A stretch of 64,000 bases of DNA from Novosphingobium sp. Gsoil 351 (GTDB taxonomy: Bacteria > Pseudomonadota > Alphaproteobacteria > Sphingomonadales > Sphingomonadaceae). The stretch's first letter is position 1. Every line of letters begins with the position of its first letter. Positions 1 to 64,000 of the stretch are shown piece by piece. The stretch is from contig NZ_CP046120.1 in the NCBI RefSeq assembly GCF_009707465.1, positions 828,501 through 892,500 on the forward strand, given 5' to 3'. A model generated the notes under the pieces. The model had not been told where the DNA came from, did not search any database, and saw only the letters and a list, made by a program, of their open reading frames with translations. A program made the translations under genes and the position numbers.

Positions 1-1
1 C

Positions 2-1648
2 CGCAATATCAGCGGAAACGTGCTGATCCTGTTTGCCGCGGGCGCGCCGGTGTTCATCGGCGGGGCCGGCCTCGCGGTCGATACCGCGCAATGGTACATG
101 TGGAAGCGCGAGATGCAATACGCGGTCGATCAGGCTGCGATGGCTGGTGCCTGGTCGCGCGTCGGCGGCACCACCGGCAACGAATACAAGACCCGCGCGC
201 AACAGGAACTGACGGCGAACCTTCAGGTCGTGGACTTTCAGGGCACGCCGTCGATCACCCTGGCGAACTACGCGGGGCAGACCAACAACAGCGTTCTGGT
301 CACCCTCAGTGCCACCCGCGAGCTCCCGTTCAGCAAGCTGCTGACAGGTTCGGGCACGACGATCAGCGTATCGGCACAGGCCGCGTTCGAGAAATCGCAG
401 GCTTTCACGGCATGTTTGATTGCGGTCGATCCGAGCACCAGCGGTGCGATCCGGTTCCGTGGCAATGCCTACCTCGTCGCACGCTGCGGCGTCGCGGCTC
501 TCTCCAACAGCGACACCGCGATCATCAAGAGCGGCAACGGTGCGTTCAACGTCGGCTATCTGGTGGCCGCCGGACAGATCGACGATGCGCTCGCCGGGAC
601 CTTCACCGATCCGCACACCGGCCTGCCTTATACGAACGTCGCCTTCGAAGGTCAGACGGGGCTGGTCGATCCGTTCGGCGAGCTTTCTCCGCCGAACAAC
701 CCTACACCGCGGACTTACGCCTGCGGTTCGACCACGAGCTATACCGCAGGTTACACCAACACGACGCTGATCGAAGACTGGACCTACACCGCTACCGGCG
801 CCAACGGACCGTGGGCGGGTCCCAGCAAGGCACAGGTTTCGTCGGCGACGCAGACCGGGACTGAACCCGCCACGGCCAGCACGCAGGTCAACAAGAACAA
901 CAATCCGGCGACCCCGCAAGTCACGACCGTGCCCGGCTCGGTCCAGACCGTTCCCGGCGCTCCGGTACAGACCTGCACCGGCAATGGTAAGAACAAAGTC
1001 TGCACCACGGCGCCCGGTCCCAGCACCTATAAGCGGATCGATCGGGTGACCACGTTCACCCACAAGATCGATTCGGTCAGTTCGACGACGAGCCCGACCG
1101 TCGCGGCGATGCAGCCGGGGACCTATTCGTCCTTCACCGTCAGTTGCAATACGACGATGGCGTCCGGGGTCTATGTGATCAACGGTGGCCAGTTCAAGGT
1201 CAACGCGCAGGATACCGTCACCGGCGCGGGTGTGATGATCGTGCTCAAGAACGGGGCGAGCATCGACATCAACGGCGGCAGCACGCTCAATTTGCGGGCC
1301 ATGTCGACGACCGAAATGATCGCCGCCGGGATCAGCGAAGCCGAGGCGCTCAAGCTCAAGGACATGCTGATCTTCGAGGATCGCAACTCATCCGGCGCAG
1401 GTTCAAGCGGCGACAAGCTTAACGGGAATGCCGGCGCGGTGCTCGAGGGCACGGTCTATCTGCCCAAGAGCGACATCAGCTTCAACGGCACGTTTGGAGT
1501 GGTATCTCGCTGCCTGGTGATCGCGGCGAAGACCATCGACATCGGCGGCACCGCTGACATGGCGTCGTTCTGTCCGGCTGGAACCGCCGATCACACCGGC
1601 GGTGTCTCGATTGGCGGCGGTGCTGCCTCGGTGCGGCTGGTCGCATGA
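2..1648 (+). CDS. TadG-like Flp pilus assembly protein (5' end outside window)
   Basis: The reading frame is open from the first complete codon, so the true start lies upstream of the window. The N-terminal stretch SGNVLILFAAGAPVFIGGAG followed by LAVDTAQWYMWKREMQ and AVDQAAMAGA is the membrane-anchor signature of TadG-like proteins (family knowledge): one hydrophobic helix, then a periplasmic part. The remaining ~480 residues are rich in Thr, Ser, Gly and Asn, with a repetitive low-complexity middle (about residues 270-330). It overlaps the next gene by 4 bases (ATGA), so the three genes are translationally coupled. Its likely role is in assembly or anchoring of a tight-adherence pilus at the inner membrane. 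No other tad genes are visible here. Confidence 0.8.
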   Translation, partial: RNISGNVLILFAAGAPVFIGGAGLAVDTAQWYMWKREMQYAVDQAAMAGAWSRVGGTTGNEYKTRAQQELTANLQVVDFQGTPSITLANYAGQTNNSVLVTLSATRELPFSKLLTGSGTTISVSAQAAFEKSQAFTACLIAVDPSTSGAIRFRGNAYLVARCGVAALSNSDTAIIKSGNGAFNVGYLVAAGQIDDALAGTFTDPHTGLPYTNVAFEGQTGLVDPFGELSPPNNPTPRTYACGSTTSYTAGYTNTTLIEDWTYTATGANGPWAGPSKAQVSSATQTGTEPATASTQVNKNNNPATPQVTTVPGSVQTVPGAPVQTCTGNGKNKVCTTAPGPSTYKRIDRVTTFTHKIDSVSSTTSPTVAAMQPGTYSSFTVSCNTTMASGVYVINGGQFKVNAQDTVTGAGVMIVLKNGASIDINGGSTLNLRAMSTTEMIAAGISEAEALKLKDMLIFEDRNSSGAGSSGDKLNGNAGAVLEGTVYLPKSDISFNGTFGVVSRCLVIAAKTIDIGGTADMASFCPAGTADHTGGVSIGGGAASVRLVA

Positions 1649-2097
1649 TCCGCTCGTTGTCCCGGATGCTGCGCAACGAGCGCGGCGCGATCGTGGTCGA
1701 AACCGCACTAGTCGCGCCGGTGCTGGCGCTGCTCAGCTTAGGTGCGTTCCAGGTCAGCCAGGCGGTCGCGCGTCAGCACGAGCTTCAGACGGGCGCGGAT
1801 GATGCGGCGTCGATGGCGCTCGCTGGGTGGAAGGACGATTCCGCCGAGGTCACCGCGCTCAAGAGCGTCCTGAAGACGACGCTTGGACTGACCGACGCGC
1901 AAGTCACGATCACCCACAAATACCGCTGCGGGACCACCGCGGCCTATGTCAACGTCAAGACCGACTGCGCGGCGGGGTCGATCGTCACCACCTATCTGCA
2001 AATCGCGCTGACCGACACCTACACTCCGACCTGGGCCGATTTCGGTATCGGCAGCCCGCTCAACTACCACGTCACGCGCACAGTGGTGCTGTCATGA
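1645..2097 (+). CDS. TadE-like pseudopilin family protein
   Basis: 150 residues. The N-terminus has a short positively charged segment (MIRSLSRMLRNERGA) and then IVVETALVAPVLALLSLGAF, the conserved TadE feature with a Glu at the start of a single hydrophobic helix. The rest is a small periplasmic domain with two cysteines (in YRCGTT and KTDCAAG). TadE-like proteins are minor pseudopilins of Flp/tad pili. The start ATG overlaps the TGA of the preceding gene and the stop overlaps the next ATG, so it is the middle gene of a coupled trio. Confidence 0.85.
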   Translation: MIRSLSRMLRNERGAIVVETALVAPVLALLSLGAFQVSQAVARQHELQTGADDAASMALAGWKDDSAEVTALKSVLKTTLGLTDAQVTITHKYRCGTTAAYVNVKTDCAAGSIVTTYLQIALTDTYTPTWADFGIGSPLNYHVTRTVVLS

Positions 2098-2525
2098 GCG
2101 GCATTCTTCAGCGCCTGCGGAACAGTTCCGCGGGAAGCGTGGTCGTCGAGTTCGGGATACTCGCGCCCGCCATCATCACCCTGTTCCTCGGGGTCCTCCA
2201 GGTCGGAACCTGGATGCACAGCTACAATGCGCTGCGCTCGATCGCCGCGGAGACAGGACGCTATACGGCCGTGCAGTATCAGAAGGCCAACCATATCAGC
2301 AACATCGACATGGCGACTTGGGCTAGAAACCGCGCAATCGACGCGTATCTGTTCAAAGCCGCCGATGTCTCGACCGACGTCAGCGACGCGGCAAATCAGC
2401 AAATACTCGGGGTCACAGAAAAGACCCTGACACTCACCTACAAATACGAATCGTTCATGTCGATCGTGGGCATCGAAGACCAAACGGTGACTTTCTCTCG
2501 CCCGATCTTCGTCAAGTCGACCTGA
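2094..2525 (+). CDS. TadE-like pseudopilin family protein
   Basis: 143 residues from the ATG that overlaps the upstream TGA (ATGA). An open frame extends further upstream, but that part is antisense-like shadow of the previous gene, and the pilin signature begins just after this ATG: SSAGSVVVEFGILAPAIITL, with the conserved Glu and a single hydrophobic helix. The soluble remainder has no recognised motif. It is paralogous in layout to the preceding TadE-like gene, and a pair of TadE-like genes after a TadG-like gene is common in sphingomonads (family knowledge). Confidence 0.82.
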   Translation: MSGILQRLRNSSAGSVVVEFGILAPAIITLFLGVLQVGTWMHSYNALRSIAAETGRYTAVQYQKANHISNIDMATWARNRAIDAYLFKAADVSTDVSDAANQQILGVTEKTLTLTYKYESFMSIVGIEDQTVTFSRPIFVKST

Positions 2526-2641
2526 CGCGCCTTAACGCTCCGGGCCGATTTTCCGACGCGCTCACGCTTAGCCCTTCGGCAGGCTCAGGATGAACCGCCG
2601 ATCTCCGGTCGCTAGTCGAGCCACAGCGGGGTAGCGCGAAC

Positions 2642-2671
2642 GTGTCTCGACTTCGCTAGACACGAGCGGGG
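2642..2671 (+). repeat. REP-like palindromic repeat, single copy
   Basis: GTGTCTCGACTTCGCTAGAC followed by ACGAGCGGGG. It is one degenerate copy of a ~28-bp unit found elsewhere in the window at 27551-27635, 36515-36596 and 42381-42454. The unit folds on itself (GTG...CAC closing TCGA...TCGA). It lies in the gap between the pseudopilin trio and the IS element. Confidence 0.7.
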
Positions 2672-2697
2672 TCAGCGCGGCTTTCGTGCACGAAGCT

Positions 2698-3678
2698 CTA
2701 GCTGTGGAGCCTCAACAGGTTGTTCACCGGCTGACCCAGTCGGCTGATGGGCGGGTTGGATTGTAGACTACCGTGAGGTCGATGCCAGTTGTAGTTGTGG
2801 AGCCAGGGTTCAAGCGCCTGTTTTCGGTGTTCCGAGGTAGGATAGGCTCTGGCGTAGGCCCATTCGCGCAAGCTGGTTTGGATGAAGCGTTCGGCCTTGC
2901 CATTGGTCTTGGGGGTGTAGGGTCTGGTTCGGATGTGCTTGAGGCCAAGTGCCTTGCAGGCATCGCGGAATGCGTAACTTCGGTAGCACCCACCGTTGTC
3001 GGTCATGACGCGGGTGACGGTGACTCCGAGGCTGCGATAGTATTCGATTGCCGCGTAGAGGAAGGCGACGGCGCTTTGCTTCTTCTCGTCGCGGTGGATC
3101 TGGCTGAAGGCGATGCGTGAGGCATCGTCGATACAGACGTGGACGAACTCCCAACCGGCACCATATCTCTCGCCAGCGCGATAGCCACGGGTGTTGCTCT
3201 GTCGGGTCCGGTCGCCGGTGATACGGTGTCCGATGCTCTCGAAGCGGCCGAGCTTCTTGATATCGATGTGGATCAGCTCACCGGGATGGGCCCGCTCATA
3301 GCGGTGTACCGGTACTGGCGGATCGAGGTCGCGCATGCGGCTGAGACGGACTTTGCGTAACACCCGGCTGACGGTAGCAGGCGAGACCGCAAGCATTCTG
3401 GCAATCTGCTTGCCGGTGATGCGCAGCCGGCGCTGCGCGATGATCTCGTCGATGATATTGGCCGGCGTGGCGCCGGGAAACCGGCGCGGACGCGAGCTGC
3501 GATCGGCTAGACCGGCCTCGCCTTCAGCCCTGTAGCGCGCCAGCCACTTGGCGACGGTTCGCTCCGAGACCCCCAGGGCGGTTGCAACCGCCCTGGGGGT
3601 CTCGCGCAGCACCATTATGCGCCGCACGATCTCGGCTCGACTGAAAGGCGTGGTTCGGGCATTCTTGTGGATGTTCAT
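2698..3678 (-). CDS. IS481-family transposase
   Basis: 326 residues, full length for the family. The N-terminal helix-turn-helix (about residues 12-60, with RAVATALGVSERTVAKWLAR) and a second winged-helix stretch (ITGKQIARMLAVSPATVSRV) precede an rve integrase core. The DDE residues are expected in ELIHIDIKKLGRF (first Asp), VMTDNGGCY (second Asp) and KTNGKAERFIQ (Glu). The TAG stop is read from CTAG of the duplicated target site, so the element borrows its stop codon from the insertion site. Confidence 0.95.
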   Translation of the reverse strand: MNIHKNARTTPFSRAEIVRRIMVLRETPRAVATALGVSERTVAKWLARYRAEGEAGLADRSSRPRRFPGATPANIIDEIIAQRRLRITGKQIARMLAVSPATVSRVLRKVRLSRMRDLDPPVPVHRYERAHPGELIHIDIKKLGRFESIGHRITGDRTRQSNTRGYRAGERYGAGWEFVHVCIDDASRIAFSQIHRDEKKQSAVAFLYAAIEYYRSLGVTVTRVMTDNGGCYRSYAFRDACKALGLKHIRTRPYTPKTNGKAERFIQTSLREWAYARAYPTSEHRKQALEPWLHNYNWHRPHGSLQSNPPISRLGQPVNNLLRLHS

Positions 3679-3760
3679 CCGGTCATTCCTTCAGTGCTGA
3701 CGTGTTGCAACATCAGTCTGACCGGATCACACCGGATGAACAACCTCCTGAAAGCTCACA
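2703..3760 (-). mobile_element. Complete IS481-family insertion sequence
   Basis: The 1058-bp element has imperfect terminal inverted repeats of about 28 bp: TGTGGAGCCTCAACAGGTTG... reading inward from 2703, and TGTGAGCTTTCAGGAGGTTG... reading inward from 3760 on the other strand, both continuing into TTCA. It is flanked by identical 6-bp direct repeats TCTAGC at 2697-2702 and 3761-3766. IS481 elements are known to duplicate NCTAGN targets, and this site fits. One intact transposase fills the element. Clean ends and an intact gene suggest a recent insertion. The right-hand target copy contains the pdhB stop codon. Confidence 0.93.
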
Positions 3761-3761
3761 T

Positions 3762-5116
3762 CTAGCGGTTGCAGACCTTCCTAACCGCGGCAACGATCCG
3801 CGGCGCGTCGATCAGCGCGATTTTTTCCAGGTTGGCGGCATAGGGCAGCGGGACGTCCTCGTCGCACACCCGCAATACCGGGGCATCGAGATCGTCGAAG
3901 CCATCTTCCATGCAGATCGCGATGATCTCGGAAGCTATCGAGCATACCGGCCAACCTTCTTCGGCGATGACCAGGCGGTTGGTGCGCGCCAGGCTTTCGA
4001 GCACCGCCGCCTTGTCGAGCGGACGCAACGTACGCAGATCGATCACCTCGGCGTCGATCCCCTCGGCGGCGAGCGTCTCGGCGGCCTCGAGGCTTAGTCC
4101 TACCCCGATCGAGTACGTGACGATCGTCACGTCCTTGCCCGGACGCACGGTTCGCGCCTTGCCGATTGGCAGGACCCAATCGTCGAGCTGCGGCACATCG
4201 AAGCTGCGCCCATAGACCAGCTCGTTCTCGAGGAAAACCACGGGGTCCTCACTTCGGATCGCGGCCTTGAGCAGACCCTTGCAGTCCGCCGCGTCAAACG
4301 GCGCGATCACGATCAGGCCGGGGACGGAGGCGTACCACGGCGCGTAGTTCTGGCTATGCTGCGCCCCGACCCGCGATGCCGCGCCATTGGGGCCGCGGAA
4401 CACGATGGGGCAGCGCATCTGCCCGCCCGACATGTAGTTGGTCTTGGCCGCCGAGTTGATGACGTGGTCGATCGCCTGCATCGCGAAGTTGAAGGTCATG
4501 AACTCGATGATCGGCTTCAACCCCCCATCGCCGCGCCGCTGCCGATTCCGGCGAAACCGTATTCGGTGATCGGGGTGTCGATCACCCGTCGCCCGCCGAA
4601 CTCGTCGAGCAGGCCTTGGGTGACCTTGTAGGCGCCTTGGTATTCGGCGACTTCCTCGCCCATCACGAACACCCGGTCGTCTACGCGCATCTCCTCCGCC
4701 ATCGCATCGCGCAACGCCTCGCGCACCGTGGTGGAGACCATCGCGGTGCCGGCGGGGATTTCGGGATCGGCGGCGGCGACCGGCGCGGCGGCTGGCTTGG
4801 CCGCGGCGGGGGCGGCGGCAGGGAGAGGTGCAGGAACCTCGGCCGCGGGAGCAGGAGCTGCGGCGGCTTCGGCCCCCTCGCCCGCCATGCTCGCGATCAC
4901 GGTGCCGACCTTCACGTTCTCGCTGCCTTCGGGCACCATGATCTTGCCGATGGTTCCCTCGTCGACCGCCTCGAATTCCATCGTCGCCTTGTCGGTCTCG
5001 ATCTCGGCGAGGATGTCGCCCGATTTGACCGCATCGCCTTCCTTGACCAGCCATTTGGCCAGCGTGCCTTCCTCCATCGTCGGAGAGAGCGCGGGCATCT
5101 TGATCTCGATTCCCAT
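3762..5116 (-). CDS. pdhB: Pyruvate dehydrogenase E1 beta subunit with lipoyl domain (apparent frameshift)
   Basis: E1 beta of the pyruvate dehydrogenase complex, which with PdhA decarboxylates pyruvate on thiamine diphosphate. Residues 1-78 form a biotinyl-lipoyl domain ([20 protein letters not shown]; lipoyl Lys at about 43 in [11 protein letters not shown]), then an Ala/Pro linker, then the transketolase-type beta domain from about residue 130 ([20 protein letters not shown]) to ...VRKVCNR. A fused lipoyl domain is usual for alphaproteobacterial PdhB. The frame breaks at a run of six C (4521-4526, + strand): [10 protein letters not shown] ends in a stop, and [15 protein letters not shown] continues in the next frame. 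Restoring one base gives 451 residues. Likely a sequencing error. The stop TAG lies in the IS481 target duplication, so the insertion leaves the protein intact. Confidence 0.92.
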
Positions 5117-5117
5117 C

Positions 5118-6245
5118 TCAGTAGCTCCCCACCAGGATGTCGGTATAGAGTTCCGCCGGATCGGGTTCGGGCGAGCTTTCGGCGAAATCAGCGCTTTGCG
5201 TCACCGTCGCGCGGATGCGTTTGTCGATGTCCTTGAGCTTGTCTTCCGAAACCCCGCGCTGGAGCAAGTAGGCCTTGCAGCCCTCGATCGGGTCCCGCTT
5301 TTCCTTGACCTCGGTGACCTCTTCCTTGCTTCGGTACTTGGCTGGATCGGACATCGAGTGGCCGCGATAGCGATAGGTGTTGAGCTCCATCAGCACGGGC
5401 CCGTTGCCCGCACGCACGTATTCGAGCGCGACTTCGGCGGCCTGGCGAACCTCGAGCACATCCATTCCATTGACGTCCATTCCGGGGATGCGGAACGCAG
5501 TACCGCGGCGGTAGAATTCAGTTTCGGCACTGCCGCGCTTGACCGCGGTACCCATCGCATAGCCGTTGTTCTCGATCACGAAGATGATCGGCAGCTTCCA
5601 AAGCGAGGCCATGTTCATTGCTTCGTAGACCTGGCCCTGGTTGGCAGCGCCATCGCCGAAGTAGGCCAGGCAAACTCCGCCATCGCCCGTATATTTGTGC
5701 CCGAAGGCCAGCCCCGCCCCCAGGCTGACCTGCGCCCCGACGATCCCGTGGCCGCCGTAGAAGCGGTGCTCGGTGCTGAACATGTGCATCGAACCGCCCT
5801 TGCCCCGGCTGATCCCCGCGGCGCGCCCGGTCAGTTCGGCCATGATCACGTTGGGATCGATCCCATAGGCGAGCATGTGGCCATGATCGCGATATCCGGT
5901 GATCACGCTGTCCTTACCCACCGTCAGCGCCGACTGCAGTCCGACCGCAACCGCTTCCTGGCCGATATAGAGGTGGCAGAACCCGCCGATCAGGCCGAGG
6001 CCATACAATTGCCCGGCGCGCTCCTCGAACCGCCGGATGAGCAGCATCTGCTCGTAGAATTCGAGCAGCTCGGCGTCGCTGGCCTCGTAATGGCGCTGGT
6101 TGGCATGGGCCTGCTGGAGGCTGCGCAGCTCGTGGCTGGCCGCGTCGGTGCCGGGATCGACCATCACCGGCTCTGCTTTGGACGCTGCGGATCGGGCTTT
6201 GCCCGGCGCCTTGGCGGCGGGCTTGCGGGTCGACGGTCTGGCCAA
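5118..6245 (-). CDS. pdhA: Pyruvate dehydrogenase E1 alpha subunit
   Basis: Thiamine-diphosphate-dependent E1 alpha chain, partner of PdhB, whose ATG follows one base after this TGA. About 375 residues from a TTG at 6245 (AGGGGATC lies upstream as a ribosome site); an ATG at residue 28 is an alternative. The Lys/Ala-rich N-terminus is followed by the E1 core: [36 protein letters not shown], then the thiamine-binding stretch [20 protein letters not shown]...ENNGYAMG, and the loop [19 protein letters not shown], all hallmarks of PdhA. No E2 or E3 genes are seen nearby. Confidence 0.95.
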
Positions 6246-6381
6246 GCGGGATCCCCTGTCATGCGATGGCGCTCGTACACGCGAGCGGCGCCCCCATTGG
6301 GTATAGGACCGGAATCCCCCGCGACGCAACGCGGTGAATGCGCCGCCATCCGCTACGGTTCGAATTAATTCCGGGCTTTGC

Positions 6382-6696
6382 CTAGCGTGGCCGCGCGATG
6401 ACGATTTCGTCGGGGTGGGCGACGTTGAGGTCACGGCGAAGCAGCTCGCCGACAAGGTCGGGATCGGCGTGGCGCGGGTCGAGCAGGTCGACCCGGTTAC
6501 GCAACTCGTCGCGCCGCGCGGCGAGCTGGACCAGTTCGGCCTTGCGTTCGCCAAGCAGGCGGCTGTTCTCGCTCCACGCCAGCAGCCCGCTGGGGCCGAC
6601 GATCGCCCATCCCCCAAGCGTGAGCAGCGCGGCCAGCGCCAGCGACTGGGTGAGCGTCTCACGCGGCAGGCGGGGAGGGGCACGGTGGGAACGCAT
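6382..6696 (-). CDS. FtsB/DivIC-like septum formation initiator protein
   Basis: About 104 residues from the ATG at 6696 (an in-frame ATG at 6765 would add 23). One membrane helix (TLTQSLALAALLTLGGWAIV) is followed by a short coiled coil (ENSRLLGERKAELVQLAARRDELRNRVDLL) and a C-terminal segment LRRDLNVAHPDEIVIARP. This layout and length match FtsB-type divisome proteins, which bridge FtsL and FtsQ at the septum. It lies upstream of pdhA on the same strand, an arrangement familiar in Sphingomonadales. Confidence 0.8.
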   Translation of the reverse strand: MRSHRAPPRLPRETLTQSLALAALLTLGGWAIVGPSGLLAWSENSRLLGERKAELVQLAARRDELRNRVDLLDPRHADPDLVGELLRRDLNVAHPDEIVIARPR

Positions 6697-6808
6697 TGTC
6701 ACCGTAGAATCACAAACGACTCGCCGATTCAAGGGGTTCGCCACGAAAGTGAAAGAAAATCGCACGAAATACCCGGATCGGGTTCGGTTGTCGCCAATTG
6801 GCCGGCGG

Positions 6809-7453
6809 TCACCCGCGATTCCGGCCTGTATCCAGGAAGTCGCGCGCGGAAAAATCTGCTGGCGCGGCGACCTCGACGATCGGATCGTCGCGGTCGTCCC
6901 ACTCGGTGCGCAGCGCTTTGCTCATCACCGCGTGCATGTCGTAGAGGCAGGTGATGTAGGTCAGCTCGAGAATTTCCTCATCGCCGAATTCGGCCTTGAG
7001 CTGGGTGAACAGCGCGTCCGGGACCCTCCCGCGGTGGGTGACCAGGCGATCGGCATAGGCCAGCACCAGTCGCTCCTTCGCGTCGTAGCAGGTGGCGAAC
7101 TGCCACACCGGGAGCGCCGCAATCCGCTCCTCGCTCACCCCCAGGCCGCGCAGCGACTTGCAATGCTGCGAGAACACGAATTGGCTGCCCGCAGCATAGC
7201 CGGCCCAGGCCTGGCCCAGTTCGCGCAGCACCGGATCGAGCTTGCGCTTGGGGTCGCGGTAGAACGCGAATCCTTGCGCGGCGTGGCGCAGCGCGTCGGG
7301 CGAGTTGGCGAAGACGGTCCACCAGTCACCGGGCGTTCCAGTCGCGGTGCCCGGCTCGGCGACCGGATCGCGCTCACCGAAGAGCAGGCGGTAGCAGTTC
7401 TTCACGACGTCGCTGGTCGCTTCGGCCAGCGGCACCTGGCGCAGCCGCGGCAT
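6809..7453 (-). CDS. Carboxymuconolactone decarboxylase/AhpD-like protein
   Basis: 214 residues from an ATG that overlaps the upstream stop by one base (TGATG). It is an all-helical protein of the CMD/alkylhydroperoxidase family: GQAWAGYAAGSQFVFSQHCK carries the usual active-site region with one Cys and one His (HCK), and ELTYITCLYDMHAVMSKALR is the C-terminal helix. The paired CxxC of true AhpD is not present, so peroxidase activity is doubtful. It is coupled to the VOC gene upstream, which suggests a shared small-molecule detoxification or ring-compound role (inference). Confidence 0.75.
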   Translation of the reverse strand: MPRLRQVPLAEATSDVVKNCYRLLFGERDPVAEPGTATGTPGDWWTVFANSPDALRHAAQGFAFYRDPKRKLDPVLRELGQAWAGYAAGSQFVFSQHCKSLRGLGVSEERIAALPVWQFATCYDAKERLVLAYADRLVTHRGRVPDALFTQLKAEFGDEEILELTYITCLYDMHAVMSKALRTEWDDRDDPIVEVAAPADFSARDFLDTGRNRG

Positions 7454-7980
7454 CAGGCGGGCGTCATCGCGGCTGGTTCGTGGCGCACGTCCTCGGGGCC
7501 GAATTCCTTGGTCAGCGCGGCGAATTCGAGCATGATCCCGTTGGGGTCGGTAAAATAGACCGAGCGGACGAACACCCCGGGGTGTAGATTGCGCGCCACG
7601 CCCATCGCGCTGTCGTCGTGGTTCACCACCGCAGGAGTAAAGGGTACGCCCGCCGCAGCGAGCCGGCCAAGCGCCGCCTCCAGCTCGTCCTCGGCCATGT
7701 GGAAGGCGAGGTGGTTCATCGATCCCACGGCGGTCTTGGGCTTGTTGGGAAAGTGTTCGACTGAAGCGATCCCGGGTGCCGGGGGTGGCGCATCGGCCCA
7801 CCAGAAAAAAGCAACGAGATTGCCGCCCCCACAATCGAAGAAGAAATGCTGCCCGCCGCCAGGCAATTCGACCGTCTTGACCAGCGGCATACCCAGAATC
7901 CGGGAATAGAAGTCAGTCGTTTCGCGCATGTCGCGGCAAACCAGCGCGACATGGTTGATTCCTGCGGTCTTGAGCATCAC
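7453..7980 (-). CDS. VOC/glyoxalase-fold protein
   Basis: 175 residues with the paired beta-alpha-beta-beta-beta modules of the vicinal oxygen chelate superfamily: GINHVALVCRDMRETTDFYSRILGM at the N-terminus and MNHLAFHMAEDELEAALGRLAAAG in the second module. Candidate metal ligands are His10, His in MNHLAF and Glu in GIMLEFA. The family includes dioxygenases, glyoxalases and resistance proteins; the substrate cannot be read from the sequence. Co-transcribed with the following CMD-like gene. Confidence 0.82.
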   Translation of the reverse strand: MMLKTAGINHVALVCRDMRETTDFYSRILGMPLVKTVELPGGGQHFFFDCGGGNLVAFFWWADAPPPAPGIASVEHFPNKPKTAVGSMNHLAFHMAEDELEAALGRLAAAGVPFTPAVVNHDDSAMGVARNLHPGVFVRSVYFTDPNGIMLEFAALTKEFGPEDVRHEPAAMTPA

Positions 7981-8228
7981 CGCCTCTCCCGGTGGTTGAT
8001 CCGGCGAGGATGCACCCGGCAGTGGGGTGGTGCAAGCCGCCTCCTCCCCCGCGCGACACCTGATTTCCGGTGATATTAAGAAACCCGCAAACCCGTGTCC
8101 CGCTGCGGGACCGTCGCTTCGGCGAGGTTGGCGCTCCCCACCAAAAGCATAGATTTGCGGGCAGGTCAGGGGAACCAGTGCGCCACCGCACCGTTTTTGC
8201 CCTCGGAGACCTGTACAGGGAGGCCGCC

Positions 8229-8378
8229 ATGTCGAACCTCAGCTATCGCACAAGCCAGCCCGACTCATGGGTCCAGCCGCGCCCCCACCGCGACGCCTCT
8301 CAGCGTTTCATGACTTATGGCAAGCTCATGCCGATGGAGCAGCCGGGGTTCTGGCAACGCCTCTTCGGTGCGCGCTGA
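8229..8378 (+). CDS. Small hypothetical protein
   Basis: 49 residues, with a strong ribosome site AGGGAGG placed 5 bases before the ATG. The protein ends MTYGKLMPMEQPGFWQRLFGAR, a short aromatic and basic amphipathic tail that could lie on a membrane (inference). It has no signal peptide. It faces the ATPase gene tail to tail with no spacer: the two stop codons are adjacent. The good ribosome site is the main reason to believe it. Confidence 0.55.
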   Translation: MSNLSYRTSQPDSWVQPRPHRDASQRFMTYGKLMPMEQPGFWQRLFGAR

Positions 8379-8816
8379 TCAGTTCAGCCGCAAGCGCAAA
8401 TTGAGCACATTGCGACCGTTCTCTCGACAGTAGTGGAGACCGTTCGCCCATGCCTTGATCAAGGCTAGACCAACTCCGCCGCCGGTTTCGGCATCGGGAC
8501 CGGTGAAGGCGCGCTCTGTGGTAGGATCGAAGGCCACGCCACTGTCGCTGAGCGTGAGCGCCACCTCGTTCGCGTCTGCACTCAACGTCAGGTCGATGGC
8601 GATCGCTCCGCCCCCTGCGCCATGGCGAATCGCGTTGCTGACGAGTTCCTCCACCACAACAGCCAGCCGCGCTCCACCGCGCTCGTCGAACCCGGCTTCT
8701 CGCGCGAATTCCTCCGCGACAGCAAGCGCGGCAAGCGATGCGAGGGCGGGATCGTCTCCCGCCGCCACCCGCGCCGAAAAGCGTTTTCCCGCCCCCATGG
8801 CGATGATATGCCACAT
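8379..8816 (-). CDS. Anti-sigma-type serine kinase/ATP-binding protein (HATPase_c)
   Basis: 145 residues with the GHKL ATPase boxes: N-box VVEELVSNAIRHG, G1 box DSGVAFDP and G2 box GGGVGLALIKAWA. This is the architecture of RsbW/SpoIIAB-type anti-sigma kinases, which phosphorylate a STAS antagonist. A STAS gene and a SpoIIE phosphatase gene lie 1-5 kb away, making a partner-switching set likely. A second in-frame ATG at 8798 is an alternative start. Only 25 bp separate it from the divergent FecR gene, so their promoters must overlap. Confidence 0.85.
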   Translation of the reverse strand: MWHIIAMGAGKRFSARVAAGDDPALASLAALAVAEEFAREAGFDERGGARLAVVVEELVSNAIRHGAGGGAIAIDLTLSADANEVALTLSDSGVAFDPTTERAFTGPDAETGGGVGLALIKAWANGLHYCRENGRNVLNLRLRLN

Positions 8817-8841
8817 CGGGAATCAATTGGGGGGAAGAATC

Positions 8842-9273
8842 GTGCGCAAGCTGTTCGCCATCGCAGCCATCGCGACCGTGTTGGCGGCGCAGCCCGCGTG
8901 GGCCGAAATCGGCCGGATCAAGAGCCACGTCGGCCCGGTCTCGATTCAGCGCGGCGGAAGCATGATCGCGGCCAGACCGGGGCTGGCTCTCGAACAGGGC
9001 GATGTGGTGCTCACCGGCAAGACGGGGCGGGTCGGGATTTCGTTTCTCGACAACACCCGGATGGCTCTGGGCCCGAACAGCAAGATCACCCTGACTGAAT
9101 TCGCCTACGACCGCACCCGCCAGACGGGTACCTTCCTGACCAACGTCAACCGCGGGTCGCTCGGCGTGGTCTCAGGCAACATCGCCAAATCCAAGCGCGA
9201 TGCGATGCGGGTGCGCACGCCGACTTCGATGCTGGGCGTGCGCGGCACGAAGTTCGTGGTCGAGGTCAAGTGA
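8842..9273 (+). CDS. Secreted FecR-domain protein
   Basis: 143 residues from a GTG with GGGGAAG 4-5 bases upstream. The signal peptide MRKLFAIAAIATVLAAQPAWA is followed by a FecR domain (about residues 30-140: VGPVSIQRGG, ALEQGDVVLTGKTGRVGISF, NTRMALGPNSKITL, VRTPTSMLGVRGTKFVVEV). There is no membrane anchor or anti-sigma segment, so this is a free periplasmic or surface FecR module rather than a FecR regulator. It overlaps the OmpA lipoprotein gene by 4 bases (GTGA). FecR modules are often paired with CHASE2 sensors (family knowledge), and one is encoded just downstream. Confidence 0.85.
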   Translation: MRKLFAIAAIATVLAAQPAWAEIGRIKSHVGPVSIQRGGSMIAARPGLALEQGDVVLTGKTGRVGISFLDNTRMALGPNSKITLTEFAYDRTRQTGTFLTNVNRGSLGVVSGNIAKSKRDAMRVRTPTSMLGVRGTKFVVEVK

Positions 9274-9851
9274 CGCGCGCGGCGCTGGCGCTCGCCGGAG
9301 TGCTACTCGCCGCCGGGTGCGCTACCGACAAGGTGACGCTCCTCGAGAACGAGGACGGCCACCCGACCGGCGCGGTCGCGGTGTTGGCGTCAGACGGGCG
9401 TGAATCCCTTATCGACCAGCCGCTGACCCAGGCCAAACTGCGCGATGGGCCGACCAAAGGCCGTGCAGTCAAGGCGCTCAAGCCCGCCTACGCGACGCTG
9501 CTGGCCGATCTGCCCCCCGCGGCCAAGGCCTTCGTCATCACCTTTCCGCCCGATCAATCAGCGATTCCCGTCGAACAGCGCGGCATTCTCGAGGCCATCC
9601 GCAACGAGCTTTCGGTCCGGCCCGGCGCGCAGATCGAGGTTGCGGGGTTCACCGATTCGACGGGCGACGACGCGCTGAACGACGACATTTCCAAGAAGCG
9701 AGCCGAAGCGGTGGCCCAGGAACTGCGCGGGTTCGGCTTCAGCGTCGATGCCGGCGACGCGGTTGGCCGGGGCGAGGACGAAGCGAAGAAGCAGTTGGGC
9801 GACGGTGTGGCCAGCGAGGCATTCCGCCGGGTGGAGATAATCGTCCGGTAG
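9270..9851 (+). CDS. OmpA-family lipoprotein
   Basis: 193 residues from a GTG overlapping the upstream TGA. The N-terminus MTRAALALAGVLLAAGCATD holds a lipobox (LAAGC), so the mature protein should be lipid-anchored. The C-terminal half is a peptidoglycan-binding OmpA domain: FVITFPPDQSAIPVEQ, IEVAGFTDSTGDDALNDDIS, KKRAEAVAQELRGFG, AFRRVEIIVR. Coupled to the FecR gene; together they may form an envelope sensor complex with the CHASE2 phosphatase (inference). Confidence 0.87.
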   Translation: MTRAALALAGVLLAAGCATDKVTLLENEDGHPTGAVAVLASDGRESLIDQPLTQAKLRDGPTKGRAVKALKPAYATLLADLPPAAKAFVITFPPDQSAIPVEQRGILEAIRNELSVRPGAQIEVAGFTDSTGDDALNDDISKKRAEAVAQELRGFGFSVDAGDAVGRGEDEAKKQLGDGVASEAFRRVEIIVR

Positions 9852-9895
9852 GGCCTACCCAACCCTCGACACCGTTTGTCCTGAGCATAGGCGCC

Positions 9896-11983
9896 CTATT
9901 CCCCGCGATACTGGATCACCAGAATCGTAAGGTCGTCGCTCGGTTCGGTCTCGCCTTCGAAGCCGCGAATGCGGTCGGCGAGGTCTTCCGCGCGTTCGGT
10001 AGCGGCCATCTCGCCCTCGCCGCGCAGCGCCGCGATCACCCCTTCGAGACCGAGCAAGGCCTGCGATGCATCCTGCGCCTCGGTCGCGCCGTCGGTGATC
10101 AGCACCAGGGTGTCGCCCGTCGCCAGCCGGGCGCGCTCCTCGGGATAGGGAAAATCGACCACGCAGAACGGCGGGCCGCCGCGCAGCGGCAGCGTCTCGA
10201 CCACCCCGTCGGCGCGCACCACCAGTGGGTTTTCGTGGCCCGCGTTGACGAGGGCAACCTCGCCGCTCGCGCAATCGAGCACACCGACAAGCATCGTCAC
10301 GCCCATCTCGTCGTCGGCCTCGGCCATCAGATCGCGATTGAGCGCGGCGACCGCCTCGCCCAAGTCCGCACCCATATCGTCGCCGACGCTGCGGCTCAGC
10401 ACGCTTTTGCTGAGCGCTTTGGACAGCGCCATGTAGAGCGCGGCGGGCACGCCTTTGCCGGTAACGTCGCCGACGATGAACAGCAGCCGGTCGGGGCCGA
10501 GCATTAACGCATCGTAGAAGTCGCCGCCGACGGATTTCGCCGGGCGCAGCACCGCGCCGATCTGGGCCCGCGGATCGAGCGCGGTCAGGCTGGCGGCGTT
10601 GGGGACCATGCCGAGCTGGATACGCCGCGCGGCCTTGAGCTCGCCCTCTTGCTCGGCGGCGGACACGCGCTGCTCGGTCAGCGCGGCGGCGAGCCGGGTA
10701 CGTTCGGCGCGCGCGAGCATGAACAGCGTGATCCCCATCGCAATCGCGGCGGTCACCCCGACCAGCGTCGGGCGCAGCGGATCGAACAACAGGTTCGCAC
10801 GATCGAACGCAACGAACGAGCCCGCCCACAGCGCCGCGGCGATCGCCCCGCCCAGTGCCAGCAGCCAATAGCGGCGGGTGCCCCCGGCGAACAGCGCCAG
10901 CGTCACCAGCAGCAGCGCCGCCGTCCATTCGGCCCAGCCGATCCACGGCGGACGCGAGAGCCAGCCGCCACCCAGGATCGCATCGACCGCCTGGGCCTGG
11001 ACCAGCACCCCGAAAATCTCGGTCTCGAGCGGGGTCGCGACGATGTCGGCGGTGCCCTCGGCGCCCAGCCCGACCAGCACGACCTTTCCCGCGAATGCAT
11101 CCGGCGCGACCTTGCCGCCGATGACTTCCGCCGCGGAAAAGGCCGCCGAGTCGGGCAACCGGCCCATGCGGAATGCCAGCCGTCCCGCCGAATCCGCCTC
11201 GAGCGTGCGCTTGCCGAGCTTGAGGCGCGAACCCTCCCACGCCAGATCCGGCGCATCCAGTCCGATCCGCGCGAGCTCGATCGCGAACCCCGGCATCGCC
11301 TGCCTGCCCGCCAGGATCGTCAACGGCACGTGGCGAACATTGCCGTCCTCGTCGGGTGGCCCGTTGACCAGGGCGTGGCCCAGGGCGACACCGTCGATCT
11401 CGGGCAGGCTCGCCACCACTTGGGGATAGCGTGCGACGTTCGGCGGCGGCGTGCCGCGGATCGGTGGATCGACCAGCAGCCCGGCGGGGTCGAGCCCGTC
11501 GTGATCGGTCCCGACCCGCGCCAGCACCACCGGCGCATTCCCGAACACTTGCGCGAGCAGGCTGTCCATCGTCGGCAGGGCTTTCAGGCGCCCGGCCGTC
11601 GCGGCGTCGAGCTCGGGATAGAGCCCGGCGAAGTTGCCCGGGTTGAGCGCGTCAGGCTCTGCGAACACCACATCGAAGCCGATCGCCTTGGGCTGCTGCT
11701 TGGCGATCTCCTCGGTCAACCGGGCCATATAGTAGCGCGGCCACGGCCACGGCCCGACCGCATCGAGGCTGAGCGAATCGATCAGGACTACGGCCACTTT
11801 GTCCGGCGCGATCGTGCGGGGCGCCGCGCGCTGCCATTCGTCGAACAGCGTGCGGCGGCCCCATTCGCCCACCGCCAGGCTCAGCAGCGCGCCGATCAGC
11901 CCGCCCAGCAAGACCGCCCAGCCGACGATTTGCCGGGCGGCGTCAGATGCTTTGGCGTCAGATTTCGATGACGAGGCCATCAT
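9896..11983 (-). CDS. CHASE2-sensor SpoIIE/PP2C phosphatase
   Basis: 695 residues. A first membrane helix (about 20-40) is followed by a periplasmic CHASE2 domain (about 45-335; FDEWQRAAPRTIAPDKVAVV, WPWPRYYMARL, KAIGFDVVFAEPD), three further helices (about 350-425), a short linker and a SpoIIE-type PP2C domain (about 455-695) with GGDFYDALML, VGDVTGKGVPAALYMA and the closing DDLTILVI. Such enzymes dephosphorylate STAS antagonists in response to an extracellular cue. Its start overlaps the end of the upstream hydrolase gene by 26 bases, and the STAS gene lies just before that, so substrate and phosphatase are probably co-transcribed. Confidence 0.92.
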   Translation of the reverse strand: MMASSSKSDAKASDAARQIVGWAVLLGGLIGALLSLAVGEWGRRTLFDEWQRAAPRTIAPDKVAVVLIDSLSLDAVGPWPWPRYYMARLTEEIAKQQPKAIGFDVVFAEPDALNPGNFAGLYPELDAATAGRLKALPTMDSLLAQVFGNAPVVLARVGTDHDGLDPAGLLVDPPIRGTPPPNVARYPQVVASLPEIDGVALGHALVNGPPDEDGNVRHVPLTILAGRQAMPGFAIELARIGLDAPDLAWEGSRLKLGKRTLEADSAGRLAFRMGRLPDSAAFSAAEVIGGKVAPDAFAGKVVLVGLGAEGTADIVATPLETEIFGVLVQAQAVDAILGGGWLSRPPWIGWAEWTAALLLVTLALFAGGTRRYWLLALGGAIAAALWAGSFVAFDRANLLFDPLRPTLVGVTAAIAMGITLFMLARAERTRLAAALTEQRVSAAEQEGELKAARRIQLGMVPNAASLTALDPRAQIGAVLRPAKSVGGDFYDALMLGPDRLLFIVGDVTGKGVPAALYMALSKALSKSVLSRSVGDDMGADLGEAVAALNRDLMAEADDEMGVTMLVGVLDCASGEVALVNAGHENPLVVRADGVVETLPLRGGPPFCVVDFPYPEERARLATGDTLVLITDGATEAQDASQALLGLEGVIAALRGEGEMAATERAEDLADRIRGFEGETEPSDDLTILVIQYRGE

Positions 11984-12923
11984 AGGCGCACAACACCTCC
12001 AGCGGCGCCGCGCCCCGGGTCAATTCCTCATAGCGGATGCTCTCGCGGTGCATGCGCTGGATGTCGGTGTCGCTGTAGGTCGGCTCATGGTGAAAAAGTG
12101 CGAGCCGTTTCGCGCCCGCCTCGTGGCACAAATCGACCGCGACGATGTTCGAGGAATGACCCCAGTCTTCCTTCATCGAGACGCTGTCGGCCAAGCTGTA
12201 CATCGTGTCACAGACCACCAGATCGGCGTTCCCGAAGAATTCCACGACGTCGGCCTCACCCTCCATTTGGTCGATCTTGTGCTCGCTGTCGGTAGAGAAG
12301 ATCGCGACCTTGCCCGCCGCATCCTCGAAACGGAACCCGTAACTGAGGTGCGAATGGTGCTGCTCGATCAGCGAGACCGAGACCGCGCCGATCTGATAGT
12401 CCCGCCCCGTCTCCAGCGTGCGGAACTCGATGTCGCCCTTCAGCCAGTCGAACGGCACAGGGAACGATATTTCCTCCTGCTGGCGGCGCAGCGCGGTTTC
12501 GGCGTCGCTATGCCCGGCGTGGATCACAATCTTCGATCCCGGGACAAAAGCGGGGACGAAGAACGGGAACCCCATGATGTGGTCCCAGTGGAGATGCGAC
12601 AAGAAAAAATGCCATTCGCGCGGGTGGGATTCGGTGGCGCAGCGGCGCAGCGAATCGAGTCCGAATTCGCGCAGGCCCGAGCCCATGTCGCAGACGATGA
12701 ACGCGCCCTCGCCGACTTCGATCTCGACGCAGCTGGTCGCCCCGCCATAGGAATGCGCGGCGGCGAAATCGAGTTCGGTCTCCAGGAAGCTGCGCGCCTC
12801 GGCCGCGTCGGCGAAGCGGCGCCCATCGGCGGCGACCAGCGCGGCGGCGATCTTGTCGCGCACCGTTGCCGCCTTCGCAGCCACCGGCAGCGAGCCGCGC
12901 GTGCCCCAGAACCGAACCTGCAT
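11958..12923 (-). CDS. Metallo-beta-lactamase-fold hydrolase
   Basis: 321 residues. The N-terminus MQVRFWGTRGSLPV and the metal motif H110-L-H112-W-D114-H115, with later candidate ligands in FSTDSEHK (Asp) and LFHHEP (His), place it among cyclic-nucleotide phosphodiesterase/RNase Z-like MBL enzymes. It is the middle gene of a STAS-MBL-phosphatase operon (15-bp gap before it, 26-base overlap after it). The phosphodiesterase-like fold hints at a nucleotide second messenger in this pathway, but the substrate is not visible in the sequence. Confidence 0.8.
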   Translation of the reverse strand: MQVRFWGTRGSLPVAAKAATVRDKIAAALVAADGRRFADAAEARSFLETELDFAAAHSYGGATSCVEIEVGEGAFIVCDMGSGLREFGLDSLRRCATESHPREWHFFLSHLHWDHIMGFPFFVPAFVPGSKIVIHAGHSDAETALRRQQEEISFPVPFDWLKGDIEFRTLETGRDYQIGAVSVSLIEQHHSHLSYGFRFEDAAGKVAIFSTDSEHKIDQMEGEADVVEFFGNADLVVCDTMYSLADSVSMKEDWGHSSNIVAVDLCHEAGAKRLALFHHEPTYSDTDIQRMHRESIRYEELTRGAAPLEVLCAYDGLVIEI

Positions 12924-12938
12924 CGCCTCTCCTCGCGC

Positions 12939-13283
12939 TTAAGCGGACAGCGCCTCGTCGATGGTGGCGGCCACCTTGAAAATCATGTCGTAGCGGCTGA
13001 TCGCAAGAATTTCGCGCATCGTCTCGTTGGGCCTGGCGAGCAGCAGGGTCGATCCGGCCCGCGTCCCCTCGCGCTGCGCCAGGGTCAGCGCGCGAAGCCC
13101 GCGCGACGACATGTAGGCGATGCCGGAAAGATCGAGCACCAGCTTACCCCGCGCCGCCCCGGCTTCGGCGATCAACAGTTCAGTGAACTCGGTCGCGGTC
13201 GCTTCATCGACGCGCCCCGCTGGCGTCACAATGCGCGCGCCATCGCGATCCTCGATCTGCCAATCCAGCGTGCCCCCGCTCAT
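12939..13283 (-). CDS. STAS-domain anti-sigma factor antagonist
   Basis: 114 residues of a single STAS domain. The phosphorylation-site loop reads DLSGIAYMSSRGLRAL, with Ser60 at the position of the serine phosphorylated in SpoIIAA/RsbV; Ser59 replaces the usual Asp before it. It heads the operon with the hydrolase and the SpoIIE phosphatase. The predicted kinase partner is the HATPase at 8379-8816. No sigma factor is found in the window. Confidence 0.88.
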   Translation of the reverse strand: MSGGTLDWQIEDRDGARIVTPAGRVDEATATEFTELLIAEAGAARGKLVLDLSGIAYMSSRGLRALTLAQREGTRAGSTLLLARPNETMREILAISRYDMIFKVAATIDEALSA

Positions 13284-13400
13284 CCACGTTGGTTACCGTC
13301 TGCGAACGGCGTTGCCTAGCCATCACGTGACCGAGCGCGCCGTGCTTCCCATCCTCCCGAATTGCTGGACCGGCGGAGCAAAGTCGGCGAGGACGAGAGC

Positions 13401-14030
13401 GTGAGAATCTGGGATATTTCGCAAACGCTGCGCCCGGACATGCCGATGTGGCCAGGCGAGCCCGCGCTGGCGCTGTGCCGCAACGCCGAAATCGGCGCGC
13501 AATGCCCGGTCAACGTCGGCGCGCTCGATGTGCCGCTTCATGCCGGAACCCATGCCGATGCGCCGTTCCACTACGATCCGCACGGAGCGGCGAGCGCCGA
13601 GTGCGACCTCGACGTCTATGTCGGCCGCTGCGTCGTGGTAGATGTCCGCCAGGCCGTCGATCGGGTCGAGGCAGGCGATGTCGCCTGGGAGAGCTTGCAA
13701 GGCATCGAGCGCGTGCTGTTTCGCACGTACGCCCGCTTCCCCGCCGACCATTGGGATTCGAACTTCACCGCCATCGCCCCCACGGTGATCGCGCGGCTGC
13801 GCGAAAGTGGGGTGCGGCTGGTCGGCACCGATGCCGCCTCGCTCGACCCCGAACAATCCAAGACCATGGACGCGCATCGCGAAATCTTGGCCGGCGACAT
13901 GCGCATCCTCGAAGGACTGGTCCTCGACGAGGTGCCGCCGGGCGAATATGAGCTGATCGCGCTGCCGCTGAAGATCGCGGAAGCCGATGCCAGCCCAGTC
14001 CGCGCGATCCTGCGGGAGATCGCCGGATGA
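13401..14030 (+). CDS. kynB: Kynurenine formamidase
   Basis: 209 residues from a GTG with GAGGA upstream (the open frame reaches further up without a better start). It hydrolyses N-formylkynurenine to kynurenine and formate. The metal motif HAGTHADAPFHY is the cyclase/KynB signature, and ISQTLRPDMPMWPGEP, FRTYARF and GTDAASLDPEQS follow family spacing. Its TGA overlaps the ATG of kynU (ATGA), giving a two-gene tryptophan catabolic operon. The dioxygenase gene kynA is not in the window. Confidence 0.93.
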   Translation: MRIWDISQTLRPDMPMWPGEPALALCRNAEIGAQCPVNVGALDVPLHAGTHADAPFHYDPHGAASAECDLDVYVGRCVVVDVRQAVDRVEAGDVAWESLQGIERVLFRTYARFPADHWDSNFTAIAPTVIARLRESGVRLVGTDAASLDPEQSKTMDAHREILAGDMRILEGLVLDEVPPGEYELIALPLKIAEADASPVRAILREIAG

Positions 14031-15262
14031 CCGTGGGCTTTACCGACATCGCCGCGCTTGATGCGAGCGATCCGCTGCGCGGCTTTCGCGACGAATTCCA
14101 GCTGCGCGAAGGGCTGATCTATCTTGATGGCAACTCGCTTGGCGCCGCCCCGCGCGCGACCGCGGCGCGCATTGCCGAAGTCGTGGCCAATCAATGGGGC
14201 GAAGGGCTGATAACCTCTTGGCTCGGCGCCGAATGGTCGACCGCGCCGCAACGGATCGGCGACAAGATCGCGTCGCTGCTGGGCGCAAAGCCGGGCGAGA
14301 TCGTCGCGGCGGATTCAACCTCGGTCAACATCTTCAAGGCGCTAACCGCCGCGATCTCGCTGCGGCCGCAGCGTTCGACGATCCTTTCCGAAGCCACCAA
14401 TTTCCCGACCGACGTTTACATGATGCAGGGGATTGAAGCGTTCGTCGGTGGCCGGTTGCGCGCGGTTACGGTCGATCCCGGCGCGGTCCTCGAGCGCCTC
14501 GACAACGATGTCGCAGTGCTGCTGCTGACCCAGGTCCACTACAAGTCCGGCCTCGTGCGCGACATGGCCGAAGTGACTCGCCGTGCCCACGCCAAAGGCA
14601 TTCCGGTGGTCTGGGACCTCAGCTACAGCGCCGGTGCCATCCCCGTGGATCTCAACGGCGCCAATGTCGATTTCGCGGTCGGCTGCGGCTACAAGTTCCT
14701 CAACGGCGGCCCCGGCGCGCCGGCCTTCATCTTTGTCGCCGAACGTCACCAGGCGGCGACGCCCGTGCTGTCCGGCTGGTTCGGTCACTCCAGCCCGTTC
14801 GCGTTCGAGGAGGACTATCGCCCCGCCACCGGGATCGCGCGGTTCCTGTGCGGCACGCCGCAAGTGCTGGGCCTGGCCGCACTCGAATGCGGGCTCGACC
14901 TGATGGGCCGCGTTGACCTGGCCGAACTGCGCCGCAAGTCGCTCGCGCTTGGCGATCTGTTCATCGAGCGGATGGAGCTGCGCTGCGCTGGGTTCGGATT
15001 CGAGCTAATCAGCCAGCGCGACGCGGCGCTGCGCGGTAGCCAAGTCTCGTTCGCGCACCCGCACGGCTACGAAATAATCCAAGCGCTCAAGCAACGCGAT
15101 GTGATCGGCGATTTCCGCGCGCCCGACGTCCTGCGGTTCGGGTTGACCCCACTGTACTTGCGCTACGCCGACATCGTCGAAGCGGTCGAGCGGCTGCGCG
15201 ACATCTGCCAGACCCGCGCGTGCGACAGCCCCGATCACCGCCACCGCGCCGCGGTTACCTGA
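14027..15262 (+). CDS. kynU: Kynureninase
   Basis: 411 residues, usual length. This PLP enzyme cleaves kynurenine to anthranilate and alanine. Visible landmarks are YLDGNSLGAAPRAT near the N-terminus, ITSWLGAEWS, DSTSVNIFKAL, VVWDLSYSAGAIPVDL and the PLP-lysine stretch GCGYKFLNGGPGAPAF. It is coupled by a 4-base overlap to kynB. The released anthranilate could re-enter tryptophan synthesis through trpD, encoded 12 kb away in the same window. Confidence 0.95.
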   Translation: MTVGFTDIAALDASDPLRGFRDEFQLREGLIYLDGNSLGAAPRATAARIAEVVANQWGEGLITSWLGAEWSTAPQRIGDKIASLLGAKPGEIVAADSTSVNIFKALTAAISLRPQRSTILSEATNFPTDVYMMQGIEAFVGGRLRAVTVDPGAVLERLDNDVAVLLLTQVHYKSGLVRDMAEVTRRAHAKGIPVVWDLSYSAGAIPVDLNGANVDFAVGCGYKFLNGGPGAPAFIFVAERHQAATPVLSGWFGHSSPFAFEEDYRPATGIARFLCGTPQVLGLAALECGLDLMGRVDLAELRRKSLALGDLFIERMELRCAGFGFELISQRDAALRGSQVSFAHPHGYEIIQALKQRDVIGDFRAPDVLRFGLTPLYLRYADIVEAVERLRDICQTRACDSPDHRHRAAVT

Positions 15263-15278
15263 CCGCGGCACTAGTTTC

Positions 15279-15355
15279 TGGTGCGCCCGACGGGATTCGA
15301 ACCCATGGCCCCCAGATTAGGAATCTGATGCTCTATCCTGCTGAGCTACGGGCGC
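15279..15355 (-). tRNA. tRNA-Arg (anticodon CCU)
   Basis: On the minus strand all four stems pair: acceptor GCGCCCG with CGGGCGC, D stem GCTC/GAGC, anticodon stem TCAGA/TCTGG around loop TTCCTAA (anticodon CCT, reads AGG), T stem ATGGG/CCCGT around TTCGAAT. The discriminator A and CCA end are encoded. It is 77 nt including CCA, and sits between kynU and the DUF1178 gene. Confidence 0.96.
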
Positions 15356-15395
15356 GCGCCGCGTGCTTTAGGCGTGCTCGGTGGCCGGTGCAACG

Positions 15396-15896
15396 TCAGT
15401 TGATCTCGTCGGGCGGAGGACAGGGGATCAGCAGCGGGGCGACCATGATCCCCTCGTCGAGGAGGTCTTTGGCCTCCTCGCGCGTCGCCTGGCCGTGGAT
15501 CGTCGCCTTGTCGGCGTCGCCATAGTGCATCGCCCGCGAGGTGTCGGCGAACTTGTCGCCGACCCAGCGCGAGGTCTTAAGCGCCTCAGCCTGAATCTTC
15601 GCCAGGACGCGCATCGCGGCGACCACTTCGGGCGGGAACTTGGGCGAGGACAGCACCTCGGATGTCGCAGGAGTCTTGTCCACAACCGGCGAGCGGTCGG
15701 CCGCAAAGATCGCACCCGCCTGGTTGCCCTTGCGCGACAAATGCGGGGCCATCGGCGCCTTAGCGACGTCTGCAGAACCGCACACTGGACAAGCGACCAA
15801 CTCGCGGTCCTGCTGATCGGCAAAGTCCTCAGACGACTTGAACCAGCCCTCGAAGCGGTGCGAGTGGGCGGCGCATTCAAGGTCGAACACGATCAT
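15396..15896 (-). CDS. DUF1178 family protein
   Basis: 166 residues. It begins MIVFDLECAAHSHRFEGWFK and carries a putative zinc knuckle (CPVCGS near residue 37, with an earlier Cys at 8), the DUF1178 signature. Function unknown. It is the third gene of the grxC-nitrilase-DUF1178 cluster that recurs in alphaproteobacteria, separated from the nitrilase gene by 4 bases, so co-transcription is very likely. Confidence 0.9.
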   Translation of the reverse strand: MIVFDLECAAHSHRFEGWFKSSEDFADQQDRELVACPVCGSADVAKAPMAPHLSRKGNQAGAIFAADRSPVVDKTPATSEVLSSPKFPPEVVAAMRVLAKIQAEALKTSRWVGDKFADTSRAMHYGDADKATIHGQATREEAKDLLDEGIMVAPLLIPCPPPDEIN

Positions 15897-15900
15897 CGCC

Positions 15901-16725
15901 TTACGATCTAGAGATTTCGCGCCTGTTCGCAAGGCTGGGGAGTTGCGTGCGGACTTCGGTGGTGCGCGCCGGGTCGATAGTGGCGAAGCCGACGCCTGGT
16001 TCGCCGCCCAGGTCGAGCACCACCTCGCCCCACGGATCGACCACCAGGCTGTGACCATAGGTCTCGCGCCCGTCGGCATGGCGCCCGGTCTGCGCGGCGG
16101 CGACGACCCAGGCGCTGGCCTCGACCGCGCGGGCACGCTGTAGCAGGTGCCAGTGGGCCTCACCGGTGGGGACGGTAAACGCCGCGGGGATTGCGATGGC
16201 GTCACATCGCCGCCGCCCCAGCTCTTCGAACAACGCGGGAAAGCGGATGTCGTAGCAGACCGTAAGCCCCAGCGCACCGAGCGGTGTCGCTGCGGTGACC
16301 ACCGCGTCCCCCGGCGCATAGGCGTTTGATTCACGCCAGCTTTCGCCGCTCGCCAGATCGACGTCGAACATGTGGATCTTGTCGTAGCGCGCGGCGATGC
16401 CGCCATCGGGGCCGATCAGCAGCGAGCGGTTGGCCCAGCGGCCATCTTCTCGGGCCACCGCCAGCGAACCGAGCGCGATCCACAAGCTGTGGCGCGCGGC
16501 GGCATTGCGGGCTGCGGTGAGCACCGGGTTGGTCGCCTCGACGACGACATTCGGAGCGGCGCGCTGGCGATTCCGGTCGAGCAGGCCCGACATTTCGGGG
16601 GTGAAGATCATCGCCGCCCCCTCGCCCGCCGCGCGCTCGGCGGCCGCGACAATCGTAGCGGCGTTGTCCGCGGGATCGATCCCGGTGGTCATCTGGAGGA
16701 CGGCGATCTTGGTCGGCGAGATCAC
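15901..16725 (-). CDS. Nit-type carbon-nitrogen hydrolase
   Basis: 274 residues from a GTG that overlaps the grxC stop (GTGA). The nitrilase-superfamily catalytic triad is visible: Glu44 (FTPEMSG), Lys116 (RYDKIHMFD) and Cys157 (LTVCYDIRFP). The YDKIHMFDVDL stretch is typical of the Nit1/Nit2 branch, whose members hydrolyse deaminated glutathione; the glutaredoxin gene next door fits that. The exact substrate is inferred from the family, not shown. Confidence 0.9.
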   Translation of the reverse strand: MISPTKIAVLQMTTGIDPADNAATIVAAAERAAGEGAAMIFTPEMSGLLDRNRQRAAPNVVVEATNPVLTAARNAAARHSLWIALGSLAVAREDGRWANRSLLIGPDGGIAARYDKIHMFDVDLASGESWRESNAYAPGDAVVTAATPLGALGLTVCYDIRFPALFEELGRRRCDAIAIPAAFTVPTGEAHWHLLQRARAVEASAWVVAAAQTGRHADGRETYGHSLVVDPWGEVVLDLGGEPGVGFATIDPARTTEVRTQLPSLANRREISRS

Positions 16726-16997
16726 CGCCCCAGCAACATGTCCAGCTTGCCCGACTCATCCAGCGCGGCGAGATCGTCGGACCCGCCGACATGAACCCCC
16801 CCGATGAATATCTGCGGTACGGTCGTCCGGCCGTTGGCGCGAGACAGCATCGTCTGCTTGGCCGGCCCGCCCATGGTGACGTCGTACTCCCTGTAGGCCA
16901 CGCCTTTGGCGTCGAGCAGCGCCTTGGCGCGGTGGCAAAAACCGCACCAGGCCGAAGTGTAGATTTCGACGGTCGGATCCGACCCGGAATCGCTCAT
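16722..16997 (-). CDS. grxC: Glutaredoxin 3
   Basis: 91 residues from the ATG at 16997. The active site is Cys18-Gly-Phe-Cys21 (WCGFC) instead of the commoner CPYC. TVPQIFIGGVHVGGSDDLAALDESG carries the cis-Pro and the glutathione-binding GG-D pattern. It starts a three-gene operon with the Nit hydrolase and DUF1178 genes. An open frame extends about 50 codons further up but lacks coding features and would spoil the short Grx N-terminus. Confidence 0.93.
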   Translation of the reverse strand: MSDSGSDPTVEIYTSAWCGFCHRAKALLDAKGVAYREYDVTMGGPAKQTMLSRANGRTTVPQIFIGGVHVGGSDDLAALDESGKLDMLLGR

Positions 16998-17029
16998 CTC
17001 GTCACTTTCGTAACTATGCAAAAAAGCCT

Positions 17030-17059
17030 CTTGAAACCGCGGCGGGCTATCACACATCA
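17030..17059 (+). promoter_or_regulatory. Candidate heat-shock (RpoH) promoter of hsp20
   Basis: CTTGAAA at 17030-17036 matches the sigma-32 -35 consensus exactly. After 16 bases, CACATCA (17053-17059) resembles the CCCATNT -10 element. It lies about 115 bases before the hsp20 ATG, leaving a leader long enough for the structured element described next. Confidence 0.55.
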
Positions 17060-17141
17060 TTCTGCGTGTCATGCGCCGCACCGCGGGCGTGACCGCCAAG
17101 CCCCGCCGGGGGTGCCGGGAATCCGGGCTTTCGGCGTTATT

Positions 17142-17171
17142 TGCAGCATTGCTCAAACAGAGGATATTGCG
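17142..17171 (+). promoter_or_regulatory. ROSE-like RNA thermometer hairpin over the hsp20 ribosome site
   Basis: The leader folds as TGCAG(C)ATT(G)CTC / AAACA loop / GAG GAT(A)TTGCG, closing just before the ATG at 17174. The ribosome site AGAGGA (17159-17164) is buried in the 3' arm and faces TTGCT (17149-17153). U-[U/C]-GCU opposite the ribosome site with a bulged G is the known signature of ROSE thermometers, which control small heat-shock genes in alphaproteobacteria. Pairing was worked out by hand. Confidence 0.68.
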
Positions 17172-17173
17172 TC

Positions 17174-17641
17174 ATGAACCGTCTCGATTTTACCCCTTAC
17201 CGCCGCACCACGGTCGGCTTCGACCGGCTGTTCGATCTGCTCGAGCGCCAGGCCCGGATCAACGCGGGCGACAATTATCCCCCCTTCAACATCGAGCGCC
17301 AGGGCGAGGATTCCTATCGCATCACGCTGGCGGTTGCAGGGTTCAAGCCGGACGAACTCGACATCACCGCGCAGCAGAACCTGCTGACGATCAAGGGCGA
17401 GAAGGCCGAGCCCGAGGGCCGTGATTTCGTGCACGTCGGCATCGCCAACCGCGGCTTCGAGCGCCGTTTCGAGCTGGCCGATTTCGTCCGCGTTCAAAAG
17501 GCTGACCTGGCCGACGGGTTGCTGACGATCGACCTCGTGCGCGAGGTGCCCGAGGCTATGAAGCCCAAGAAGATCCTGGTCGGCGGAGCCGCGCCTCTGG
17601 CAGTCGTGGACAACCAGGCCAAGGAAGAAAAAGCCGCGTAA
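17174..17641 (+). CDS. Small heat shock protein, Hsp20/IbpA family
   Basis: 155 residues. N-terminus NRLDFTPYRRTTVGFDRLFDLLE is typical of IbpA-like proteins. The alpha-crystallin domain (about 33-130) includes YPPFNIERQGEDSYRITLAV and AGFKPDELDITAQQNLLTIKG. The usual IxV tail is replaced by KKILVGG. It is an ATP-independent holdase for unfolding proteins. The ATG at 17174 is preferred over an upstream in-frame start because it has AGAGGA 9 bases upstream. It is preceded by a candidate heat-shock promoter and RNA thermometer and followed by a strong terminator, so it is monocistronic. Confidence 0.94.
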   Translation: MNRLDFTPYRRTTVGFDRLFDLLERQARINAGDNYPPFNIERQGEDSYRITLAVAGFKPDELDITAQQNLLTIKGEKAEPEGRDFVHVGIANRGFERRFELADFVRVQKADLADGLLTIDLVREVPEAMKPKKILVGGAAPLAVVDNQAKEEKAA

Positions 17642-17664
17642 CCCGCAGCATTGATGTGAAAAGA

Positions 17665-17701
17665 AGGGGCGGTGCCGGAAACCCGGCGCCGCCCCTTTTT
17701 T
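17665..17701 (+). terminator. Rho-independent terminator of hsp20
   Basis: AGGGGCGG.T.GCCGG - AAACC loop - CGGC.G.CCGCCCCT, followed by a run of T. It is a near-perfect 12-bp GC stem starting 23 bases after the stop codon. Confidence 0.93.
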
Positions 17702-17825
17702 CAGGTGTCTGCCCGTCTCCGGGCAGCTTGGGTCGCAGGCGTTACCTAACCCGATTCGTATCTCGAGGTTGTGACTGTCGGCATAGGAGTTATGGGCCGA
17801 TTGGCTGCCGACTTGGCAGACTTCA

Positions 17826-17949
17826 CACGAAGCCACGAAGATGTCCGGCGCGCCGCAAGCGTCTTCCATCATCGCCTCCTTGCGTTTGACCCGATGAGGC
17901 GATTGCTAGCGGCTTCGCCGCCAAAACCGCATCTTCGTGTCTTCGTATG
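17826..17949. repeat. Small element with inverted ends
   Basis: CACGAAGCCACGAAGATG (17826-17843) and its imperfect inverse CATCTTCGTGTCTTCGTATG (17930-17949) bound about 86 bp of non-coding DNA that itself contains a small GGC-TTC-GCC hairpin. The end sequence resembles a tandem CACGAAGA unit. No target duplication is evident. Confidence 0.5.
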
Positions 17950-18285
17950 AGGTGAATTGCGGAGAGGCGCCGACCCCCGCACGCGCACGCGGGCTTGCAC
18001 CGGAAAAAGACAACGGCGACGGCCACCGCGCACGTCAGGTGACGCGCGCGGTGGGGCGGGCGCCTCCAGGGCGCAATGCTCTGCTTCGTCCGAACTGTCG
18101 GTTTTAGGGAAGGTCGGCGTTGCCTCGGAATAACCGCCCATAGAACTCGCGCTCCCCCCGTGTGGACAGGCGGAAGACTATGCGGCTTCGTGCACCCGAC
18201 TGGCCTCCACCCGGTCTGGGTCCTCGGTCGATTGGATGCCTTCACGGACGTCTTGGCGCATGCGATGGGAACGGCCGCGCACCCC

Positions 18286-18380
18286 AAAAATTCGGGGGCG
18301 GGCCCTGCCGAGCCCGCCCCCACGCCTTGCGGCGCCCTGTCCAAGAAATGGTCGTCCGGGTCGCAGAAGACGAACACCCC
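18286..18380 (-). ncRNA. Candidate structured small RNA with terminator
   Basis: Read on the minus strand: a hairpin TCGTC...GACGA (18351-18374 region), then CGCC-GCAA-GGCG with a GNRA-type tetraloop (18323-18334), then GGGGGCGGGC...GCCCGCCCCC (18294-18321) followed by GAATTTTT. The order of small hairpins ending in a strong stem plus U-tract is what a small RNA would show. It matched no family I could recognise (not tmRNA, SRP RNA or RNase P). Confidence 0.35.
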
Positions 18381-18439
18381 TCAGGACAAGCTCTGAATCC
18401 CCAGCCTGCCAAGCCCCTGTTCTTGCGAAGCCTCTGTTC

Positions 18440-19139
18440 CTACCAGGCCTCCGCCACATCCATCAGCGCCTCGCGGTCGAGGATCGTGACGCGACCGCCC
18501 TTGAGCGTGACCACCCCGCTTTCCGCCCAGGCCGAGAGCTGGCGGTTGATCTGTTCACGGCTCATTCCCGCGAAGTTGCCTAACTCGCCCTGGCTCAGCG
18601 CAAGCTTGAGATGACCCCCGCCATCGGACTCGTTGTCGTTGCCCGCGATCAGCAGGCGCAGCAGGGAACCGGGCCAGCCGCGGACCCGAGGTGTATGCGC
18701 GATCCGCCTCGATCACCTGGTTCGACTGGCGCAGCCGCCGCGCCATCGCGCGCAGCAGGCGCATCGCCATGCCGGGGTGACGGTCGACGATCTCGTCGAA
18801 GGCCGCGCGACTGAGGATCAGCACCTCGACCGGCTCGATGGCGTGGACGCTGGCGGTCCGCTCGCCCCTGTCGAGGAATGCTATTTCGCCGAGCACCGCG
18901 CCCGGCTCGGCGTAATCGAGCACGATCTCGCGGCCGTTGGCGGCAAGCATGCTAACCCGCGCCAGTCCGGCCAGGACCATGAACAGGCTGTCGCCCTGGT
19001 CGCCCTGCGCCATGATTTCCTGGTCGCGCTTATAAGAGCGGTGGTGGCCACGCAACAGGATGTCGGAAAGCTCATCCGGTTCGCAGTTCGCGAACAGGCT
19101 GTGCGTGGTCAGCAGATCGGCCAGTTGAGACGCGTGCAT
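18440..19139 (-). CDS. Crp/Fnr-family transcriptional regulator (apparent frameshift)
   Basis: About 232 residues after correction. The cyclic-nucleotide-binding domain (about 10-140) is intact: LFANCEPDELSDILLRG, MAQGDQGDSLFMVLAGLARV, GAVLGEIAFLDRGERTASV, followed by the dimerisation helix VIEADRAYTSG. The frame then breaks near 18662-18673; the DNA-binding half continues in another frame (LLRLLIAGNDNESDGGGHLK, then LSQGELGNFAGMSREQINRQ as the HTH) to stop TAG at 18440. One extra base, probably in a GGG, explains it. The HTH lacks the Glu/Arg pattern of classical Crp, so the operator is unknown. There are no Fnr-type cysteines at the N-terminus. Confidence 0.82.
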
Positions 19140-19280
19140 TGCCCCGCCCCGTCCCCCGTTTTACCACCTATGTCAAATGACATCATGGCGTTCCGTTGCG
19201 AACGGTGACCCTAGCACGAAACATTCGGTCGCCGAAAGCCCACACGCGAAACGGAAAAAGCGCGTCGAGGCGCGCGAGGT

Positions 19281-20912
19281 CTAAACCAGGCGCGCCTGCT
19301 TGAGCGCGGCGCCGATGAACCCCGCGAACAACGGATGCGGCTCGAACGGGCGGCTCTTGAGTTCGGGGTGGAACTGGACCCCAACAAACCACGGATGGTC
19401 GGGCCGTTCGACGATCTCAGGGAGCAACCCGTCAGGCGACATGCCGGAAAACACGAGGCCGCCGCGCTCGAGCGGCTCGCGGTAGGCGGCGTTGACTTCG
19501 TAACGGTGGCGGTGGCGCTCAGAGATGGTCGTCGCGCCATAGAGCGCGGCGGCGTGGCTGTTGTGGCTGAGCCGGGCCTCATAGGCGCCCAGCCGCATCG
19601 TCCCGCCAAGATCGCCGCCTGCGGCGCGGGTCTGGAGGCCTTCGGGGCTCATCCACTCGGTAATGATCCCGACCACCGGTTCGGTCGTCGCACCGAACTC
19701 TGTGGAGCTGGCATCGGCGATTCCCGCAGTGTTCCGCGCGCCTTCGATGCACGCCATCTGCATTCCCAGACAGATTCCGAAGAACGGCACCTTGCGCTCG
19801 CGGGCGAAGCGCACGCTGGCGATCTTGCCTTCGGATCCGCGCTCGCCGAACCCGCCGGGAACGAGGATACCGTGCAGCGGCTCCAGCCGCGCGGCGATCT
19901 CCTCGTCGCCGGCCTCGAACAGTTCGGCATCGATCCACTGGACGTTGACCCGCACCCGGTTGGCCATCCCGCCGTGGACCAGCGCCTCGTTCAAGGATTT
20001 GTAGGCGTCGGGCAGCCCGACGTACTTGCCGACCACGCCGATCGTCACCTCGCCCTCGGGATGTTCGTAGCGATCGAGAACATCGCGCCATCTCGCCATG
20101 TCGGGCAGCCGGGCGGTGAGGCCGAAATGGCGCAGAACCTCGGCGTCGAGTCCCTCGGCGTGGTATTGCAGGGGCACCGCGTAGATCGACGGGGCGTCGA
20201 GTGCGGGGATCACCGCTTCCTTGCGGACGTTGCAGAACAGTGCGATCTTCGCGCGCTCGCTATCAGGCAGCGGCTTTTCGCAACGGCACAAGAGGATGTC
20301 GGGCTGGACCCCCAGCGCGGTCAGTTCGCGCACCGAATGCTGGGTCGGCTTGGTCTTCAATTCGCCCGCTGCGGCGATGTAGGGCACCAGGGTGACGTGA
20401 ACCGAACAGGTCGCCTCGCGCCCCAGCTCGTTGCGCAACTGGCGGATCGCTTCGACGAACGGCAGGCCCTCGATGTCGCCGACGGTCCCGCCGATCTCGC
20501 ATAGGACGAAGTCCAGTCCGCTGGTATCCGCCTTGGCGAAATCCTTGATCGCATCGGTGACGTGGGGGATCACTTGGACGGTCGCGCCCAGATAGTCGCC
20601 GCGGCGCTCCTTGGCGATGATGTCGCGATAGACCCGCCCGCTGGTGATGTTGTCGCCCTGGTGCGCGGAAACGCCGGTGAAGCGCTCATAGTGGCCCAGG
20701 TCTAGATCGGTCTCGGCGCCGTCGTCGGTGACGTAGACCTCGCCGTGCTGATACGGGCTCATCGTGCCCGGGTCGACGTTGAGATAAGGGTCGAACTTGC
20801 GGATGCGGACCTTGAACCCGCGCCCCTGGAGCAGCGCCGCGAGGCTTGCCGCCATCAGGCCTTTGCCCAGCGAGGAAACCACGCCGCCGGTGATGAAAAT
20901 ATACCGCGCCAT
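19281..20912 (-). CDS. pyrG: CTP synthase
   Basis: 543 residues, full length. It makes CTP from UTP, ATP and glutamine. The N-terminal amidoligase opens [18 protein letters not shown] with the P-loop-like [10 protein letters not shown] and HYERFTG; the C-terminal class I glutaminase has the Cys in [14 protein letters not shown] and the His/Glu pair in [14 protein letters not shown]. It lies in the conserved order pyrG-secG-tpiA on the minus strand. Essential gene with no sign of damage. Confidence 0.97.
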
Positions 20913-21013
20913 GGGAGTTGGGCCTTAAACGGTTGCTGGCGGACACGGCAAGGCCCGCGCCGTTCGGTTCCACAGGATTGAAGCCGGAGCGAAGCCCCCG
21001 CGCGGCGATCCGC

Positions 21014-21415
21014 CTACTGGGCGGCACCCTTGAGCGGATCGTTCGCCGGGGTCGCACTGGCGGCGGGAGCCGGGGCCGCGGGGGCGCCACCGACGCCGGC
21101 CAGCGGATCGTTGCCCAGCGGCGCGGCGGGTGCGCCCGCGGGCGCAGCGCCGCGCTTTAGGGAGGTGTCGACCCTTGTTCCCGACGCGGCCCCCACCGCC
21201 ACCGCGGCCAGGGCGACGCTAAGCACTACGAACAGCGTCGCCAAAATCGTGGTCAGGCGGGTGAGGAAATTGGCCGCGCCGCGCGCCGACATCAGCCCGC
21301 CGGGGCTACCCCCTACACCCAACCCACCGCCTTCGGACCGCTGGATCAGGATCACGAGAACCAGTGCGGCGGCGACGAGTGCCTGGAGGACGGTGAGGAA
21401 GATGAACAGCGACAT
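21014..21415 (-). CDS. secG: Preprotein translocase subunit SecG
   Basis: 133 residues from MSLFIFLTVLQALVAAALVL; an upstream in-frame start would add ten residues before this membrane helix. Two membrane helices (about 3-22 and 55-77) flank the conserved loop ILIQRSEGGGLGVGGSPGGL. The C-terminal 55 residues are Ala/Pro/Gly rich, an extension usual in alphaproteobacteria. It assists SecYEG at the inner membrane. Confidence 0.94.
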   Translation of the reverse strand: MSLFIFLTVLQALVAAALVLVILIQRSEGGGLGVGGSPGGLMSARGAANFLTRLTTILATLFVVLSVALAAVAVGAASGTRVDTSLKRGAAPAGAPAAPLGNDPLAGVGGAPAAPAPAASATPANDPLKGAAQ

Positions 21416-21503
21416 GAGCGAGCCTTCGGGAAAGAGGCCGCGCATCTAGGCGCGCGGCTCGGCTTTCGCAATCCTTCCCGCGCTTGGCTGGATGAGGATT
21501 CGA

Positions 21504-22274
21504 TCAGTCGACCGGCTCGTCCCCCGCCGCCGCGACGATCGGCAGGAACGCCTCGGCGGTCAGGCTCGCGCCGCCGACCAGGGCCCCGCCCACGCCTTCG
21601 GCTTCCAGAAGCGCCGCAGCATTGCTCGCATTGACCGAGCCGCCGTAGAGGATCCGCACGTCCTTGCCCGCGTCGCCATAGGCCGCGATCAGCCGCTCGC
21701 GCAGCACGGCGTGCATCGCCACCACGTCCTCGACCGCCGCGACCCGGCCGGTGCCGATCGCCCAGACCGGCTCATAGGCCACCGCCAGCCGCTCGGGCAC
21801 GCCCGCCGTCGCCGCGTCGCCCTGCGGCAGCGAACCGTCGATCTGGCGCGCAACGATGGTCTCCGCGTGCCCGCCGTCGCGCTCGGCCAGCGATTCGCCG
21901 ACGCACAGGATCACGCCCAGTCCGCACTCGAGCGCGGCTTCGGCCTTGGCCTTGACGATGGCGTCGCTCTCGCCGTGGCCGGCGCGGCGCTCGGAATGGC
22001 CGACGATCACGAAATCGGCGCCCGCGTCCTTGAGTTGCACCGCGGCGATGTCGCCGGTGAACGCGCCCTTGGCTTCGGCATGGCAATCCTGGCCGCCCAC
22101 GCCGATCGCGCTGACCGCCTCGCGCAACGCCGCGATCAGCGTGGCGGGCGGGGCCAGCGCAACCTGGATCCCGGGATAGCGCGCCGCGGACCGGTCGATC
22201 GCCCGCGCCTCGGCGAGCAGGGCGCGCGTGCCGTTCATCTTCCAGTTGCCGACGATATACGGGCGGGTGCTCAT
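21504..22274 (-). CDS. tpiA: Triosephosphate isomerase
   Basis: 256 residues, normal length. Catalytic residues are all visible: Lys12 in VGNWKMNG, His in VIVGHSERR and Glu in AYEPVWAIGTG; the phosphate loop ends YGGSVNASNA. It interconverts dihydroxyacetone phosphate and glyceraldehyde 3-phosphate. It is divergent from ppiD with a 195-bp gap between the two start codons. Confidence 0.97.
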   Translation of the reverse strand: MSTRPYIVGNWKMNGTRALLAEARAIDRSAARYPGIQVALAPPATLIAALREAVSAIGVGGQDCHAEAKGAFTGDIAAVQLKDAGADFVIVGHSERRAGHGESDAIVKAKAEAALECGLGVILCVGESLAERDGGHAETIVARQIDGSLPQGDAATAGVPERLAVAYEPVWAIGTGRVAAVEDVVAMHAVLRERLIAAYGDAGKDVRILYGGSVNASNAAALLEAEGVGGALVGGASLTAEAFLPIVAAAGDEPVD

Positions 22275-22469
22275 GGGACGGCTAACCGATGCTGGATAGG
22301 AAAGGGACGCGGGCCGCTATCAAACGGCTGCCCGCTTGCAAAGCCGCAATTGCGGCGGCGCGCCGGGCCCAACCGCGGCTGCGCGCTTGAAGCGGCGCGG
22401 ATTGGGCCGTAGAGCGCGCTTCGCCCCCTTCGCATCCCCATTTTGCGAAGTCCGATACCGGAGAACCCC

Positions 22470-24401
22470 TTGCTCACCTTCTTCCGCTCGTTCTTTCAGT
22501 CCAAAGTCGGCATCGCCGTCACGCTTGGTTTTCTCGCGCTGATCGCGGTCGCGTTCGCCGCCTCGGACATCACCGGGTCCAACTTCGGCGGCGTGGCGGG
22601 CGGCGACAATGCGGCCAAGGTCGGCGGCCAGACGATCGGGACCGGCGCGCTCAGCCAGGCGGTGAGCAATGCCTTCGAAGGCGAGCGCCAGCGCAATCCC
22701 ACGCTGACGATGCAGCGCTTCGTAGCTTCGGGCGCGATTACCCAGGTGCTCGATTCGATGATCGACCGCAACGCGATCTACGACTTCGGCAAGAAGGTGG
22801 GGATCGTCGCCAGCGATGCGCTGATCGGCAGCGAATTGGCCAAGATCCCCGCGTTCCTCGGCCCCGACGGCAACTTCAACGACAAGCAGTATCGCGGCGT
22901 CCTGGCCCAACAGCGCCTCACCGACGCCCAAGTACGCGACGACATCGCCCAGGGGCTGGTGGCCAGGCAGGTGCTGGTGCCGGTGGCATTTGGGGCGAGC
23001 ACACCATTCGGCCTCGCCCGGCGGTACGGCGAACTGACCCTGGAAAAGCGCAAGGGCGCGATTGCGTTCATTCCGTCGGAAGCGTTCGCGCCCAACACCG
23101 CGCCCACGGACGCGGTGCTGGCACAATACTTCAAGGCCAACCTGGGCAGCTATATTGTCCCCGAGCGGCGCAGCATCCGCTACGCTGTGTTCACCGACGA
23201 CGCGATCAAAGGTGCACGCGCGCCGACCGAGGCCGAAATCCAGCAGGCCTACAATGCCAACAAGGCCGCTTACGCCGCCTCCGAGACGCGCACCCTGACC
23301 CAGGTGATCGTTCCCACCGAGGCCGCGGCCAAGGCGCTCGCTGCCGAAGTGGCGGGCGGGGCGAAACTCGATGCCGCGGCGCGGGCCAAGGGCCTGCTGC
23401 CCAACCAGTTGGCCGTCACTCGCGAGCAATTGACCTCGCAGGCCTCAGCAGCGGTGGCGCAGGCGGTGTTCAGCGCCGCCAAGGGTACGCTTGCCACTCC
23501 CGCCAAGAGCGGGCTCGGCTGGCACGTGGTCAAGGTCGACGGTGTCGTCCAGAAGGCGGCCCGTTCGCTCGCCGATGCGCGCGGCGAACTGGTCGAACAG
23601 ATTTCGATCAAGCTCAAGCGCGACGCGCTGAGCGACTTCACTGCGCGGATTGAGGAAGAGCTCGACCAGGGCGGCAACATCGGTGAAGTGGCCAAGGAGC
23701 TGGGTGTGACCCCCAGCGTCACTGCCCCGCTCACCGCCGACGGCAAGGTCTTTGGCAAGCCCGGCGAGACCGTCCCGGCCGACCTTGCCCGCGTGCTCCA
23801 GACGGTCTTCCTGATGGAGGGTGAGGGCAAGCCGCAGTTGGCCGAGATCGTCCCCGGCAAGAAGTTCGTGGTGTTCGAAGCCGCCGACATCGCCCCTGCC
23901 GCCCCGCCACCGCTCGCCCAAATTCGACCCGTGGTCGCGGCCAATTGGGCGCGCGAACAGGGTGCCGCCGCCGCTCGCGCCGCCGCCGACAAGACCATCG
24001 CCGCCATCGCCAAGGGAATGCCGCTGGCGGAGGCGCTACGCAGCGCGGGCGCGGGGGCGGCCAAGACCGAGGCGATCGACGCCTCGCGCAAGGAAGTCGC
24101 CGCATCGGGCAAGGTGATGGCTCCGGTCGCGCTGCTGTTCAGCATGGCCCAGAAGACAACCAAGCGCCTCGAAGCGCCGCGCAACGACGGCTGGTTCGTG
24201 GTCCGGCTCGACGAAATCATCCCGGGCAAGCTCGCCGCCAACGATCCGCTGGTCGCGCAGCTTGCCAGCCAGCTCGGCCAATTGACGGGCCGCGAATACG
24301 CCGATCAATTCCGCAAGGCGCTGCGCCAGGAAGTCGGCGTGTCTCGCAATCCAGCGGCACTGCGCGCGGTGCGCGAGCGGCTGGTCGGCGGCGGCAACTA
24401 G
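22470..24401 (+). CDS. PpiD-like periplasmic peptidyl-prolyl isomerase
   Basis: 643 residues from a TTG with GGAGA a few bases upstream; no ATG is available near the expected start. The N-terminus has a short cytoplasmic segment and one membrane helix (VGIAVTLGFLALIAVAFAAS), then a SurA_N-like chaperone domain, a parvulin-type domain around residues 245-370 (AYAASETRTLTQVIVPTEAA, SGLGWHVVKVDGV) and a C-terminal region. It is a membrane-anchored folding factor for secreted and outer membrane proteins. It precedes trpE by 9 bases and probably shares its transcript. Confidence 0.88.
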   Translation: MLTFFRSFFQSKVGIAVTLGFLALIAVAFAASDITGSNFGGVAGGDNAAKVGGQTIGTGALSQAVSNAFEGERQRNPTLTMQRFVASGAITQVLDSMIDRNAIYDFGKKVGIVASDALIGSELAKIPAFLGPDGNFNDKQYRGVLAQQRLTDAQVRDDIAQGLVARQVLVPVAFGASTPFGLARRYGELTLEKRKGAIAFIPSEAFAPNTAPTDAVLAQYFKANLGSYIVPERRSIRYAVFTDDAIKGARAPTEAEIQQAYNANKAAYAASETRTLTQVIVPTEAAAKALAAEVAGGAKLDAAARAKGLLPNQLAVTREQLTSQASAAVAQAVFSAAKGTLATPAKSGLGWHVVKVDGVVQKAARSLADARGELVEQISIKLKRDALSDFTARIEEELDQGGNIGEVAKELGVTPSVTAPLTADGKVFGKPGETVPADLARVLQTVFLMEGEGKPQLAEIVPGKKFVVFEAADIAPAAPPPLAQIRPVVAANWAREQGAAAARAAADKTIAAIAKGMPLAEALRSAGAGAAKTEAIDASRKEVAASGKVMAPVALLFSMAQKTTKRLEAPRNDGWFVVRLDEIIPGKLAANDPLVAQLASQLGQLTGREYADQFRKALRQEVGVSRNPAALRAVRERLVGGGN

Positions 24402-24410
24402 GCCCGAAGA

Positions 24411-25948
24411 TTGCGAGCCTTTCCCCGTTCCCCGCTTGGATTGGTGGCGTTAGAGAATCTGGACGCAGCGCGCGCGCAGCTCGATGCGGGCAAGCCCGCC
24501 CTCGTCTGGCGCAAGCTGATCGCCGATACCGAAACCCCGGTCGGCGCGGCACTCAAGCTCATCGAGCCCGAACGCGGCGATTTTTTGCTCGAATCGGTCG
24601 AGGGCGGCGAGGTTCGCGGGCGCTACAGCCTGCTCGGGATCGACCCGGACCTGGTGTTCCGCGCCACCGGAGCTTCCGCCGAGATCAACCGCATCTGGCG
24701 CCACGATCGCCGCGCCTTCGCGCCGCTGGCTGGCAACAGCTTGGCCGAGCTGCGCGCGCTGGTGAACGCCTGCCGGATCGACGTGCCCGCGAGCCTGCCC
24801 CCGCGCTCGCCTGCCTCGTCGGCTATTTCGGCTACGAGACCATCGGCCTGGTCGAGAACCTGCCCCGCGCGCCGCAGAGCCCGCTGACGCTGCCCGACAT
24901 GCTGTTCGTCCGGCCCGGGCTGATCCTGGTGTTCGACCGGCTGACCGACCAGTTGTTTGCGGTAGCCCCGGTGTGGCCCGAAGGCTCGCCCGCGCACGTG
25001 CTGGCGGCCGCCGGCGAGCGCATCGACGAGGCGCTGCGGCGGCTGGCAATGGCGGCGCCCGAAGCCGTGGGACAGGCACCCATGTCCGAGCCGGTGCTGA
25101 CCCCCACCCTGGCGCCAGGCGATTACGAGGCGATGGTCCTCAAGGCCAAGGACTATATCGCCGCGGGCGACATCTTCCAGGTGGTGCTGGCGCAGCGCTT
25201 CACCTGCCCGTTCGCGCTGCCCCCGCTGGCGCTGTATCGCGCGTTGCGCCGGGTAAACCCCTCGCCGTTCCTCTATCTGCTCGACCTGCCCGGCTTCGGG
25301 GTGGTGGGATCGAGCCCGGAGATCCTTGTCCGGGTCCGCGACGGCGAAGTGACCATCCGCCCGATCGCCGGGACGAGGCCGCGCGGCAAGACCCTTGAAG
25401 AGGACCGCGCCGCCGAAGCCAGCCTCCTCGCCGATCCGAAGGAGCGCGCCGAGCACCTGATGCTGCTCGACCTGGGCCGCAACGACGTGGGCCGGGTGGC
25501 GGCGGCGGGCACGGTGGAGGTCACTGGCAGCTACACCGTCGAGCGTTACAGCCACGTCATGCACATCGTCTCGAACGTAGTCGGCCGGCTGGATTCCGCG
25601 CGGCACGATGCGCTCGACGCGCTGTTCGCCGGGTTCCCCGCGGGTACCGTCAGCGGCGCGCCGAAAGTTCGCGCCTGCCAGATTGTTGCCGAGCTCGAAC
25701 CGGAAACCCGCGGGGCCTACGCCGGCGGCGTCGGCTATTTCGCCCCCGACGGCAGCATCGACAGCTGCATCGTGCTGCGCACTGGGATCGTCAAGGACGG
25801 GGTGCTGCACGTCCAGGCGGGCGCGGGGATCGTGGCGGACAGCGATCCGGCGTACGAAATGCGCGAATGCGAGGCCAAGGCCGGCGCGCTGATTGCGGCG
25901 GCAAGGGAGGCCGTAAGAGTGGCGGATGAAGCGGGTTTCGGGCAATGA
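24411..25948 (+). CDS. trpE: Anthranilate synthase component I (apparent frameshift)
   Basis: About 512 residues after correction. TrpE converts chorismate to anthranilate with TrpG supplying ammonia. N-terminal part: PALVWRKLIADTETPVGAAL and ESVEGGEVRGRYSLLGIDPD. C-terminal chorismate-binding part: YEAMVLKAKDYIAAGDIFQV, GSSPEILVRV, PIAGTRPRGKTLEEDRAAEA, PKERAEHLMLLDLGRNDVGR and FPAGTVSGAPKVRA. The frame breaks at a run of five C (24798-24802): DVPASLPP continues as ALACLVGYFGYETIGL in the next frame. One missing base accounts for it. Starts at TTG 24441 or GTG 24444 are alternatives. First gene of trpEGD. Confidence 0.93.
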
Positions 25949-25955
25949 GGCGCCC

Positions 25956-26540
25956 ATGATCCTCGTCATCGACAATTACGACAGCTTCACCTGGAACCTC
26001 GTCCATTACCTGATGGAGCTGGGCGCCGAGGTAGAGGTGGTGCGCAACGACGCGGTGTCAGCCGGACAGGCCTTGTCGAGCGGAGCGCAGGGGTTTCTCA
26101 TATCGCCCGGGCCCTGCACGCCGAACGAGGCCGGGATCAGCCTCGATCTGGTCGCCGCCTGCGCCGACGCGGCGCGGCCATTGCTGGGCGTATGCCTGGG
26201 CCACCAGGCGATCGGACAGCATTTCGGCGGGCGAGTGGTGCGCGGCGGGCTGATGCACGGCAAGACCTCGCCGGTGGCGCACGATGGCAGCGGGCTGTTC
26301 GCCGGGCTGCCCTCGCCGTTCGTTGCGACGCGCTATCACAGCCTGGTGGTCGAGGATGCGCCCGCGGAGCTCGTGATCAACGCGACGGCGGACGACGCGC
26401 ACGTCATGGGCTTTCGCCACGTGACGCTGCCAATCCATGGCGTCCAGTTCCACCCCGAAAGCATCGCCACCGAGCATGGCCACGCGCTGCTCGCCAATTT
26501 CCTGCGCGTCTGCGGCGTTCCGGTGCGCGAACCGGCGTGA
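25956..26540 (+). CDS. trpG: Anthranilate synthase component II (glutamine amidotransferase)
   Basis: 194 residues from MILVIDNYDSFTWNLVHYLM. Class I glutamine amidotransferase: nucleophile Cys80 in LLGVCLGHQAIGQHFGG, and His/Glu in GVQFHPESIATEHG. SPGPCTPNEAG is typical of TrpG/PabA. It sits 7 bases after trpE and overlaps trpD by 4 bases (GTGA), so the pair with TrpE is secure. It could also serve p-aminobenzoate synthesis, as some TrpG proteins do. Confidence 0.95.
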   Translation: MILVIDNYDSFTWNLVHYLMELGAEVEVVRNDAVSAGQALSSGAQGFLISPGPCTPNEAGISLDLVAACADAARPLLGVCLGHQAIGQHFGGRVVRGGLMHGKTSPVAHDGSGLFAGLPSPFVATRYHSLVVEDAPAELVINATADDAHVMGFRHVTLPIHGVQFHPESIATEHGHALLANFLRVCGVPVREPA

Positions 26541-27529
26541 GCGACCTCCCCTCCGTCGAACCGCACCTGAGCGAAGACGAGGCCGAAGCGATTTTCGCCG
26601 CGATGCTCGATGGCGAAACGTCAGACGAGGAAATAGCCCGCTTCCTTATCGCGCTGTCCGACCGGGGCGAGACCGCCGCCGAAATCGTCGGAGCTGCGCG
26701 GGCGATGCGCGCGCGGCTGATCCCGATCAAGGCTCCGGCCAACGCCATCGACGTGTGCGGGACCGGGGGCGATGGGCACCACACGCTCAACGTCTCGACC
26801 GCGGTCAGCCTCGTGGTCGCCGCCTGCGGAGTGCCGGTGGCCAAGCACGGCAACCGCGCGGCAAGCAGCAAGGCGGGCGCGGCGGATACGCTGGAGGCGC
26901 TTGGGCTGGACATGGAAAAGGCTGGGCGGACCGCAGAGGCCACGCTGGGCGATCTCGGCATCTGTTTCCTGTTCGCGGCCAACCACCATCCGGCGATGGC
27001 GCGGATTCAGCCGATCCGAAAACGGATCGGGCAGCGGACGATCTTCAACCTGATGGGGCCGCTGTCGAACCCGGCGCGAGTCGGGCGTCAGCTGATCGGA
27101 ATCGCGCGGCCCGCCTATGTGCCGATCTATGCCCAGGCGATGGCCAGCCTCGGCACGACGCGCTCGATGATCGTCTCGGGCGACGAAGGGCTCGACGAGC
27201 TTAGCCTGGCGGGGGGCAACGAACTGGCCGACGTGGTCGGCCACGATTTCGAGATGCACCGCTTCGACGCCGCTCAGGCCGGGCTGATGCACGCTCCTAT
27301 CGAGGCGATTCGCGGCGGCGATGCCGCGCACAACGCCGCCGCCCTGCGCGCGCTGCTGCTCGGCGCGCCCGGACCTTATCGCGACGCGGTGGTGCTCAAC
27401 GCCGCCGCAGCGCTGATCGTCGCAGGCGCGGTCGAGGACTGGCGCGCGGGCGTCGAGGAAGCCGGCGAGGCGCTCGACAAGGGGCTGGCCAAGACGCTGC
27501 TCGATTGCTGGATCGCGGCGGTCAAATAG
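26537..27529 (+). CDS. trpD: Anthranilate phosphoribosyltransferase
   Basis: 330 residues from a GTG overlapping the trpG stop. It joins anthranilate to PRPP. Motifs: DVCGTGGDGHHTLNVSTAVS (PRPP/Mg site), KHGNRAASSKAGAADTLEAL, NHHPAMARIQPIRKRIGQRT and NLMGPLSNPARVGRQLIG. It ends the cluster: the next gene is the convergent creD, whereas trpC normally follows in related genomes. Confidence 0.96.
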   Translation: MSDLPSVEPHLSEDEAEAIFAAMLDGETSDEEIARFLIALSDRGETAAEIVGAARAMRARLIPIKAPANAIDVCGTGGDGHHTLNVSTAVSLVVAACGVPVAKHGNRAASSKAGAADTLEALGLDMEKAGRTAEATLGDLGICFLFAANHHPAMARIQPIRKRIGQRTIFNLMGPLSNPARVGRQLIGIARPAYVPIYAQAMASLGTTRSMIVSGDEGLDELSLAGGNELADVVGHDFEMHRFDAAQAGLMHAPIEAIRGGDAAHNAAALRALLLGAPGPYRDAVVLNAAAALIVAGAVEDWRAGVEEAGEALDKGLAKTLLDCWIAAVK

Positions 27530-27550
27530 GCTCAGCTTCACAGACCCAAT

Positions 27551-27635
27551 CCGCTCATGGCGAGCTAGGTCGAGACATCACGCCCGAAATCCGAACCTTG
27601 CGTGCAATCTCTCGACTTCGCTCGGGATGAGCGGG
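27551..27635. repeat. Inverted pair of REP-like repeats
   Basis: CCGCTCATGGCGAGCTAGGT... (27551-27579) faces TCTCTCGACTTCGCTCGGGA...GCGGG (27608-27635) across 28 bp in the convergent gap between trpD and creD. Both are degenerate copies of the window's palindromic repeat, with the CCGCTC ends outward. The pair could form a large hairpin and act as a bidirectional stop. Confidence 0.65.
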
Positions 27636-27644
27636 CTTTGTCGC

Positions 27645-29111
27645 TCAGCCCTCCGCGACCACCTCGTCCTTTTTCCCCACCGCGCTCCAGTCGACGTTGC
27701 GGGTTGCGTACATCACACCCGCCAGCGCCACGAACAGCAGCACCGAACCGATCAGCAGCGACCACGCCTCCAGGTTGAGCAGCACGAACAGCAGCGCGTA
27801 GAGCCCCACCAGAAGCGCCGCCATGAAGCGCGCTCGCTTCCAGCTCTTGAGCACCGCGGCGCTGTATGCGGTCAGAAGGCCGATGATCGCCGCGCTCGCC
27901 AGCAAATAGGCGGCGGTGAAGCCGATGACTTCGGCGAAGGCGAGCAGCAACACGAAGAACAGCACCAGCCCCGCCCCGGTCAGCAGGTATTCCGCGGCCG
28001 CGACCCGCGCACCGCCGACCACGTCGAACAGAAAGAAGGCGAGGAAGGTGAAACCGATGAACAGGAAGCCATACTTCACCGCGCGGTCGACCTTGGAATA
28101 AAGGTTCACCGGCTCGACCAGCCCGACAGTGACTGCGCGCGCCGGGGCGCCGATGACCTCGGAGGCTCCGCCCGAAGCGGTATCGCGCGCCGACGGAGCA
28201 GCCTCCATCGCCGCAGTCGCGCCGTAGTCCACGCCGCTGCCGCTATCGATCGACGGCGGGGCGGGGTCCTCCATCATCACCGGGGCTTGGCCCAGCGCGA
28301 GCTTGTCGATGATGTAGTTCGCGGTGAAGCCCTTGTCGCCGATCTGCGGCCGGTCGGGCAGAAAGGCTCCGCCGAAGCTGGGCGCGGTCCACGGCGAGGT
28401 GACCGCCCATCGGGTCGATCCGCCGCGCGGCACCAGGCTGAGCGACCCGCTGCCGCGCAAGTCGAACGCATATTCGACGACGATCGGCGCCTCGCCGGTC
28501 CATGGCACGAACGCAAAGAACCCCTGCCCGCCACTCGCCGCCGGCCCCTTGCCCGGCTGCAGCGCCAGCGCCGTTCCGCCAAGCTTGAGGCTGCCGCCCT
28601 CTGTCAGCCCGCGCGCATCCGAAGCGCCCATGCGCAATTCGGCGCGGTCCCACAGCAGCCGTTCGCGGGTGACCCCGAAGCGTTCGAGATCGGCGGGCAG
28701 CGCGAACCGCGCGGTGCCCGCGACGCGCGCCTGGAACAGAACGCTCTTATAGATCGACTTGTGCTTCTCGCGCGGCGAAATCGCGGTGCGCACGCGGTTC
28801 TCGACCGGCGAGATGTAGAGAAGTTTCTCGACCTCGACGGTGCGGGTGACCGTGCGCCCGCCAACCTCTTCGTTCTGGGTCTGGGTGGTGCGGAACGGGA
28901 CGACGATCACCGGCCCGGCGATCACCTGCGGCCCGCCCCACCCTGCGGCGATCGCCGCCTGCGCGGTCCGCGACTGATCCTGACGATCGTAGACCAGTGC
29001 ATAGACCAGCATGAGGGGAATGATGAGAACCGCGGCCACGATCGCCACGAACAGCAGCTTCATCCCCGGGCTGCGCTCGCGCACGGTCGATATTGCCGGC
29101 ATAGCCATCAT
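27645..29111 (-). CDS. creD: CreD-family inner membrane protein
   Basis: 488 residues. One N-terminal membrane helix (MKLLFVAIVAAVLIIPLMLV), a large periplasmic domain (about 45-330; YDRQDQSRTAQAAIAAGWGG, GPVIVVPFRT, VFQARVAGTARF-type segments), then about six membrane helices. This is the CreD/Cet layout; in other bacteria creD responds to beta-lactams and envelope stress. It follows the BlaI/M56 pair on the same strand (65-bp gap), so it is probably part of that response. Confidence 0.88.
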   Translation of the reverse strand: MMAMPAISTVRERSPGMKLLFVAIVAAVLIIPLMLVYALVYDRQDQSRTAQAAIAAGWGGPQVIAGPVIVVPFRTTQTQNEEVGGRTVTRTVEVEKLLYISPVENRVRTAISPREKHKSIYKSVLFQARVAGTARFALPADLERFGVTRERLLWDRAELRMGASDARGLTEGGSLKLGGTALALQPGKGPAASGGQGFFAFVPWTGEAPIVVEYAFDLRGSGSLSLVPRGGSTRWAVTSPWTAPSFGGAFLPDRPQIGDKGFTANYIIDKLALGQAPVMMEDPAPPSIDSGSGVDYGATAAMEAAPSARDTASGGASEVIGAPARAVTVGLVEPVNLYSKVDRAVKYGFLFIGFTFLAFFLFDVVGGARVAAAEYLLTGAGLVLFFVLLLAFAEVIGFTAAYLLASAAIIGLLTAYSAAVLKSWKRARFMAALLVGLYALLFVLLNLEAWSLLIGSVLLFVALAGVMYATRNVDWSAVGKKDEVVAEG

Positions 29112-29175
29112 CTCATCCCCTCAATTCATCGACAGAAAAGAACGCTTCGTCGCTGAATGAGGGGTGAATGACCGA

Positions 29176-30774
29176 TCAGTCCGCCGCTTCGTTCTGCATC
29201 TCGGAAATCGTCTCGTCCAGTTGCTCCAACACATCCCGGCGGACGTCGGCGGGCATGTCGTGGTTGGCCGCGATGCTGGCGCGCGCCTTGCGGACACCCG
29301 CTAGGGCCGCGGCTTTGGCCTCGCCCGCCTTTCCGCAGAGCACCACGCGGGTGCGATTGAGCGATTTTTTGGAGCCACTATCGAGGTCGTGCGAGAAGTC
29401 GGCGTTGGCCCAGGTTGGTCCGCCCTTGCAGCCATCGAAGGCCATCGCGAGCGCCATGCCTTCGTGAGCCTGGCCGTCGTGCATGATCATCCTGCGAACT
29501 TCCCGCCGCGTTCCTGGTGCTGCAGGAGGTACGCCGGGGACCGGCGGAACGGGTGGAACCGGCGCGACGACATCCGCCTCGCCCAGCTGGTCGAGGTGCT
29601 CCAGGTGCGCTTCCAGCTTTTTCTCGTCGATCGGCTCGTCCGAGCGGATGACGATCGTCTTGCCGTTCTTGACGATTTTGCGTTCGAACATCTTACCCGG
29701 CTTGCCATCGTGGTCGGCGTGCTTGGTCATGATCATCACGTGCTTCTCGATACGCGGCTCATCTGGAGCGGTAGGGACGCCTGCCGGCGCGGCTGGTGGG
29801 GTCGGCGCGGCAGGCGCCGCCGCCGCATCCTGACCGGCATAGACCACTGTCGCGGTCAGCGGCAGCGCGAGCGCGGCGCCCGCGGCCAAAGTCCAGCGGC
29901 CGATGCTCCGGCGGCGCGGCGAAATGTCGCTCATGGTCAGGCTCCTCAGACGGTGGACGATCGATTTGTCGCCAAGAACGGGACAGGCCATCGGCGCGGC
30001 GAGCGCGGTGCCGTGGCCGAGCCGCTCGCCCGCGGCGAACGAGGCGATCACCCGGGCATAGGCGGCGCGGGTGCGGGCGTCGCATCCGGCCATCGCGCGG
30101 GCGTCGCATGCGGCCTCCTGGTCGCGGCGCATCGCGTTCCACGCGGCCCAGGCGAGCGGGTTGAACCAGTGCAGCGCCAGCAAGGGCTGCGCGACGATGT
30201 TGGCGATCAGATCCTTGCCACGATGGTGGGCCAGTTCGTGCTCGATCGCCAGGGCGCGCTCGGCCAGCACGCCGGTGATGAGAAAGCGCGGGGGCAGCAC
30301 GATCACCTTGTCGCGCACGCCCAGCGCCACCGGAGCATCGACCGCAGGGCTCTCTACGATCCGCACGCCCTCGCGGCAATCGACCTCCACCGCGCCCGTC
30401 AGCAGCCGCCGTCGCATCGCCCGGTACTCGAGCCAGCGCGCGACCAGGAACAGCACCGCGCCGAGCAGCCAGGCGATGGTCAGCAGCAGCGCCCACGGGA
30501 TGACGACCTCGGGCGTGGCGGGGGTCGCCAGGGTCACCGTGATGACCTCCGCACCCGCCGCCGCCGGGACTGAAGCGGGGGCGGCGGGCGCGAAGCCGGC
30601 GGGAAGCGGGATCGGCGGCAGCGCGAAACGCAGCAGCGGCAGCAGCCACAGCGCGTAGGACATCCCCGGCCCAAAGGCGCGCGCGACCGGGCGGCGCAGC
30701 ACCAGCACGGCGGCGATCAGTACGCCGGTCCACACCAGCGTATCGGTCAGGAACGAAGCGAAACCGGCGATCAT
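29176..30774 (-). CDS. M56 (BlaR1/MecR1-like) membrane metallopeptidase
   Basis: 532 residues. Four membrane helices in the first 115 residues and another after the protease domain (about 300-320). The zinc protease motif HELAHHRGKD (HExxH) lies near residue 179, with a further Glu in MRRDQEAACDARA. There is no penicillin-binding sensor domain; instead the C-terminus (about 345-532) is a periplasmic region with IEKHVMIMTKHADHDGKPGK and charged helices ending RRDVLEQLDETISEMQNEAA. Thus it may sense something other than a beta-lactam. It overlaps the blaI gene by 4 bases. Confidence 0.87.
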   Translation of the reverse strand: MIAGFASFLTDTLVWTGVLIAAVLVLRRPVARAFGPGMSYALWLLPLLRFALPPIPLPAGFAPAAPASVPAAAGAEVITVTLATPATPEVVIPWALLLTIAWLLGAVLFLVARWLEYRAMRRRLLTGAVEVDCREGVRIVESPAVDAPVALGVRDKVIVLPPRFLITGVLAERALAIEHELAHHRGKDLIANIVAQPLLALHWFNPLAWAAWNAMRRDQEAACDARAMAGCDARTRAAYARVIASFAAGERLGHGTALAAPMACPVLGDKSIVHRLRSLTMSDISPRRRSIGRWTLAAGAALALPLTATVVYAGQDAAAAPAAPTPPAAPAGVPTAPDEPRIEKHVMIMTKHADHDGKPGKMFERKIVKNGKTIVIRSDEPIDEKKLEAHLEHLDQLGEADVVAPVPPVPPVPGVPPAAPGTRREVRRMIMHDGQAHEGMALAMAFDGCKGGPTWANADFSHDLDSGSKKSLNRTRVVLCGKAGEAKAAALAGVRKARASIAANHDMPADVRRDVLEQLDETISEMQNEAAD

Positions 30775-31166
30775 TGGCCTTCTCCCTTGCGCTTCAATGT
30801 TTCCAGCAATGCCTCGATCTCGGCGATGTCGCTATCGGTCAGCGCCTCGGCCGCGGCGAGATGCGCAACCAGCGGGGCGGCGCGCCCACCGAACAGGCGA
30901 TCGACCAGCCGTCGCGATTCGCCCCGCAGATAGCGCGCGCGCGGGATCGCGGGCGAATAGAGGAAGCGGCGGCCCTCGGCCTCGGTGGTCACCGCGTTCT
31001 TGGCGACGAGCCGCGAGAGCAGCGTCTTGACCGTGGCCAGCGTCCAATCGCGATCGTCACAGACTTCCTCGCAGACCTCGGCCGCCGTCAGCGGCGCCCG
31101 CGTCCACAACGCCTCCATCACCGCATGCTCGGCATCGGAGATTCGCTCGCCGGTATCGCTGCCCAT
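30771..31166 (-). CDS. BlaI/MecI/CopY-family repressor
   Basis: 131 residues from the ATG at 31166. Winged helix: ISDAEHAVMEALWTRAPLTA, WTLATVKTLLSRLVAKNAVT, EGRRFLYSPAIPR. The C-terminal dimerisation helices are followed by stop overlap with the M56 protease gene, its expected cleaving partner. In the known systems the protease inactivates the repressor after sensing. A large operator-like dyad lies 18 bases upstream of the ATG. No beta-lactamase gene is in the window. Confidence 0.92.
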   Translation of the reverse strand: MGSDTGERISDAEHAVMEALWTRAPLTAAEVCEEVCDDRDWTLATVKTLLSRLVAKNAVTTEAEGRRFLYSPAIPRARYLRGESRRLVDRLFGGRAAPLVAHLAAAEALTDSDIAEIEALLETLKRKGEGQ

Positions 31167-31183
31167 GGACTCGGCCCCTCGCC

Positions 31184-31215
31184 GTTTACGTGTGTAGTCG
31201 ACTACGGTTGTAAAC
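31184..31215. promoter_or_regulatory. Operator-like dyad of the BlaI-type repressor
   Basis: GTTTAC (31184-31189), GTAGTCGACTAC (31194-31205) and GTAAAC (31210-31215) are symmetric about a single centre: a perfect 12-bp core palindrome with perfect 6-bp outer arms. TGTA/TACA-type half sites centred before the start codon are typical of BlaI/MecI operators. It should autoregulate the blaI-M56 (and perhaps creD) operon. Confidence 0.75.
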
Positions 31216-31287
31216 ATGAAGCGTGGATGAACGGAGAGACAGGTTTGGCGAACGATCCGGATCGGATCGATCCGCCGTTGGCCGGGT

Positions 31288-31302
31288 TACCAATTTTTGG
31301 TA
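31288..31302. promoter_or_regulatory. Operator-like palindrome before parD
   Basis: TACCAA-TTT-TTGGTA is a perfect 6-bp inverted repeat ending 10 bases before the parD ATG. ParD antitoxins of the ribbon-helix-helix type bind such sites to repress their own operon. Confidence 0.55.
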
Positions 31303-31312
31303 TCGTGCGGTC

Positions 31313-31564
31313 ATGGCCAAGAAGACCACCTCTATCGCCCTCGGCGACCCCTTCGTTCAGTTCGCCCAGCGCAAGGTCGAATCGGGCGAGTTCGGCTCAA
31401 CCAGCGAAGTCGTGCGCGAAGCGATGCGGCAGTACATGGTCGAGGATACGCGGATCGTGGCGCTGCGTACGATGATCCAGAAGTCGCTGGATAGCGGGCC
31501 CGCGCGACCATTCGACTGGGACGCCTTCATGGAGCGGAAGTTCGGCCCGGAAGGCGATGCGTAA
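31313..31564 (+). CDS. parD: ParD-like antitoxin
   Basis: 83 residues. The N-terminus KKTTSIALGDPFVQFAQRKV with EFGSTSEVVREAMRQYM is the ribbon-helix-helix DNA-binding domain of ParD antitoxins, and the acidic tail after residue 55 is the toxin-binding part. It overlaps the toxin gene by 8 bases. A palindrome directly upstream fits autorepression. Confidence 0.9.
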   Translation: MAKKTTSIALGDPFVQFAQRKVESGEFGSTSEVVREAMRQYMVEDTRIVALRTMIQKSLDSGPARPFDWDAFMERKFGPEGDA

Positions 31565-31919
31565 AGTCATCGTCCGGCCGGACGCGGAGGCCGACATCGA
31601 AGAATGCGCCGATTACACCATCGGGCAATGGGGCCACGAACGGGCCAGAAGGTATGTCGGCGAGCTGCGACGGGCGATGGAAGGTCTGGCGACCACGGCG
31701 CTGCGCTATCCGCTCTACGACGACGTGCATCCCGGCCTGCGCCGGGAGCGCAGCGGGAAGCACCAAATCTATTATCTGGCGTTCACGGATCGCGTGGAAG
31801 TCCTCAACGTAATCCACGTCCAGCGCGATCCGGGACTGCATTTGAAGGCGGAGACTTGGGCGGATCGGGAGGAAGGAATAATGCCGGACCAGGGAGATCA
31901 AATCGGGCTCAGGCATTAA
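31557..31919 (+). CDS. parE: ParE/RelE-family toxin
   Basis: 120 residues. The fold is that of ParE toxins: VRPDAEADIEECADYTIGQW, RARRYVGELRRAMEGLA, ALRYPLYDDVHPGLRRERSG and YYLAFTDRVEVLNVIHVQRD. Compared with the usual ~95-100 residues there is a ~20-residue charged C-terminal extension. ParE poisons DNA gyrase; this assignment is from family. It is convergent with sdhA (57-bp gap) in the place where sdhB would be expected. Confidence 0.88.
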   Translation: MRKVIVRPDAEADIEECADYTIGQWGHERARRYVGELRRAMEGLATTALRYPLYDDVHPGLRRERSGKHQIYYLAFTDRVEVLNVIHVQRDPGLHLKAETWADREEGIMPDQGDQIGLRH

Positions 31920-31975
31920 ACCGCGCGCCTGCCGCAACCGTCATATCTCAAAGTATTTTTGCGCCGGGCATCAAA

Positions 31976-33805
31976 TCAATAGACCCGCTTCTTCGGCTTG
32001 ATGTACTCCGCGTCGTCGGTGAGCGTATACTCGTGGACCGGGCGGTAATCGAGCTTTACCCCGCCGCCCTTGCCGCCCCAGCCGTCGAACCAGGCGACGG
32101 TGTGCTTCATCCAGTTCTTGTCGTCACGGTCGGGGAAGTCCTCGTGGGCGTGGGCGCCGCGGCTTTCCTTGCGGTTGTGCGCGCCGTGGAGGGTGACGGT
32201 CGCCTGGCTGATCAGATTGTCGAGCTCCATCGTCTCGATCAGGTCCGAGTTCCAGATCAGCGAGCGGTCGGAGACGTGGACGTCCTCGAGTTGCTTGTAG
32301 GTCGCCGCGAGCTTGTCCTTGCCTTCGGCCATCAGCTCGTCGTTGCGGAACACCGCGGCGTGGGCCGACATCGTGCGCTGCATGTCGGCGCGGATTTGTG
32401 CCGTGGGCGAGCCGCCCTTGGCGTTGCGGAAGTGATCGAGGCGGGTCAGCGCGAGATCGGCGCTGTCTTTGGGCAGGGCGGCATGCGCCGAGTTGGGCTT
32501 GATCAGTTCCTTGAGGCGATGGCCGGTGGCCCGGCCGAACACCACGAGGTCGATCAGGCTGTTCGAACCGAGCCGGTTGGCGCCGTGGACCGAGACGCAC
32601 GCGGCCTCGCCGACCGCGAACAGGCCGGGGACGACGGTGTCGGGACCATCCTTGCCGTTCGTCACGACCTCGCCGTGGTAGTTACACGGCACCCCGCCCA
32701 TATTGTAATGCACGGTCGGCACGACCGGTAGCGGCTGGCGGGTCAGGTCGACGCCGGCGAACACCTTGCCGCTCTCGGTGATGCCCGGCAGGCGCTCGGC
32801 CAGGACCTTGGGATCGATGTGATCGAGGTGGAGGTAGATGTGGTCCTTGTTGGGGCCGACCCCGCGCCCGTCCCGGATTTCGAGCGCCATAGAGCGTGAT
32901 ACGACGTCCCGGCTGGCTAGGTCCTTGGCCGAGGGGGCATAGCGTTCCATGAACCGCTCGCCTTCGGAGTTGGTCAGGTACCCGCCCTCGCCCCGCGCGC
33001 CCTCGGTGATCAGCACACCCGCGCCGTAGATCCCGGTGGGATGGAACTGGACGAACTCCATGTCCTGGAGGGGCAAACCCGCGCGCAGGACCATCGCCCC
33101 GCCGTCGCCGGTGCAGGTGTGCGCGCTGGTCGCGGTGTAATAGCTGCGGCCATAGCCGCCCGTCGCCAGGACCACCGCGTGGCTCTTGAAGCGATGGATC
33201 GAGCCATCGTCCATGCACATCGCGATAACGCCGCGGCAGGCGCCGTTCTCCATGATCAGGTCGATCGCGAAGTATTCGATGAAGAAGTCAGCGGCGTACT
33301 TGAGGCTCTGCTGGTAGAGCGCATGGAGCATCGCATGGCCGGTGCGGTCGGCCGCGGCGCAAGTCCGCTGGACCGGCGGGCCCTCACCCATGTTCTGCAT
33401 GTGCCCACCGAAAGGGCGCTGGTAAATCGTGCCTTCGGCGTTGCGACTGAACGGCACGCCGGCGTGCTCGAGCTCATAGACCGCCTGCGGCGCCTCGCGG
33501 ACCATGTATTCGATCGCGTCCTGATCACCGAGCCAGTCCGACCCCTTGACGGTATCGAACATGTGCCAGGTCCAGTGATCGGGCGAATTGTTGCCCAGAC
33601 TGGCGGCGATCCCGCCCTGCGCCGCGACGGTGTGCGAGCGCGTGGGGAAGACCTTGGTGATGCACGCGGTCTTCAGCCCCGCCTCGGCGCTGCCCATGGT
33701 GGCGCGCAGCCCCGATCCGCCCGCGCCGACGACCACGGTGTCGTACATGTGATCGACGATCTTGTAGGCCGGCTGGATGCTCGCTTTGCTTGGTGCGGTT
33801 GCCAT
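31976..33805 (-). CDS. sdhA: Succinate dehydrogenase flavoprotein subunit
   Basis: 609 residues, full length. FAD-binding [15 protein letters not shown], the covalent FAD histidine in [18 protein letters not shown], active-site stretches [15 protein letters not shown] and [19 protein letters not shown], and C-terminal [17 protein letters not shown]. Oxidises succinate to fumarate in the TCA cycle and respiratory chain. It is the last gene of sdhC-D-A; the iron-sulfur subunit gene sdhB does not follow. Confidence 0.97.
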
Positions 33806-33809
33806 GATT

Positions 33810-34193
33810 TCAGGCGCCCCCCAGCGCGATGCGGACCACGCAGATCACCCCGAACACCGTCGCCGCCAGCGGCAGCGCGTTGAGGGCGACGAGCGAGGCG
33901 AACTTGTTGCCCTCGTCATGGACATAGTCTTCCATGAACACCTGGACGCCCAGCTTGGCGTGATGGAAGGTGTTGATGCAGATCAGCGCGAGTAGCATCG
34001 CCGGCACCGGCCGAGCCGCCCAGTTGTGGACGGTCTGGAAATCGTAGCCCGGCAGCAGCGCCAGGCTGACAAGCAGCCACGGAATCAGGACGATGTTGCC
34101 GATCGCGGTGTAGCGCGCGACGAGCCAGTGATGCGCGCCGTGCTTGGCCGAGCCGAGCCCGCGCACGCGCCCGATCGAGGTTCCGTTGCCCAT
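33810..34193 (-). CDS. sdhD: Succinate dehydrogenase membrane anchor subunit D
   Basis: 127 residues with three membrane helices (about 27-48, 58-78 and 100-124). [20 protein letters not shown] and [20 protein letters not shown] carry the heme-ligand His and quinone-site region expected of SdhD. It lies 4 bases before sdhA and 24 bases after sdhC. Confidence 0.92.
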
Positions 34194-34217
34194 GTCGCGT
34201 TTCCCCCGTCGCGCGCC

Positions 34218-34610
34218 TCAGCGCAAATAAATCGCCGCCCAGAACAGGGCGGTCAGCACGATCGCGATCGCGGGCACCGCCCACGACCACGCGTTGTTGG
34301 TGTCCAGTTCGTAACCCGCGCCGACATCGAGCACGAAATGGCGCAGGCCGGAGGACAAGTGTTCGAAGAACGCCCAGCTCAGCCCGATCAACACGACCTG
34401 GCCGTACCAGGCGCTCGCGATGGCAAGGAAGGTGGCGTAGCTTTCCGGCCCCCCGGCAAGCGCGGCGAGCCACCACAGGAACACCGGGATGCCGACGAAC
34501 GCCATCCCTTCACCCGCGGCGCGGTGGAGGATCGAAACCGCCATCGCCGGACCCCACCGCCAGATCGACAAGTGCGGTGACATCGGCCGATTGCTTTGAG
34601 CCTGCGCCAT
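34218..34610 (-). CDS. sdhC: Succinate dehydrogenase cytochrome b556 subunit
   Basis: 130 residues. RPMSPHLSIWRWGPAMAVSI followed by LHRAAGEGMAF is the SdhC signature, and a second conserved histidine region is FEHLSSGLRHFVLDVG. Three membrane helices. It anchors the complex and carries one heme ligand. First gene of the sdhCDA operon. Confidence 0.94.
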   Translation of the reverse strand: MAQAQSNRPMSPHLSIWRWGPAMAVSILHRAAGEGMAFVGIPVFLWWLAALAGGPESYATFLAIASAWYGQVVLIGLSWAFFEHLSSGLRHFVLDVGAGYELDTNNAWSWAVPAIAIVLTALFWAAIYLR

Positions 34611-34729
34611 AAGGAGTCCCCCTCGCCGATGTGCGCCCGTCCGAAGGGGCGCCCCCCAGCGGATTTGAATGAGAATCGGTAATAATCGAATTGCGCCCCT
34701 GCGCAAGCGGCGCGGCAGCCGATTTGCAA

Positions 34730-35479
34730 TCAGAACGGGATCGCGGTTCCGTCCCACGCGAACAGACCGCCGCTGTCCTCGGGGGCGAGGCTGGCGACCA
34801 AGTTGAGCAGGTGCCCCGCCGCCACCGCCGGGGTGAACAGTTTGGCCGACGGCACGCCACGCTGGAACGGCTCCGAGAGCCGGGAAGCGACGGTACCGGG
34901 ATGCAGTCCGGCGACGATCGCGTCCGGGTGGCTGCGGCCGATCTCGATCGCGAAATTGCGCACCAGCATATTGAGCGCGGCCTTCGCGGCGCGATAACCG
35001 TGCCAGCCGCCCAGCCGGTTGTCGCCGATCGATCCGACCCGCGCGGAAAGCACCGCGAACACCGCGCGCCGGTCGCGCGCGAGCAGCGGCAGCATCGCCT
35101 GGGCGACCAGCGCGGGGCCGACGGCGTTGATCGCGAACTGTTCGGCCAGGCCTTGCGCGGTGATCGCCCGATACGACTTTTCCGGCCCCGAGCCGTCCGG
35201 CCGGGTCAGCATGCCGGTGGCGACGAGGACGAGATCGAACGGCCCTTCGCGTCCGATCGCAGTTGCGGCCGCACCGATCGACGCAGGGTCGCGCAAGTCG
35301 AACGCAAACGGCGTGACTTGCGGATCGACCTGCTGTTGGGACCGGCGCGAGCCGGCGTATACCCGGCAGCCGGGATGGCGTTCGCGCAGGGCCGCGACCA
35401 GTGCCGCGCCGATGCCCCCGCTCGCCCCGAAGACGGCCGCGCGGGCATATCCGGGGATGGCGGCAGGCGTTGAAGTCAT
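34730..35479 (-). CDS. Short-chain dehydrogenase/reductase, C-factor-like
   Basis: 249 residues from MTSTPAAIPGYARA. The Rossmann start is AAVFGASGGIGAALVAAL; the active-site region has Ser in FAVLSARVGSIGDN, and Tyr-x3-Lys in WHGYRAAKAALNM. The AxxxLN end of that helix and FAIEIGRSHPDAIVAGLHPG resemble the CsgA/C-factor type of SDR. Substrate unknown. It stands alone upstream of the sdh operon on the same strand. Confidence 0.85.
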   Translation of the reverse strand: MTSTPAAIPGYARAAVFGASGGIGAALVAALRERHPGCRVYAGSRRSQQQVDPQVTPFAFDLRDPASIGAAATAIGREGPFDLVLVATGMLTRPDGSGPEKSYRAITAQGLAEQFAINAVGPALVAQAMLPLLARDRRAVFAVLSARVGSIGDNRLGGWHGYRAAKAALNMLVRNFAIEIGRSHPDAIVAGLHPGTVASRLSEPFQRGVPSAKLFTPAVAAGHLLNLVASLAPEDSGGLFAWDGTAIPF

Positions 35480-35747
35480 TCCCCTGTGCGTGCGCGGGCG
35501 CGCCGTATCTGGCAACCGATTCGGCGCTGCGGCCCCTCTCCCGCCCTGCCAACCCGCAATGCATCCGGTCACATCACGCTCGAAATGCGCTTAACCGGGG
35601 TCACTGCGAGACGCCGCGAAGCGCGATCTCCGGCTGTCGCAAAAGCCGTGCGATTGGTCGCCAGTCTATTGTCTATCATATTACTAGAGTTATTGCTCAG
35701 GGCGTCGGGACGTAGTCCGAGTCGACCGGCCTTTCCCTCGAGACCGA

Positions 35748-36437
35748 ATGGAACTCATCATGACGAACACCCTCGCCTACCCCAACCGAACCCGCTCGCG
35801 CGCTGCCGATACGCCGCTGGTCCTGACCGTTCCCGGCCTGGGCGATAGTGGCTCCGCGCACTGGCAGACCGCGTGGGAGACCTCGCTCGACCGCGATGTC
35901 GTGCGGGTCGACCTGGGATCGTGGGACGATCCGCACCGCAACACCTGGGTCAACAAGCTCAACCTCGCGATCCGCAGGGCCGAGCGTCCGGTGGTGCTCG
36001 TCGCGCACAGCCTCGGCTGCCTGGCGGTGGCATGGTGGGTCGAATACGAAGCGTTGCAGGAAGAGCATAACGTCGTCGGCGCGCTGCTCGTCGCCCCGCC
36101 CGAGGTTGACGGAGCGATCGGAGGGCGCGATCCCGATCCCCGGCTCGCCCGCTTCTCCCCCGCGCCACGCTGCGTGTTCCCGTTCCCGTCGATCGTGGTC
36201 GCCAGCCGCAACGATCCGTGGATCGGCTTCGGACGCGCGCGCAGCCTCGCCGAGGCGTGGGGCAGTCGCTTCGCCGACGCCGGCCCCGCCGGGCACATCA
36301 ACGCGGATTCGGCGCTGGGCGATTGGGAGTTCGGGCGGCTGCTGCTCGATCAGGTCATAGCTCGTGCAGGGCACACGTCAGTCGTGGCAGCCCCACCGCA
36401 GCCCGCCCCGCGCGCGCAAGGTCTCGTTGCGGCGTAG
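35748..36437 (+). CDS. RBBP9/YdeN-family alpha/beta hydrolase
   Basis: 229 residues (225 from the alternative ATG at 35760, which has GGAAC upstream). VLTVPGLGDSGSAHWQTAWE and the nucleophile elbow VAHSLGCLAVAWW identify the serine-hydrolase family; SRNDPWIGF holds the likely catalytic Asp and AGHINADSALGDW the His. Length is normal. Substrate unknown. An AT-rich stretch around 35670-35697 is the likely promoter. It stands alone. Confidence 0.86.
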   Translation: MELIMTNTLAYPNRTRSRAADTPLVLTVPGLGDSGSAHWQTAWETSLDRDVVRVDLGSWDDPHRNTWVNKLNLAIRRAERPVVLVAHSLGCLAVAWWVEYEALQEEHNVVGALLVAPPEVDGAIGGRDPDPRLARFSPAPRCVFPFPSIVVASRNDPWIGFGRARSLAEAWGSRFADAGPAGHINADSALGDWEFGRLLLDQVIARAGHTSVVAAPPQPAPRAQGLVAA

Positions 36438-36514
36438 GCCCGCCGCACCGGCTGCCGCGGCGATCCCAATCCCCCTTCGGATCGCCGCGGCCTTCGCCTG
36501 CAAGGTCGCGCCGG

Positions 36515-36596
36515 ATGTCTCGACTTCGCTCGACATGAGCGGAAAAAACTAGTCTCACGCTCTCCATCCGCTCGTGTCGGGCGAAGTCGAGACACC
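36515..36596. repeat. Inverted pair of REP-like repeats
   Basis: ATGTCTCGACTTCGCTCGAC...GCGG (36515-36542) and CCGCTCGTGTCGGGCGAAGT...GAGACACC (36568-36596), arranged with the GCGG ends facing inward across 25 bp. They lie in the convergent gap between the hydrolase gene and gspN, where a bidirectional stop would be useful. Confidence 0.7.
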
Positions 36597-36612
36597 GCAC
36601 GCAAGGCAGGCG

Positions 36613-37362
36613 TTACAGCTTGCCCTCGGCGCTGATCCCAATCCCGCCGGGGCGCGCGGCGAAGCCGGCTTCGAGCAGCGGCGCGGTGACTTCGGCCGGA
36701 AGCCCGCCGAGCACCAAGTCGGCGCGCCAGCGGCCGTCGGGCTCGAGCCGAAGGAACAGGTTCTCGAGCCCGGTCGGCCCCTTCATCGGCACGTACAGCG
36801 CGGCCTTGCTGCACCGCGCGGTGCCGCTCAGCGCCACCGGGCCGGGCATCAGCTCGCTGAACGGGCTGAGGATCAGGCTGACCTGCCCGCCCGCGCTCAC
36901 GCAGCGGCCACCGCTCAACTCGGCGTGGAAATCGTCGAAGCCCAGCGCTGTGGCGGGAATCGTTCCGAACGCATCGCCGATCGCAACCTGGCCGCGCACC
37001 GCGCTGAGCGAGAGCCAGCCATCGCCGCCTGCAGCATTGGCGGAAAAGTCGCCGGGCGCGCCGGTTCCGGCCAAGCGCTCGATGTGCACCTCGCGCCGGC
37101 CGATCAACAAGGGCAGCGGGCGAAGGTGCGCGGCGACGTCACCCAGCGGCAACGCGCCGACGCGCAAATCCCCTATCCCGCCATCCCAGATCGTTCCCGC
37201 GACCTCGCGCGCGCTAATCCCGCGCCCGCCGGGGTCGGCCAGGCCGAGCGCGAGGCGCAGCGGAAACGCGGCGATCAGCGCAACCGCGAAGATCGCCGCG
37301 AGCGCCAGCTTGCTCCGCCCGGACAGCCGCCCGTCGCGCAGGAAGATCCACCGCTCGATCAT
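36613..37362 (-). CDS. gspN: Type II secretion system protein N
   Basis: 249 residues. One N-terminal membrane helix (SKLALAAIFAVALIAAFPLR) and a periplasmic beta-rich domain with ISAREVAGTIWDGGIGDLRV and ISAEGKL at the end, as in GspN. It is the last gene of the gsp operon and starts 10 bases after gspM. GspN is an accessory subunit present only in some systems. Confidence 0.85.
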   Translation of the reverse strand: MIERWIFLRDGRLSGRSKLALAAIFAVALIAAFPLRLALGLADPGGRGISAREVAGTIWDGGIGDLRVGALPLGDVAAHLRPLPLLIGRREVHIERLAGTGAPGDFSANAAGGDGWLSLSAVRGQVAIGDAFGTIPATALGFDDFHAELSGGRCVSAGGQVSLILSPFSELMPGPVALSGTARCSKAALYVPMKGPTGLENLFLRLEPDGRWRADLVLGGLPAEVTAPLLEAGFAARPGGIGISAEGKL

Positions 37363-37372
37363 GGCCTGACCT

Positions 37373-37849
37373 TCATCTCGGCGCCCGGCGCAGGCTGGCG
37401 TTGACCGATACGCTGCCGTCGGCGGCGGGGGTCATCGTCAGGCTTTCCAGCACGATCCCTTGCGCGGCGAGCCCGTCGAGCCACGCCAGCGCCGCCGAGG
37501 GCCGAGCGGTGGGGACTGCGATCGTCGCGGCCTCGGCCCCTTGCGCTTGGTTCGCCTGGAGCACGAACCCGGCGCTGTCCGCGCTCGCCGCGATCACTTG
37601 GCTGACCGGTCCGGCCAGCGCGCCGCGGTTCGTCGCCGGAGCCTCCAGCGCGGCGAGCTGCGCGAGGAGTCGCGAACTTGCCTCGACTGCCTCGCGGTGG
37701 CGGATGTGGGCATCGTCGTGCGCGCGGCCGAGCGGGAGGACGATGCCGAAGACGAGGACAATCGCCGCCGCGAGGCCACCAGCGACCGCGACCAGCAAAC
37801 GTTCGCGCTGGGTCAGCCCCGCGAACCAGGTTTGCACGGTTCCGATCAT
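37373..37849 (-). CDS. gspM: Type II secretion system protein M
   Basis: 158 residues. WFAGLTQRERLLVAVAGGLA leads into a single membrane helix, followed by a coiled periplasmic segment and a small ferredoxin-like domain ending LESLTMTPAADGSVSVNASL, as in GspM. It partners GspL in the inner-membrane platform; the two genes overlap by 4 bases. Confidence 0.88.
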   Translation of the reverse strand: MIGTVQTWFAGLTQRERLLVAVAGGLAAAIVLVFGIVLPLGRAHDDAHIRHREAVEASSRLLAQLAALEAPATNRGALAGPVSQVIAASADSAGFVLQANQAQGAEAATIAVPTARPSAALAWLDGLAAQGIVLESLTMTPAADGSVSVNASLRRAPR

Positions 37850-38970
37850 GGCGCGCGCACCGTGATCGGGGCCACGGTGGCGCCGGTGGCGTCGGGAGCG
37901 AGGCTGGGGGGGACCGTCACCTGCCAGCCATCCGCCTGGAGCGCCGCCAGCAGCCGGTTGATGGCGTCGGCGGTGGGCGCGGCGGCCTGGAAACGCAGCG
38001 TGCCGTCAGCGGCATAGCCGAGGTCGCGCAGCGCCACCGACGGGATCGGGCGCATCGCCCCCAGCAGCGCGGCGGTGGGCGCGGTAAAGCTCGCCCCACC
38101 CTCGCCGCGCCGCGCCAGTTCTGCGGCGGCAAGCGATTGCGCGGTGGCGAGATCGACCGCGGCGGGAAAGCGCTTCTGCGCGGCGGCGAGCGCGGCTTGC
38201 TCGCGTGCCGAGGCATCGAGGTTGAGCTTCACCGTCTCGACCGCGAGGATCAGAAAGCCCAGCAGCGCCGCCACCGCCGCCATCCGCGCGAGCTGGCGCC
38301 AGTCGGGCAGGCGAAAGAACGAGACGCGGCGGGGTGCATAGAGGCCCTGGCGCAAGTTCAGCGGCGGATCACGCCAGGCAGCCAGCAGGGCGCGCTCCAG
38401 CGCCGCGTCCGAGACTGCTTCCGGCTCGCTTCCGGCCAGCGCCGCGACCAGCTCGGGCTCGCCCGCGAACGCGGCATCGGCGGTGCGCGCCAGCGGCTGT
38501 CCGGCGAGCTGCGCAGACGCCGCGCCAGCGGCCGGTGCGGGCAGGATCAGCGCCGCCGGAACCAGCGCGTCGGGGGCCAAGCCTGCCGTGGCCAGTTCGG
38601 CCAGCCACAGATCCATCGCGGAGAGCGCGGCGGTCGCGACGAGAATGCCGCGCTCGCCCTCGCCCACCGCGACGTGCAGGCCCTCGCCGCCGCTCTCCAG
38701 CCGCGCCGCGGCGAGCCCCTGCGCCAATGGCATCGTCCCGCGCGGGCGGACCCTTACCGGCGCCTGGTCCGAGGGGACGAGCGCGACCACGCGGTCGCCC
38801 TCGCAGGGTTCGCCCCACGGCGCATCGTCGCCGGGGCTATGCGGGTGCCAAGCCTCGAGCGCATCGTCGCACACGCGCCGCCAGTGCCACGCCCCACCCA
38901 CGGCGGCCGGCAGCACGATCAGCAGGCCGTGCCCGTCGCCGTTCATGGTCCGCTCGTCGGCCCCCGCCAT
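37846..38970 (-). CDS. gspL: Type II secretion system protein L
   Basis: 374 residues. The actin-like cytoplasmic domain (about 1-235) includes LVPSDQAPVRVRPRGTMPLA and LNLRQGLYAPRR; a membrane helix (about 255-275, MAAVAALLGFLILAVETVKL) follows, and then a periplasmic ferredoxin-like domain. It recruits the GspE ATPase to the platform. It follows gspG directly with a 7-bp gap, where gspH, I, J and K would be expected. Confidence 0.88.
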   Translation of the reverse strand: MAGADERTMNGDGHGLLIVLPAAVGGAWHWRRVCDDALEAWHPHSPGDDAPWGEPCEGDRVVALVPSDQAPVRVRPRGTMPLAQGLAAARLESGGEGLHVAVGEGERGILVATAALSAMDLWLAELATAGLAPDALVPAALILPAPAAGAASAQLAGQPLARTADAAFAGEPELVAALAGSEPEAVSDAALERALLAAWRDPPLNLRQGLYAPRRVSFFRLPDWRQLARMAAVAALLGFLILAVETVKLNLDASAREQAALAAAQKRFPAAVDLATAQSLAAAELARRGEGGASFTAPTAALLGAMRPIPSVALRDLGYAADGTLRFQAAAPTADAINRLLAALQADGWQVTVPPSLAPDATGATVAPITVRAP

Positions 38971-38977
38971 CGTCCGC

Positions 38978-39469
38978 TCAGCGCTTGTCGGCGTAGATGT
39001 CGGCGTCGTTGCCCTCGCCGCCCGGCTTGCCGTCGGCGCCGAGCGAGAAGATCTCGAAGGGGTGCCCGGCCTGGCCCGGCACGACGAACTGATAGGGCCG
39101 CCCCCACGGGTCGCTCGGCAGGTCCTTGACGTAGCCCCCGGCGCGATAGTTCTGCGGCAGCGCCAGGTTGGCCGGCGGAGTGCGCAGCGCGGCGAGGCCC
39201 TCGCCGACGCCGGGGTAGGTCATGTTGTCGAGCCGGTACATCTCCATCGCCTGCCCCAGCGTGGCGATGTCCCCCAGCGCCTTGACCCGCATCGCCTTGT
39301 CCTGGCTGGGCAGGACGTTGATCAGCACCACCGTTGCGAGCAGGCCGATGATGAAGATCACCACCATCAACTCGACGAGGGAGAAGCCGTTTCTCTTCGG
39401 ATCCTCCCCCTCTTGGGGATGTGCCGGAGCGACGCGGAGGCGAAGGGGTGTCCCCGCCAGCGCTGTCAC
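38978..39469 (-). CDS. gspG: Type II secretion major pseudopilin
   Basis: The mature part is unmistakable: KRNG followed by FSLVELMVVIFIIGLLATVV (prepilin cleavage after Gly, Glu at +5), then LINVLPSQDKAMRVKALGDI, YRLDNMTYPGVGEGLAAL and DPWGRPYQFVVPG. The start is a problem. The only in-frame start is a GTG at 39469, which gives a 28-residue leader encoded inside a repeat. A good ribosome site (GGGGGAGGA) is followed by AAG exactly where an ATG would give the leader MRNG, so the native start codon may have been altered. Stop is 7 bases before gspL. Confidence 0.88.
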   Translation of the reverse strand: MTALAGTPLRLRVAPAHPQEGEDPKRNGFSLVELMVVIFIIGLLATVVLINVLPSQDKAMRVKALGDIATLGQAMEMYRLDNMTYPGVGEGLAALRTPPANLALPQNYRAGGYVKDLPSDPWGRPYQFVVPGQAGHPFEIFSLGADGKPGGEGNDADIYADKR

Positions 39470-39530
39470 CCCTCCGTCAGCCCTAGAGGGCTGCCACCTC
39501 CCCCTTGCAGGGGAGGAACGGGCTGTAGGT
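39410..39530. repeat. Repeat-like block with nested hairpins
   Basis: Contains TCCCCCTCTTGGGGA-type, CCCTAGAGGG and CTCCCCC-TTGCA-GGGGAG palindromes in succession between gspF and gspG. It overlaps the predicted gspG leader. The composition resembles the block at 51028-51200; both look like intergenic mobile repeats rather than operon spacer. Confidence 0.5.
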
Positions 39531-39541
39531 TTCGCTCATTT

Positions 39542-40771
39542 TCATAGTCCGGTGAGGTTCTGCAACTGGAGGATGGGGAGCAGGATCGCAAGAATGATGG
39601 TCGCCACCGCGGCGCCCATGACGATGATGATCGCAGGCTCGAGCAGCGCCAGCGCCGCGCTGGTGAAGCTTTCGAACTCGCGCTCGAGATAGTCGGCGGC
39701 GCGTTCGAGCATCGGACCGAGCTGGCCCGCCGCCTCTCCGCTGGCGGCAAGGTAGATCAGCAGCGGCGGAAACGTCTCCGCCTCGCGCAGCGCGGTGGAG
39801 AGCGAGCCGCCCGCGCGGACCTTTTCGACGATCCCTTCGAGCGCGCGGCGCTGGACGCTGTTGGAAACTGTCCGGCTCGCCAGTCGCAACCCGTCGACCA
39901 ACGGCAGCCGCGCCTCGATCATCGTCGCCAGGGTGCGGGCGAGGCTGGCGGCGTGGACGTCGCGGATCAGGCGTCCGATGAGCGGCAGGCGCAGCAGCGC
40001 GGCGTCGCAGCGATAACGGATCACCGGATCGCGCAATACGCGCACGAAAAGCAGCAGCAACAGGGCGACTGAGAGAGCCAATGCCCACCACCACTGGGCC
40101 AGAAATCGCGAGATCGCGATCACCACGCGGGTCAGCGTCGGCAGCTGGACGCTGGCGTTGTCAAACTGTTCGACCACCTTTGGCACGACCTTGATCATCA
40201 GCCCGGTGACCACGGAGATCGCCACCAGCGTCAGGACGATTGGATAAGCCAGCGCGGACAATATCTTGGAGCGGACTTGCGCCTGCTTTTCGAGCAGGTC
40301 GGCGAGGCGGTTGGCGATGTTCGGCAGGCTCCCCGAATTCTCCCCCGCGGCGATCATCGCGCGGAAGATCGGCGGAAAGCTCGGCTCCTCGCGCCGCATC
40401 GCCTCGGCCAACGGCAGGCCCTCGAGCACCCCAGAATGGACATTGCCAAGAATCGCGCGCGCCCGCGGCTTTTCGGTCTGGCGGCTGATCGTGCGCAGCG
40501 TCTCCTCGAGCGGCGAGACGGTCATGAGCGAGGCGAGCTGGCGGGTAAATAGCGATAATTGCTTGGAATTCAGCCGCGGCGCGAACAGCGCGATCCCGCT
40601 GGTGGTGACCGCGGCGCGGCTGGCGCTGGCCGCTGCATCGGGGCCCAGCCGCACGACATGCCACTGGCGCGAGGCGAGCTTCTCGGCCGCCTGCGCCTGC
40701 GACGCCGCCTCGATCGCGCCGCGCCGTTCCGCGCCCTTGGGATCGATCGCGTGGTAGGCGAAGCGGGGCAT
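39542..40771 (-). CDS. gspF: Type II secretion system inner membrane protein F
   Basis: 409 residues, normal length. Two copies of the T2SSF domain: LFTRQLASLMTVSPLEETLR with ILGNVHSGVLEGLPLAEAM, and SLARTLATMIEARLPLVDGL with VEKVRAGGSLSTALREAETF. Each is followed by membrane helices. It forms the polytopic core of the platform. Its ATG overlaps the gspE stop by one base (TGATG). Confidence 0.95.
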   Translation of the reverse strand: MPRFAYHAIDPKGAERRGAIEAASQAQAAEKLASRQWHVVRLGPDAAASASRAAVTTSGIALFAPRLNSKQLSLFTRQLASLMTVSPLEETLRTISRQTEKPRARAILGNVHSGVLEGLPLAEAMRREEPSFPPIFRAMIAAGENSGSLPNIANRLADLLEKQAQVRSKILSALAYPIVLTLVAISVVTGLMIKVVPKVVEQFDNASVQLPTLTRVVIAISRFLAQWWWALALSVALLLLLFVRVLRDPVIRYRCDAALLRLPLIGRLIRDVHAASLARTLATMIEARLPLVDGLRLASRTVSNSVQRRALEGIVEKVRAGGSLSTALREAETFPPLLIYLAASGEAAGQLGPMLERAADYLEREFESFTSAALALLEPAIIIVMGAAVATIILAILLPILQLQNLTGL

Positions 40772-42360
40772 CAGATTTCAGCCGACGTGTCTTGCGCCCG
40801 CGTGATCCGCGCGGCTTCCTCTGGCGTGGTCTCGCCCGCCAGAACCAGCGCGCGGGCGGACTGGAGCAGGCTGGGGGAATCGGCGAAAGCGTGCGCTGCT
40901 ATCGCGCCTTCCTCGGCGTTGTCGTGGATCATCCGGCGCACCGCGTCGTCGATGCGGATCGCCTCGAACACGCCAATGCGGCCCGTATAGCCGCTCTGTG
41001 CGCACTGCGGGCAGCCTTTGGCGGTGGCGACCTCGGTGCCCGGCGCGATGCCCAGGATGGCCGCAAACGGTGTCCCAATTGCGCTTCTGCTGCTGCAGGA
41101 CTTGCACAATCGCCGCACAAGTCGCTGCGCAATAACCGCACGTAGCGTGCTGGCGAGGAGGAATGGCTCCACTCCCATGTCGCGCATCCGGGTTATCGCC
41201 CCCGCGGCGTCGTTGGTGTGGACGGTGGACAGAACGAGGTGCCCGGTCAGCGAGGCCTGCACCGCGATCTCGGCGGTCTCGCGGTCGCGGATTTCGCCGA
41301 CCATGACCACATCGGGATCCTGGCGCAGGATGGCGCGCAGCCCTGCGGCAAAGCTCAGGCCGACTTTGGCGTTGACCTGGGTCTGGCCGACGCCGTCAAC
41401 GGCGTATTCGACCGGGTCCTCGACGGTAAGGATATTGCGCTGCCCATCGTTGAGTCCGCGCAGCGCGGCGTAGAGCGTGGTGGTCTTGCCCGACCCGGTC
41501 GGTCCGGTCACGAGGACGATCCCATTGGGATCGGCCAAGGCCCCGCGCAGCAGCTTTTCGGTCGCCGGATCGAGCCCGAGATGGGCGAGATCGAGCCCGG
41601 CGTTCTCCTTGTCGAGCAGCCGCAGCACCACCCGCTCGCCCGCGCGGCTGGGCAGGGTCGAGACGCGGACGTCAACCAGCTTGCCGCCCAGGCTCAGCCC
41701 GATCCGCCCGTCCTGCGGCACGCGGCGTTCCGCGATGTCGAGCCGGGCCATGACCTTGATCCGGCTGACCAGCACCGGGGCGACGTGCGGCGGCATCCGC
41801 AGCTTTTCCTGGAGCACGCCATCGACCCGCATCCGCACCACCAACGCGGATTCGTAGGGCTCGATGTGGATGTCCGAGACGCCCTGGCGCAGCCCTTCGG
41901 CGATCAGCCCGTTGATCAGGCGGATCGCGGGAGCGTCGTCGGCGCTGTCGAGCAGGTCCTCGGCGGTTGGCAGGCCAAGCGCGAGCGGATCGAGCCCGTC
42001 GCCGGCGATGCCCATGTCGCCCGCCACCGCCGCGGCGCTGCCATCGAGCGCATAGCTCTCGCCGAGCAGCTTCTCGAACCCGGCGGCATCGACCCGGTCG
42101 AGCGCCAGCGGGCGGCCGAGCTGGCGGCGCAGCTCGAGCAGGTGGAGCGGGTCGGCGCCCTCGCGCATCGCCAGGCGCACGGTATCTGTGCTGTCGTCGA
42201 GGATCAGATAACCGTGATCGCGCGCCGCCGGATAGGGAATCGCCGACGCGACCGCCGGCGCGGTGGTCTCGACCACGCTCACACCTTCGACCAGCGCGAC
42301 ATCGTCGGTCAGCGGAATATCCGCTTCGCTCGTCTCGCTGCCTCGGCGGATGGTAACCAT
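40771..42360 (-). CDS. gspE: Type II secretion ATPase GspE
   Basis: 529 residues. N-terminal domain, then the ATPase core: IEPYESALVVRMRVDGVLQE, Walker A GPTGSGKTTTLYAAL, Asp box TVEDPVEYAVDG, Walker B DPDVVMVGEIRDRETAEIAV, His box TGHLVLSTVHTNDAAGAITR. A zinc knuckle is formed by RLCKSC and CPQC. It powers pseudopilus assembly. A pair of REP-like repeats fills the 109 bp between gspD and this gene, so the operon is interrupted but not broken here. Confidence 0.95.
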   Translation of the reverse strand: MVTIRRGSETSEADIPLTDDVALVEGVSVVETTAPAVASAIPYPAARDHGYLILDDSTDTVRLAMREGADPLHLLELRRQLGRPLALDRVDAAGFEKLLGESYALDGSAAAVAGDMGIAGDGLDPLALGLPTAEDLLDSADDAPAIRLINGLIAEGLRQGVSDIHIEPYESALVVRMRVDGVLQEKLRMPPHVAPVLVSRIKVMARLDIAERRVPQDGRIGLSLGGKLVDVRVSTLPSRAGERVVLRLLDKENAGLDLAHLGLDPATEKLLRGALADPNGIVLVTGPTGSGKTTTLYAALRGLNDGQRNILTVEDPVEYAVDGVGQTQVNAKVGLSFAAGLRAILRQDPDVVMVGEIRDRETAEIAVQASLTGHLVLSTVHTNDAAGAITRMRDMGVEPFLLASTLRAVIAQRLVRRLCKSCSSRSAIGTPFAAILGIAPGTEVATAKGCPQCAQSGYTGRIGVFEAIRIDDAVRRMIHDNAEEGAIAAHAFADSPSLLQSARALVLAGETTPEEAARITRAQDTSAEI

Positions 42361-42380
42361 GACCCCGACACTTTACCTCA

Positions 42381-42454
42381 CCGCTCGTGTCGAGCGAAGT
42401 CGAGACACGCTGGCACGGGGCGAGCGGGTCTCGACTTCGCTCGACACGAGCGGG
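42381..42454. repeat. Inverted pair of REP-like repeats inside the gsp operon
   Basis: CCGCTCGTGTCGAGCGAAGT...GAGACAC (42381-42408) faces GTCTCGACTTCGCTCGACAC...GAGCGG (42428-42454), separated by 19 bp. They are the best-conserved copies in the window and nearly perfect inverses of each other. They occupy the gspD-gspE gap within an otherwise tight operon. Confidence 0.8.
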
Positions 42455-42469
42455 GTTTGGAAGCGACGG

Positions 42470-44684
42470 TCACTGCCCGCTCGGCGGAACCGCCACCGGG
42501 CCCAACTCGCCCGGAGCCGGCCGCACCTGCGCCGGCGTGATCACCACGTCGCCCGGTTGCGACACCGCGCCCGGCGGGGTGGCGCCGAGGTAGTCGATCA
42601 CCAGCTCGTCGATGGCGGGTTCGATCTTGGGATTGAACCGCCGCTGCGCCTCGCGGATGATGCCGTAGCGGCGGGCCGCGGTCGCCTCGCGCTCGGCCTG
42701 GCTGCGCAGGATCGTCGGGCGGATGAAGATCATCAGGTTGGTCTTCACCCGGCTTTTTCCGCGCGACTTGAACAGCTCGCCCAGCACGGGAATGTCGCCG
42801 AGCAGCGGGACCTTCTGGATGGTCCGCCGCTCGTTGTCGTCAAGCAGGCCGCCGAGCACCGCGATCTCGCCACTGGCGACGGTGATCGTGGTCTTGATCT
42901 CGCGCTTGTTGATGATCAGCTCGTTGAACTTGTCCGAGACCGGCCCGACGATCGAGCTGACTTCCTGGCGCAGGTCGAGCCGCACCTCGTTGTCGGCGTT
43001 GATCTGCGGGGTCACGTCGAGCTCGATGCCCACGTTCTGGCGCTGGATCGTGCGGAAGGCGTTGTCGAAATTGTTGCTCAGCGCCTCGCCGGTCGAAACC
43101 GGGATTTCCTGCCCGAACAGGATCGAGGCGGGGATGTTGTTGTTGGTGGTGATGTGTGGGGTGGAAAGGATGTTGGAATTGCTGTCCTTTTTCACCGCGT
43201 TGATCAACACGCCCAGCGCGGCGTTGTTGCCGATATTGGTGAACCCGCCGAAATAGCCGCCCTCGGCGCCGCGCGCCGCGTTGATCGCGTTCTGGCGGAG
43301 CAAGTCGCCCGCCGCGCTGTTGGTGCTGGTGGTGACGGTGCTGCCATTGATCGTGGTGGTGGTGTTTTCGAGGTTGTTGGCCAGCAGCCCGCCCGCAAGA
43401 TCGATGATGTTGGGCGCGACGTTGGAGAAGTTGGTCACCGCGAACGGCACGTCCTTGCCGCCGAACAAGTATTGCACGCCAAGCTGCTTGGCGACGCTGT
43501 CGCTGACTTCGACGATGATCGCCTCGACCAGAACCTGGTCCTGACGCTGATCGAGCTGGCGGATAACTTCGCTCAGGCGCCGCTGAACGTCGAGCGGGGC
43601 GGAAATGACGATTGCGTTGGCCCCGGGATAGCGCGTTATCACCGCGGTCCCGCGCCCGCCCGCGAGCTGGATCGCGCCGTTGCCAAGGCCTGAACCGATG
43701 TTCGCGCTCGCGCCGCCGCCGGTAGTGGCGGTAACGGTGGAACTGGCGGCCGCGCCGCCGCCGCTGCCGCCGCTCGTACCCCCGGTCCCGCCCAGACTGA
43801 TCGGTGCTGGCGATCCCGAAGCGACCTCGCCGCCACCCTGCCCACCGACCAGCCGTTCGAGCATCGGCACCATCTGCGCCGCATCGGCATAATCGAGCCA
43901 CACGACCTTGATCTCGCTGCCCCGCGCGGCGCTGGCATCAAGCTGACGCGCGATCGTCGCCAGACGCGCAATCGTTCCGGGATCGCCACGCAGCAGCAGC
44001 GTGTTCGAGCTGTCGACCGCGACGACGGAAGCGAGCGACGTTCCACCCTCCCCCGCCGCCGGAATCAGTTCGGTGAGGGCGGCGGCGATCTCACGCGCGC
44101 CGGCGTGATCCAGCGCGATCGATTGCGTGCTGTCCACGCTGGTCCGGTCGATCTGCGCGAGCAGTGCGCGAATGCGGCGCACGTTGTCGGCGTAGTCGAC
44201 CAGCACTAGGCTCCGCCCCGCGCGATTGGCGGTAATCGAGCCTTCGCGGCTGACCAGCGGGCGTAGCGTCTCGACCGCCTGCGCCGCGTCGATCGAGCGC
44301 AGGCGGATCACCTCGGTGACCATCTGGTTGCGCGCCGCGCCCTTGCTGCCGATCCGGCTAGGCTGGCTGGCGGCGCCCTCGGCGGGCTGGATGCGGAACG
44401 CACCGTTGCCGGTCGGAACCGCGACCAGGCCGTTGGCGCGCAGCGTCGACAGGAACACCTCGAAATATTCCGAGCGGCTTAGCGGGCGGTCGCTGACCAC
44501 CGAAACCTTGCCCTGCACCCGTCCGTCGACGATGAACGTCCGGCCCGTGACTTCCGCGGCATCGGCGACGAACGCGCGGACATCGGCGTCGCGCACGTTG
44601 AGGACATACTGCGCCGCCGCCACCTGCGGCAACGCGAGGGGCCATGGCGGCAAGAGCCGTGGTGAGGGTGCGGTAAAGCGTCAT
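42470..44684 (-). CDS. gspD: Type II secretion secretin (apparent frameshift in signal peptide)
   Basis: Outer membrane secretin, about 737 residues. N-domains: YVLNVRDADVRAFVADAAEV, VIRLRSIDAAQAVETLRPLV and KVVWLDYADAAQMVPMLERL. The secretin core runs from QVLVEAIIVEVSDSVAKQLG to VPLLGDIPVLGELFKSRGKS. A long Gly/Ser/Thr insert lies in the N3 region. The longest open frame starts at TTG 44653 and lacks a signal peptide. An ATG at 44684, overlapping the gspC stop (ATGA), encodes MTLYRTLTTALAAMA and joins LALPQVAAAQ in the other frame if one base is removed from the GGGG at 44638-44641. That gives a complete signal peptide, so I prefer it. Confidence 0.9.
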
Positions 44685-45532
44685 CGCGAGAGCGTTAGCG
44701 CCAGCGGGAGCTGCTGTCCGTTGCGCTTGACCATCACCGACACCGCCTGACCCGGGCGCAATTGCGCGGCCAGTTCGGCCTGCGAGCCTTCGCCCGCCAC
44801 CGGCTTGCCGCCGATGCTGACGATGACGTCGCCTGGCTGGAACCCGGCCGCGCGGAAAGCGCCGCCGTCGCCGCCAGCGCTCACCGCGAGGCCCGCGACC
44901 TTGCCGTTCTCGACTCTCGGCTGAAACGAAATTCCTTGGCGCACGGCGTCTGCGGTCAACGTTCCTGAGGCGCCTGCACTGGCAGGCGCGGTTTGCCCGA
45001 CGGGACCGGCGGGAGTGGAGGCGAGCGCCGTCGCCGCGCTCACCGCGGGCTTCGACTGATCGAGGTAAAGCAGCTCATTGCTACCGCCATGTGACAGTCC
45101 GACATGATCGAAGTGCACTTCGGCGAGGATGACCCCGGGCATCACCTCGGCTCCGACCTTGTAGACCCGCTGGATGCCGTCGGCCCCGGCGATGATCGCG
45201 CTGCCCCCGCCGGTCGCGGCGTTGACCCTGACACCATACAATGTGAGCGCCAGCGGGGTCACCGTCTCGGCGCTGGCCGCCGGCTTCATGGCATTGGTGC
45301 GGTTGAACGGATCGAACCCGGCGAACAGCGCCGAGCGCGCCGCGGGGCTCATCACCCGCACCCCCGCCGGCCGCCACGCGCCGAGCGGCGAGACCGGCGT
45401 CACCGCCACCCACAGCAGCACCGCGGCGAGCACCGCGATCGTCGCGGCTAGCGCCCACCACAGCGCATCACCCAGCGCCACGGCAGGCAAGCGTCTGCCG
45501 CCAAAGGCAAATTGTTCGCGCGCGAATCGCAA
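44681..45532 (-). CDS. gspC: Type II secretion system protein C
   Basis: 283 residues. One membrane helix (ALWWALAATIAVLAAVLLWV), the homology region (about 95-150: LALTLYGVRVNAATGGGSAI, YKVGAEVMPGVILAEVHFDH) that contacts the secretin, and a C-terminal PDZ domain (about 195-283: GISFQPRVENGKVAGLAVSA, AGFQPGDVIVSIGGKPV). First gene of the operon gspC-D-E-F-G-L-M-N. Confidence 0.92.
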   Translation of the reverse strand: MRFAREQFAFGGRRLPAVALGDALWWALAATIAVLAAVLLWVAVTPVSPLGAWRPAGVRVMSPAARSALFAGFDPFNRTNAMKPAASAETVTPLALTLYGVRVNAATGGGSAIIAGADGIQRVYKVGAEVMPGVILAEVHFDHVGLSHGGSNELLYLDQSKPAVSAATALASTPAGPVGQTAPASAGASGTLTADAVRQGISFQPRVENGKVAGLAVSAGGDGGAFRAAGFQPGDVIVSIGGKPVAGEGSQAELAAQLRPGQAVSVMVKRNGQQLPLALTLSR

Positions 45533-45605
45533 GTTCCGACCGCCTCCTCCGTCGCGCCCGGTTTAGCGGGCGCGGGCCGATCCGCAACCGCAAGGCGGGG
45601 CGCGG

Positions 45606-46742
45606 TCAGAACAGCGAGAGTTGATCGGTCGCACCCGCCGCCGGGGACGCTTTGTCCGCCGCATCCTCCTCGCCCTCGAGCGAGGACAGTCCCAGCCCCA
45701 TCAGCCTCACCGGCTGCGGCAGCGGCAGCAGCGCCTCCAGCAGCTCGCGCCCCAGCTTGCCGAACGCGGCGCGGCTCTCGACCACCGTGGCCACCGAGCG
45801 CACCCGGCTGAGCGTCTGGAAATCGGCGAAGCGCAGTTTCAACGTCACCGTTCGCCCGCGCGACTTGCTCCGCTCGATCCGCTCCCACGCGGCGTCGGCG
45901 ATGTTATCCAGCGCCTCGCGCAGCGCCGCGCCCGAGGACAGGTCGCGGTCGAAGGTCCGTTCGGCGCTGACCGACTTGCGTGCGCGGTGGGCCTTGACCT
46001 GGCGCAAGTCGATCCCGCGCGCGGCGCGATAGAGATAGTCGGCCATCGAGCCGAAGTTGGTGCGCAGGAAGGCAAGATCCTTGTCGCGCAAGTCCGCGCC
46101 GGTGACGATCCCCAGCCGGGCCATCTTTTCCGCGCCGCGCGGGCCGACCCCGTGGAAGCGCCGCACCGGCAATCCGCCGACGAACGCGGCGCCTTCGCCG
46201 GGGCGGATCACGCACAGCCCATCGGGCTTGTTCTGGTCGCTGGCGAGCTTGGCGATGAATTTGTTGTAGCTGACCCCCGCGCTCGCGGTCAGCCCGGTCT
46301 CGGCCTTGATCCGCGCGCGGATCAGCTCCGCGATGCGCGTCGCCGAACCGATCCCGCGCAAGTCGGCGGTAACGTCGAGATAGGCCTCGTCGAGGCTCAG
46401 CGGTTCGACGTGCGGGGTGTAGTCCTCGAAGATCGCGCGGATCTGGTTGGAGACCTCCTTGTAGACCTCGAACCGGGCCTTGCGGAAGATCAGCCCGGGG
46501 CATAGCCGCGCCGCGGTGACCGAGGGCATCGCCGAGCGCACCCCGAACTTGCGCGCCTCATAGCTCGCCGCGGCGACCACCCCGCGCTCGGACGAGCCGC
46601 CGACCGCCAGCGGCTTGCCCCGCAATGCCGGATCGTCGCGCTGTTCGACGCTGGCGAAGAACGCATCCATGTCGACGTGGATGATCTTGCGCAGGCCGGT
46701 GGGTTGCTCGTCCGGTTCGGCGGAATCGGCGGTGTCGGACAT
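45606..46742 (-). CDS. dinB: DNA polymerase IV
   Basis: 378 residues of a Y-family polymerase. IIHVDMDAFFASVEQRDDPA and PLSLDEAYLDVTADL contain the catalytic carboxylates; GVSYNKFIAKLASDQNKPDG and GVGPRGAEKMARLGI follow. The C-terminus QLSLF is a sliding-clamp binding motif. It copies damaged DNA and is usually SOS controlled; I saw no clear LexA site upstream. Confidence 0.95.
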   Translation of the reverse strand: MSDTADSAEPDEQPTGLRKIIHVDMDAFFASVEQRDDPALRGKPLAVGGSSERGVVAAASYEARKFGVRSAMPSVTAARLCPGLIFRKARFEVYKEVSNQIRAIFEDYTPHVEPLSLDEAYLDVTADLRGIGSATRIAELIRARIKAETGLTASAGVSYNKFIAKLASDQNKPDGLCVIRPGEGAAFVGGLPVRRFHGVGPRGAEKMARLGIVTGADLRDKDLAFLRTNFGSMADYLYRAARGIDLRQVKAHRARKSVSAERTFDRDLSSGAALREALDNIADAAWERIERSKSRGRTVTLKLRFADFQTLSRVRSVATVVESRAAFGKLGRELLEALLPLPQPVRLMGLGLSSLEGEEDAADKASPAAGATDQLSLF

Positions 46743-46865
46743 GCGCCACGACTAAACCCGCGCACCTCCGTTGCAAAATCCATGTTCGGGTTGAGGGGGG
46801 AATTTCATGTTGCACTGCAAAACAAAACGCTGGAACATTTCGCCCATCGCGACCATCTGGGGGCG

Positions 46866-48137
46866 ATGTCCTCCCTAGCCGCCCCGCCGCCGTCGATCGA
46901 ACGGCCGTTCCCGCTGCGCGAGGGCGAGCTGGTGGTACTGCTCGCATTCACCCAGGCGCTCCAGGCGCTGGCGATCGACGCGATGCTGCCCGGCATCGGC
47001 ACGATCGCGCGCGATCTCCACGCGACCGATCCCAACCAGCGCCAGTTCATAGTGGGCATCTTCCTGCTCGGCGCGGGCGTCGGCGCGCTGGTGCCGGGGA
47101 CCCTGGCCGACCGTTTCGGCAGGCGCCCGGTCCTGCTTGGTTGCCTGGCGTGCTACGTCGTGATGGCACTGGCTTGCGCGCTGGTGACCGAGTTCAACAC
47201 CATGCTGGCGTTCCGCTTCATCCAGGCGCTGGGCAGCGGGGGTCTCGCCGTGCTGCCCTCGGCGATCATCCGCGACCGCTTCGAGGGCGACCGGATGGCC
47301 AAGCTGCAATCGCTGATCGGGGTGATCTTCATGATAGTGCCGATGATCGCGCCCTCGCTCGGCCAGCTCGTTCTGCTGTTCGCCGGCTGGCGCTGGATCT
47401 TCGGGGCGACCGCGGTGCTCGGCACGATGGTGGCGGCGTGGGTATTCCTGCGCCTGCCTGAAACGATGCACCCCGAATTCCGCCAGAAGATCGACCTCGG
47501 GACGATCGGCCGCAACATGGTGACCACGCTGACCACGCGTGCCTCGATCGGCTACGTGATCGGCAGCGCGCTGATCCTGGGGGCGATGTGGGGCTATATC
47601 CAGAGCTCGCAGCAGTTGATCGGCGAGCACTTCGGCGCGGGCGCCAGGTTTCCGCTGTTCTTTGGCGGGATGGCGATGTTCATGGCTTTCGCCAACTTCG
47701 GCAACAGCCGCATCGTGGAGCGGTTCGGCGCGCGGCGGGTGAGCCACGCGGCGGTGTTCGGGTTCATCGCGGTGGCCGCGCTGCAGCTCTACCTCGCGAC
47801 CCGGCCCAACCAGACGCTGTGGCAGTTCGTGCCGGTGATGACCGCCAACATGGCGCTGATGAGCTTCATCGGCGCCAACTTCGCCTCGATCGCGATCCAG
47901 CCGTTCGCGCGGATCGCGGGCGCCGCGGCGTCGGTGCAGGCGTTCCTGCGGATGGTCACCGCATCGGTGCTGGGGGCGGTGATCGGTCAGAGCTACGACG
48001 GCAGCGCGAAGCCGTTCGCCGCGGCGCTGCTGGCGGCGGGGCTGGGCTGCCTGGGGCTGATCCTGTTCAGCGAGCGCGGCAAGCTGTTCCGCCGGGTCTA
48101 TCCCAGGGGCGTGCCGAGGCCGGTGGCGAGTATTTGA
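46866..48137 (+). CDS. MFS multidrug exporter, Bcr/CflA type
   Basis: 423 residues with 12 predicted membrane helices. LLAFTQALQALAIDAMLPGI and the loop GTLADRFGRRPVLLG between helices 2 and 3 are typical, with ALGSGGLAVLPSAIIRDRFE as the drug-exporter motif of the Bcr/CflA branch. The ATG at 46866 is chosen because the frame above it lies in the dinB promoter region. Divergent from dinB. Substrate unknown. Confidence 0.87.
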   Translation: MSSLAAPPPSIERPFPLREGELVVLLAFTQALQALAIDAMLPGIGTIARDLHATDPNQRQFIVGIFLLGAGVGALVPGTLADRFGRRPVLLGCLACYVVMALACALVTEFNTMLAFRFIQALGSGGLAVLPSAIIRDRFEGDRMAKLQSLIGVIFMIVPMIAPSLGQLVLLFAGWRWIFGATAVLGTMVAAWVFLRLPETMHPEFRQKIDLGTIGRNMVTTLTTRASIGYVIGSALILGAMWGYIQSSQQLIGEHFGAGARFPLFFGGMAMFMAFANFGNSRIVERFGARRVSHAAVFGFIAVAALQLYLATRPNQTLWQFVPVMTANMALMSFIGANFASIAIQPFARIAGAAASVQAFLRMVTASVLGAVIGQSYDGSAKPFAAALLAAGLGCLGLILFSERGKLFRRVYPRGVPRPVASI

Positions 48138-48161
48138 GTCCAAGTGCGAGGGCTCTGACGT

Positions 48162-49687
48162 TCAGAACAGCTTCGCCCAGGCCAGCTCGGCGAACTCGCA
48201 CAGCAGGGGCCGGGTGTCGCGCGGGTCGATGATGTCTTCGACGCCGAAGCGTTCGGCGGTGCGGAACACCGATCGGACCCGGTTCAAGCGCTCGCGGATT
48301 TCGGTGAGCGTGGCCGCCGGGTCTTCCGAGGCCTCGATCTCCGACTTGTACGCAACCTCGATCCCGCCTTCGATCGGCAGGCTGCCCCAGTCGCCACTGG
48401 GCCACGCGAAGCGATACTGGAACGCGTCGCCATCGCTCATCGCCGCCCCGGCGATGCCATAGGCCCGGCGGACCACGACGCAGGCCAGCGGCACCGTCGC
48501 GCGGTAGATCGCGTTCATCGCGTTCACGCCATAACGGATCGTCCCCGCGGTCTCCGCCGCCGCGCCGATCATGAAGCCGGGGTTGTCGACGAAGTGAACC
48601 ACGGGCAGGCGGAAGCGGTCGGCCAGCTCGACGAAGCGCTGCGCCTTCTCGCTGGTCCGCGCCTCCCACGATCCGCCCAGGAAGCTGGGATCGCTGGCGA
48701 GCACCGCGACCACCCGCCCGTCGAGCCGCGCGAACGCGGTGATCGCGGCCTGGCCCCATTTGGCGCCGATCTCGAACACGCTGCCGCTATCGAACACCGA
48801 CGCGAGGATGCGGCGCATCGAATAGGCGGCGCGCCCGTCGCGAGGGACGGCGGTCAGCAGCGTCTCGTCGCGGCGATCGATCGGATCGCTGCACGCGACG
48901 CGCGGTGCGGGCTTGCCCGCGGCCGAGGGCAGGTATGAGAGGAACCGCCGGGCCCGGGCAAAAGCCTCGGCCTCGCTCGCGACCTCGTCGTCGATCACCC
49001 CGTTGCGGGTGTGGATTTCGCTGCCGCCGAGCCCTTCCTTGTCCTCGACCGCCTGCCCGCCGTCGATCGCCGCGACCACCGCGGGTCCGGCGGCGAAGAC
49101 CTGGCTGAGGCCCTTGACCATCACCGAATAATGACTCGCCACCGCTCGCGCCGCGCCCAGACCCGCGGTCGGCCCCAGTGCGAGCGCGACCACGGGCACC
49201 TTCTCGAGGTTGATCACCACATCGCGCCAGCCGTGGACCGCGGGGATATAGGTCGCGCCGATCGTCTCGAGCGTCTTGACCGAGCCGCCCCCGCCGGTGC
49301 CGTCGATCATCCGCACCATCGGCAAGCCCAGAGTGTGCGCCATCTTCTCCGCCTGGAGCATCTTGCGATGGATCGAAGCGTCCGCCGACCCCCGCGCACG
49401 GTGAAATCATCGGCGGTGACCACGATGGGCCGGCCTTCGATGTCGGCCCGGCCGAAGAGGTAGTTGGCGGGGGCAAGATCGGTCAGTTCGCCATTGTCGT
49501 CATACATGCCCTTCCCCGCGATCTTGCCGATCTCGCGAAAGCTGCCTGCATCGACTAGCGCAGCGATCCGCGCGCGTGCATCCATCTTGCCCCGGCCGTG
49601 CTGGCGCGCGACCTTTTCCGGTCCGCCCATCCGGTCCGCCAGCTCGCGGCGGCGGCGCAGTTCTTCGAGTTCGGGTTCCCAGCTCAT
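48162..49687 (-). CDS. Acyl-CoA carboxylase carboxyltransferase subunit (apparent frameshift)
   Basis: About 508 residues after correction. Crotonase-fold carboxyltransferase of the biotin-dependent acyl-CoA carboxylase family (PccB/MmdA-like). N-terminal half: RMGGPEKVARQHGRGKMDAR, YLFGRADIEGRPIVVTADDF and MVRMIDGTGGGGSVKTLE. C-terminal half: AVLASDPSFLGGSWEARTSE, VHFVDNPGFMIGAAAETAGT and RRAYGIAGAAMSDGDAFQYR. The frame breaks at CCCCC 49389-49393 (+ strand): TVRGG should continue SADASIHRKMLQAEK. One missing base. No biotin carboxylase partner lies nearby, so the acyl substrate cannot be told. Confidence 0.88.
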
Positions 49688-49827
49688 GCCCGCTTGGACC
49701 ACTTGGACCACAGTCCAGGGGAAGTTTTTTTACACGTATTTCCGGGGTTGGTGCGGGCGGTCGGGAAGCGCGGGTGATCGGTCATGGCCGGACTAGGCCA
49801 CGAAAGCACGCGTATAGGAAAGTGTTT

Positions 49828-50998
49828 TCAGCGCGCGCGCGGAATGCACTGCTCGGGCGCGACACCCTTGAACTCGCGGCAACCGTACAGAACAATCTCG
49901 CTGCCCGAAGGATCGCGCGAGTAGCTGAACTGGAGTTGGGCACGAGAGGCAGCGGGCAACGGCAGCGCGCGCGGCACGACACTGCCATCGCTCCAGCCAT
50001 AGACGCGGCAGGTGCCTTGGCCGTTGCACAAGCCGCGCGCGGTGGCGATCGCGCTGGTCGCGCCCTTGCCCGGATCGACGGTGACGAAGTTGGCTCGGCC
50101 AGACGGATCGCGCATCACCACGCGCGCACCCGAACCCTTGGGAACGAGCTTGGCGGCGGCGGCGGCTTCGGCCGAAACGACCGGCGAGGCGATCGTCGGC
50201 GCGGCGGCGGCGAAGACATCCGGCTCGCCGCCGCGATAGGCGATATTGGCCGCCGCGGCGCTGCCCCAGTAGCCGGGCCAGCGGAAGAACAGGTGGGTCT
50301 GGACTTGCGCGACCTTGAGCAGCTTGGGGCTCCACCACGGATAGACCCAGTCGGTGTGATAGTGCGTGGCGATCCCGACCGGCGCGTAGACCCGCCCGCC
50401 CAGCGCCTCTTGCGCGCGGGCGAGAGCGCCAGCGCGGGCCGCCTCGCTATAGCGCCGGTCGAGCGAGCCGTCGCAGGTGAAGGTGAACTGGCAACCGCTG
50501 CGCCGCTGCGAGCCTTCGAACACCACCCCGCACACGGTGCGCGCGAATGCGGGGTGGCGCACGCGGTTGAGCACCACCTGCATCACCGCGCGCTGCCCGG
50601 CGTCGTCGCCGCCCGCCTCGGCCAGCGCGGCCAGCGCAAGGCAGTCGGCGGCGCGGGCGCGGTCGAGGGTGGTGCCGGTGAAGCGGAACGAGGGCGCTGC
50701 CGCCAGTTTGTCGGCGGAAAACGGGTCGGCGAGATTCTGCGCCCTGGCGTCCGCCGGAGCCTGCGTGGGAGCGGCCAGCACGGGGGCGTCCGCAGCCCGC
50801 GCGGGCAGCGCGGTCAGCGGGGTGGCTGACGCCCCGGGAGCCGTTGCCTCGGGTGCACTCGCGTTCCGGTGGAGCGGTAGCCACGCCACCAGCAGCACCG
50901 CCACCGCGAGCAGCGCCGCCATCACCGCCAGCCCCCAGCGGGGGAGGCTTGGCGGCCGCCGGTTCGTCCAGGGCAAGCTCGGCAGACATCGAAGCCAT
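49828..50998 (-). CDS. SleB-type cell wall hydrolase (apparent frameshift near N-terminus)
   Basis: About 389 residues after correction. The catalytic Hydrolase_2 domain (LALAALAEAGGDDAGQRAVM, QVVLNRVRHPAFARTVCGVV, FEGSQRRSGCQFTFTCDGSL, GIATHYHTDWVYPWW) is that of SleB/CwlJ, a peptidoglycan hydrolase. The long open frame begins at a TTG without features. An ATG at 50998 reads MASMSAELALDEPAAAKPP and joins RWGLAVMAALLAVAVLLVAW if one base is dropped from the GGGGG at 50940-50944. That yields a short cytoplasmic tail plus one membrane helix, a sensible anchor. The C-terminal ~120 residues are an unassigned domain with a Cys pair. Confidence 0.83.
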
Positions 50999-51027
50999 AT
51001 CAGGTTTGCTGCGCCCGCTAACAAGGG

Positions 51028-51200
51028 GGAGGCCGCTCCAACCCTCGCCCCTGAAAGGGGAGAGGGTAGCGAAGCTTTCCCTGCCAGGGGCTAGCGCAGC
51101 TTGGAGAGGAGCGGTCTCCGACGAGAGCACCCCTCTCCAATGTCGGTTAGTTCGCTTCGCTCTCAAGCCTTTGTGTCCGCTCCCCTTTCGGGGGCGGGGG
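51028..51200. repeat. Intergenic repeat block rich in hairpins
   Basis: Includes CTCGCCCCTGAAAGGGGAGA, CTTTCCCTGCCAGGGG and CTCCCCTTTCGGGGGCGGGG, a string of short G/C palindromes between the hydrolase gene and the monooxygenase gene. It has no open frame with coding character. It resembles the block at 39410-39530 in composition. It could stop transcription leaving the sulfoquinovose operon. Confidence 0.5.
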
Positions 51201-51206
51201 GAAGCC

Positions 51207-52307
51207 TCACCACACCAGCGGTGCGTGCTCCAGTTGTGGCAAGACATGGCGCGCAAACAGGTCGGCCTCCGCCGCGTGAGGATAGCCGGAGAGAATGAAC
51301 GCCTCGATCCCCTCGGCCTGATAGGCGCGCAATTTGGCCAGTACCTGATCGGGATCACCGACGATCGCCGCGCCGCAGCCCGAGCGGGCACGCCCGATCC
51401 CGGTCCACAGGTTGTCTTCGACGAACCCGTCGCCATCCGCCGCGCCGCGCAACTCGGCCTGGCGCTGGACGCCGAAGTTCTTCGCATCGAGCGATGCCTC
51501 GCGGATCGCCCGGCCTTTTTCGTCGTCGAGCTTGGACACCAGCCGGTCGGCGTAGGCGCGCGCCTCGTCCTCGGTCTCGCGCACGATGACATGGACGCGG
51601 TAACCGAACTTGAGCGTGCGGCCGTGGTTCGCGGCGCGCGCGGTCATGTCGGCGATCGTCTCCCGCACCTTGTCCATCGTATCGGGCCACATCAGGTAGA
51701 CGTCGCAGCCTTCCGCCGCGCATTCACGCGCATCGGGGCTGAGGCCGCCGAAATACATCGGCGGGCACTTGCCCGAAATCGTCGTCATCCGCGGCGGATC
51801 GAGCTCGAGCTCATAGAACTCGCCCTTGTGGCTCAGATGCTCGCCGTTGAGCAGCGTCTTTACGATCTTGATGGTCTCAGTGGCGCGGGCATAGCGCGGG
51901 TGGCCGGGCATCGCTTGGCCCGGCATGTCCGAAGAGATGATGTTGACGTTGAGCCGTCCGCCGGTTCCCGCCGCGTTGGGACCGAGCACGCGGTCGAGCG
52001 TCGCGATGCGCCGCGCAAGCTGCGGCGGCCAGTCCTCGCCGATGCGTGTCGCCCACAGCAGCTTCATCCGCTGCAGGAACGGCGCGATCGCGGCGGCGAA
52101 CACCGTGGTGTCGAGACCGAGGCTATAGCCCGATGGCAGCAGAATATTGTCGAACCCGCCCTTTTCGGCAGTCAGCACGATGTTGCGGCAATGCTCCCAG
52201 CTCGACTTCAGCATCGGATCGGGGACGCCGAGGAATTCGTAATCGTCGTCGCACAGCGCGGAGAACCAGGCGACTTCGCACTGCCCGGTTTTTTGTTGAG
52301 CGCTCAT
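51207..52307 (-). CDS. SsuD-like FMN-dependent sulfonate monooxygenase (candidate sulfoquinovose monooxygenase)
   Basis: 366 residues. Bacterial-luciferase/SsuD fold with strong SsuD-type landmarks: GGFDNILLPSGYSLG, ARRIATLDRVL, GRLNVNIISSDMP, CPPMYFGGLSPDARE, RTLKFGYRVHVIVRETEDEA, DNLWTGIGRARSGCGAAIVG and EAFILSGYPHAAEA. SsuD uses reduced FMN and oxygen to split a C-S bond, releasing sulfite and an aldehyde. In Agrobacterium the homologue SmoC does this to sulfoquinovose. It is the last gene of an operon headed by the sulfoquinovosidase, which argues for the same substrate. No flavin reductase gene is in the window. Overlaps the reductase gene by 4 bases. Confidence 0.82.
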   Translation of the reverse strand: MSAQQKTGQCEVAWFSALCDDDYEFLGVPDPMLKSSWEHCRNIVLTAEKGGFDNILLPSGYSLGLDTTVFAAAIAPFLQRMKLLWATRIGEDWPPQLARRIATLDRVLGPNAAGTGGRLNVNIISSDMPGQAMPGHPRYARATETIKIVKTLLNGEHLSHKGEFYELELDPPRMTTISGKCPPMYFGGLSPDARECAAEGCDVYLMWPDTMDKVRETIADMTARAANHGRTLKFGYRVHVIVRETEDEARAYADRLVSKLDDEKGRAIREASLDAKNFGVQRQAELRGAADGDGFVEDNLWTGIGRARSGCGAAIVGDPDQVLAKLRAYQAEGIEAFILSGYPHAAEADLFARHVLPQLEHAPLVW

Positions 52308-53209
52308 GGCAATCCCTCCCCCCGCGCGGCGACCAGCACCGCGTACCATTCCTCGCGCGTCCAGCGGACGGCCAGTGCCTGCGCGGCCTCGGCGATGCGC
52401 TCCGCCTGTTGCGAACCGACGATCGGGACGATCCCCGCCGGGTGCGCCATCAGCCACGAATACGCGGCGACCGTGCGCGACACGCCGCGATCCCGCCCGA
52501 CTGCATCCAGCGCGGCGGCGACCGCTTTGGCCCGCGCGTCCTGCGGATCGGCCAGCCGCCCGCCGCCCAGCGGCGACCACGCCAGTGGGACAAGGCCCAG
52601 GACCATCGCCTGGTCGAGCTCGCCATTCTCGATCGGCTCGATCCGCAGCGGGCTGATTTCGGGCTGGGTCGCCGCCAGCGGTCGATCGAGGAACGCGGCC
52701 AGGGCGCCGATCTGGATCTGGGTGAAGTTGGAGACCCCGACCTCGCCGATCTTGCCCGCGGTGCGCGCCTGGTCGAGAGCCTTGGCGACTTCCTGCGGGT
52801 GGGCGAGGATGTCGGGCCGATGGATCTGCCACAGGTCGATCCGCTCGACTTTCAGCCGCCGCAGCGAGGCGTCGATCGCCTCGGCCAGATAGGCGGGACT
52901 CTGGTCGTAGGGCAGCGGCGGACGAATGCCGCCCTTGCTCGCCAGCACCATGCGGCTGCGCAGCCCTGGTTCGGCGGTCAACACTTCGCCCAGCAGCGCC
53001 TCGGCATCGCCGAACCCGCCGCTGCCGTCGAACCCATAGATATCGGCGGTGTCGAACAGGTCGATCCCGGCATCGAGCGCGGCGTGGACCAGCGCGGCGC
53101 CCTCCGCGCGGCTGCGCCCGGCAAAGCGCCACATCCCCCAGGCGATGGGGGCGATCTCGGGTCCTTGAAGACCGATGCGCACTTTGTGCGGGGCAGGCAG
53201 TTCACTCAT
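52304..53209 (-). CDS. Aldo/keto reductase (candidate SmoB-type reductase)
   Basis: 301 residues. AKR tetrad visible: Asp and Tyr in LFDTADIYGF, Lys in LASKGGIRPP and His in LWQIHRPDIL; VGVSNFTQIQIGALAAFLDR and PIVGSQQAERIAEAAQAL form the cofactor part. It resembles the YdhF branch. In the known sulfo-SMO pathway an AKR (SmoB) reduces the 6-oxo-glucose left after desulfonation to glucose; the position between LacI and monooxygenase genes fits that job (inference). It overlaps the LacI gene by 8 bases and the monooxygenase gene by 4. Confidence 0.85.
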   Translation of the reverse strand: MSELPAPHKVRIGLQGPEIAPIAWGMWRFAGRSRAEGAALVHAALDAGIDLFDTADIYGFDGSGGFGDAEALLGEVLTAEPGLRSRMVLASKGGIRPPLPYDQSPAYLAEAIDASLRRLKVERIDLWQIHRPDILAHPQEVAKALDQARTAGKIGEVGVSNFTQIQIGALAAFLDRPLAATQPEISPLRIEPIENGELDQAMVLGLVPLAWSPLGGGRLADPQDARAKAVAAALDAVGRDRGVSRTVAAYSWLMAHPAGIVPIVGSQQAERIAEAAQALAVRWTREEWYAVLVAARGEGLP

Positions 53210-54227
53210 GATGCGACAAGTCCCTTCGGGCAGGCGGGGCGACCGAGCCGCGCTCGACCAGGGTGTGGGGCAGGCGGCGGTGGCTGATGTCACCCCCGGC
53301 AATGAGGATTTCGGTGGCGGTGCGCGCCAGCTCGGCCATCGGCTGATGGATCGTGGTCAGCGGCGGCCAGACTGTGCGCGCCAGAGTGGTGTCGTCGAAC
53401 CCGGCGACCGACAGCGCGCCCGGCAGATCGATCCCGCGATCGTGCGCCACCGCCAGCACGCCCGCGGCCATGTCGTCGTTCGAGGCGAAGATCGCGGTCG
53501 GGCGGTCGGGTAGGTCGAGCAGCAGGTTGGCCGCCCTCACCCCGCTTTCGAAATCGAACTCGCCATCGCAGATCAGCCCCGGCTCGAAGGCGATGCCGAC
53601 CCGGTCGAGCGCGCGGCGATAGCCGAACAGCCGTTCGTCCGAAGCCATGTGGTTGGGGTGGCCCTTGACGAACCCGATCCGGCGATGCCCCGCGTTGATC
53701 AGGTGGGTGGTCATGTCGTCGGCCGCGAGCGCGTCGTCCATGAACACGCTGCTGGTCAGCGCGTGGTTGGTGCCGGGCGAGATGCGCACGAACGGGATGT
53801 CCATCACGTCTAGCGCGCGCAGCACCGGCTCGCAGTCGGTCACCGGCGAAGAAAGCACGATCCCGTCGACGTGGGTTTCGGAGACCAGCCCGCGGACCTC
53901 GTCGCCGACGCGAGGATCGGCTACATCGACCGGCTGGGCGAGCAGGCGGATGCCGCGACTGTGGCACGCCTCCCAGCAGCCCATCTGGATCTGGAAGGTG
54001 TAGTACGGGCTGTGGTTGTCGTAGATCAGCGCGATCTGGTTGGACTTCGCGCCCGAGAGGATGCGCGCTGCGATCGAGGGCCGGAACTCCAGATCGCGCA
54101 CCGCCTTTTCCACGCGCTCGCGGGTTTCGGTGCTGACGTAGGGATGGCCGTTGAGCACGCGGCTGACGGTCTTGACCGCCACCCCAGCCCGCGCAGCGAC
54201 ATCGCGGATGTTGGCGCGGTCGCTCAT
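53202..54227 (-). CDS. LacI-family transcriptional regulator
   Basis: 341 residues from MSDRANIRDVAARAGVAVKT; the much longer open frame upstream is a shadow of the hydrolase gene. The DNA-binding head has VAARAGVAVKTVSRVLNGHP and the hinge FRPSIAARILSG; the periplasmic-binding-like core includes IALIYDNHSPYYTFQIQMGC and AGFDDTTLARTVWPPLTTIH. It probably senses sulfoquinovose or a glycoside of it and controls the operon that contains it (inference). It overlaps the sulfoquinovosidase gene by 4 bases (ATGA). A candidate operator is described at 56280 and 61485. Confidence 0.92.
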   Translation of the reverse strand: MSDRANIRDVAARAGVAVKTVSRVLNGHPYVSTETRERVEKAVRDLEFRPSIAARILSGAKSNQIALIYDNHSPYYTFQIQMGCWEACHSRGIRLLAQPVDVADPRVGDEVRGLVSETHVDGIVLSSPVTDCEPVLRALDVMDIPFVRISPGTNHALTSSVFMDDALAADDMTTHLINAGHRRIGFVKGHPNHMASDERLFGYRRALDRVGIAFEPGLICDGEFDFESGVRAANLLLDLPDRPTAIFASNDDMAAGVLAVAHDRGIDLPGALSVAGFDDTTLARTVWPPLTTIHQPMAELARTATEILIAGGDISHRRLPHTLVERGSVAPPARRDLSHHE

Positions 54228-56218
54228 AGGGCAAGGGCCTCGGGAAGTTTGGCAAATAGCGCCGCAAACGCGCTGTCCGGCCGATAGAATACCGGCGGGT
54301 GATCGAGCGGCGCCGCGACCGTATGAGCCCCCGGGGCGAAGTCCTCGCCGCTCCAGACATGCCGCCACGGCAAGTCGCCGGGCAGGATCACCTTGCGCTC
54401 CACCGCCCCCTCCTTGATCACCGGCGCGACCAGCAGGTCGACGCCGTAGAGGTACTGGTCCTGCACCGTCCACAGCGCCGGATCGTTCGGGTAGTGCAGG
54501 AACAGCGCGCGTTGCGCAGGCAGTCCGCTGGCCTGCGCCTCGTCGCACAAGTGGCGGACGTAGGAGGCCAGGTGGGCGTGGACCCGGCTCCAGCGCGCGA
54601 AGCAGGCAAGCAGTTGCGGGGTGCTGTCGTATTGCAGGTTGTCGTCGGGGCGGTTGCCTTCGTGGCTGCGCATCACCGGGGCGAACGCGGCAAGCTCGCA
54701 CCACCGCATCATCAGCTCGGCGGTGCGGACATTGCCGTGGAGCGAGGTGTAGCCGCCGCAATCCGAATGGCTGTAGGCGTTGCCGAGCAGTCCCGCCGAC
54801 AGCGCCCCGGTAAGCACGGTACCGATCCCGTCGTGGCGGGTGAAATCGACCGACTGGTCGCCCGCCCACAGCAGCGGGCAATGCGCCTGAACCCCGCTGA
54901 ACCCGGCGCGCATGAAGAACACCGCGTCGCCGGTCTTCCCGCGTGATTCCAGCGCCATCGCGTTGACCTCGGCCCACAGCACCGGCCAACGGTTGTGCGC
55001 CTCCATCGGGTCGCTGGCGTCGGCCAGGCGGACGTCGGTGGGGAGATATTCGCCGAAGTCAGCCATCCATCCGGCGATGCCCATGTCGAGCATCTCTTGC
55101 CCCAGGATCCGTTCGGCGAACCAGCTGCGGGTCTCGGCGCGGGTGAAGTCGACCACCCCGGCCTGGAACTCTCCGAAATCAACGAGATAGACCTCGTCGC
55201 TATCCTGGTGCAGGCACAAGTGCCGGCCCTGTTTCGCTTCGAGGAACAGGCAGCCGTCATTGCAAAGATACGGGTTTGCGTAGGCAAGAAAACGGATGCC
55301 GCGCGCCGCCAGATCGGCGATCCCTTCGGGCAGATCGCGGTAGCGGCCCATGTTCCAGCGCCAGTCCCAGAACAGGCGGCGGCCGAAGCTGGTCTCGCGC
55401 ACCCCGGCCCAGTCCTCGCACCACAGCCCCGACACGGTGGTCCCCGCATCGATGAACTTTTCCAGCCGCATCAGGCTGTTAGCGCCATCCTTGAGGCCGA
55501 CGATCGCACCGCCTATCGCCCAGTCGGGCAAGGGCGGCTGACGGCCGAAGCGGGTCGATAGCTGACCGACGAGGTCCACCGGGCCGTCGCCGAGGAAGAA
55601 TTCGAAGCGCGCTTCGCCCGACCAGACCTCGATCTCGTGCCGGGCGGGATCGGTGAAATCGAGCGCGCTATAGGTGGTGCCGTCCAAGTGACAGGCGTAA
55701 TTCCGCGACGAAAGATAAGTCGGCTGGGGGTAGTTGGTCGTCCAAAAGTCGCCTCCCGCCATGCCTTGCGCATCCATCAGGCGGGTCAGTTCGGTGCTCT
55801 TGTCGCGCCCGACGCCGGGTTCGCTGGTCCACATCGGAAAGCGCCGCCCGGCCAGCGCGAGGTAGCTCATCTGCTCGCCCCCGCCCGAGACCTGCTCGCC
55901 CGGTTCGGCATGGAGGCGCAGCCAGATGCGATCGGCGTGCGGGGCCAGCGCGGTCACCGTCAGGGTGAGAGCCCGTGGATCGAAGCGCAATTCGGCGTTC
56001 CCGTCGAACCTTACGGTGCGTTCGTCGAGGGTGCACGCGCCCCCGTCGGCGCGAGCGTAAGGAGCATCTTCGATGCGGAAATTGCCGTGGTGCATCGTCA
56101 CGTCGGGCGCGCCGCGGGCGACGGACACCGCAGGACAGGAATCGCGATGACGCAGTACGGTCAAGCCTGCAATGCGCAGGTCGAACCCGTCCTCAACCGC
56201 GAAAAAGCCCGATTTCAC
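54224..56218 (-). CDS. GH31 sulfoquinovosidase (YihQ/SmoI type)
   Basis: 664 residues, cytoplasmic, GTG start. It releases sulfoquinovose from alpha-glycosides such as sulfoquinovosyl glycerol. GEQMSYLALAGRRFPMWTSE is the YihQ signature. Catalytic residues: nucleophile Asp387 (GWMADFGEYLPTD) and acid/base Asp454 (WAGDQSVDF). Sulfonate recognition: Lys243 (VGLKDG), Glu268 (WCEDW), Arg281 and Trp284 (GRRLFWDW), Tyr490 (GGYTS), i.e. the KERWY set of the Agrobacterium enzyme, with the same spacing 25-13-3; E. coli YihQ has Gln at the first two. General alpha-glucosidases lack this set. First gene of the operon; the next three genes overlap head to tail. Confidence 0.94.
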   Translation of the reverse strand: MKSGFFAVEDGFDLRIAGLTVLRHRDSCPAVSVARGAPDVTMHHGNFRIEDAPYARADGGACTLDERTVRFDGNAELRFDPRALTLTVTALAPHADRIWLRLHAEPGEQVSGGGEQMSYLALAGRRFPMWTSEPGVGRDKSTELTRLMDAQGMAGGDFWTTNYPQPTYLSSRNYACHLDGTTYSALDFTDPARHEIEVWSGEARFEFFLGDGPVDLVGQLSTRFGRQPPLPDWAIGGAIVGLKDGANSLMRLEKFIDAGTTVSGLWCEDWAGVRETSFGRRLFWDWRWNMGRYRDLPEGIADLAARGIRFLAYANPYLCNDGCLFLEAKQGRHLCLHQDSDEVYLVDFGEFQAGVVDFTRAETRSWFAERILGQEMLDMGIAGWMADFGEYLPTDVRLADASDPMEAHNRWPVLWAEVNAMALESRGKTGDAVFFMRAGFSGVQAHCPLLWAGDQSVDFTRHDGIGTVLTGALSAGLLGNAYSHSDCGGYTSLHGNVRTAELMMRWCELAAFAPVMRSHEGNRPDDNLQYDSTPQLLACFARWSRVHAHLASYVRHLCDEAQASGLPAQRALFLHYPNDPALWTVQDQYLYGVDLLVAPVIKEGAVERKVILPGDLPWRHVWSGEDFAPGAHTVAAPLDHPPVFYRPDSAFAALFAKLPEALAL

Positions 56219-56221
56219 CTT

Positions 56222-56253
56222 GCCGCAGACCTCTCAATGCCCCCGTCTGCGGC
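56222..56253 (-). promoter_or_regulatory. Leader hairpin at the sulfoquinovosidase ribosome site
   Basis: GCCGCAGAC (56222-56230) and GTCTGCGGC (56245-56253) form a perfect 9-bp stem ending 3 bases before the GTG start. In the mRNA (minus strand) the loop carries GAGAG, and the only ribosome-site-like GAGAGG spans loop and stem. It may limit translation, or serve as a protein-binding dyad. Confidence 0.45.
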
Positions 56254-56279
56254 ATTTTTACCGCACCGTCCGGACTTCG

Positions 56280-56300
56280 TATGACACCGCTTGACATATC
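56280..56300. promoter_or_regulatory. Candidate operator of the sulfoquinovose regulon, copy 1
   Basis: TATGACACCGC followed by TTGACATATC. Nineteen of 21 bases recur at 61485-61505. The motif has a direct TGACA repeat at 10-bp spacing and near-dyad TAT ends. It overlaps TTGACA (56291-56296), which with a weak CAATTC 17 bases on would make a promoter for the TonB receptor gene. It lies in the divergent gap between the sulfoquinovosidase and receptor genes, where a LacI-type repressor could control both. Confidence 0.6.
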
Positions 56301-56402
56301 GGCCCGTGCGGGTCAATTCAAGCCATCGAAAGCGGCCAGTCGCGCCGCTGCGGGTTTCGCTCGTGGGCGCCGAATGCCGGCGAGCGCTGTTGGGAGGATA
56401 CC

Positions 56403-58838
56403 ATGAAAGCCACGCTTCGCGCCGCCGCGCTCGCCGGAACCGTCTCGCTGATCGCGCTGGCTCAGCCCGCACTGGCCCAGGACGCCGCTGTCCCTGCCGA
56501 GGCTGAGGCCACTTCGCTCGACGAAGCCCCTCCCGGAGAGATCGTCGTCACCGCGCAAAAGCGCAGCGAGCGGCTCCAGGACGTGCCGGTCGCAGTCTCG
56601 GTGTTATCCGGCGAGCAACTCGGGTCGGCCTCCCGCCCAAGCGTGGAAAGCGCCGCACAACAGGTTCCCGCGCTCAACTTCCTCAAGTCGGGCACGACGC
56701 TGAACCAGACGATCTTCCTGCGCGGGGTGGGCACCGCCAGCTTCTCGATCGCGGGTGAGCCGTCGGTCTCGACCGTGGTCGACGGGGTCGTCTACGCCCG
56801 GTCGGGCGAGGCCTTCAGCGACCTGGTCGACATCGACCGGCTCGAGGTGCTGCGCGGACCCCAGGGCACGCTATTCGGCAAGAACGCCAGTGCCGGCGTG
56901 CTCAACATCACTACCAAGATGCCGAAGGTCGGCGAATTTGGCGGCACGCTCGAGGCCAGCTATTTCGACCGCAAAGAATACCGCGGCAAGGCTGCGGTCA
57001 ACGTGCCATTGGGCGAGAACGCCGCCGGCCGGTTCACCGCGTTCTACGGTAACTACGCCGGCAACATCCGCAATCTGACCGCGGGCAAGCGTGTCAATGG
57101 CTATGAGCACTACGGCGCGCGGGCGCAGTTCCTCTACGAGCCGTCGGACGCGCTGCGGCTCTACGCGACCGCCGATTATCACAAGAACGACGACGATTGC
57201 TGCGCCGACATCATCGCCACCGGTCCGCTGACCGGGGCCGGGGCGCCGACCACCAACCTGGCGTTCAACGTGCTGCCGACGCCGCGCGGGGCGAAGACCC
57301 GGCGGATCACTCAGGATCTGATCACGGCCACCAAGGAAAGAGGCTGGGGCGTATCGCTCCAGGCCGATGTCGGGGTGGGCACGCATACGCTGACCAGCAT
57401 CACCGCCTATCGCGACTGGGACAATACCGAGATCCGCGATGGCGACTGGCTCGACCGCGCCTATGTCGGGTTCAACCAGCTGCACGATAATGGCCCGCAA
57501 CGCACCCACACGCTAACGCAGGAACTGCGGCTGACCTCGCCCGCCAACCAGGTGATCAGCTATGTGCTGGGGGGCTACTATTCGAACGCCTATTCCCGCC
57601 GCGTGTTCACCCGCAACGACGTGGTCTGCACCGCGGTTACCGGTGCGCCGACCAACGTGCTGATCCCGTGCGGCAGCCCCAACGCCAACCCCTCGACCAC
57701 GCCTTCGGGCACCGCCGATTTCGGCTCGCGCTTCAAGAACTACGCCGCCTTCGGCCAGGCAACGCTCAACGCCACCGACACCTTTCGTCTGATCGGGGGC
57801 TTGCGCTATTCGAAGGACGACCTTTCGGTATTCCACAAGCGCGTGGCGACCGGCCTGGCCGTCAGCGGCGGGCTACCTCAGGCAGCGCCGGGGATTCAGC
57901 CTAATTTCGACCAAGGGGTCTACGACCGTTATCTCGCCCTGGTCGCGACGGGCGTTTCGCCCACCACTGCCGCGGCGCAAGCGGTAACCGCGTCGAACGG
58001 CGTGGCATTCCGGACCAAGACCACCGCGGACAACCTTTCGGGCAAGATTTCCGCGCAGTTCGATTTCACCCGCGATCACATGGGCTACCTCTCGTATACC
58101 CGCGGCTACAAGGGGCCGGCCTACAACATCTTCTTCAACCTCACCGCCACTGGCACCAACCGGATTTCGCCTGAGACTTCCGACGCGTTCGAGATCGGAC
58201 TCAAGAACACGCTGCTCGACGGGCGGATGACGCTGAACCTGGCGCTGTTCCGTGCTGACTATCATAACTTCCAGGCCAACAACCCCGACCTAGTCGCGGG
58301 CGTCGTGGTGACCCGCTTCACAAACGCGGGTGAGGTGTCGACCCGCGGAATCGAAGCCGACATGAACTGGCGCCCGTTCGACGACTTCACCCTCAACGGC
58401 GGGGTCGCCTACACCAAGGCGCGGGTCGACCGGTTCAACGCGCCCGCAGGCGCCGCGACAATTCCCCCTCGCACGCCGCTGGGCTATGCGCCCAAGTGGA
58501 AGGGATCGTTGGCGGCCGATTACCGCTGGCGCACTGGCGGCGCGATCGACGTGTGGCTGGGGGCATCGACCAACTTCCAGTCGAGCCAACTTTCGCTGTT
58601 CGCGGCCAACGCGGTCCAGCGCCAGTTGGGGACTATTCCGAAATACGCGCTGGTCAACGCCCAGATCGGCTTCGGCGATCCCGACGATACCTGGCGGATC
58701 ACCGCGCAAGTCCGCAATCTGACCGACAAGGAATATGCCGCCGCGATCATCAACGGCGGGCCCGGCGGCAGCTACCGCTACCAGATCCCGCGCGACGCGG
58801 ACCGCTATATCGGGGTGACGGGGCGGCTGAACTTCTAG
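56403..58838 (+). CDS. TonB-dependent outer membrane receptor
   Basis: 811 residues. Signal peptide MKATLRAAALAGTVSLIALA...ALAQ, a TonB box GEIVVTAQKRSERLQDVPVA, plug domain (about 55-170: FLRGVGTASFSIAGEPSVST, RLEVLRGPQGTLFGKNASAG, LNITTKMPK) and a 22-stranded barrel ending YIGVTGRLNF with terminal Phe. Receptors of this class in sphingomonads take up sugars and aromatic glycosides as well as iron. Its divergent position to the sulfoquinovosidase operon suggests that it imports sulfoquinovosyl glycosides (inference). A GC hairpin follows the stop. Confidence 0.92.
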   Translation: MKATLRAAALAGTVSLIALAQPALAQDAAVPAEAEATSLDEAPPGEIVVTAQKRSERLQDVPVAVSVLSGEQLGSASRPSVESAAQQVPALNFLKSGTTLNQTIFLRGVGTASFSIAGEPSVSTVVDGVVYARSGEAFSDLVDIDRLEVLRGPQGTLFGKNASAGVLNITTKMPKVGEFGGTLEASYFDRKEYRGKAAVNVPLGENAAGRFTAFYGNYAGNIRNLTAGKRVNGYEHYGARAQFLYEPSDALRLYATADYHKNDDDCCADIIATGPLTGAGAPTTNLAFNVLPTPRGAKTRRITQDLITATKERGWGVSLQADVGVGTHTLTSITAYRDWDNTEIRDGDWLDRAYVGFNQLHDNGPQRTHTLTQELRLTSPANQVISYVLGGYYSNAYSRRVFTRNDVVCTAVTGAPTNVLIPCGSPNANPSTTPSGTADFGSRFKNYAAFGQATLNATDTFRLIGGLRYSKDDLSVFHKRVATGLAVSGGLPQAAPGIQPNFDQGVYDRYLALVATGVSPTTAAAQAVTASNGVAFRTKTTADNLSGKISAQFDFTRDHMGYLSYTRGYKGPAYNIFFNLTATGTNRISPETSDAFEIGLKNTLLDGRMTLNLALFRADYHNFQANNPDLVAGVVVTRFTNAGEVSTRGIEADMNWRPFDDFTLNGGVAYTKARVDRFNAPAGAATIPPRTPLGYAPKWKGSLAADYRWRTGGAIDVWLGASTNFQSSQLSLFAANAVQRQLGTIPKYALVNAQIGFGDPDDTWRITAQVRNLTDKEYAAAIINGGPGGSYRYQIPRDADRYIGVTGRLNF

Positions 58839-58858
58839 GTATTTAAGAGCTTGAACGA

Positions 58859-58886
58859 CGGCCGCGGAGGGAGACTTCCGCGGCCG
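58859..58886. terminator. Hairpin between convergent genes
   Basis: CGGCCGCGGA - GGGAGACT-type loop - TCCGCGGCCG: a 10-bp perfect GC stem, without a clear U-tract on either strand. It lies between the receptor stop and the convergent SDR stop and probably acts as a shared terminator. Confidence 0.55.
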
Positions 58887-58911
58887 ATTCATGCGTGGTG
58901 GCACGCGGTTC

Positions 58912-59691
58912 CTAACGCCCTCCGGTGACGTAGAGGCACTGCCCCGTCACCCAGCCTGCCGCGGGCGAGGCCATATAGACGACGGCGGCGGCGATATCCT
59001 CGGGGTCGCCGTAGCGGCCGAGCGGGATGCCGATCGCCGCGAGCAATTTTTCTCGCTTTTCCGGGGTGTCGGTGCCCATGCACTCATCGAAATTCTCGGT
59101 CGGGATCGGGCCCGGGGCGACCGCGTTGACGCGGATCGCAGGCGCGAGCTCGACCGAAAGTGTGCTGGTCAGGCTGTTCACCGCCGCCTTGGCAGCACCA
59201 TAAGGCCCGTTCTTGACCTGCGCGCCGAACGCCGATCGCGACGAGATGTTGATGATCGACCCGCCGCCCGCGCCTTCGGCCATGTGCCGTGCCGCCACGG
59301 TCGCGCCTAGCCACACCGCCTTGAGATTGAGCGCCATCTGCGCGTCGAAGTTGTCCTCGGACGTGCGCGTCAGATAGCGCGGCGTCGCATCGGGGATGCC
59401 GCCCGCGTTGTTGACCCAGATCGTCAACTTGCCGAATTCGGCGACAGTCGCGGCGGCCAGCTTTTCCAGCGCTTCGCTCGAGGTGGCGTCGGTCGCCAAC
59501 GGCAGGGCGCGACGGCCGAGCCGGCGAATCTCCGCCGCGACCGCATCGAGATCGGCCTGGGTGCGCGAGGCCAGCGCGACGTCGGCCCCAGCCTCTGCCA
59601 GCCCGATCGCGATCGCCCGCCCGATCCCCTTACCCGCCCCGGTCACCACCGCGACCTCGCCATCGAGCCTGAACCTGTCGAGAATACCCAT
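58912..59691 (-). CDS. SDR dehydrogenase (candidate sugar 1-dehydrogenase)
   Basis: 259 residues from the ATG at 59691, with GAGGA about 9 bases upstream. Classical SDR: VAVVTGAGKGIGRAIAIGLA, WVNNAGG, catalytic Ser in IINISSRSAFGAQ, Tyr-x3-Lys in GPYGAAKAAVNSL, and end motif VTGQCLYVTGGR. It is of the glucose/gluconate dehydrogenase-like group. In the sulfo-Entner-Doudoroff pathway an SDR oxidises sulfoquinovose at C1, so this could be an alternative entry into the pathway or serve the sugar product. Substrate is not proven by the sequence. Confidence 0.87.
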   Translation of the reverse strand: MGILDRFRLDGEVAVVTGAGKGIGRAIAIGLAEAGADVALASRTQADLDAVAAEIRRLGRRALPLATDATSSEALEKLAAATVAEFGKLTIWVNNAGGIPDATPRYLTRTSEDNFDAQMALNLKAVWLGATVAARHMAEGAGGGSIINISSRSAFGAQVKNGPYGAAKAAVNSLTSTLSVELAPAIRVNAVAPGPIPTENFDECMGTDTPEKREKLLAAIGIPLGRYGDPEDIAAAVVYMASPAAGWVTGQCLYVTGGR

Positions 59692-59832
59692 ACTACTTGT
59701 CCTCGCGGCCATGTGGATTGCGATCGGGATGGAGGATGGCGGGCCGGTTTACCCGGCGACACTAGCCGATGCGCTAGGGCAGTGGCGGGAGGGCAACTTG
59801 AAGGTACCGCAGGCTCCACTCATATCGCACCC

Positions 59833-60138
59833 ATGGTTTGGGACCTCGGCAAGGCGATGCGGAAGAAGTAGGAGTTCGAGACCGCTCGACTCCTCGACTT
59901 CGAATTCCGCCAGCGTGCCCGGACGGCCCGCCTTCTCGCCCGAGCACTTGGGCTCGAGGAGAGCTCCTTGGCCCAGGATACCGTGGTGAAAGACGACGAC
60001 GCAATCATCGGACTTGCCGCGGCAAGATCGGGGCAGAGCGTCGACGAGGTCCAGGCGCAATTCTGGAAATGCAGTTCGCGGGCCCGTCGTGAGATCATCG
60101 AGGAACGCGGCGATCCCACGCCGTATCGGCTGGGTTAA
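59833..60138 (+). pseudogene. Small hypothetical gene with in-frame amber stop
   Basis: One frame reads MVWDLGKAMRKK, then TAG at 59869-59871, then EFETARLLDFEFRQRARTAR and on through DTVVKDDDAIIGLAAARSGQ to REIIEERGDPTPYRLG and TAA: 101 sense codons apart from the stop. The charged, helical, low-Gly composition looks like real protein, unlike the neighbouring frames. CAG (Gln) to TAG would be the simplest single change. Either the gene is decayed, the base is wrong, or translation starts after the stop at a TTG or GTG. No known domain recognised. The rest of the gap 59692-60146 shows nothing else. Confidence 0.5.
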
Positions 60139-60146
60139 GCGCGGCT

Positions 60147-61400
60147 TCAGGCGGTGGTCTCGTCCTCCGCGAAGATCCGCGGCACCAGCAGGTGGATCCA
60201 CGCCAGCGCAATGAGATACGCGAACGCCGCGACCCAGAACAGCGGCGCGTAGCCATACCCGCCGGTCAGCAGCCGTCCGGTCGCCTCCTGAATGCCGAAG
60301 CCGGCCACGTTGCCGGCGATCGCGCCGATCGCCATCACCGTCGCCACGCGCTGGGCAGGCACCGCGTCGGCCGCGAAGCCGAAGATGTTGGTGGAAAAGC
60401 CCTGGTGCGCGAACAGCGCCATGCCGATGATCGCGGCGGCGGTCCACGCGCTGTCGGCGGTCAGCGCCAGCGGAATCGGCAGTATGATCAGCGCGTAGAG
60501 CAGCATGCCCAGCTTGCGCGCGGCGTTGACCGAGCGGCCCCCGCCCAGCAGCACGCCGAACAATTTGCCCGCGGTCAGCGCACCGAGCGCGGCAAGGCTG
60601 AACGCCAGCGCGGTCGGGCCGACGAGTTGGGACTGCGACAGGTCGAACACTTTGTGGAACAGGTCGGGCAGCCAGAACGTGAAGAACCACCAGAACATGT
60701 CGGTGATCGCCTTGGCCCCGGCGATCGCCCAAGTCTTGCGATCGGCCAGCGCGGCGCGATAACCGCCGGTACCGGTCGCGGGAGCGGCGCGCGGGACCGG
60801 GATCAGCCGCTGCGTGCCGAAAATCCAGAACGCAAGCCAGATGAAGCCGAGCGCCCCGGTGACGAGAAACGCCGCCTTCCACCCGAACGCCACCGCGAAC
60901 GGCACCACCGTCAGCGGGGCGATGATGTTGCCCAGGTTCGGCGCGGTGTTGACGATTCCCGCCGCCATCGTGCGGCGCTTGAGCGGCAGGAACTGCGCGG
61001 CGGCCTTGACCGCGGCAGGGGTGTTGACCGCCTCGGCCGCGACCAACACCACGCGCGCGGTGACGAACTGGGTGACCGTGCCGGCCACCGCGTGGGCCAT
61101 CCCGGCAACGCTCCACACCACTACCGCCGCGCCATAGGCGATGCGCACGCCAAACCGGTCGATCAGCCAGCCGACGAACAGCAGGGCTGCGGCGGCGGCG
61201 AGCTGACTGGCCGAAGCGAAATGGGCGAATTCGGCGTCGCCCCAGCCGTATTCGGCGGAAATCGTCGGCTTGAGCAGCGACAGCACCTGGCGATCGACAT
61301 AGTTGATGATCGTGCCGAAGAAGAGCAGCGCGATCAGGAGGTTGCGTGAACGCTCCAGCCCCGCATCGGCGGCGTCTCCGGGTCTGACAGTCTGCGCCAA
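60147..61400 (-). CDS. MFS transporter, ACS/hexuronate-like (candidate sulfoquinovose importer)
   Basis: 417 residues from a TTG at 61400 preceded by GAGGAGAG at a good distance; a GTG at 61451 is the longer alternative. Twelve helices: LLIALLFFGTIINYVDRQVL opens the anion:cation symporter type, with GWLIDRFGVRIAYG after helix 2, and a long central loop. ACS members carry hexuronates and other acidic sugars, so an anionic sulfosugar is a fitting cargo (inference). Divergent from the exporter gene; the shared gap has the operator copy 2 at its far end. Confidence 0.85.
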   Translation of the reverse strand: MAQTVRPGDAADAGLERSRNLLIALLFFGTIINYVDRQVLSLLKPTISAEYGWGDAEFAHFASASQLAAAAALLFVGWLIDRFGVRIAYGAAVVVWSVAGMAHAVAGTVTQFVTARVVLVAAEAVNTPAAVKAAAQFLPLKRRTMAAGIVNTAPNLGNIIAPLTVVPFAVAFGWKAAFLVTGALGFIWLAFWIFGTQRLIPVPRAAPATGTGGYRAALADRKTWAIAGAKAITDMFWWFFTFWLPDLFHKVFDLSQSQLVGPTALAFSLAALGALTAGKLFGVLLGGGRSVNAARKLGMLLYALIILPIPLALTADSAWTAAAIIGMALFAHQGFSTNIFGFAADAVPAQRVATVMAIGAIAGNVAGFGIQEATGRLLTGGYGYAPLFWVAAFAYLIALAWIHLLVPRIFAEDETTA

Positions 61401-61484
61401 ATCCGCTCTCCTCGCCCGCAGCGCCTTGTCCCGGCGCTTGTTCGCTTGCACGGTAGCGCCTCGTCGAGATAAGGGAAGCGGGAA

Positions 61485-61505
61485 TATGACACCGCAGGAC
61501 ATATC
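61485..61505. promoter_or_regulatory. Candidate operator of the sulfoquinovose regulon, copy 2
   Basis: TATGACACCGC followed by AGGACATATC; differs from copy 1 at two positions only. It overlaps the ATG of the YeiH-like gene (61486), so a bound repressor would block initiation directly, and it lies 85 bp from the divergent MFS start. Confidence 0.55.
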
Positions 61506-62568
61506 CGCCTATCCCGCCCACGCCGGCGACCTATTCGGCGAGCTCCACCTCGGCGGGGCCGAGCCGGTCGCCGAGAACCGCGATCCGCTGTGGCCCGGCC
61601 TCGCGGTGTGCGGCACCGCCAGCCTTGCCGCCGCCTGGCTAGCCGAGCACTACCGCTTTCCGATCATCCTCCTCGGCCTGCTGGTTGGCCTGTCGCTGAG
61701 CTTCCTCGGGACCGACCCCAAGATGCACCGCGGGCTCGATTTCGCCAGCCGCACCTTCCTGCGGATCGGCATCGTCGTGCTCGGATTCCAGGTGACCTTC
61801 GCCCAGATCGGCGCGCTCGGGCCGGTGCCGTTCATGGCGCTGGTCGTGGTGATGGCCGCCGCGTTCGGGGCGGCGCTGATCGGTGCGCGGCTGGTCGGGC
61901 AGGATCGCTACGCGGGGATCCTGGCGGGCGGCGCGACCGCGATCTGCGGCGCCTCGGCGGCGCTGGCGCTGTACGGGGTTATCGGCAAGCACCGTCTCAG
62001 CCAGGCCCAGTTCGCGCTGACGCTCGTCGGGGTCAGCCTGGCGAGCGCGCTGGCGATGTCGCTCTATCCGGTGCTGGCGGCCGAGCTGGGGCTGAACGAC
62101 ACGCAGGCCGGGTTCCTGATCGGCGCATCGATCCACGACGTCGCGCAGGCGATCGGCGGAGGCTATGCGTTTTCCGACGCCGCCGGGAGCCACGCGACGA
62201 TCGTCAAGCTCGCCCGCGTAGCGCTGCTTGCCCCGGTGGTCGCGCTGGTCTCGCTGTGGATCGGGCACGGCGACCAAGGGGGCGACGGGCAGCGGCGCGC
62301 GCTGTGGCGGCGGATGGCGCTGCCGTGGTTCATCGTCGCGTTCCTCGCCACGGTCACGCTCAATAGCGTGGTCGCGGTCCCGCCTGCGTGGTCGGCATCG
62401 CTGCTGACGCTGTCCAAGGGCCTGCTGCTGGTCGCGGTGACTGCCACCGCGATGCGTTCGCGGCTCGAACTGCTGCGCGAGGAAGGCTGGCGCGCGACGA
62501 TCCCGACGCTGGCCGCGACCCTAGCCTCGTTCGCCGCGGCGCTGGCCTTCGCCAAGTGGCTGGTGTGA
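61486..62568 (+). CDS. YeiH-family (UPF0324) putative sulfate/sulfite exporter
   Basis: 360 residues from an ATG with GGGAAG upstream. A ~40-residue soluble lead precedes about ten membrane helices: PIILLGLLVGLSLSFLG, LDFASRTFLRIGIVVLGFQV, GGATAICGASAALALYGVIG and GFLIGASIHDVAQAIGGGYA are the family landmarks. The family is annotated as putative sulfate exporter. Placed beside a desulfonating monooxygenase it is the natural candidate to remove sulfite or sulfate from the cell. It overlaps glpD by 4 bases (GTGA). Confidence 0.88.
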   Translation: MTPQDISAYPAHAGDLFGELHLGGAEPVAENRDPLWPGLAVCGTASLAAAWLAEHYRFPIILLGLLVGLSLSFLGTDPKMHRGLDFASRTFLRIGIVVLGFQVTFAQIGALGPVPFMALVVVMAAAFGAALIGARLVGQDRYAGILAGGATAICGASAALALYGVIGKHRLSQAQFALTLVGVSLASALAMSLYPVLAAELGLNDTQAGFLIGASIHDVAQAIGGGYAFSDAAGSHATIVKLARVALLAPVVALVSLWIGHGDQGGDGQRRALWRRMALPWFIVAFLATVTLNSVVAVPPAWSASLLTLSKGLLLVAVTATAMRSRLELLREEGWRATIPTLAATLASFAAALAFAKWLV

Positions 62569-64000
62569 GCGAACCCTACGACATCGCGGTGATCGGCGGC
62601 GGGATCAACGGCGCCGGGATCGCCCGCGATGCCGCGGGGCGCGGGGCCAGAGTGCTGCTGCTCGAACGCGGCGATCTCGCGCGCGGCACCTCGTCGGCCT
62701 CGACCAAGCTGATCCACGGCGGCTTGCGCTATCTCGAGCACTACGAATTCGGCCTGGTCCGCGAGGCCCTGTCCGAGCGCGAGAAGCTGTGGGGCATCGC
62801 CCCACACGTGATCTGGCCACTGCGCTTCGTGCTGCCCTATCGCAAAGGCTTGCGCCCCAAATGGCTGCTGCGCGCCGGTCTGTTCCTCTATGACCACATC
62901 GGCGGGCGCAAGGCGCTGCCCGCGACGCGGACGATCGATCTGGCCAAGCACGCCGCAGGCGCGCCGCTCAAATCCGGCCTCCACACCGCGTTCGTCTATT
63001 CGGACGGCTGGGTCGACGATGCCCGGCTCGTGGTGCTCAACGCGCGCGACGCCGCCAACCGCGGGGCGACGGTGCGGACCCGCTGCGAGGTCACCGAGTT
63101 ACGCCGTGAGGCCGGCGCCTGGACGATTCTGGCGGGCGGCGAGACCTTCCGCGCGGGCGCGGTAGTCAACGCGGCGGGACCGGCGGTGCTCGACCTTCTC
63201 CACCGCGCGGGCGTGCCCCCACACCAGAAGATGCGCCTGGTGCGCGGCTCGCACATCGTGGTGCGCAAGCTGTTCGACCACGATTTCGCCTATTTCTTCC
63301 AGCTTCCCGACGGGCGGATCTTCTTCGCGATCCCGTATGAGCGCGACTTCACCCTGATCGGGACCACCGACGCGGACCATCACGGGGCGCTCGACGATCT
63401 TGCGGCCAGCGCTGACGAGATCGCTTATCTGTGCGCCGGGGTGAACGAGTACTTCGCCCAGGCCATCACGCCCGCCGACGTGGCGTGGTCCTATTCGGGC
63501 GTCAGGCCGCTGATGGACGACGGCCGCGGCCGGCCCGAGGCGGCGACCCGCGGCTACAGCTTCGCGCTCGACGGCGGCGACGGGGTCCCGCCGCTGCTGT
63601 CGGTATTCGGCGGCAAGATCACCACCTACCGCACGTTGGCCGAATCCGCGGTAGCCCGGTTGCAACCGCATGTGGCGGCGCTGCAGGGCGGCGACTGGAG
63701 CGATGGCGAGCCGTTGCCGGGCGGAGACTTCCCCAAGCAGACCGCCGCCTCGCTGACCGCCGCGCTGGCCCGCGACTACCCTTTCCTCGGGCCCGACCAG
63801 GCGCTGCGCCTGACCCGCGCCTATGGCACGCTGGCCCGCACGATCCTCGGCGACGCCAAGGCCCTCGCCGGCCTGGGAACGGACTTCGGGCACGGCCTCA
63901 GCGAGCGCGAGGCCGCTTATCTGATCGCCGCCGAATGGGCGAGGACTGCCGACGACGTGCTGTGGCGCCGGACCAAGCTGGGGTTGCGGTTTTCGGTGGA
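62565..64000 (+). CDS. glpD: Aerobic glycerol-3-phosphate dehydrogenase (3' end outside window)
   Basis: 478 residues are present, from a GTG overlapping the exporter stop; the usual length is about 500, so little is missing. FAD-binding DIAVIGGGINGAGIARDAAG, then SSASTKLIHGGLRYLEHYEF, the active-site stretch VRGSHIVVRKLF, FFAIPYERDFTLIGTTDADH and SVFGGKITTYRTLAESAVAR. It oxidises glycerol 3-phosphate to dihydroxyacetone phosphate at the membrane. Its coupling to the exporter suggests use of glycerol freed from sulfoquinovosyl glycerol. Confidence 0.95.
   Translation, partial: MSEPYDIAVIGGGINGAGIARDAAGRGARVLLLERGDLARGTSSASTKLIHGGLRYLEHYEFGLVREALSEREKLWGIAPHVIWPLRFVLPYRKGLRPKWLLRAGLFLYDHIGGRKALPATRTIDLAKHAAGAPLKSGLHTAFVYSDGWVDDARLVVLNARDAANRGATVRTRCEVTELRREAGAWTILAGGETFRAGAVVNAAGPAVLDLLHRAGVPPHQKMRLVRGSHIVVRKLFDHDFAYFFQLPDGRIFFAIPYERDFTLIGTTDADHHGALDDLAASADEIAYLCAGVNEYFAQAITPADVAWSYSGVRPLMDDGRGRPEAATRGYSFALDGGDGVPPLLSVFGGKITTYRTLAESAVARLQPHVAALQGGDWSDGEPLPGGDFPKQTAASLTAALARDYPFLGPDQALRLTRAYGTLARTILGDAKALAGLGTDFGHGLSEREAAYLIAAEWARTADDVLWRRTKLGLRFSV

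Follow-up and report, generated by a model that had tools for sequence, protein, structure and literature searches.

Background

Plant sulfolipids contain a sulfur-bearing sugar, sulfoquinovose (SQ). One described system for its use is the smo cluster of Agrobacterium tumefaciens, which encodes SmoA, SmoB, SmoC, SmoI and an ABC importer. A second one was reported in a sphingomonad. According to the available parts of PMC9594981 and PMC12890257, mining of clusters around YihQ-type GH31 sulfoquinovosidases (SQases) uncovered a sulfo-ASMO pathway (SquD/SquF) in Novosphingobium aromaticivorans DSM 12444. Compared by enzymes only, that strain shares with our locus a GH31 SQase, an SsuD-like SQ monooxygenase, an aldo/keto reductase (AKR) and a sphingomonad host. 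The pathway is hence not new chemistry, and the original prediction of an undescribed system variant needs correction in this respect. The N. aromaticivorans cluster is without SsuE according to the review PMC9594981, so a flavin reductase is usual but not universal in sulfo-SMO clusters.

In the accessible part of PMC13372026, the pair SmoB plus SmoC serves as the criterion for the sulfo-SMO pathway, Novosphingobium was dominant in a 13C-sulfoquinovose incubation of mangrove water, and this pathway was predicted for its relatives. The available texts of three papers on SQ (PMC9594981, PMC10755693 and PMC12421959) make no mention of TonB, and a literature search for sulfoquinovose plus TonB gave no title about SQ uptake among the matches listed. 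For an SQ locus of this kind, the genes for uptake and for sulfite disposal, and also the proposed genetic switch, look little described.

The locus and its counterparts

The window that we analysed is a stretch of 64,000 nt of Novosphingobium sp. Gsoil 351 (NZ_CP046120.1, 828,501-892,500), and the locus covers its positions 51207-64000 (Table 1). We compared it with the best 80 of at least 577 stretches, a sample that leans to close relatives and to which all counts of loci below refer. A tblastn match was counted at an identity of at least 38% and a coverage above 30%, and SorA and SorB were counted without an identity bound. Counts out of 64 are based on loci that extend at least 9.3 kb on the side of the receptor, so that 16 of the 80 are not included. 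We took 51207 as the locus border because the cell-wall hydrolase next to it is found in none of the best 80 loci.

Table 1. Genes and operator-like elements of the locus, in window positions
Feature	Position	Strand	Basis or remark
FMNH2-dependent sulfonate monooxygenase (SMO), SmoC/SquD-like, 366 aa	51207..52307	-	structure matches, TIGR03565, synteny
Aldo/keto reductase, SmoB/SquF-like, 301 aa	52304..53209	-	7bbz/7bby, PF00248, synteny
LacI-family regulator, 341 aa	53202..54227	-	PF00356 + PF13377, synteny
GH31 sulfoquinovosidase, 664 aa, GTG start	54224..56218	-	5ohy, NF007746, synteny
Operator-like element TGACACCGCTTGACA	56282..56296	+	between divergent GH31 operon and TonB receptor
TonB-dependent receptor, 811 aa	56403..58838	+	PF00593 + PF07715; divergent from GH31 operon
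SDR oxidoreductase, probably a passenger	58912..59691	-	nearest structures are hydroxysteroid dehydrogenases
MFS permease, start codon uncertain	about 61400-60147	-	PF07690; proposed inner-membrane uptake
YeiH-family membrane protein	61486..62568	+	PF03601; 4-base overlap with GlpD
Second operator-like element TGACACCGCAGGACA	61487..61501	+	MFS/YeiH divergent region; overlaps yeiH start codon
GlpD, glycerol-3-phosphate dehydrogenase	62565..64000	+	NF009906; cut by window end

All the genes named in the original prediction are there, each an open frame of its stated family. The gene set was found again in 80 named loci (the best 80 of at least 577), 76 of them titled Sphingomonadales.

The enzyme operon

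The minus-strand genes for GH31, LacI, AKR and the SsuD-like monooxygenase follow each other in this order with overlaps of 4, 8 and 4 bases, a four-gene overlapping operon as had been claimed. Among the best 80 loci the monooxygenase and the AKR are kept in 80 each, LacI in 77 and GH31 in 73.

The GH31 protein scores 807 bits against chain 5ohy, far above other GH31 chains, and 850.6 bits with NF007746 (cut-off 553). Its residues K243, E268, R281, W284 and Y490 align with 5ohy positions 245, 270, 283, 286 and 491, the pocket positions that we take to bind the sulfonate; the predicted sulfonate-binding residues were thus recovered. The numbering is offset by +2, and by +1 after a one-residue gap. 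D454 aligns with position 455, an aspartate (D) in 5ohy and an asparagine (N) in 5ohs. Both the pocket and the acid/base residues are kept in this alignment. The sulfo-SMO pathway calls for an SQase of GH31 or GH188, and here it is an SQase-type GH31 with these pocket residues. No signal peptide was seen in it on inspection by eye.

The monooxygenase matches 7olf and 7oh2 with 373 and 366 bits, compared with 206 and 193 bits for SsuD-type chains, and its TIGR03565 score of 247 lies under the SsuD cut-off of 518; by sequence alone it is of the SmoC/SquD type. The AKR, whose gene adjoins and overlaps that of the monooxygenase, has its best solved relatives in 7bbz (168 bits) and 7bby (167 bits), with the next chain at 143 bits, and is of the SmoB/SquF type. 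The best chains for the three enzymes are presumably the SQase (SmoI), SmoB and SmoC of Agrobacterium/Rhizobium; the PDB records name them differently ('Alpha-glucosidase yihQ' for 5ohy, 'Aryl-alcohol dehydrogenase' for 7bbz and 'Methanesulfonate sulfonatase' for 7olf). The A. tumefaciens smo cluster has the same three enzyme steps and presumably supplies the nearest solved structures for all three.

Transport, export and glycerol genes

A. tumefaciens smo has an ABC importer (noted also in the available part of PMC9594981), whereas the window has a TonB receptor and an MFS permease, and none of the nine genes in 51207-64000 belongs to an ABC transporter family. The window also differs in having GlpD and YeiH alongside and no flavin reductase within it. 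The receptor gene is divergent from the GH31 operon, as had been noted, and a signal peptide is present by eye. Among the 64 of the best 80 loci with enough flank, the TonB receptor occurs in 64, MFS in 58, YeiH in 53 and GlpD in 45; the MFS and YeiH counts take either side, and on the receptor side alone they are 56 and 51. The nearest solved chains of the receptor are siderophore and pesticin receptors (at most 92 bits), and that of the permease is a D-galactonate transporter (79 bits). Its position suggests that the receptor serves as the outer-membrane route for the sulfosugar.

YeiH belongs to its family by PF03601 (189 bits, cut-off 24.5), with 120.5 bits for TIGR00698, below the cut-off of 232.6. 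We propose it as the putative sulfite/sulfate exporter; deletion of yeiH makes Salmonella sulfite-sensitive, according to the accessible text of PMC12880088. GlpD scores 705 bits with NF009906 (cut-off 352). A glycerol kinase (GlpK) and a SorA-type sulfite dehydrogenase, both over their cut-offs, are encoded elsewhere in the genome.

The SDR, which had been counted in the locus, is present and is not conserved: a match over half its length occurs in 4 of the best 80 loci, at 30-40% identity. No operator-like site was found before its gene. We rejected it as a pathway enzyme on these grounds and on its likeness to hydroxysteroid dehydrogenases, and it is probably a passenger.

Plasmid pLA3 of N. 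pentaromativorans US6-1 (L128) carries the receptor, GH31, LacI, AKR, SMO and GlpD in the order of the window together with an exact operator copy. Unlike the window it is plasmid-borne and has GlpK after GlpD, and no MFS or YeiH match lies within the stretch compared. Plasmids of Sphingomonas paeninsulae, Sphingobium yanoikuyae and Rhizobium sp. SL42 (L130, L131 and L135) have SMO and AKR as in the window, with neither a GH31 match nor an exact operator copy in these clusters; they hold a Gfo/Idh/MocA protein that may be an SQase of GH188. Receptor and MFS are also found in the S. paeninsulae and S. yanoikuyae clusters, and Rhizobium sp. SL42 differs from the window by a TRAP importer and an annotated flavin reductase. 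The predicted YeiH-type exporter occurs in 53 of the 64 loci (within the best 80 of at least 577). Such a gene beside an SMO is not unique to them: Rhizobium sp. SL42 has a YeiH-type protein 43% identical beside its SMO. The S. yanoikuyae cluster has a gene annotated as 'putative sulfate exporter', yet it has no match to the YeiH of the window.

The flavin reductase

The flavin reductase (SmoA) had been called missing, and there is none within the window; it probably sits just past it, after glpD, judging from the relatives. The adjacency check covered 20 of the best 80 loci, 15 of which have GlpD at the locus edge, and in 14 of these 15 GlpD is followed by an FMN reductase and RibB. The sole exception (L083) has only a GlpD fragment, with no FMN reductase after it. 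Among the 22 of the best 80 loci with GlpD after SMO and more than 3 kb beyond, 12 have the FMN reductase and RibB, 14 have GlpK and 2 have neither reductase nor kinase.

The own genome has four matches each to PF01613 and PF03358, all outside the window, with three of the four PF03358 matches over the cut-off. Only L091 among the PF03358 loci L091-L094 matched the FMN reductase of the relatives, at 31%. None of these reductases was singled out as SmoA, and any of them might serve in trans.

A conserved operator-like element

The element TGACACCGNNNGACA emerged from a symmetric Gibbs search that used 34 of 67 regions. Within the best 80 of at least 577 loci, 68 of 68 GH31/TonB promoter regions have it with at most one mismatch. 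Of the 53 loci with YeiH, 51 also have a copy close to the yeiH start; L016 and L073 are the two in which no site was found before yeiH. Both copies in the window are exact. The best 80 loci hold 117 exact copies, 116 of them before these genes, against an average of 0.19 and a maximum of 5 for 200 permuted motifs. This conserved element is new here. Its conservation at both sites predicts one LacI regulon of uptake, hydrolysis, desulfonation and sulfite export.

Alternatively, TGACACCGNNNGACA could belong to a promoter or be bound by some other regulator rather than by the local LacI protein; we consider this unlikely. Two observations favour this alternative: the element lacks clean palindromic symmetry, and TT precedes GACA in all 68 of the 68 GH31/TonB sites (best 80 loci), which makes a consensus -35 box; in the window TGACACCGCTTGACA holds a TTGACA box directed to the TonB receptor. 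A -35 box leaves unexplained, however, the yeiH site, whose 51 copies show 15 different central triplets, with TGACACCG and GACA unchanged. Two loci without this LacI (L050 and L061) have no exact copy, and neither has S. paeninsulae, whose LacI is 63% identical; all three speak for the local LacI as the regulator. A search for near-perfect 18-base palindromes in the intergenic regions gave nothing consistent.

The genome has a third exact copy at 3315004, inside an oxidoreductase frame and some 320 bases ahead of a further TonB receptor. We took it as a probable chance occurrence.

Proposed working and alternatives

We consider it highly probable that the locus is a sulfo-SMO (sulfo-ASMO) system of the Novosphingobium type that works as follows. 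The TonB receptor and MFS permease would import sulfoquinovosyl glycerol (SQGro) and perhaps SQ, and hydrolysis of SQGro by the cytoplasmic GH31 would yield SQ and glycerol. From SQ the FMNH2-dependent monooxygenase would form sulfite together with 6-dehydroglucose, and the AKR would reduce the latter to glucose. The flavin reductase is probably encoded, with RibB, after glpD, just outside the window. Glycerol would pass through the kinase encoded elsewhere to GlpD. Sulfite or sulfate may leave through YeiH; a SorA-type sulfite dehydrogenase is encoded elsewhere. The LacI protein on TGACACCGNNNGACA would repress both divergent promoter regions until SQ or its glycoside binds. Homology, together with synteny in the best 80 of at least 577 loci, gives good support to sulfo-SMO catabolism with TonB/MFS, YeiH and GlpD, and this part of the original prediction stands, the SDR excepted. 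We infer the substrate, the transport roles, LacI binding, the exporter cargo and, for this genome, the position of the flavin reductase.

The locus could serve a different sulfonated sugar or glycoside, e.g. another 6-sulfo-hexoside, with shifted specificity of GH31 and SMO, though we regard this as improbable. Rhizobial SMOs gave seven matches, of which six were compared (H11 was left out); these six, 67-69% identical, lack a GH31 and a close AKR in their surroundings, and one is beside a lactonase, an L-arabinonate dehydratase and an aldolase, so a resemblance to SMO does not by itself identify the substrate. Identities between the best 80 loci also vary widely for the receptor (41-73%) and the MFS (39-83%). 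Against this, the SQase pocket is kept in a GH31 that scores far above other GH31 chains, GH31, AKR and SMO stay together across loci, and GlpD/GlpK fit a glycerol aglycone. Generic family models do say alpha-glucosidase and luciferase-like monooxygenase, but a chance cluster of ordinary genes for scavenging alpha-glucosides and alkanesulfonates is extremely improbable given the overlapping operon, the order kept in many sphingomonad loci and the enzymes' specific likeness to chains of the SQase and SMO types.

Significance

For the sulfo-SMO locus as we read it, the conserved gene set and element make several questions testable: which receptor and permease take up the sulfosugar, how the genes are switched, what supplies the reduced flavin and how the cell disposes of toxic sulfite. 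We lean, by a modest margin, towards the view that Sphingomonadales have a single LacI regulon, complete in itself, for SQ glycosides, switched by TNTGACACCGNNNGACANA, which would bring together TonB and MFS as a new uptake class, GH31/SMO/AKR, an FMN reductase, RibB, GlpD/GlpK, YeiH and often SorAB.

Gene content and enzyme identities

The window holds a real, functional-looking predicted sulfoquinovose (SQ) locus that belongs to an already known pathway; such loci are common in sphingomonads. All nine genes claimed in the original prediction are present, as listed below.

Features of the predicted sulfoquinovose locus (window positions)
Feature	Position	Strand	Remark
GH31, LacI, aldo/keto reductase (AKR), luciferase-like monooxygenase	56218 to 51207	minus	single operon, overlaps of 4, 8 and 4 bases
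TonB receptor	from 56403		opposite direction to the GH31 operon
SDR, MFS genes		minus	past the TonB receptor
SDR gene plus ~450 bases without a clear gene	58912-60146		between receptor and MFS gene
yeiH, glpD		plus	after SDR and MFS; 4-base overlap; glpD truncated by the window end
Operator-like element, first copy	56282		
Operator-like element, second copy	61487		overlaps the yeiH start codon

Against solved chains, the GH31 protein scores 807 bits to 5ohy and 806 to 5ohs, 586-665 bits to four more entries (8r56, 6pnr, 5aed and 5aee), and at most 132 bits to other chains among the matches listed (best 60 of 68). Its residues K243, E268, R281, W284 and Y490 are aligned to positions 245, 270, 283, 286 and 491 of 5ohy, and D454 to an Asp of 5ohy that is replaced by Asn in 5ohs; the functional roles of these pocket positions are assumed. 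The monooxygenase (SMO) scores 373 bits to 7olf and 366 to 7oh2, versus 206 and 193 to SsuD-type chains, and its 247 bits to the SsuD model are far below the cut-off of 518. The top relatives of the AKR are 7bbz and 7bby (168 and 167 bits), but the next chain reaches 143, and with so small a gap this assignment leans on genomic position. We take 5ohy to be the Agrobacterium SmoI, 7olf and 7oh2 to be SmoC, and 7bbz and 7bby to be SmoB, the PDB records themselves carrying older names.

Conservation across relatives

A scan of genome_contigs with the window monooxygenase confirmed 577 stretches, of which we used the best 80, counting genes by tblastn matches of at least 38% identity and over 30% coverage (SorA and SorB without the identity bound). 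The gene set recurs in other Sphingomonadales, the neighbourhood check proposed with the original prediction: 76 of these 80 loci are titled with a Sphingomonadales taxon and four with a higher rank only. SMO and AKR are matched in all 80, LacI in 77, GH31 in 73, the TonB receptor in 70, MFS in 60, YeiH in 53 and GlpD in 50, followed by FMN reductase (19), RibB (18), GlpK (15), SorA (8) and SDR (1). Contig ends truncate many of these loci. Where the receptor-side flank reaches 9.3 kb or more (64 loci), AKR, GH31 and the receptor are matched in all 64 and LacI in 62; counting either side, MFS is matched in 58, YeiH in 53 and GlpD in 45. SMO (76-86% identity) and LacI (66-87%) diverge least between loci, and the receptor (41-73%) and MFS (39-83%) most, their lower bound being that of the filter. 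In an even draw of 199 family genomes, 50, own genome counted, encode a close SMO (E <=1e-100); the two other same-genus genomes drawn do not.

The SDR gene, correctly placed in the window, is hardly a shared part of the locus. The stretch separating receptor from MFS is absent at that place in relatives, and is probably an insertion.

According to the available portions of PMC9594981 and PMC12890257, the sulfo-ASMO pathway occurs in A. tumefaciens and, with SquD, SquF and a cluster without SsuE, in N. aromaticivorans DSM 12444. The accessible part of PMC13372026 has 13C-SQ labelling Novosphingobium, whose reference genomes are predicted to hold sulfo-SMO; PMC12421959, as far as its available text goes, concerns a different sulfosugar. 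Among the matches listed from the open-access sulfoquinovose literature, no title or abstract start describes this gene set or the element below.

A shared operator-like element

A search of GH31/TonB intergenic regions recovered the fixed element TGACACCGCTTGACA. All 68 loci with LacI and a divergent GH31/receptor pair carry TGACACCGNNNGACA within one mismatch, 62 exactly. At these sites every central triplet ends in TT, which completes a TTGACA box toward the receptor, and 66 of the 68 read CTT. Of the 53 loci with YeiH, 51 carry another copy close to the start of yeiH (49 exact; none found in L016 and L073), where the central triplet takes 15 different forms. Exact copies number 117 in 63 of the 80 loci (1.48 Mb), 116 of them before locus genes, though they are not independent events since the loci are relatives; 200 permuted motifs gave a mean of 0.19 copies and a maximum of 5 in the same loci. 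Exact copies in the own genome number three: both window copies and a further one within a different frame. Allowing up to one mismatch gives 13 copies, versus 4 for the reversed control.

Two Novosphingobium loci, L050 and L061, encode SMO, AKR and a GH31 of 53% identity in a different arrangement; neither has this LacI or an exact copy of the element. From its position, this pattern and the like lack of an exact copy in Sphingomonas paeninsulae, whose LacI is 63% identical, we infer that the element is bound by the local LacI protein.

Substrate assignment and SMO relatives elsewhere

The plasmid collection contains seven rhizobial SMOs that are 67-69% identical to that of the window. The six stretches inspected (L127 1-10056 from a Rhizobium sp. 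WSM4643 plasmid, L132, L133, L134, L136 and L137) lack any match to GH31, and to AKR at 38% or more, L136 having a 27% AKR match ~2 kb from its SMO. SMO likeness by itself therefore leaves the substrate unfixed; its assignment draws mostly on SMO occurring together with GH31 and AKR. The L127 SMO neighbours LacI, an ABC importer, a lactonase, L-arabinonate dehydratase and an aldolase; SMOs of this type perhaps serve a route oxidising 6-dehydroglucose, or another sulfosugar.

A Gfo/Idh/MocA oxidoreductase takes the place of GH31 by AKR and SMO in L130 6780-11062 (S. paeninsulae), L131 7986-11059 (Sphingobium yanoikuyae) and L135 7957-12009 (Rhizobium sp. SL42), and is possibly a GH188 SQase. 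According to the available part of PMC10755693, GH188 SQases occur in sulfo-SMO clusters; its listing includes a protein from Sphingomonas sp. Leaf17. An SMO relative of 47% identity on a Spirosoma oryzicola plasmid (Bacteroidota; L129 2405-13378) lies among SusC/SusD-type proteins, an amino acid permease, cytochrome c and an annotated soxC sulfite dehydrogenase.

Flavin, glycerol and sulfite genes

We searched the genomes of 20 of the 80 loci for PF03358. Fifteen of these loci have GlpD at their edge, and 14 of the fifteen show a match 415-607 bases beyond that edge, L083 being the sole exception. The order GlpD, FMN reductase, RibB holds in all 14 stretches inspected, and SorA with a small SorB-like gene comes after RibB in nine. 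The flavin reductase that the original prediction noted as absent from the window is thus predicted, by analogy, to follow glpD past the window end. In some relatives the FMN reductase/RibB pair comes after SMO, or after GlpD on the SMO side.

In L012, the kinase that lies past RibB has the scores of a glycerol kinase (571.7, under the cut-off of 590.35; 563, over that of 498). The own genome encodes a glycerol kinase and a SorA-type sulfite dehydrogenase, both over cut-off, outside the locus. A SorA-type enzyme with a small SorB-like gene lies beside SMO or behind RibB in L049 (11154-12745), L055, L067, L071, L080, L085 and L109-L117, where sulfite oxidation is part of the cluster. Salmonella sulfite resistance requires yeiH, according to the available text of PMC12880088.

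Within this locus, attention is due to the element shared with relatives, the pairing of receptor and permease, and the accessory genes for flavin, glycerol and sulfite.
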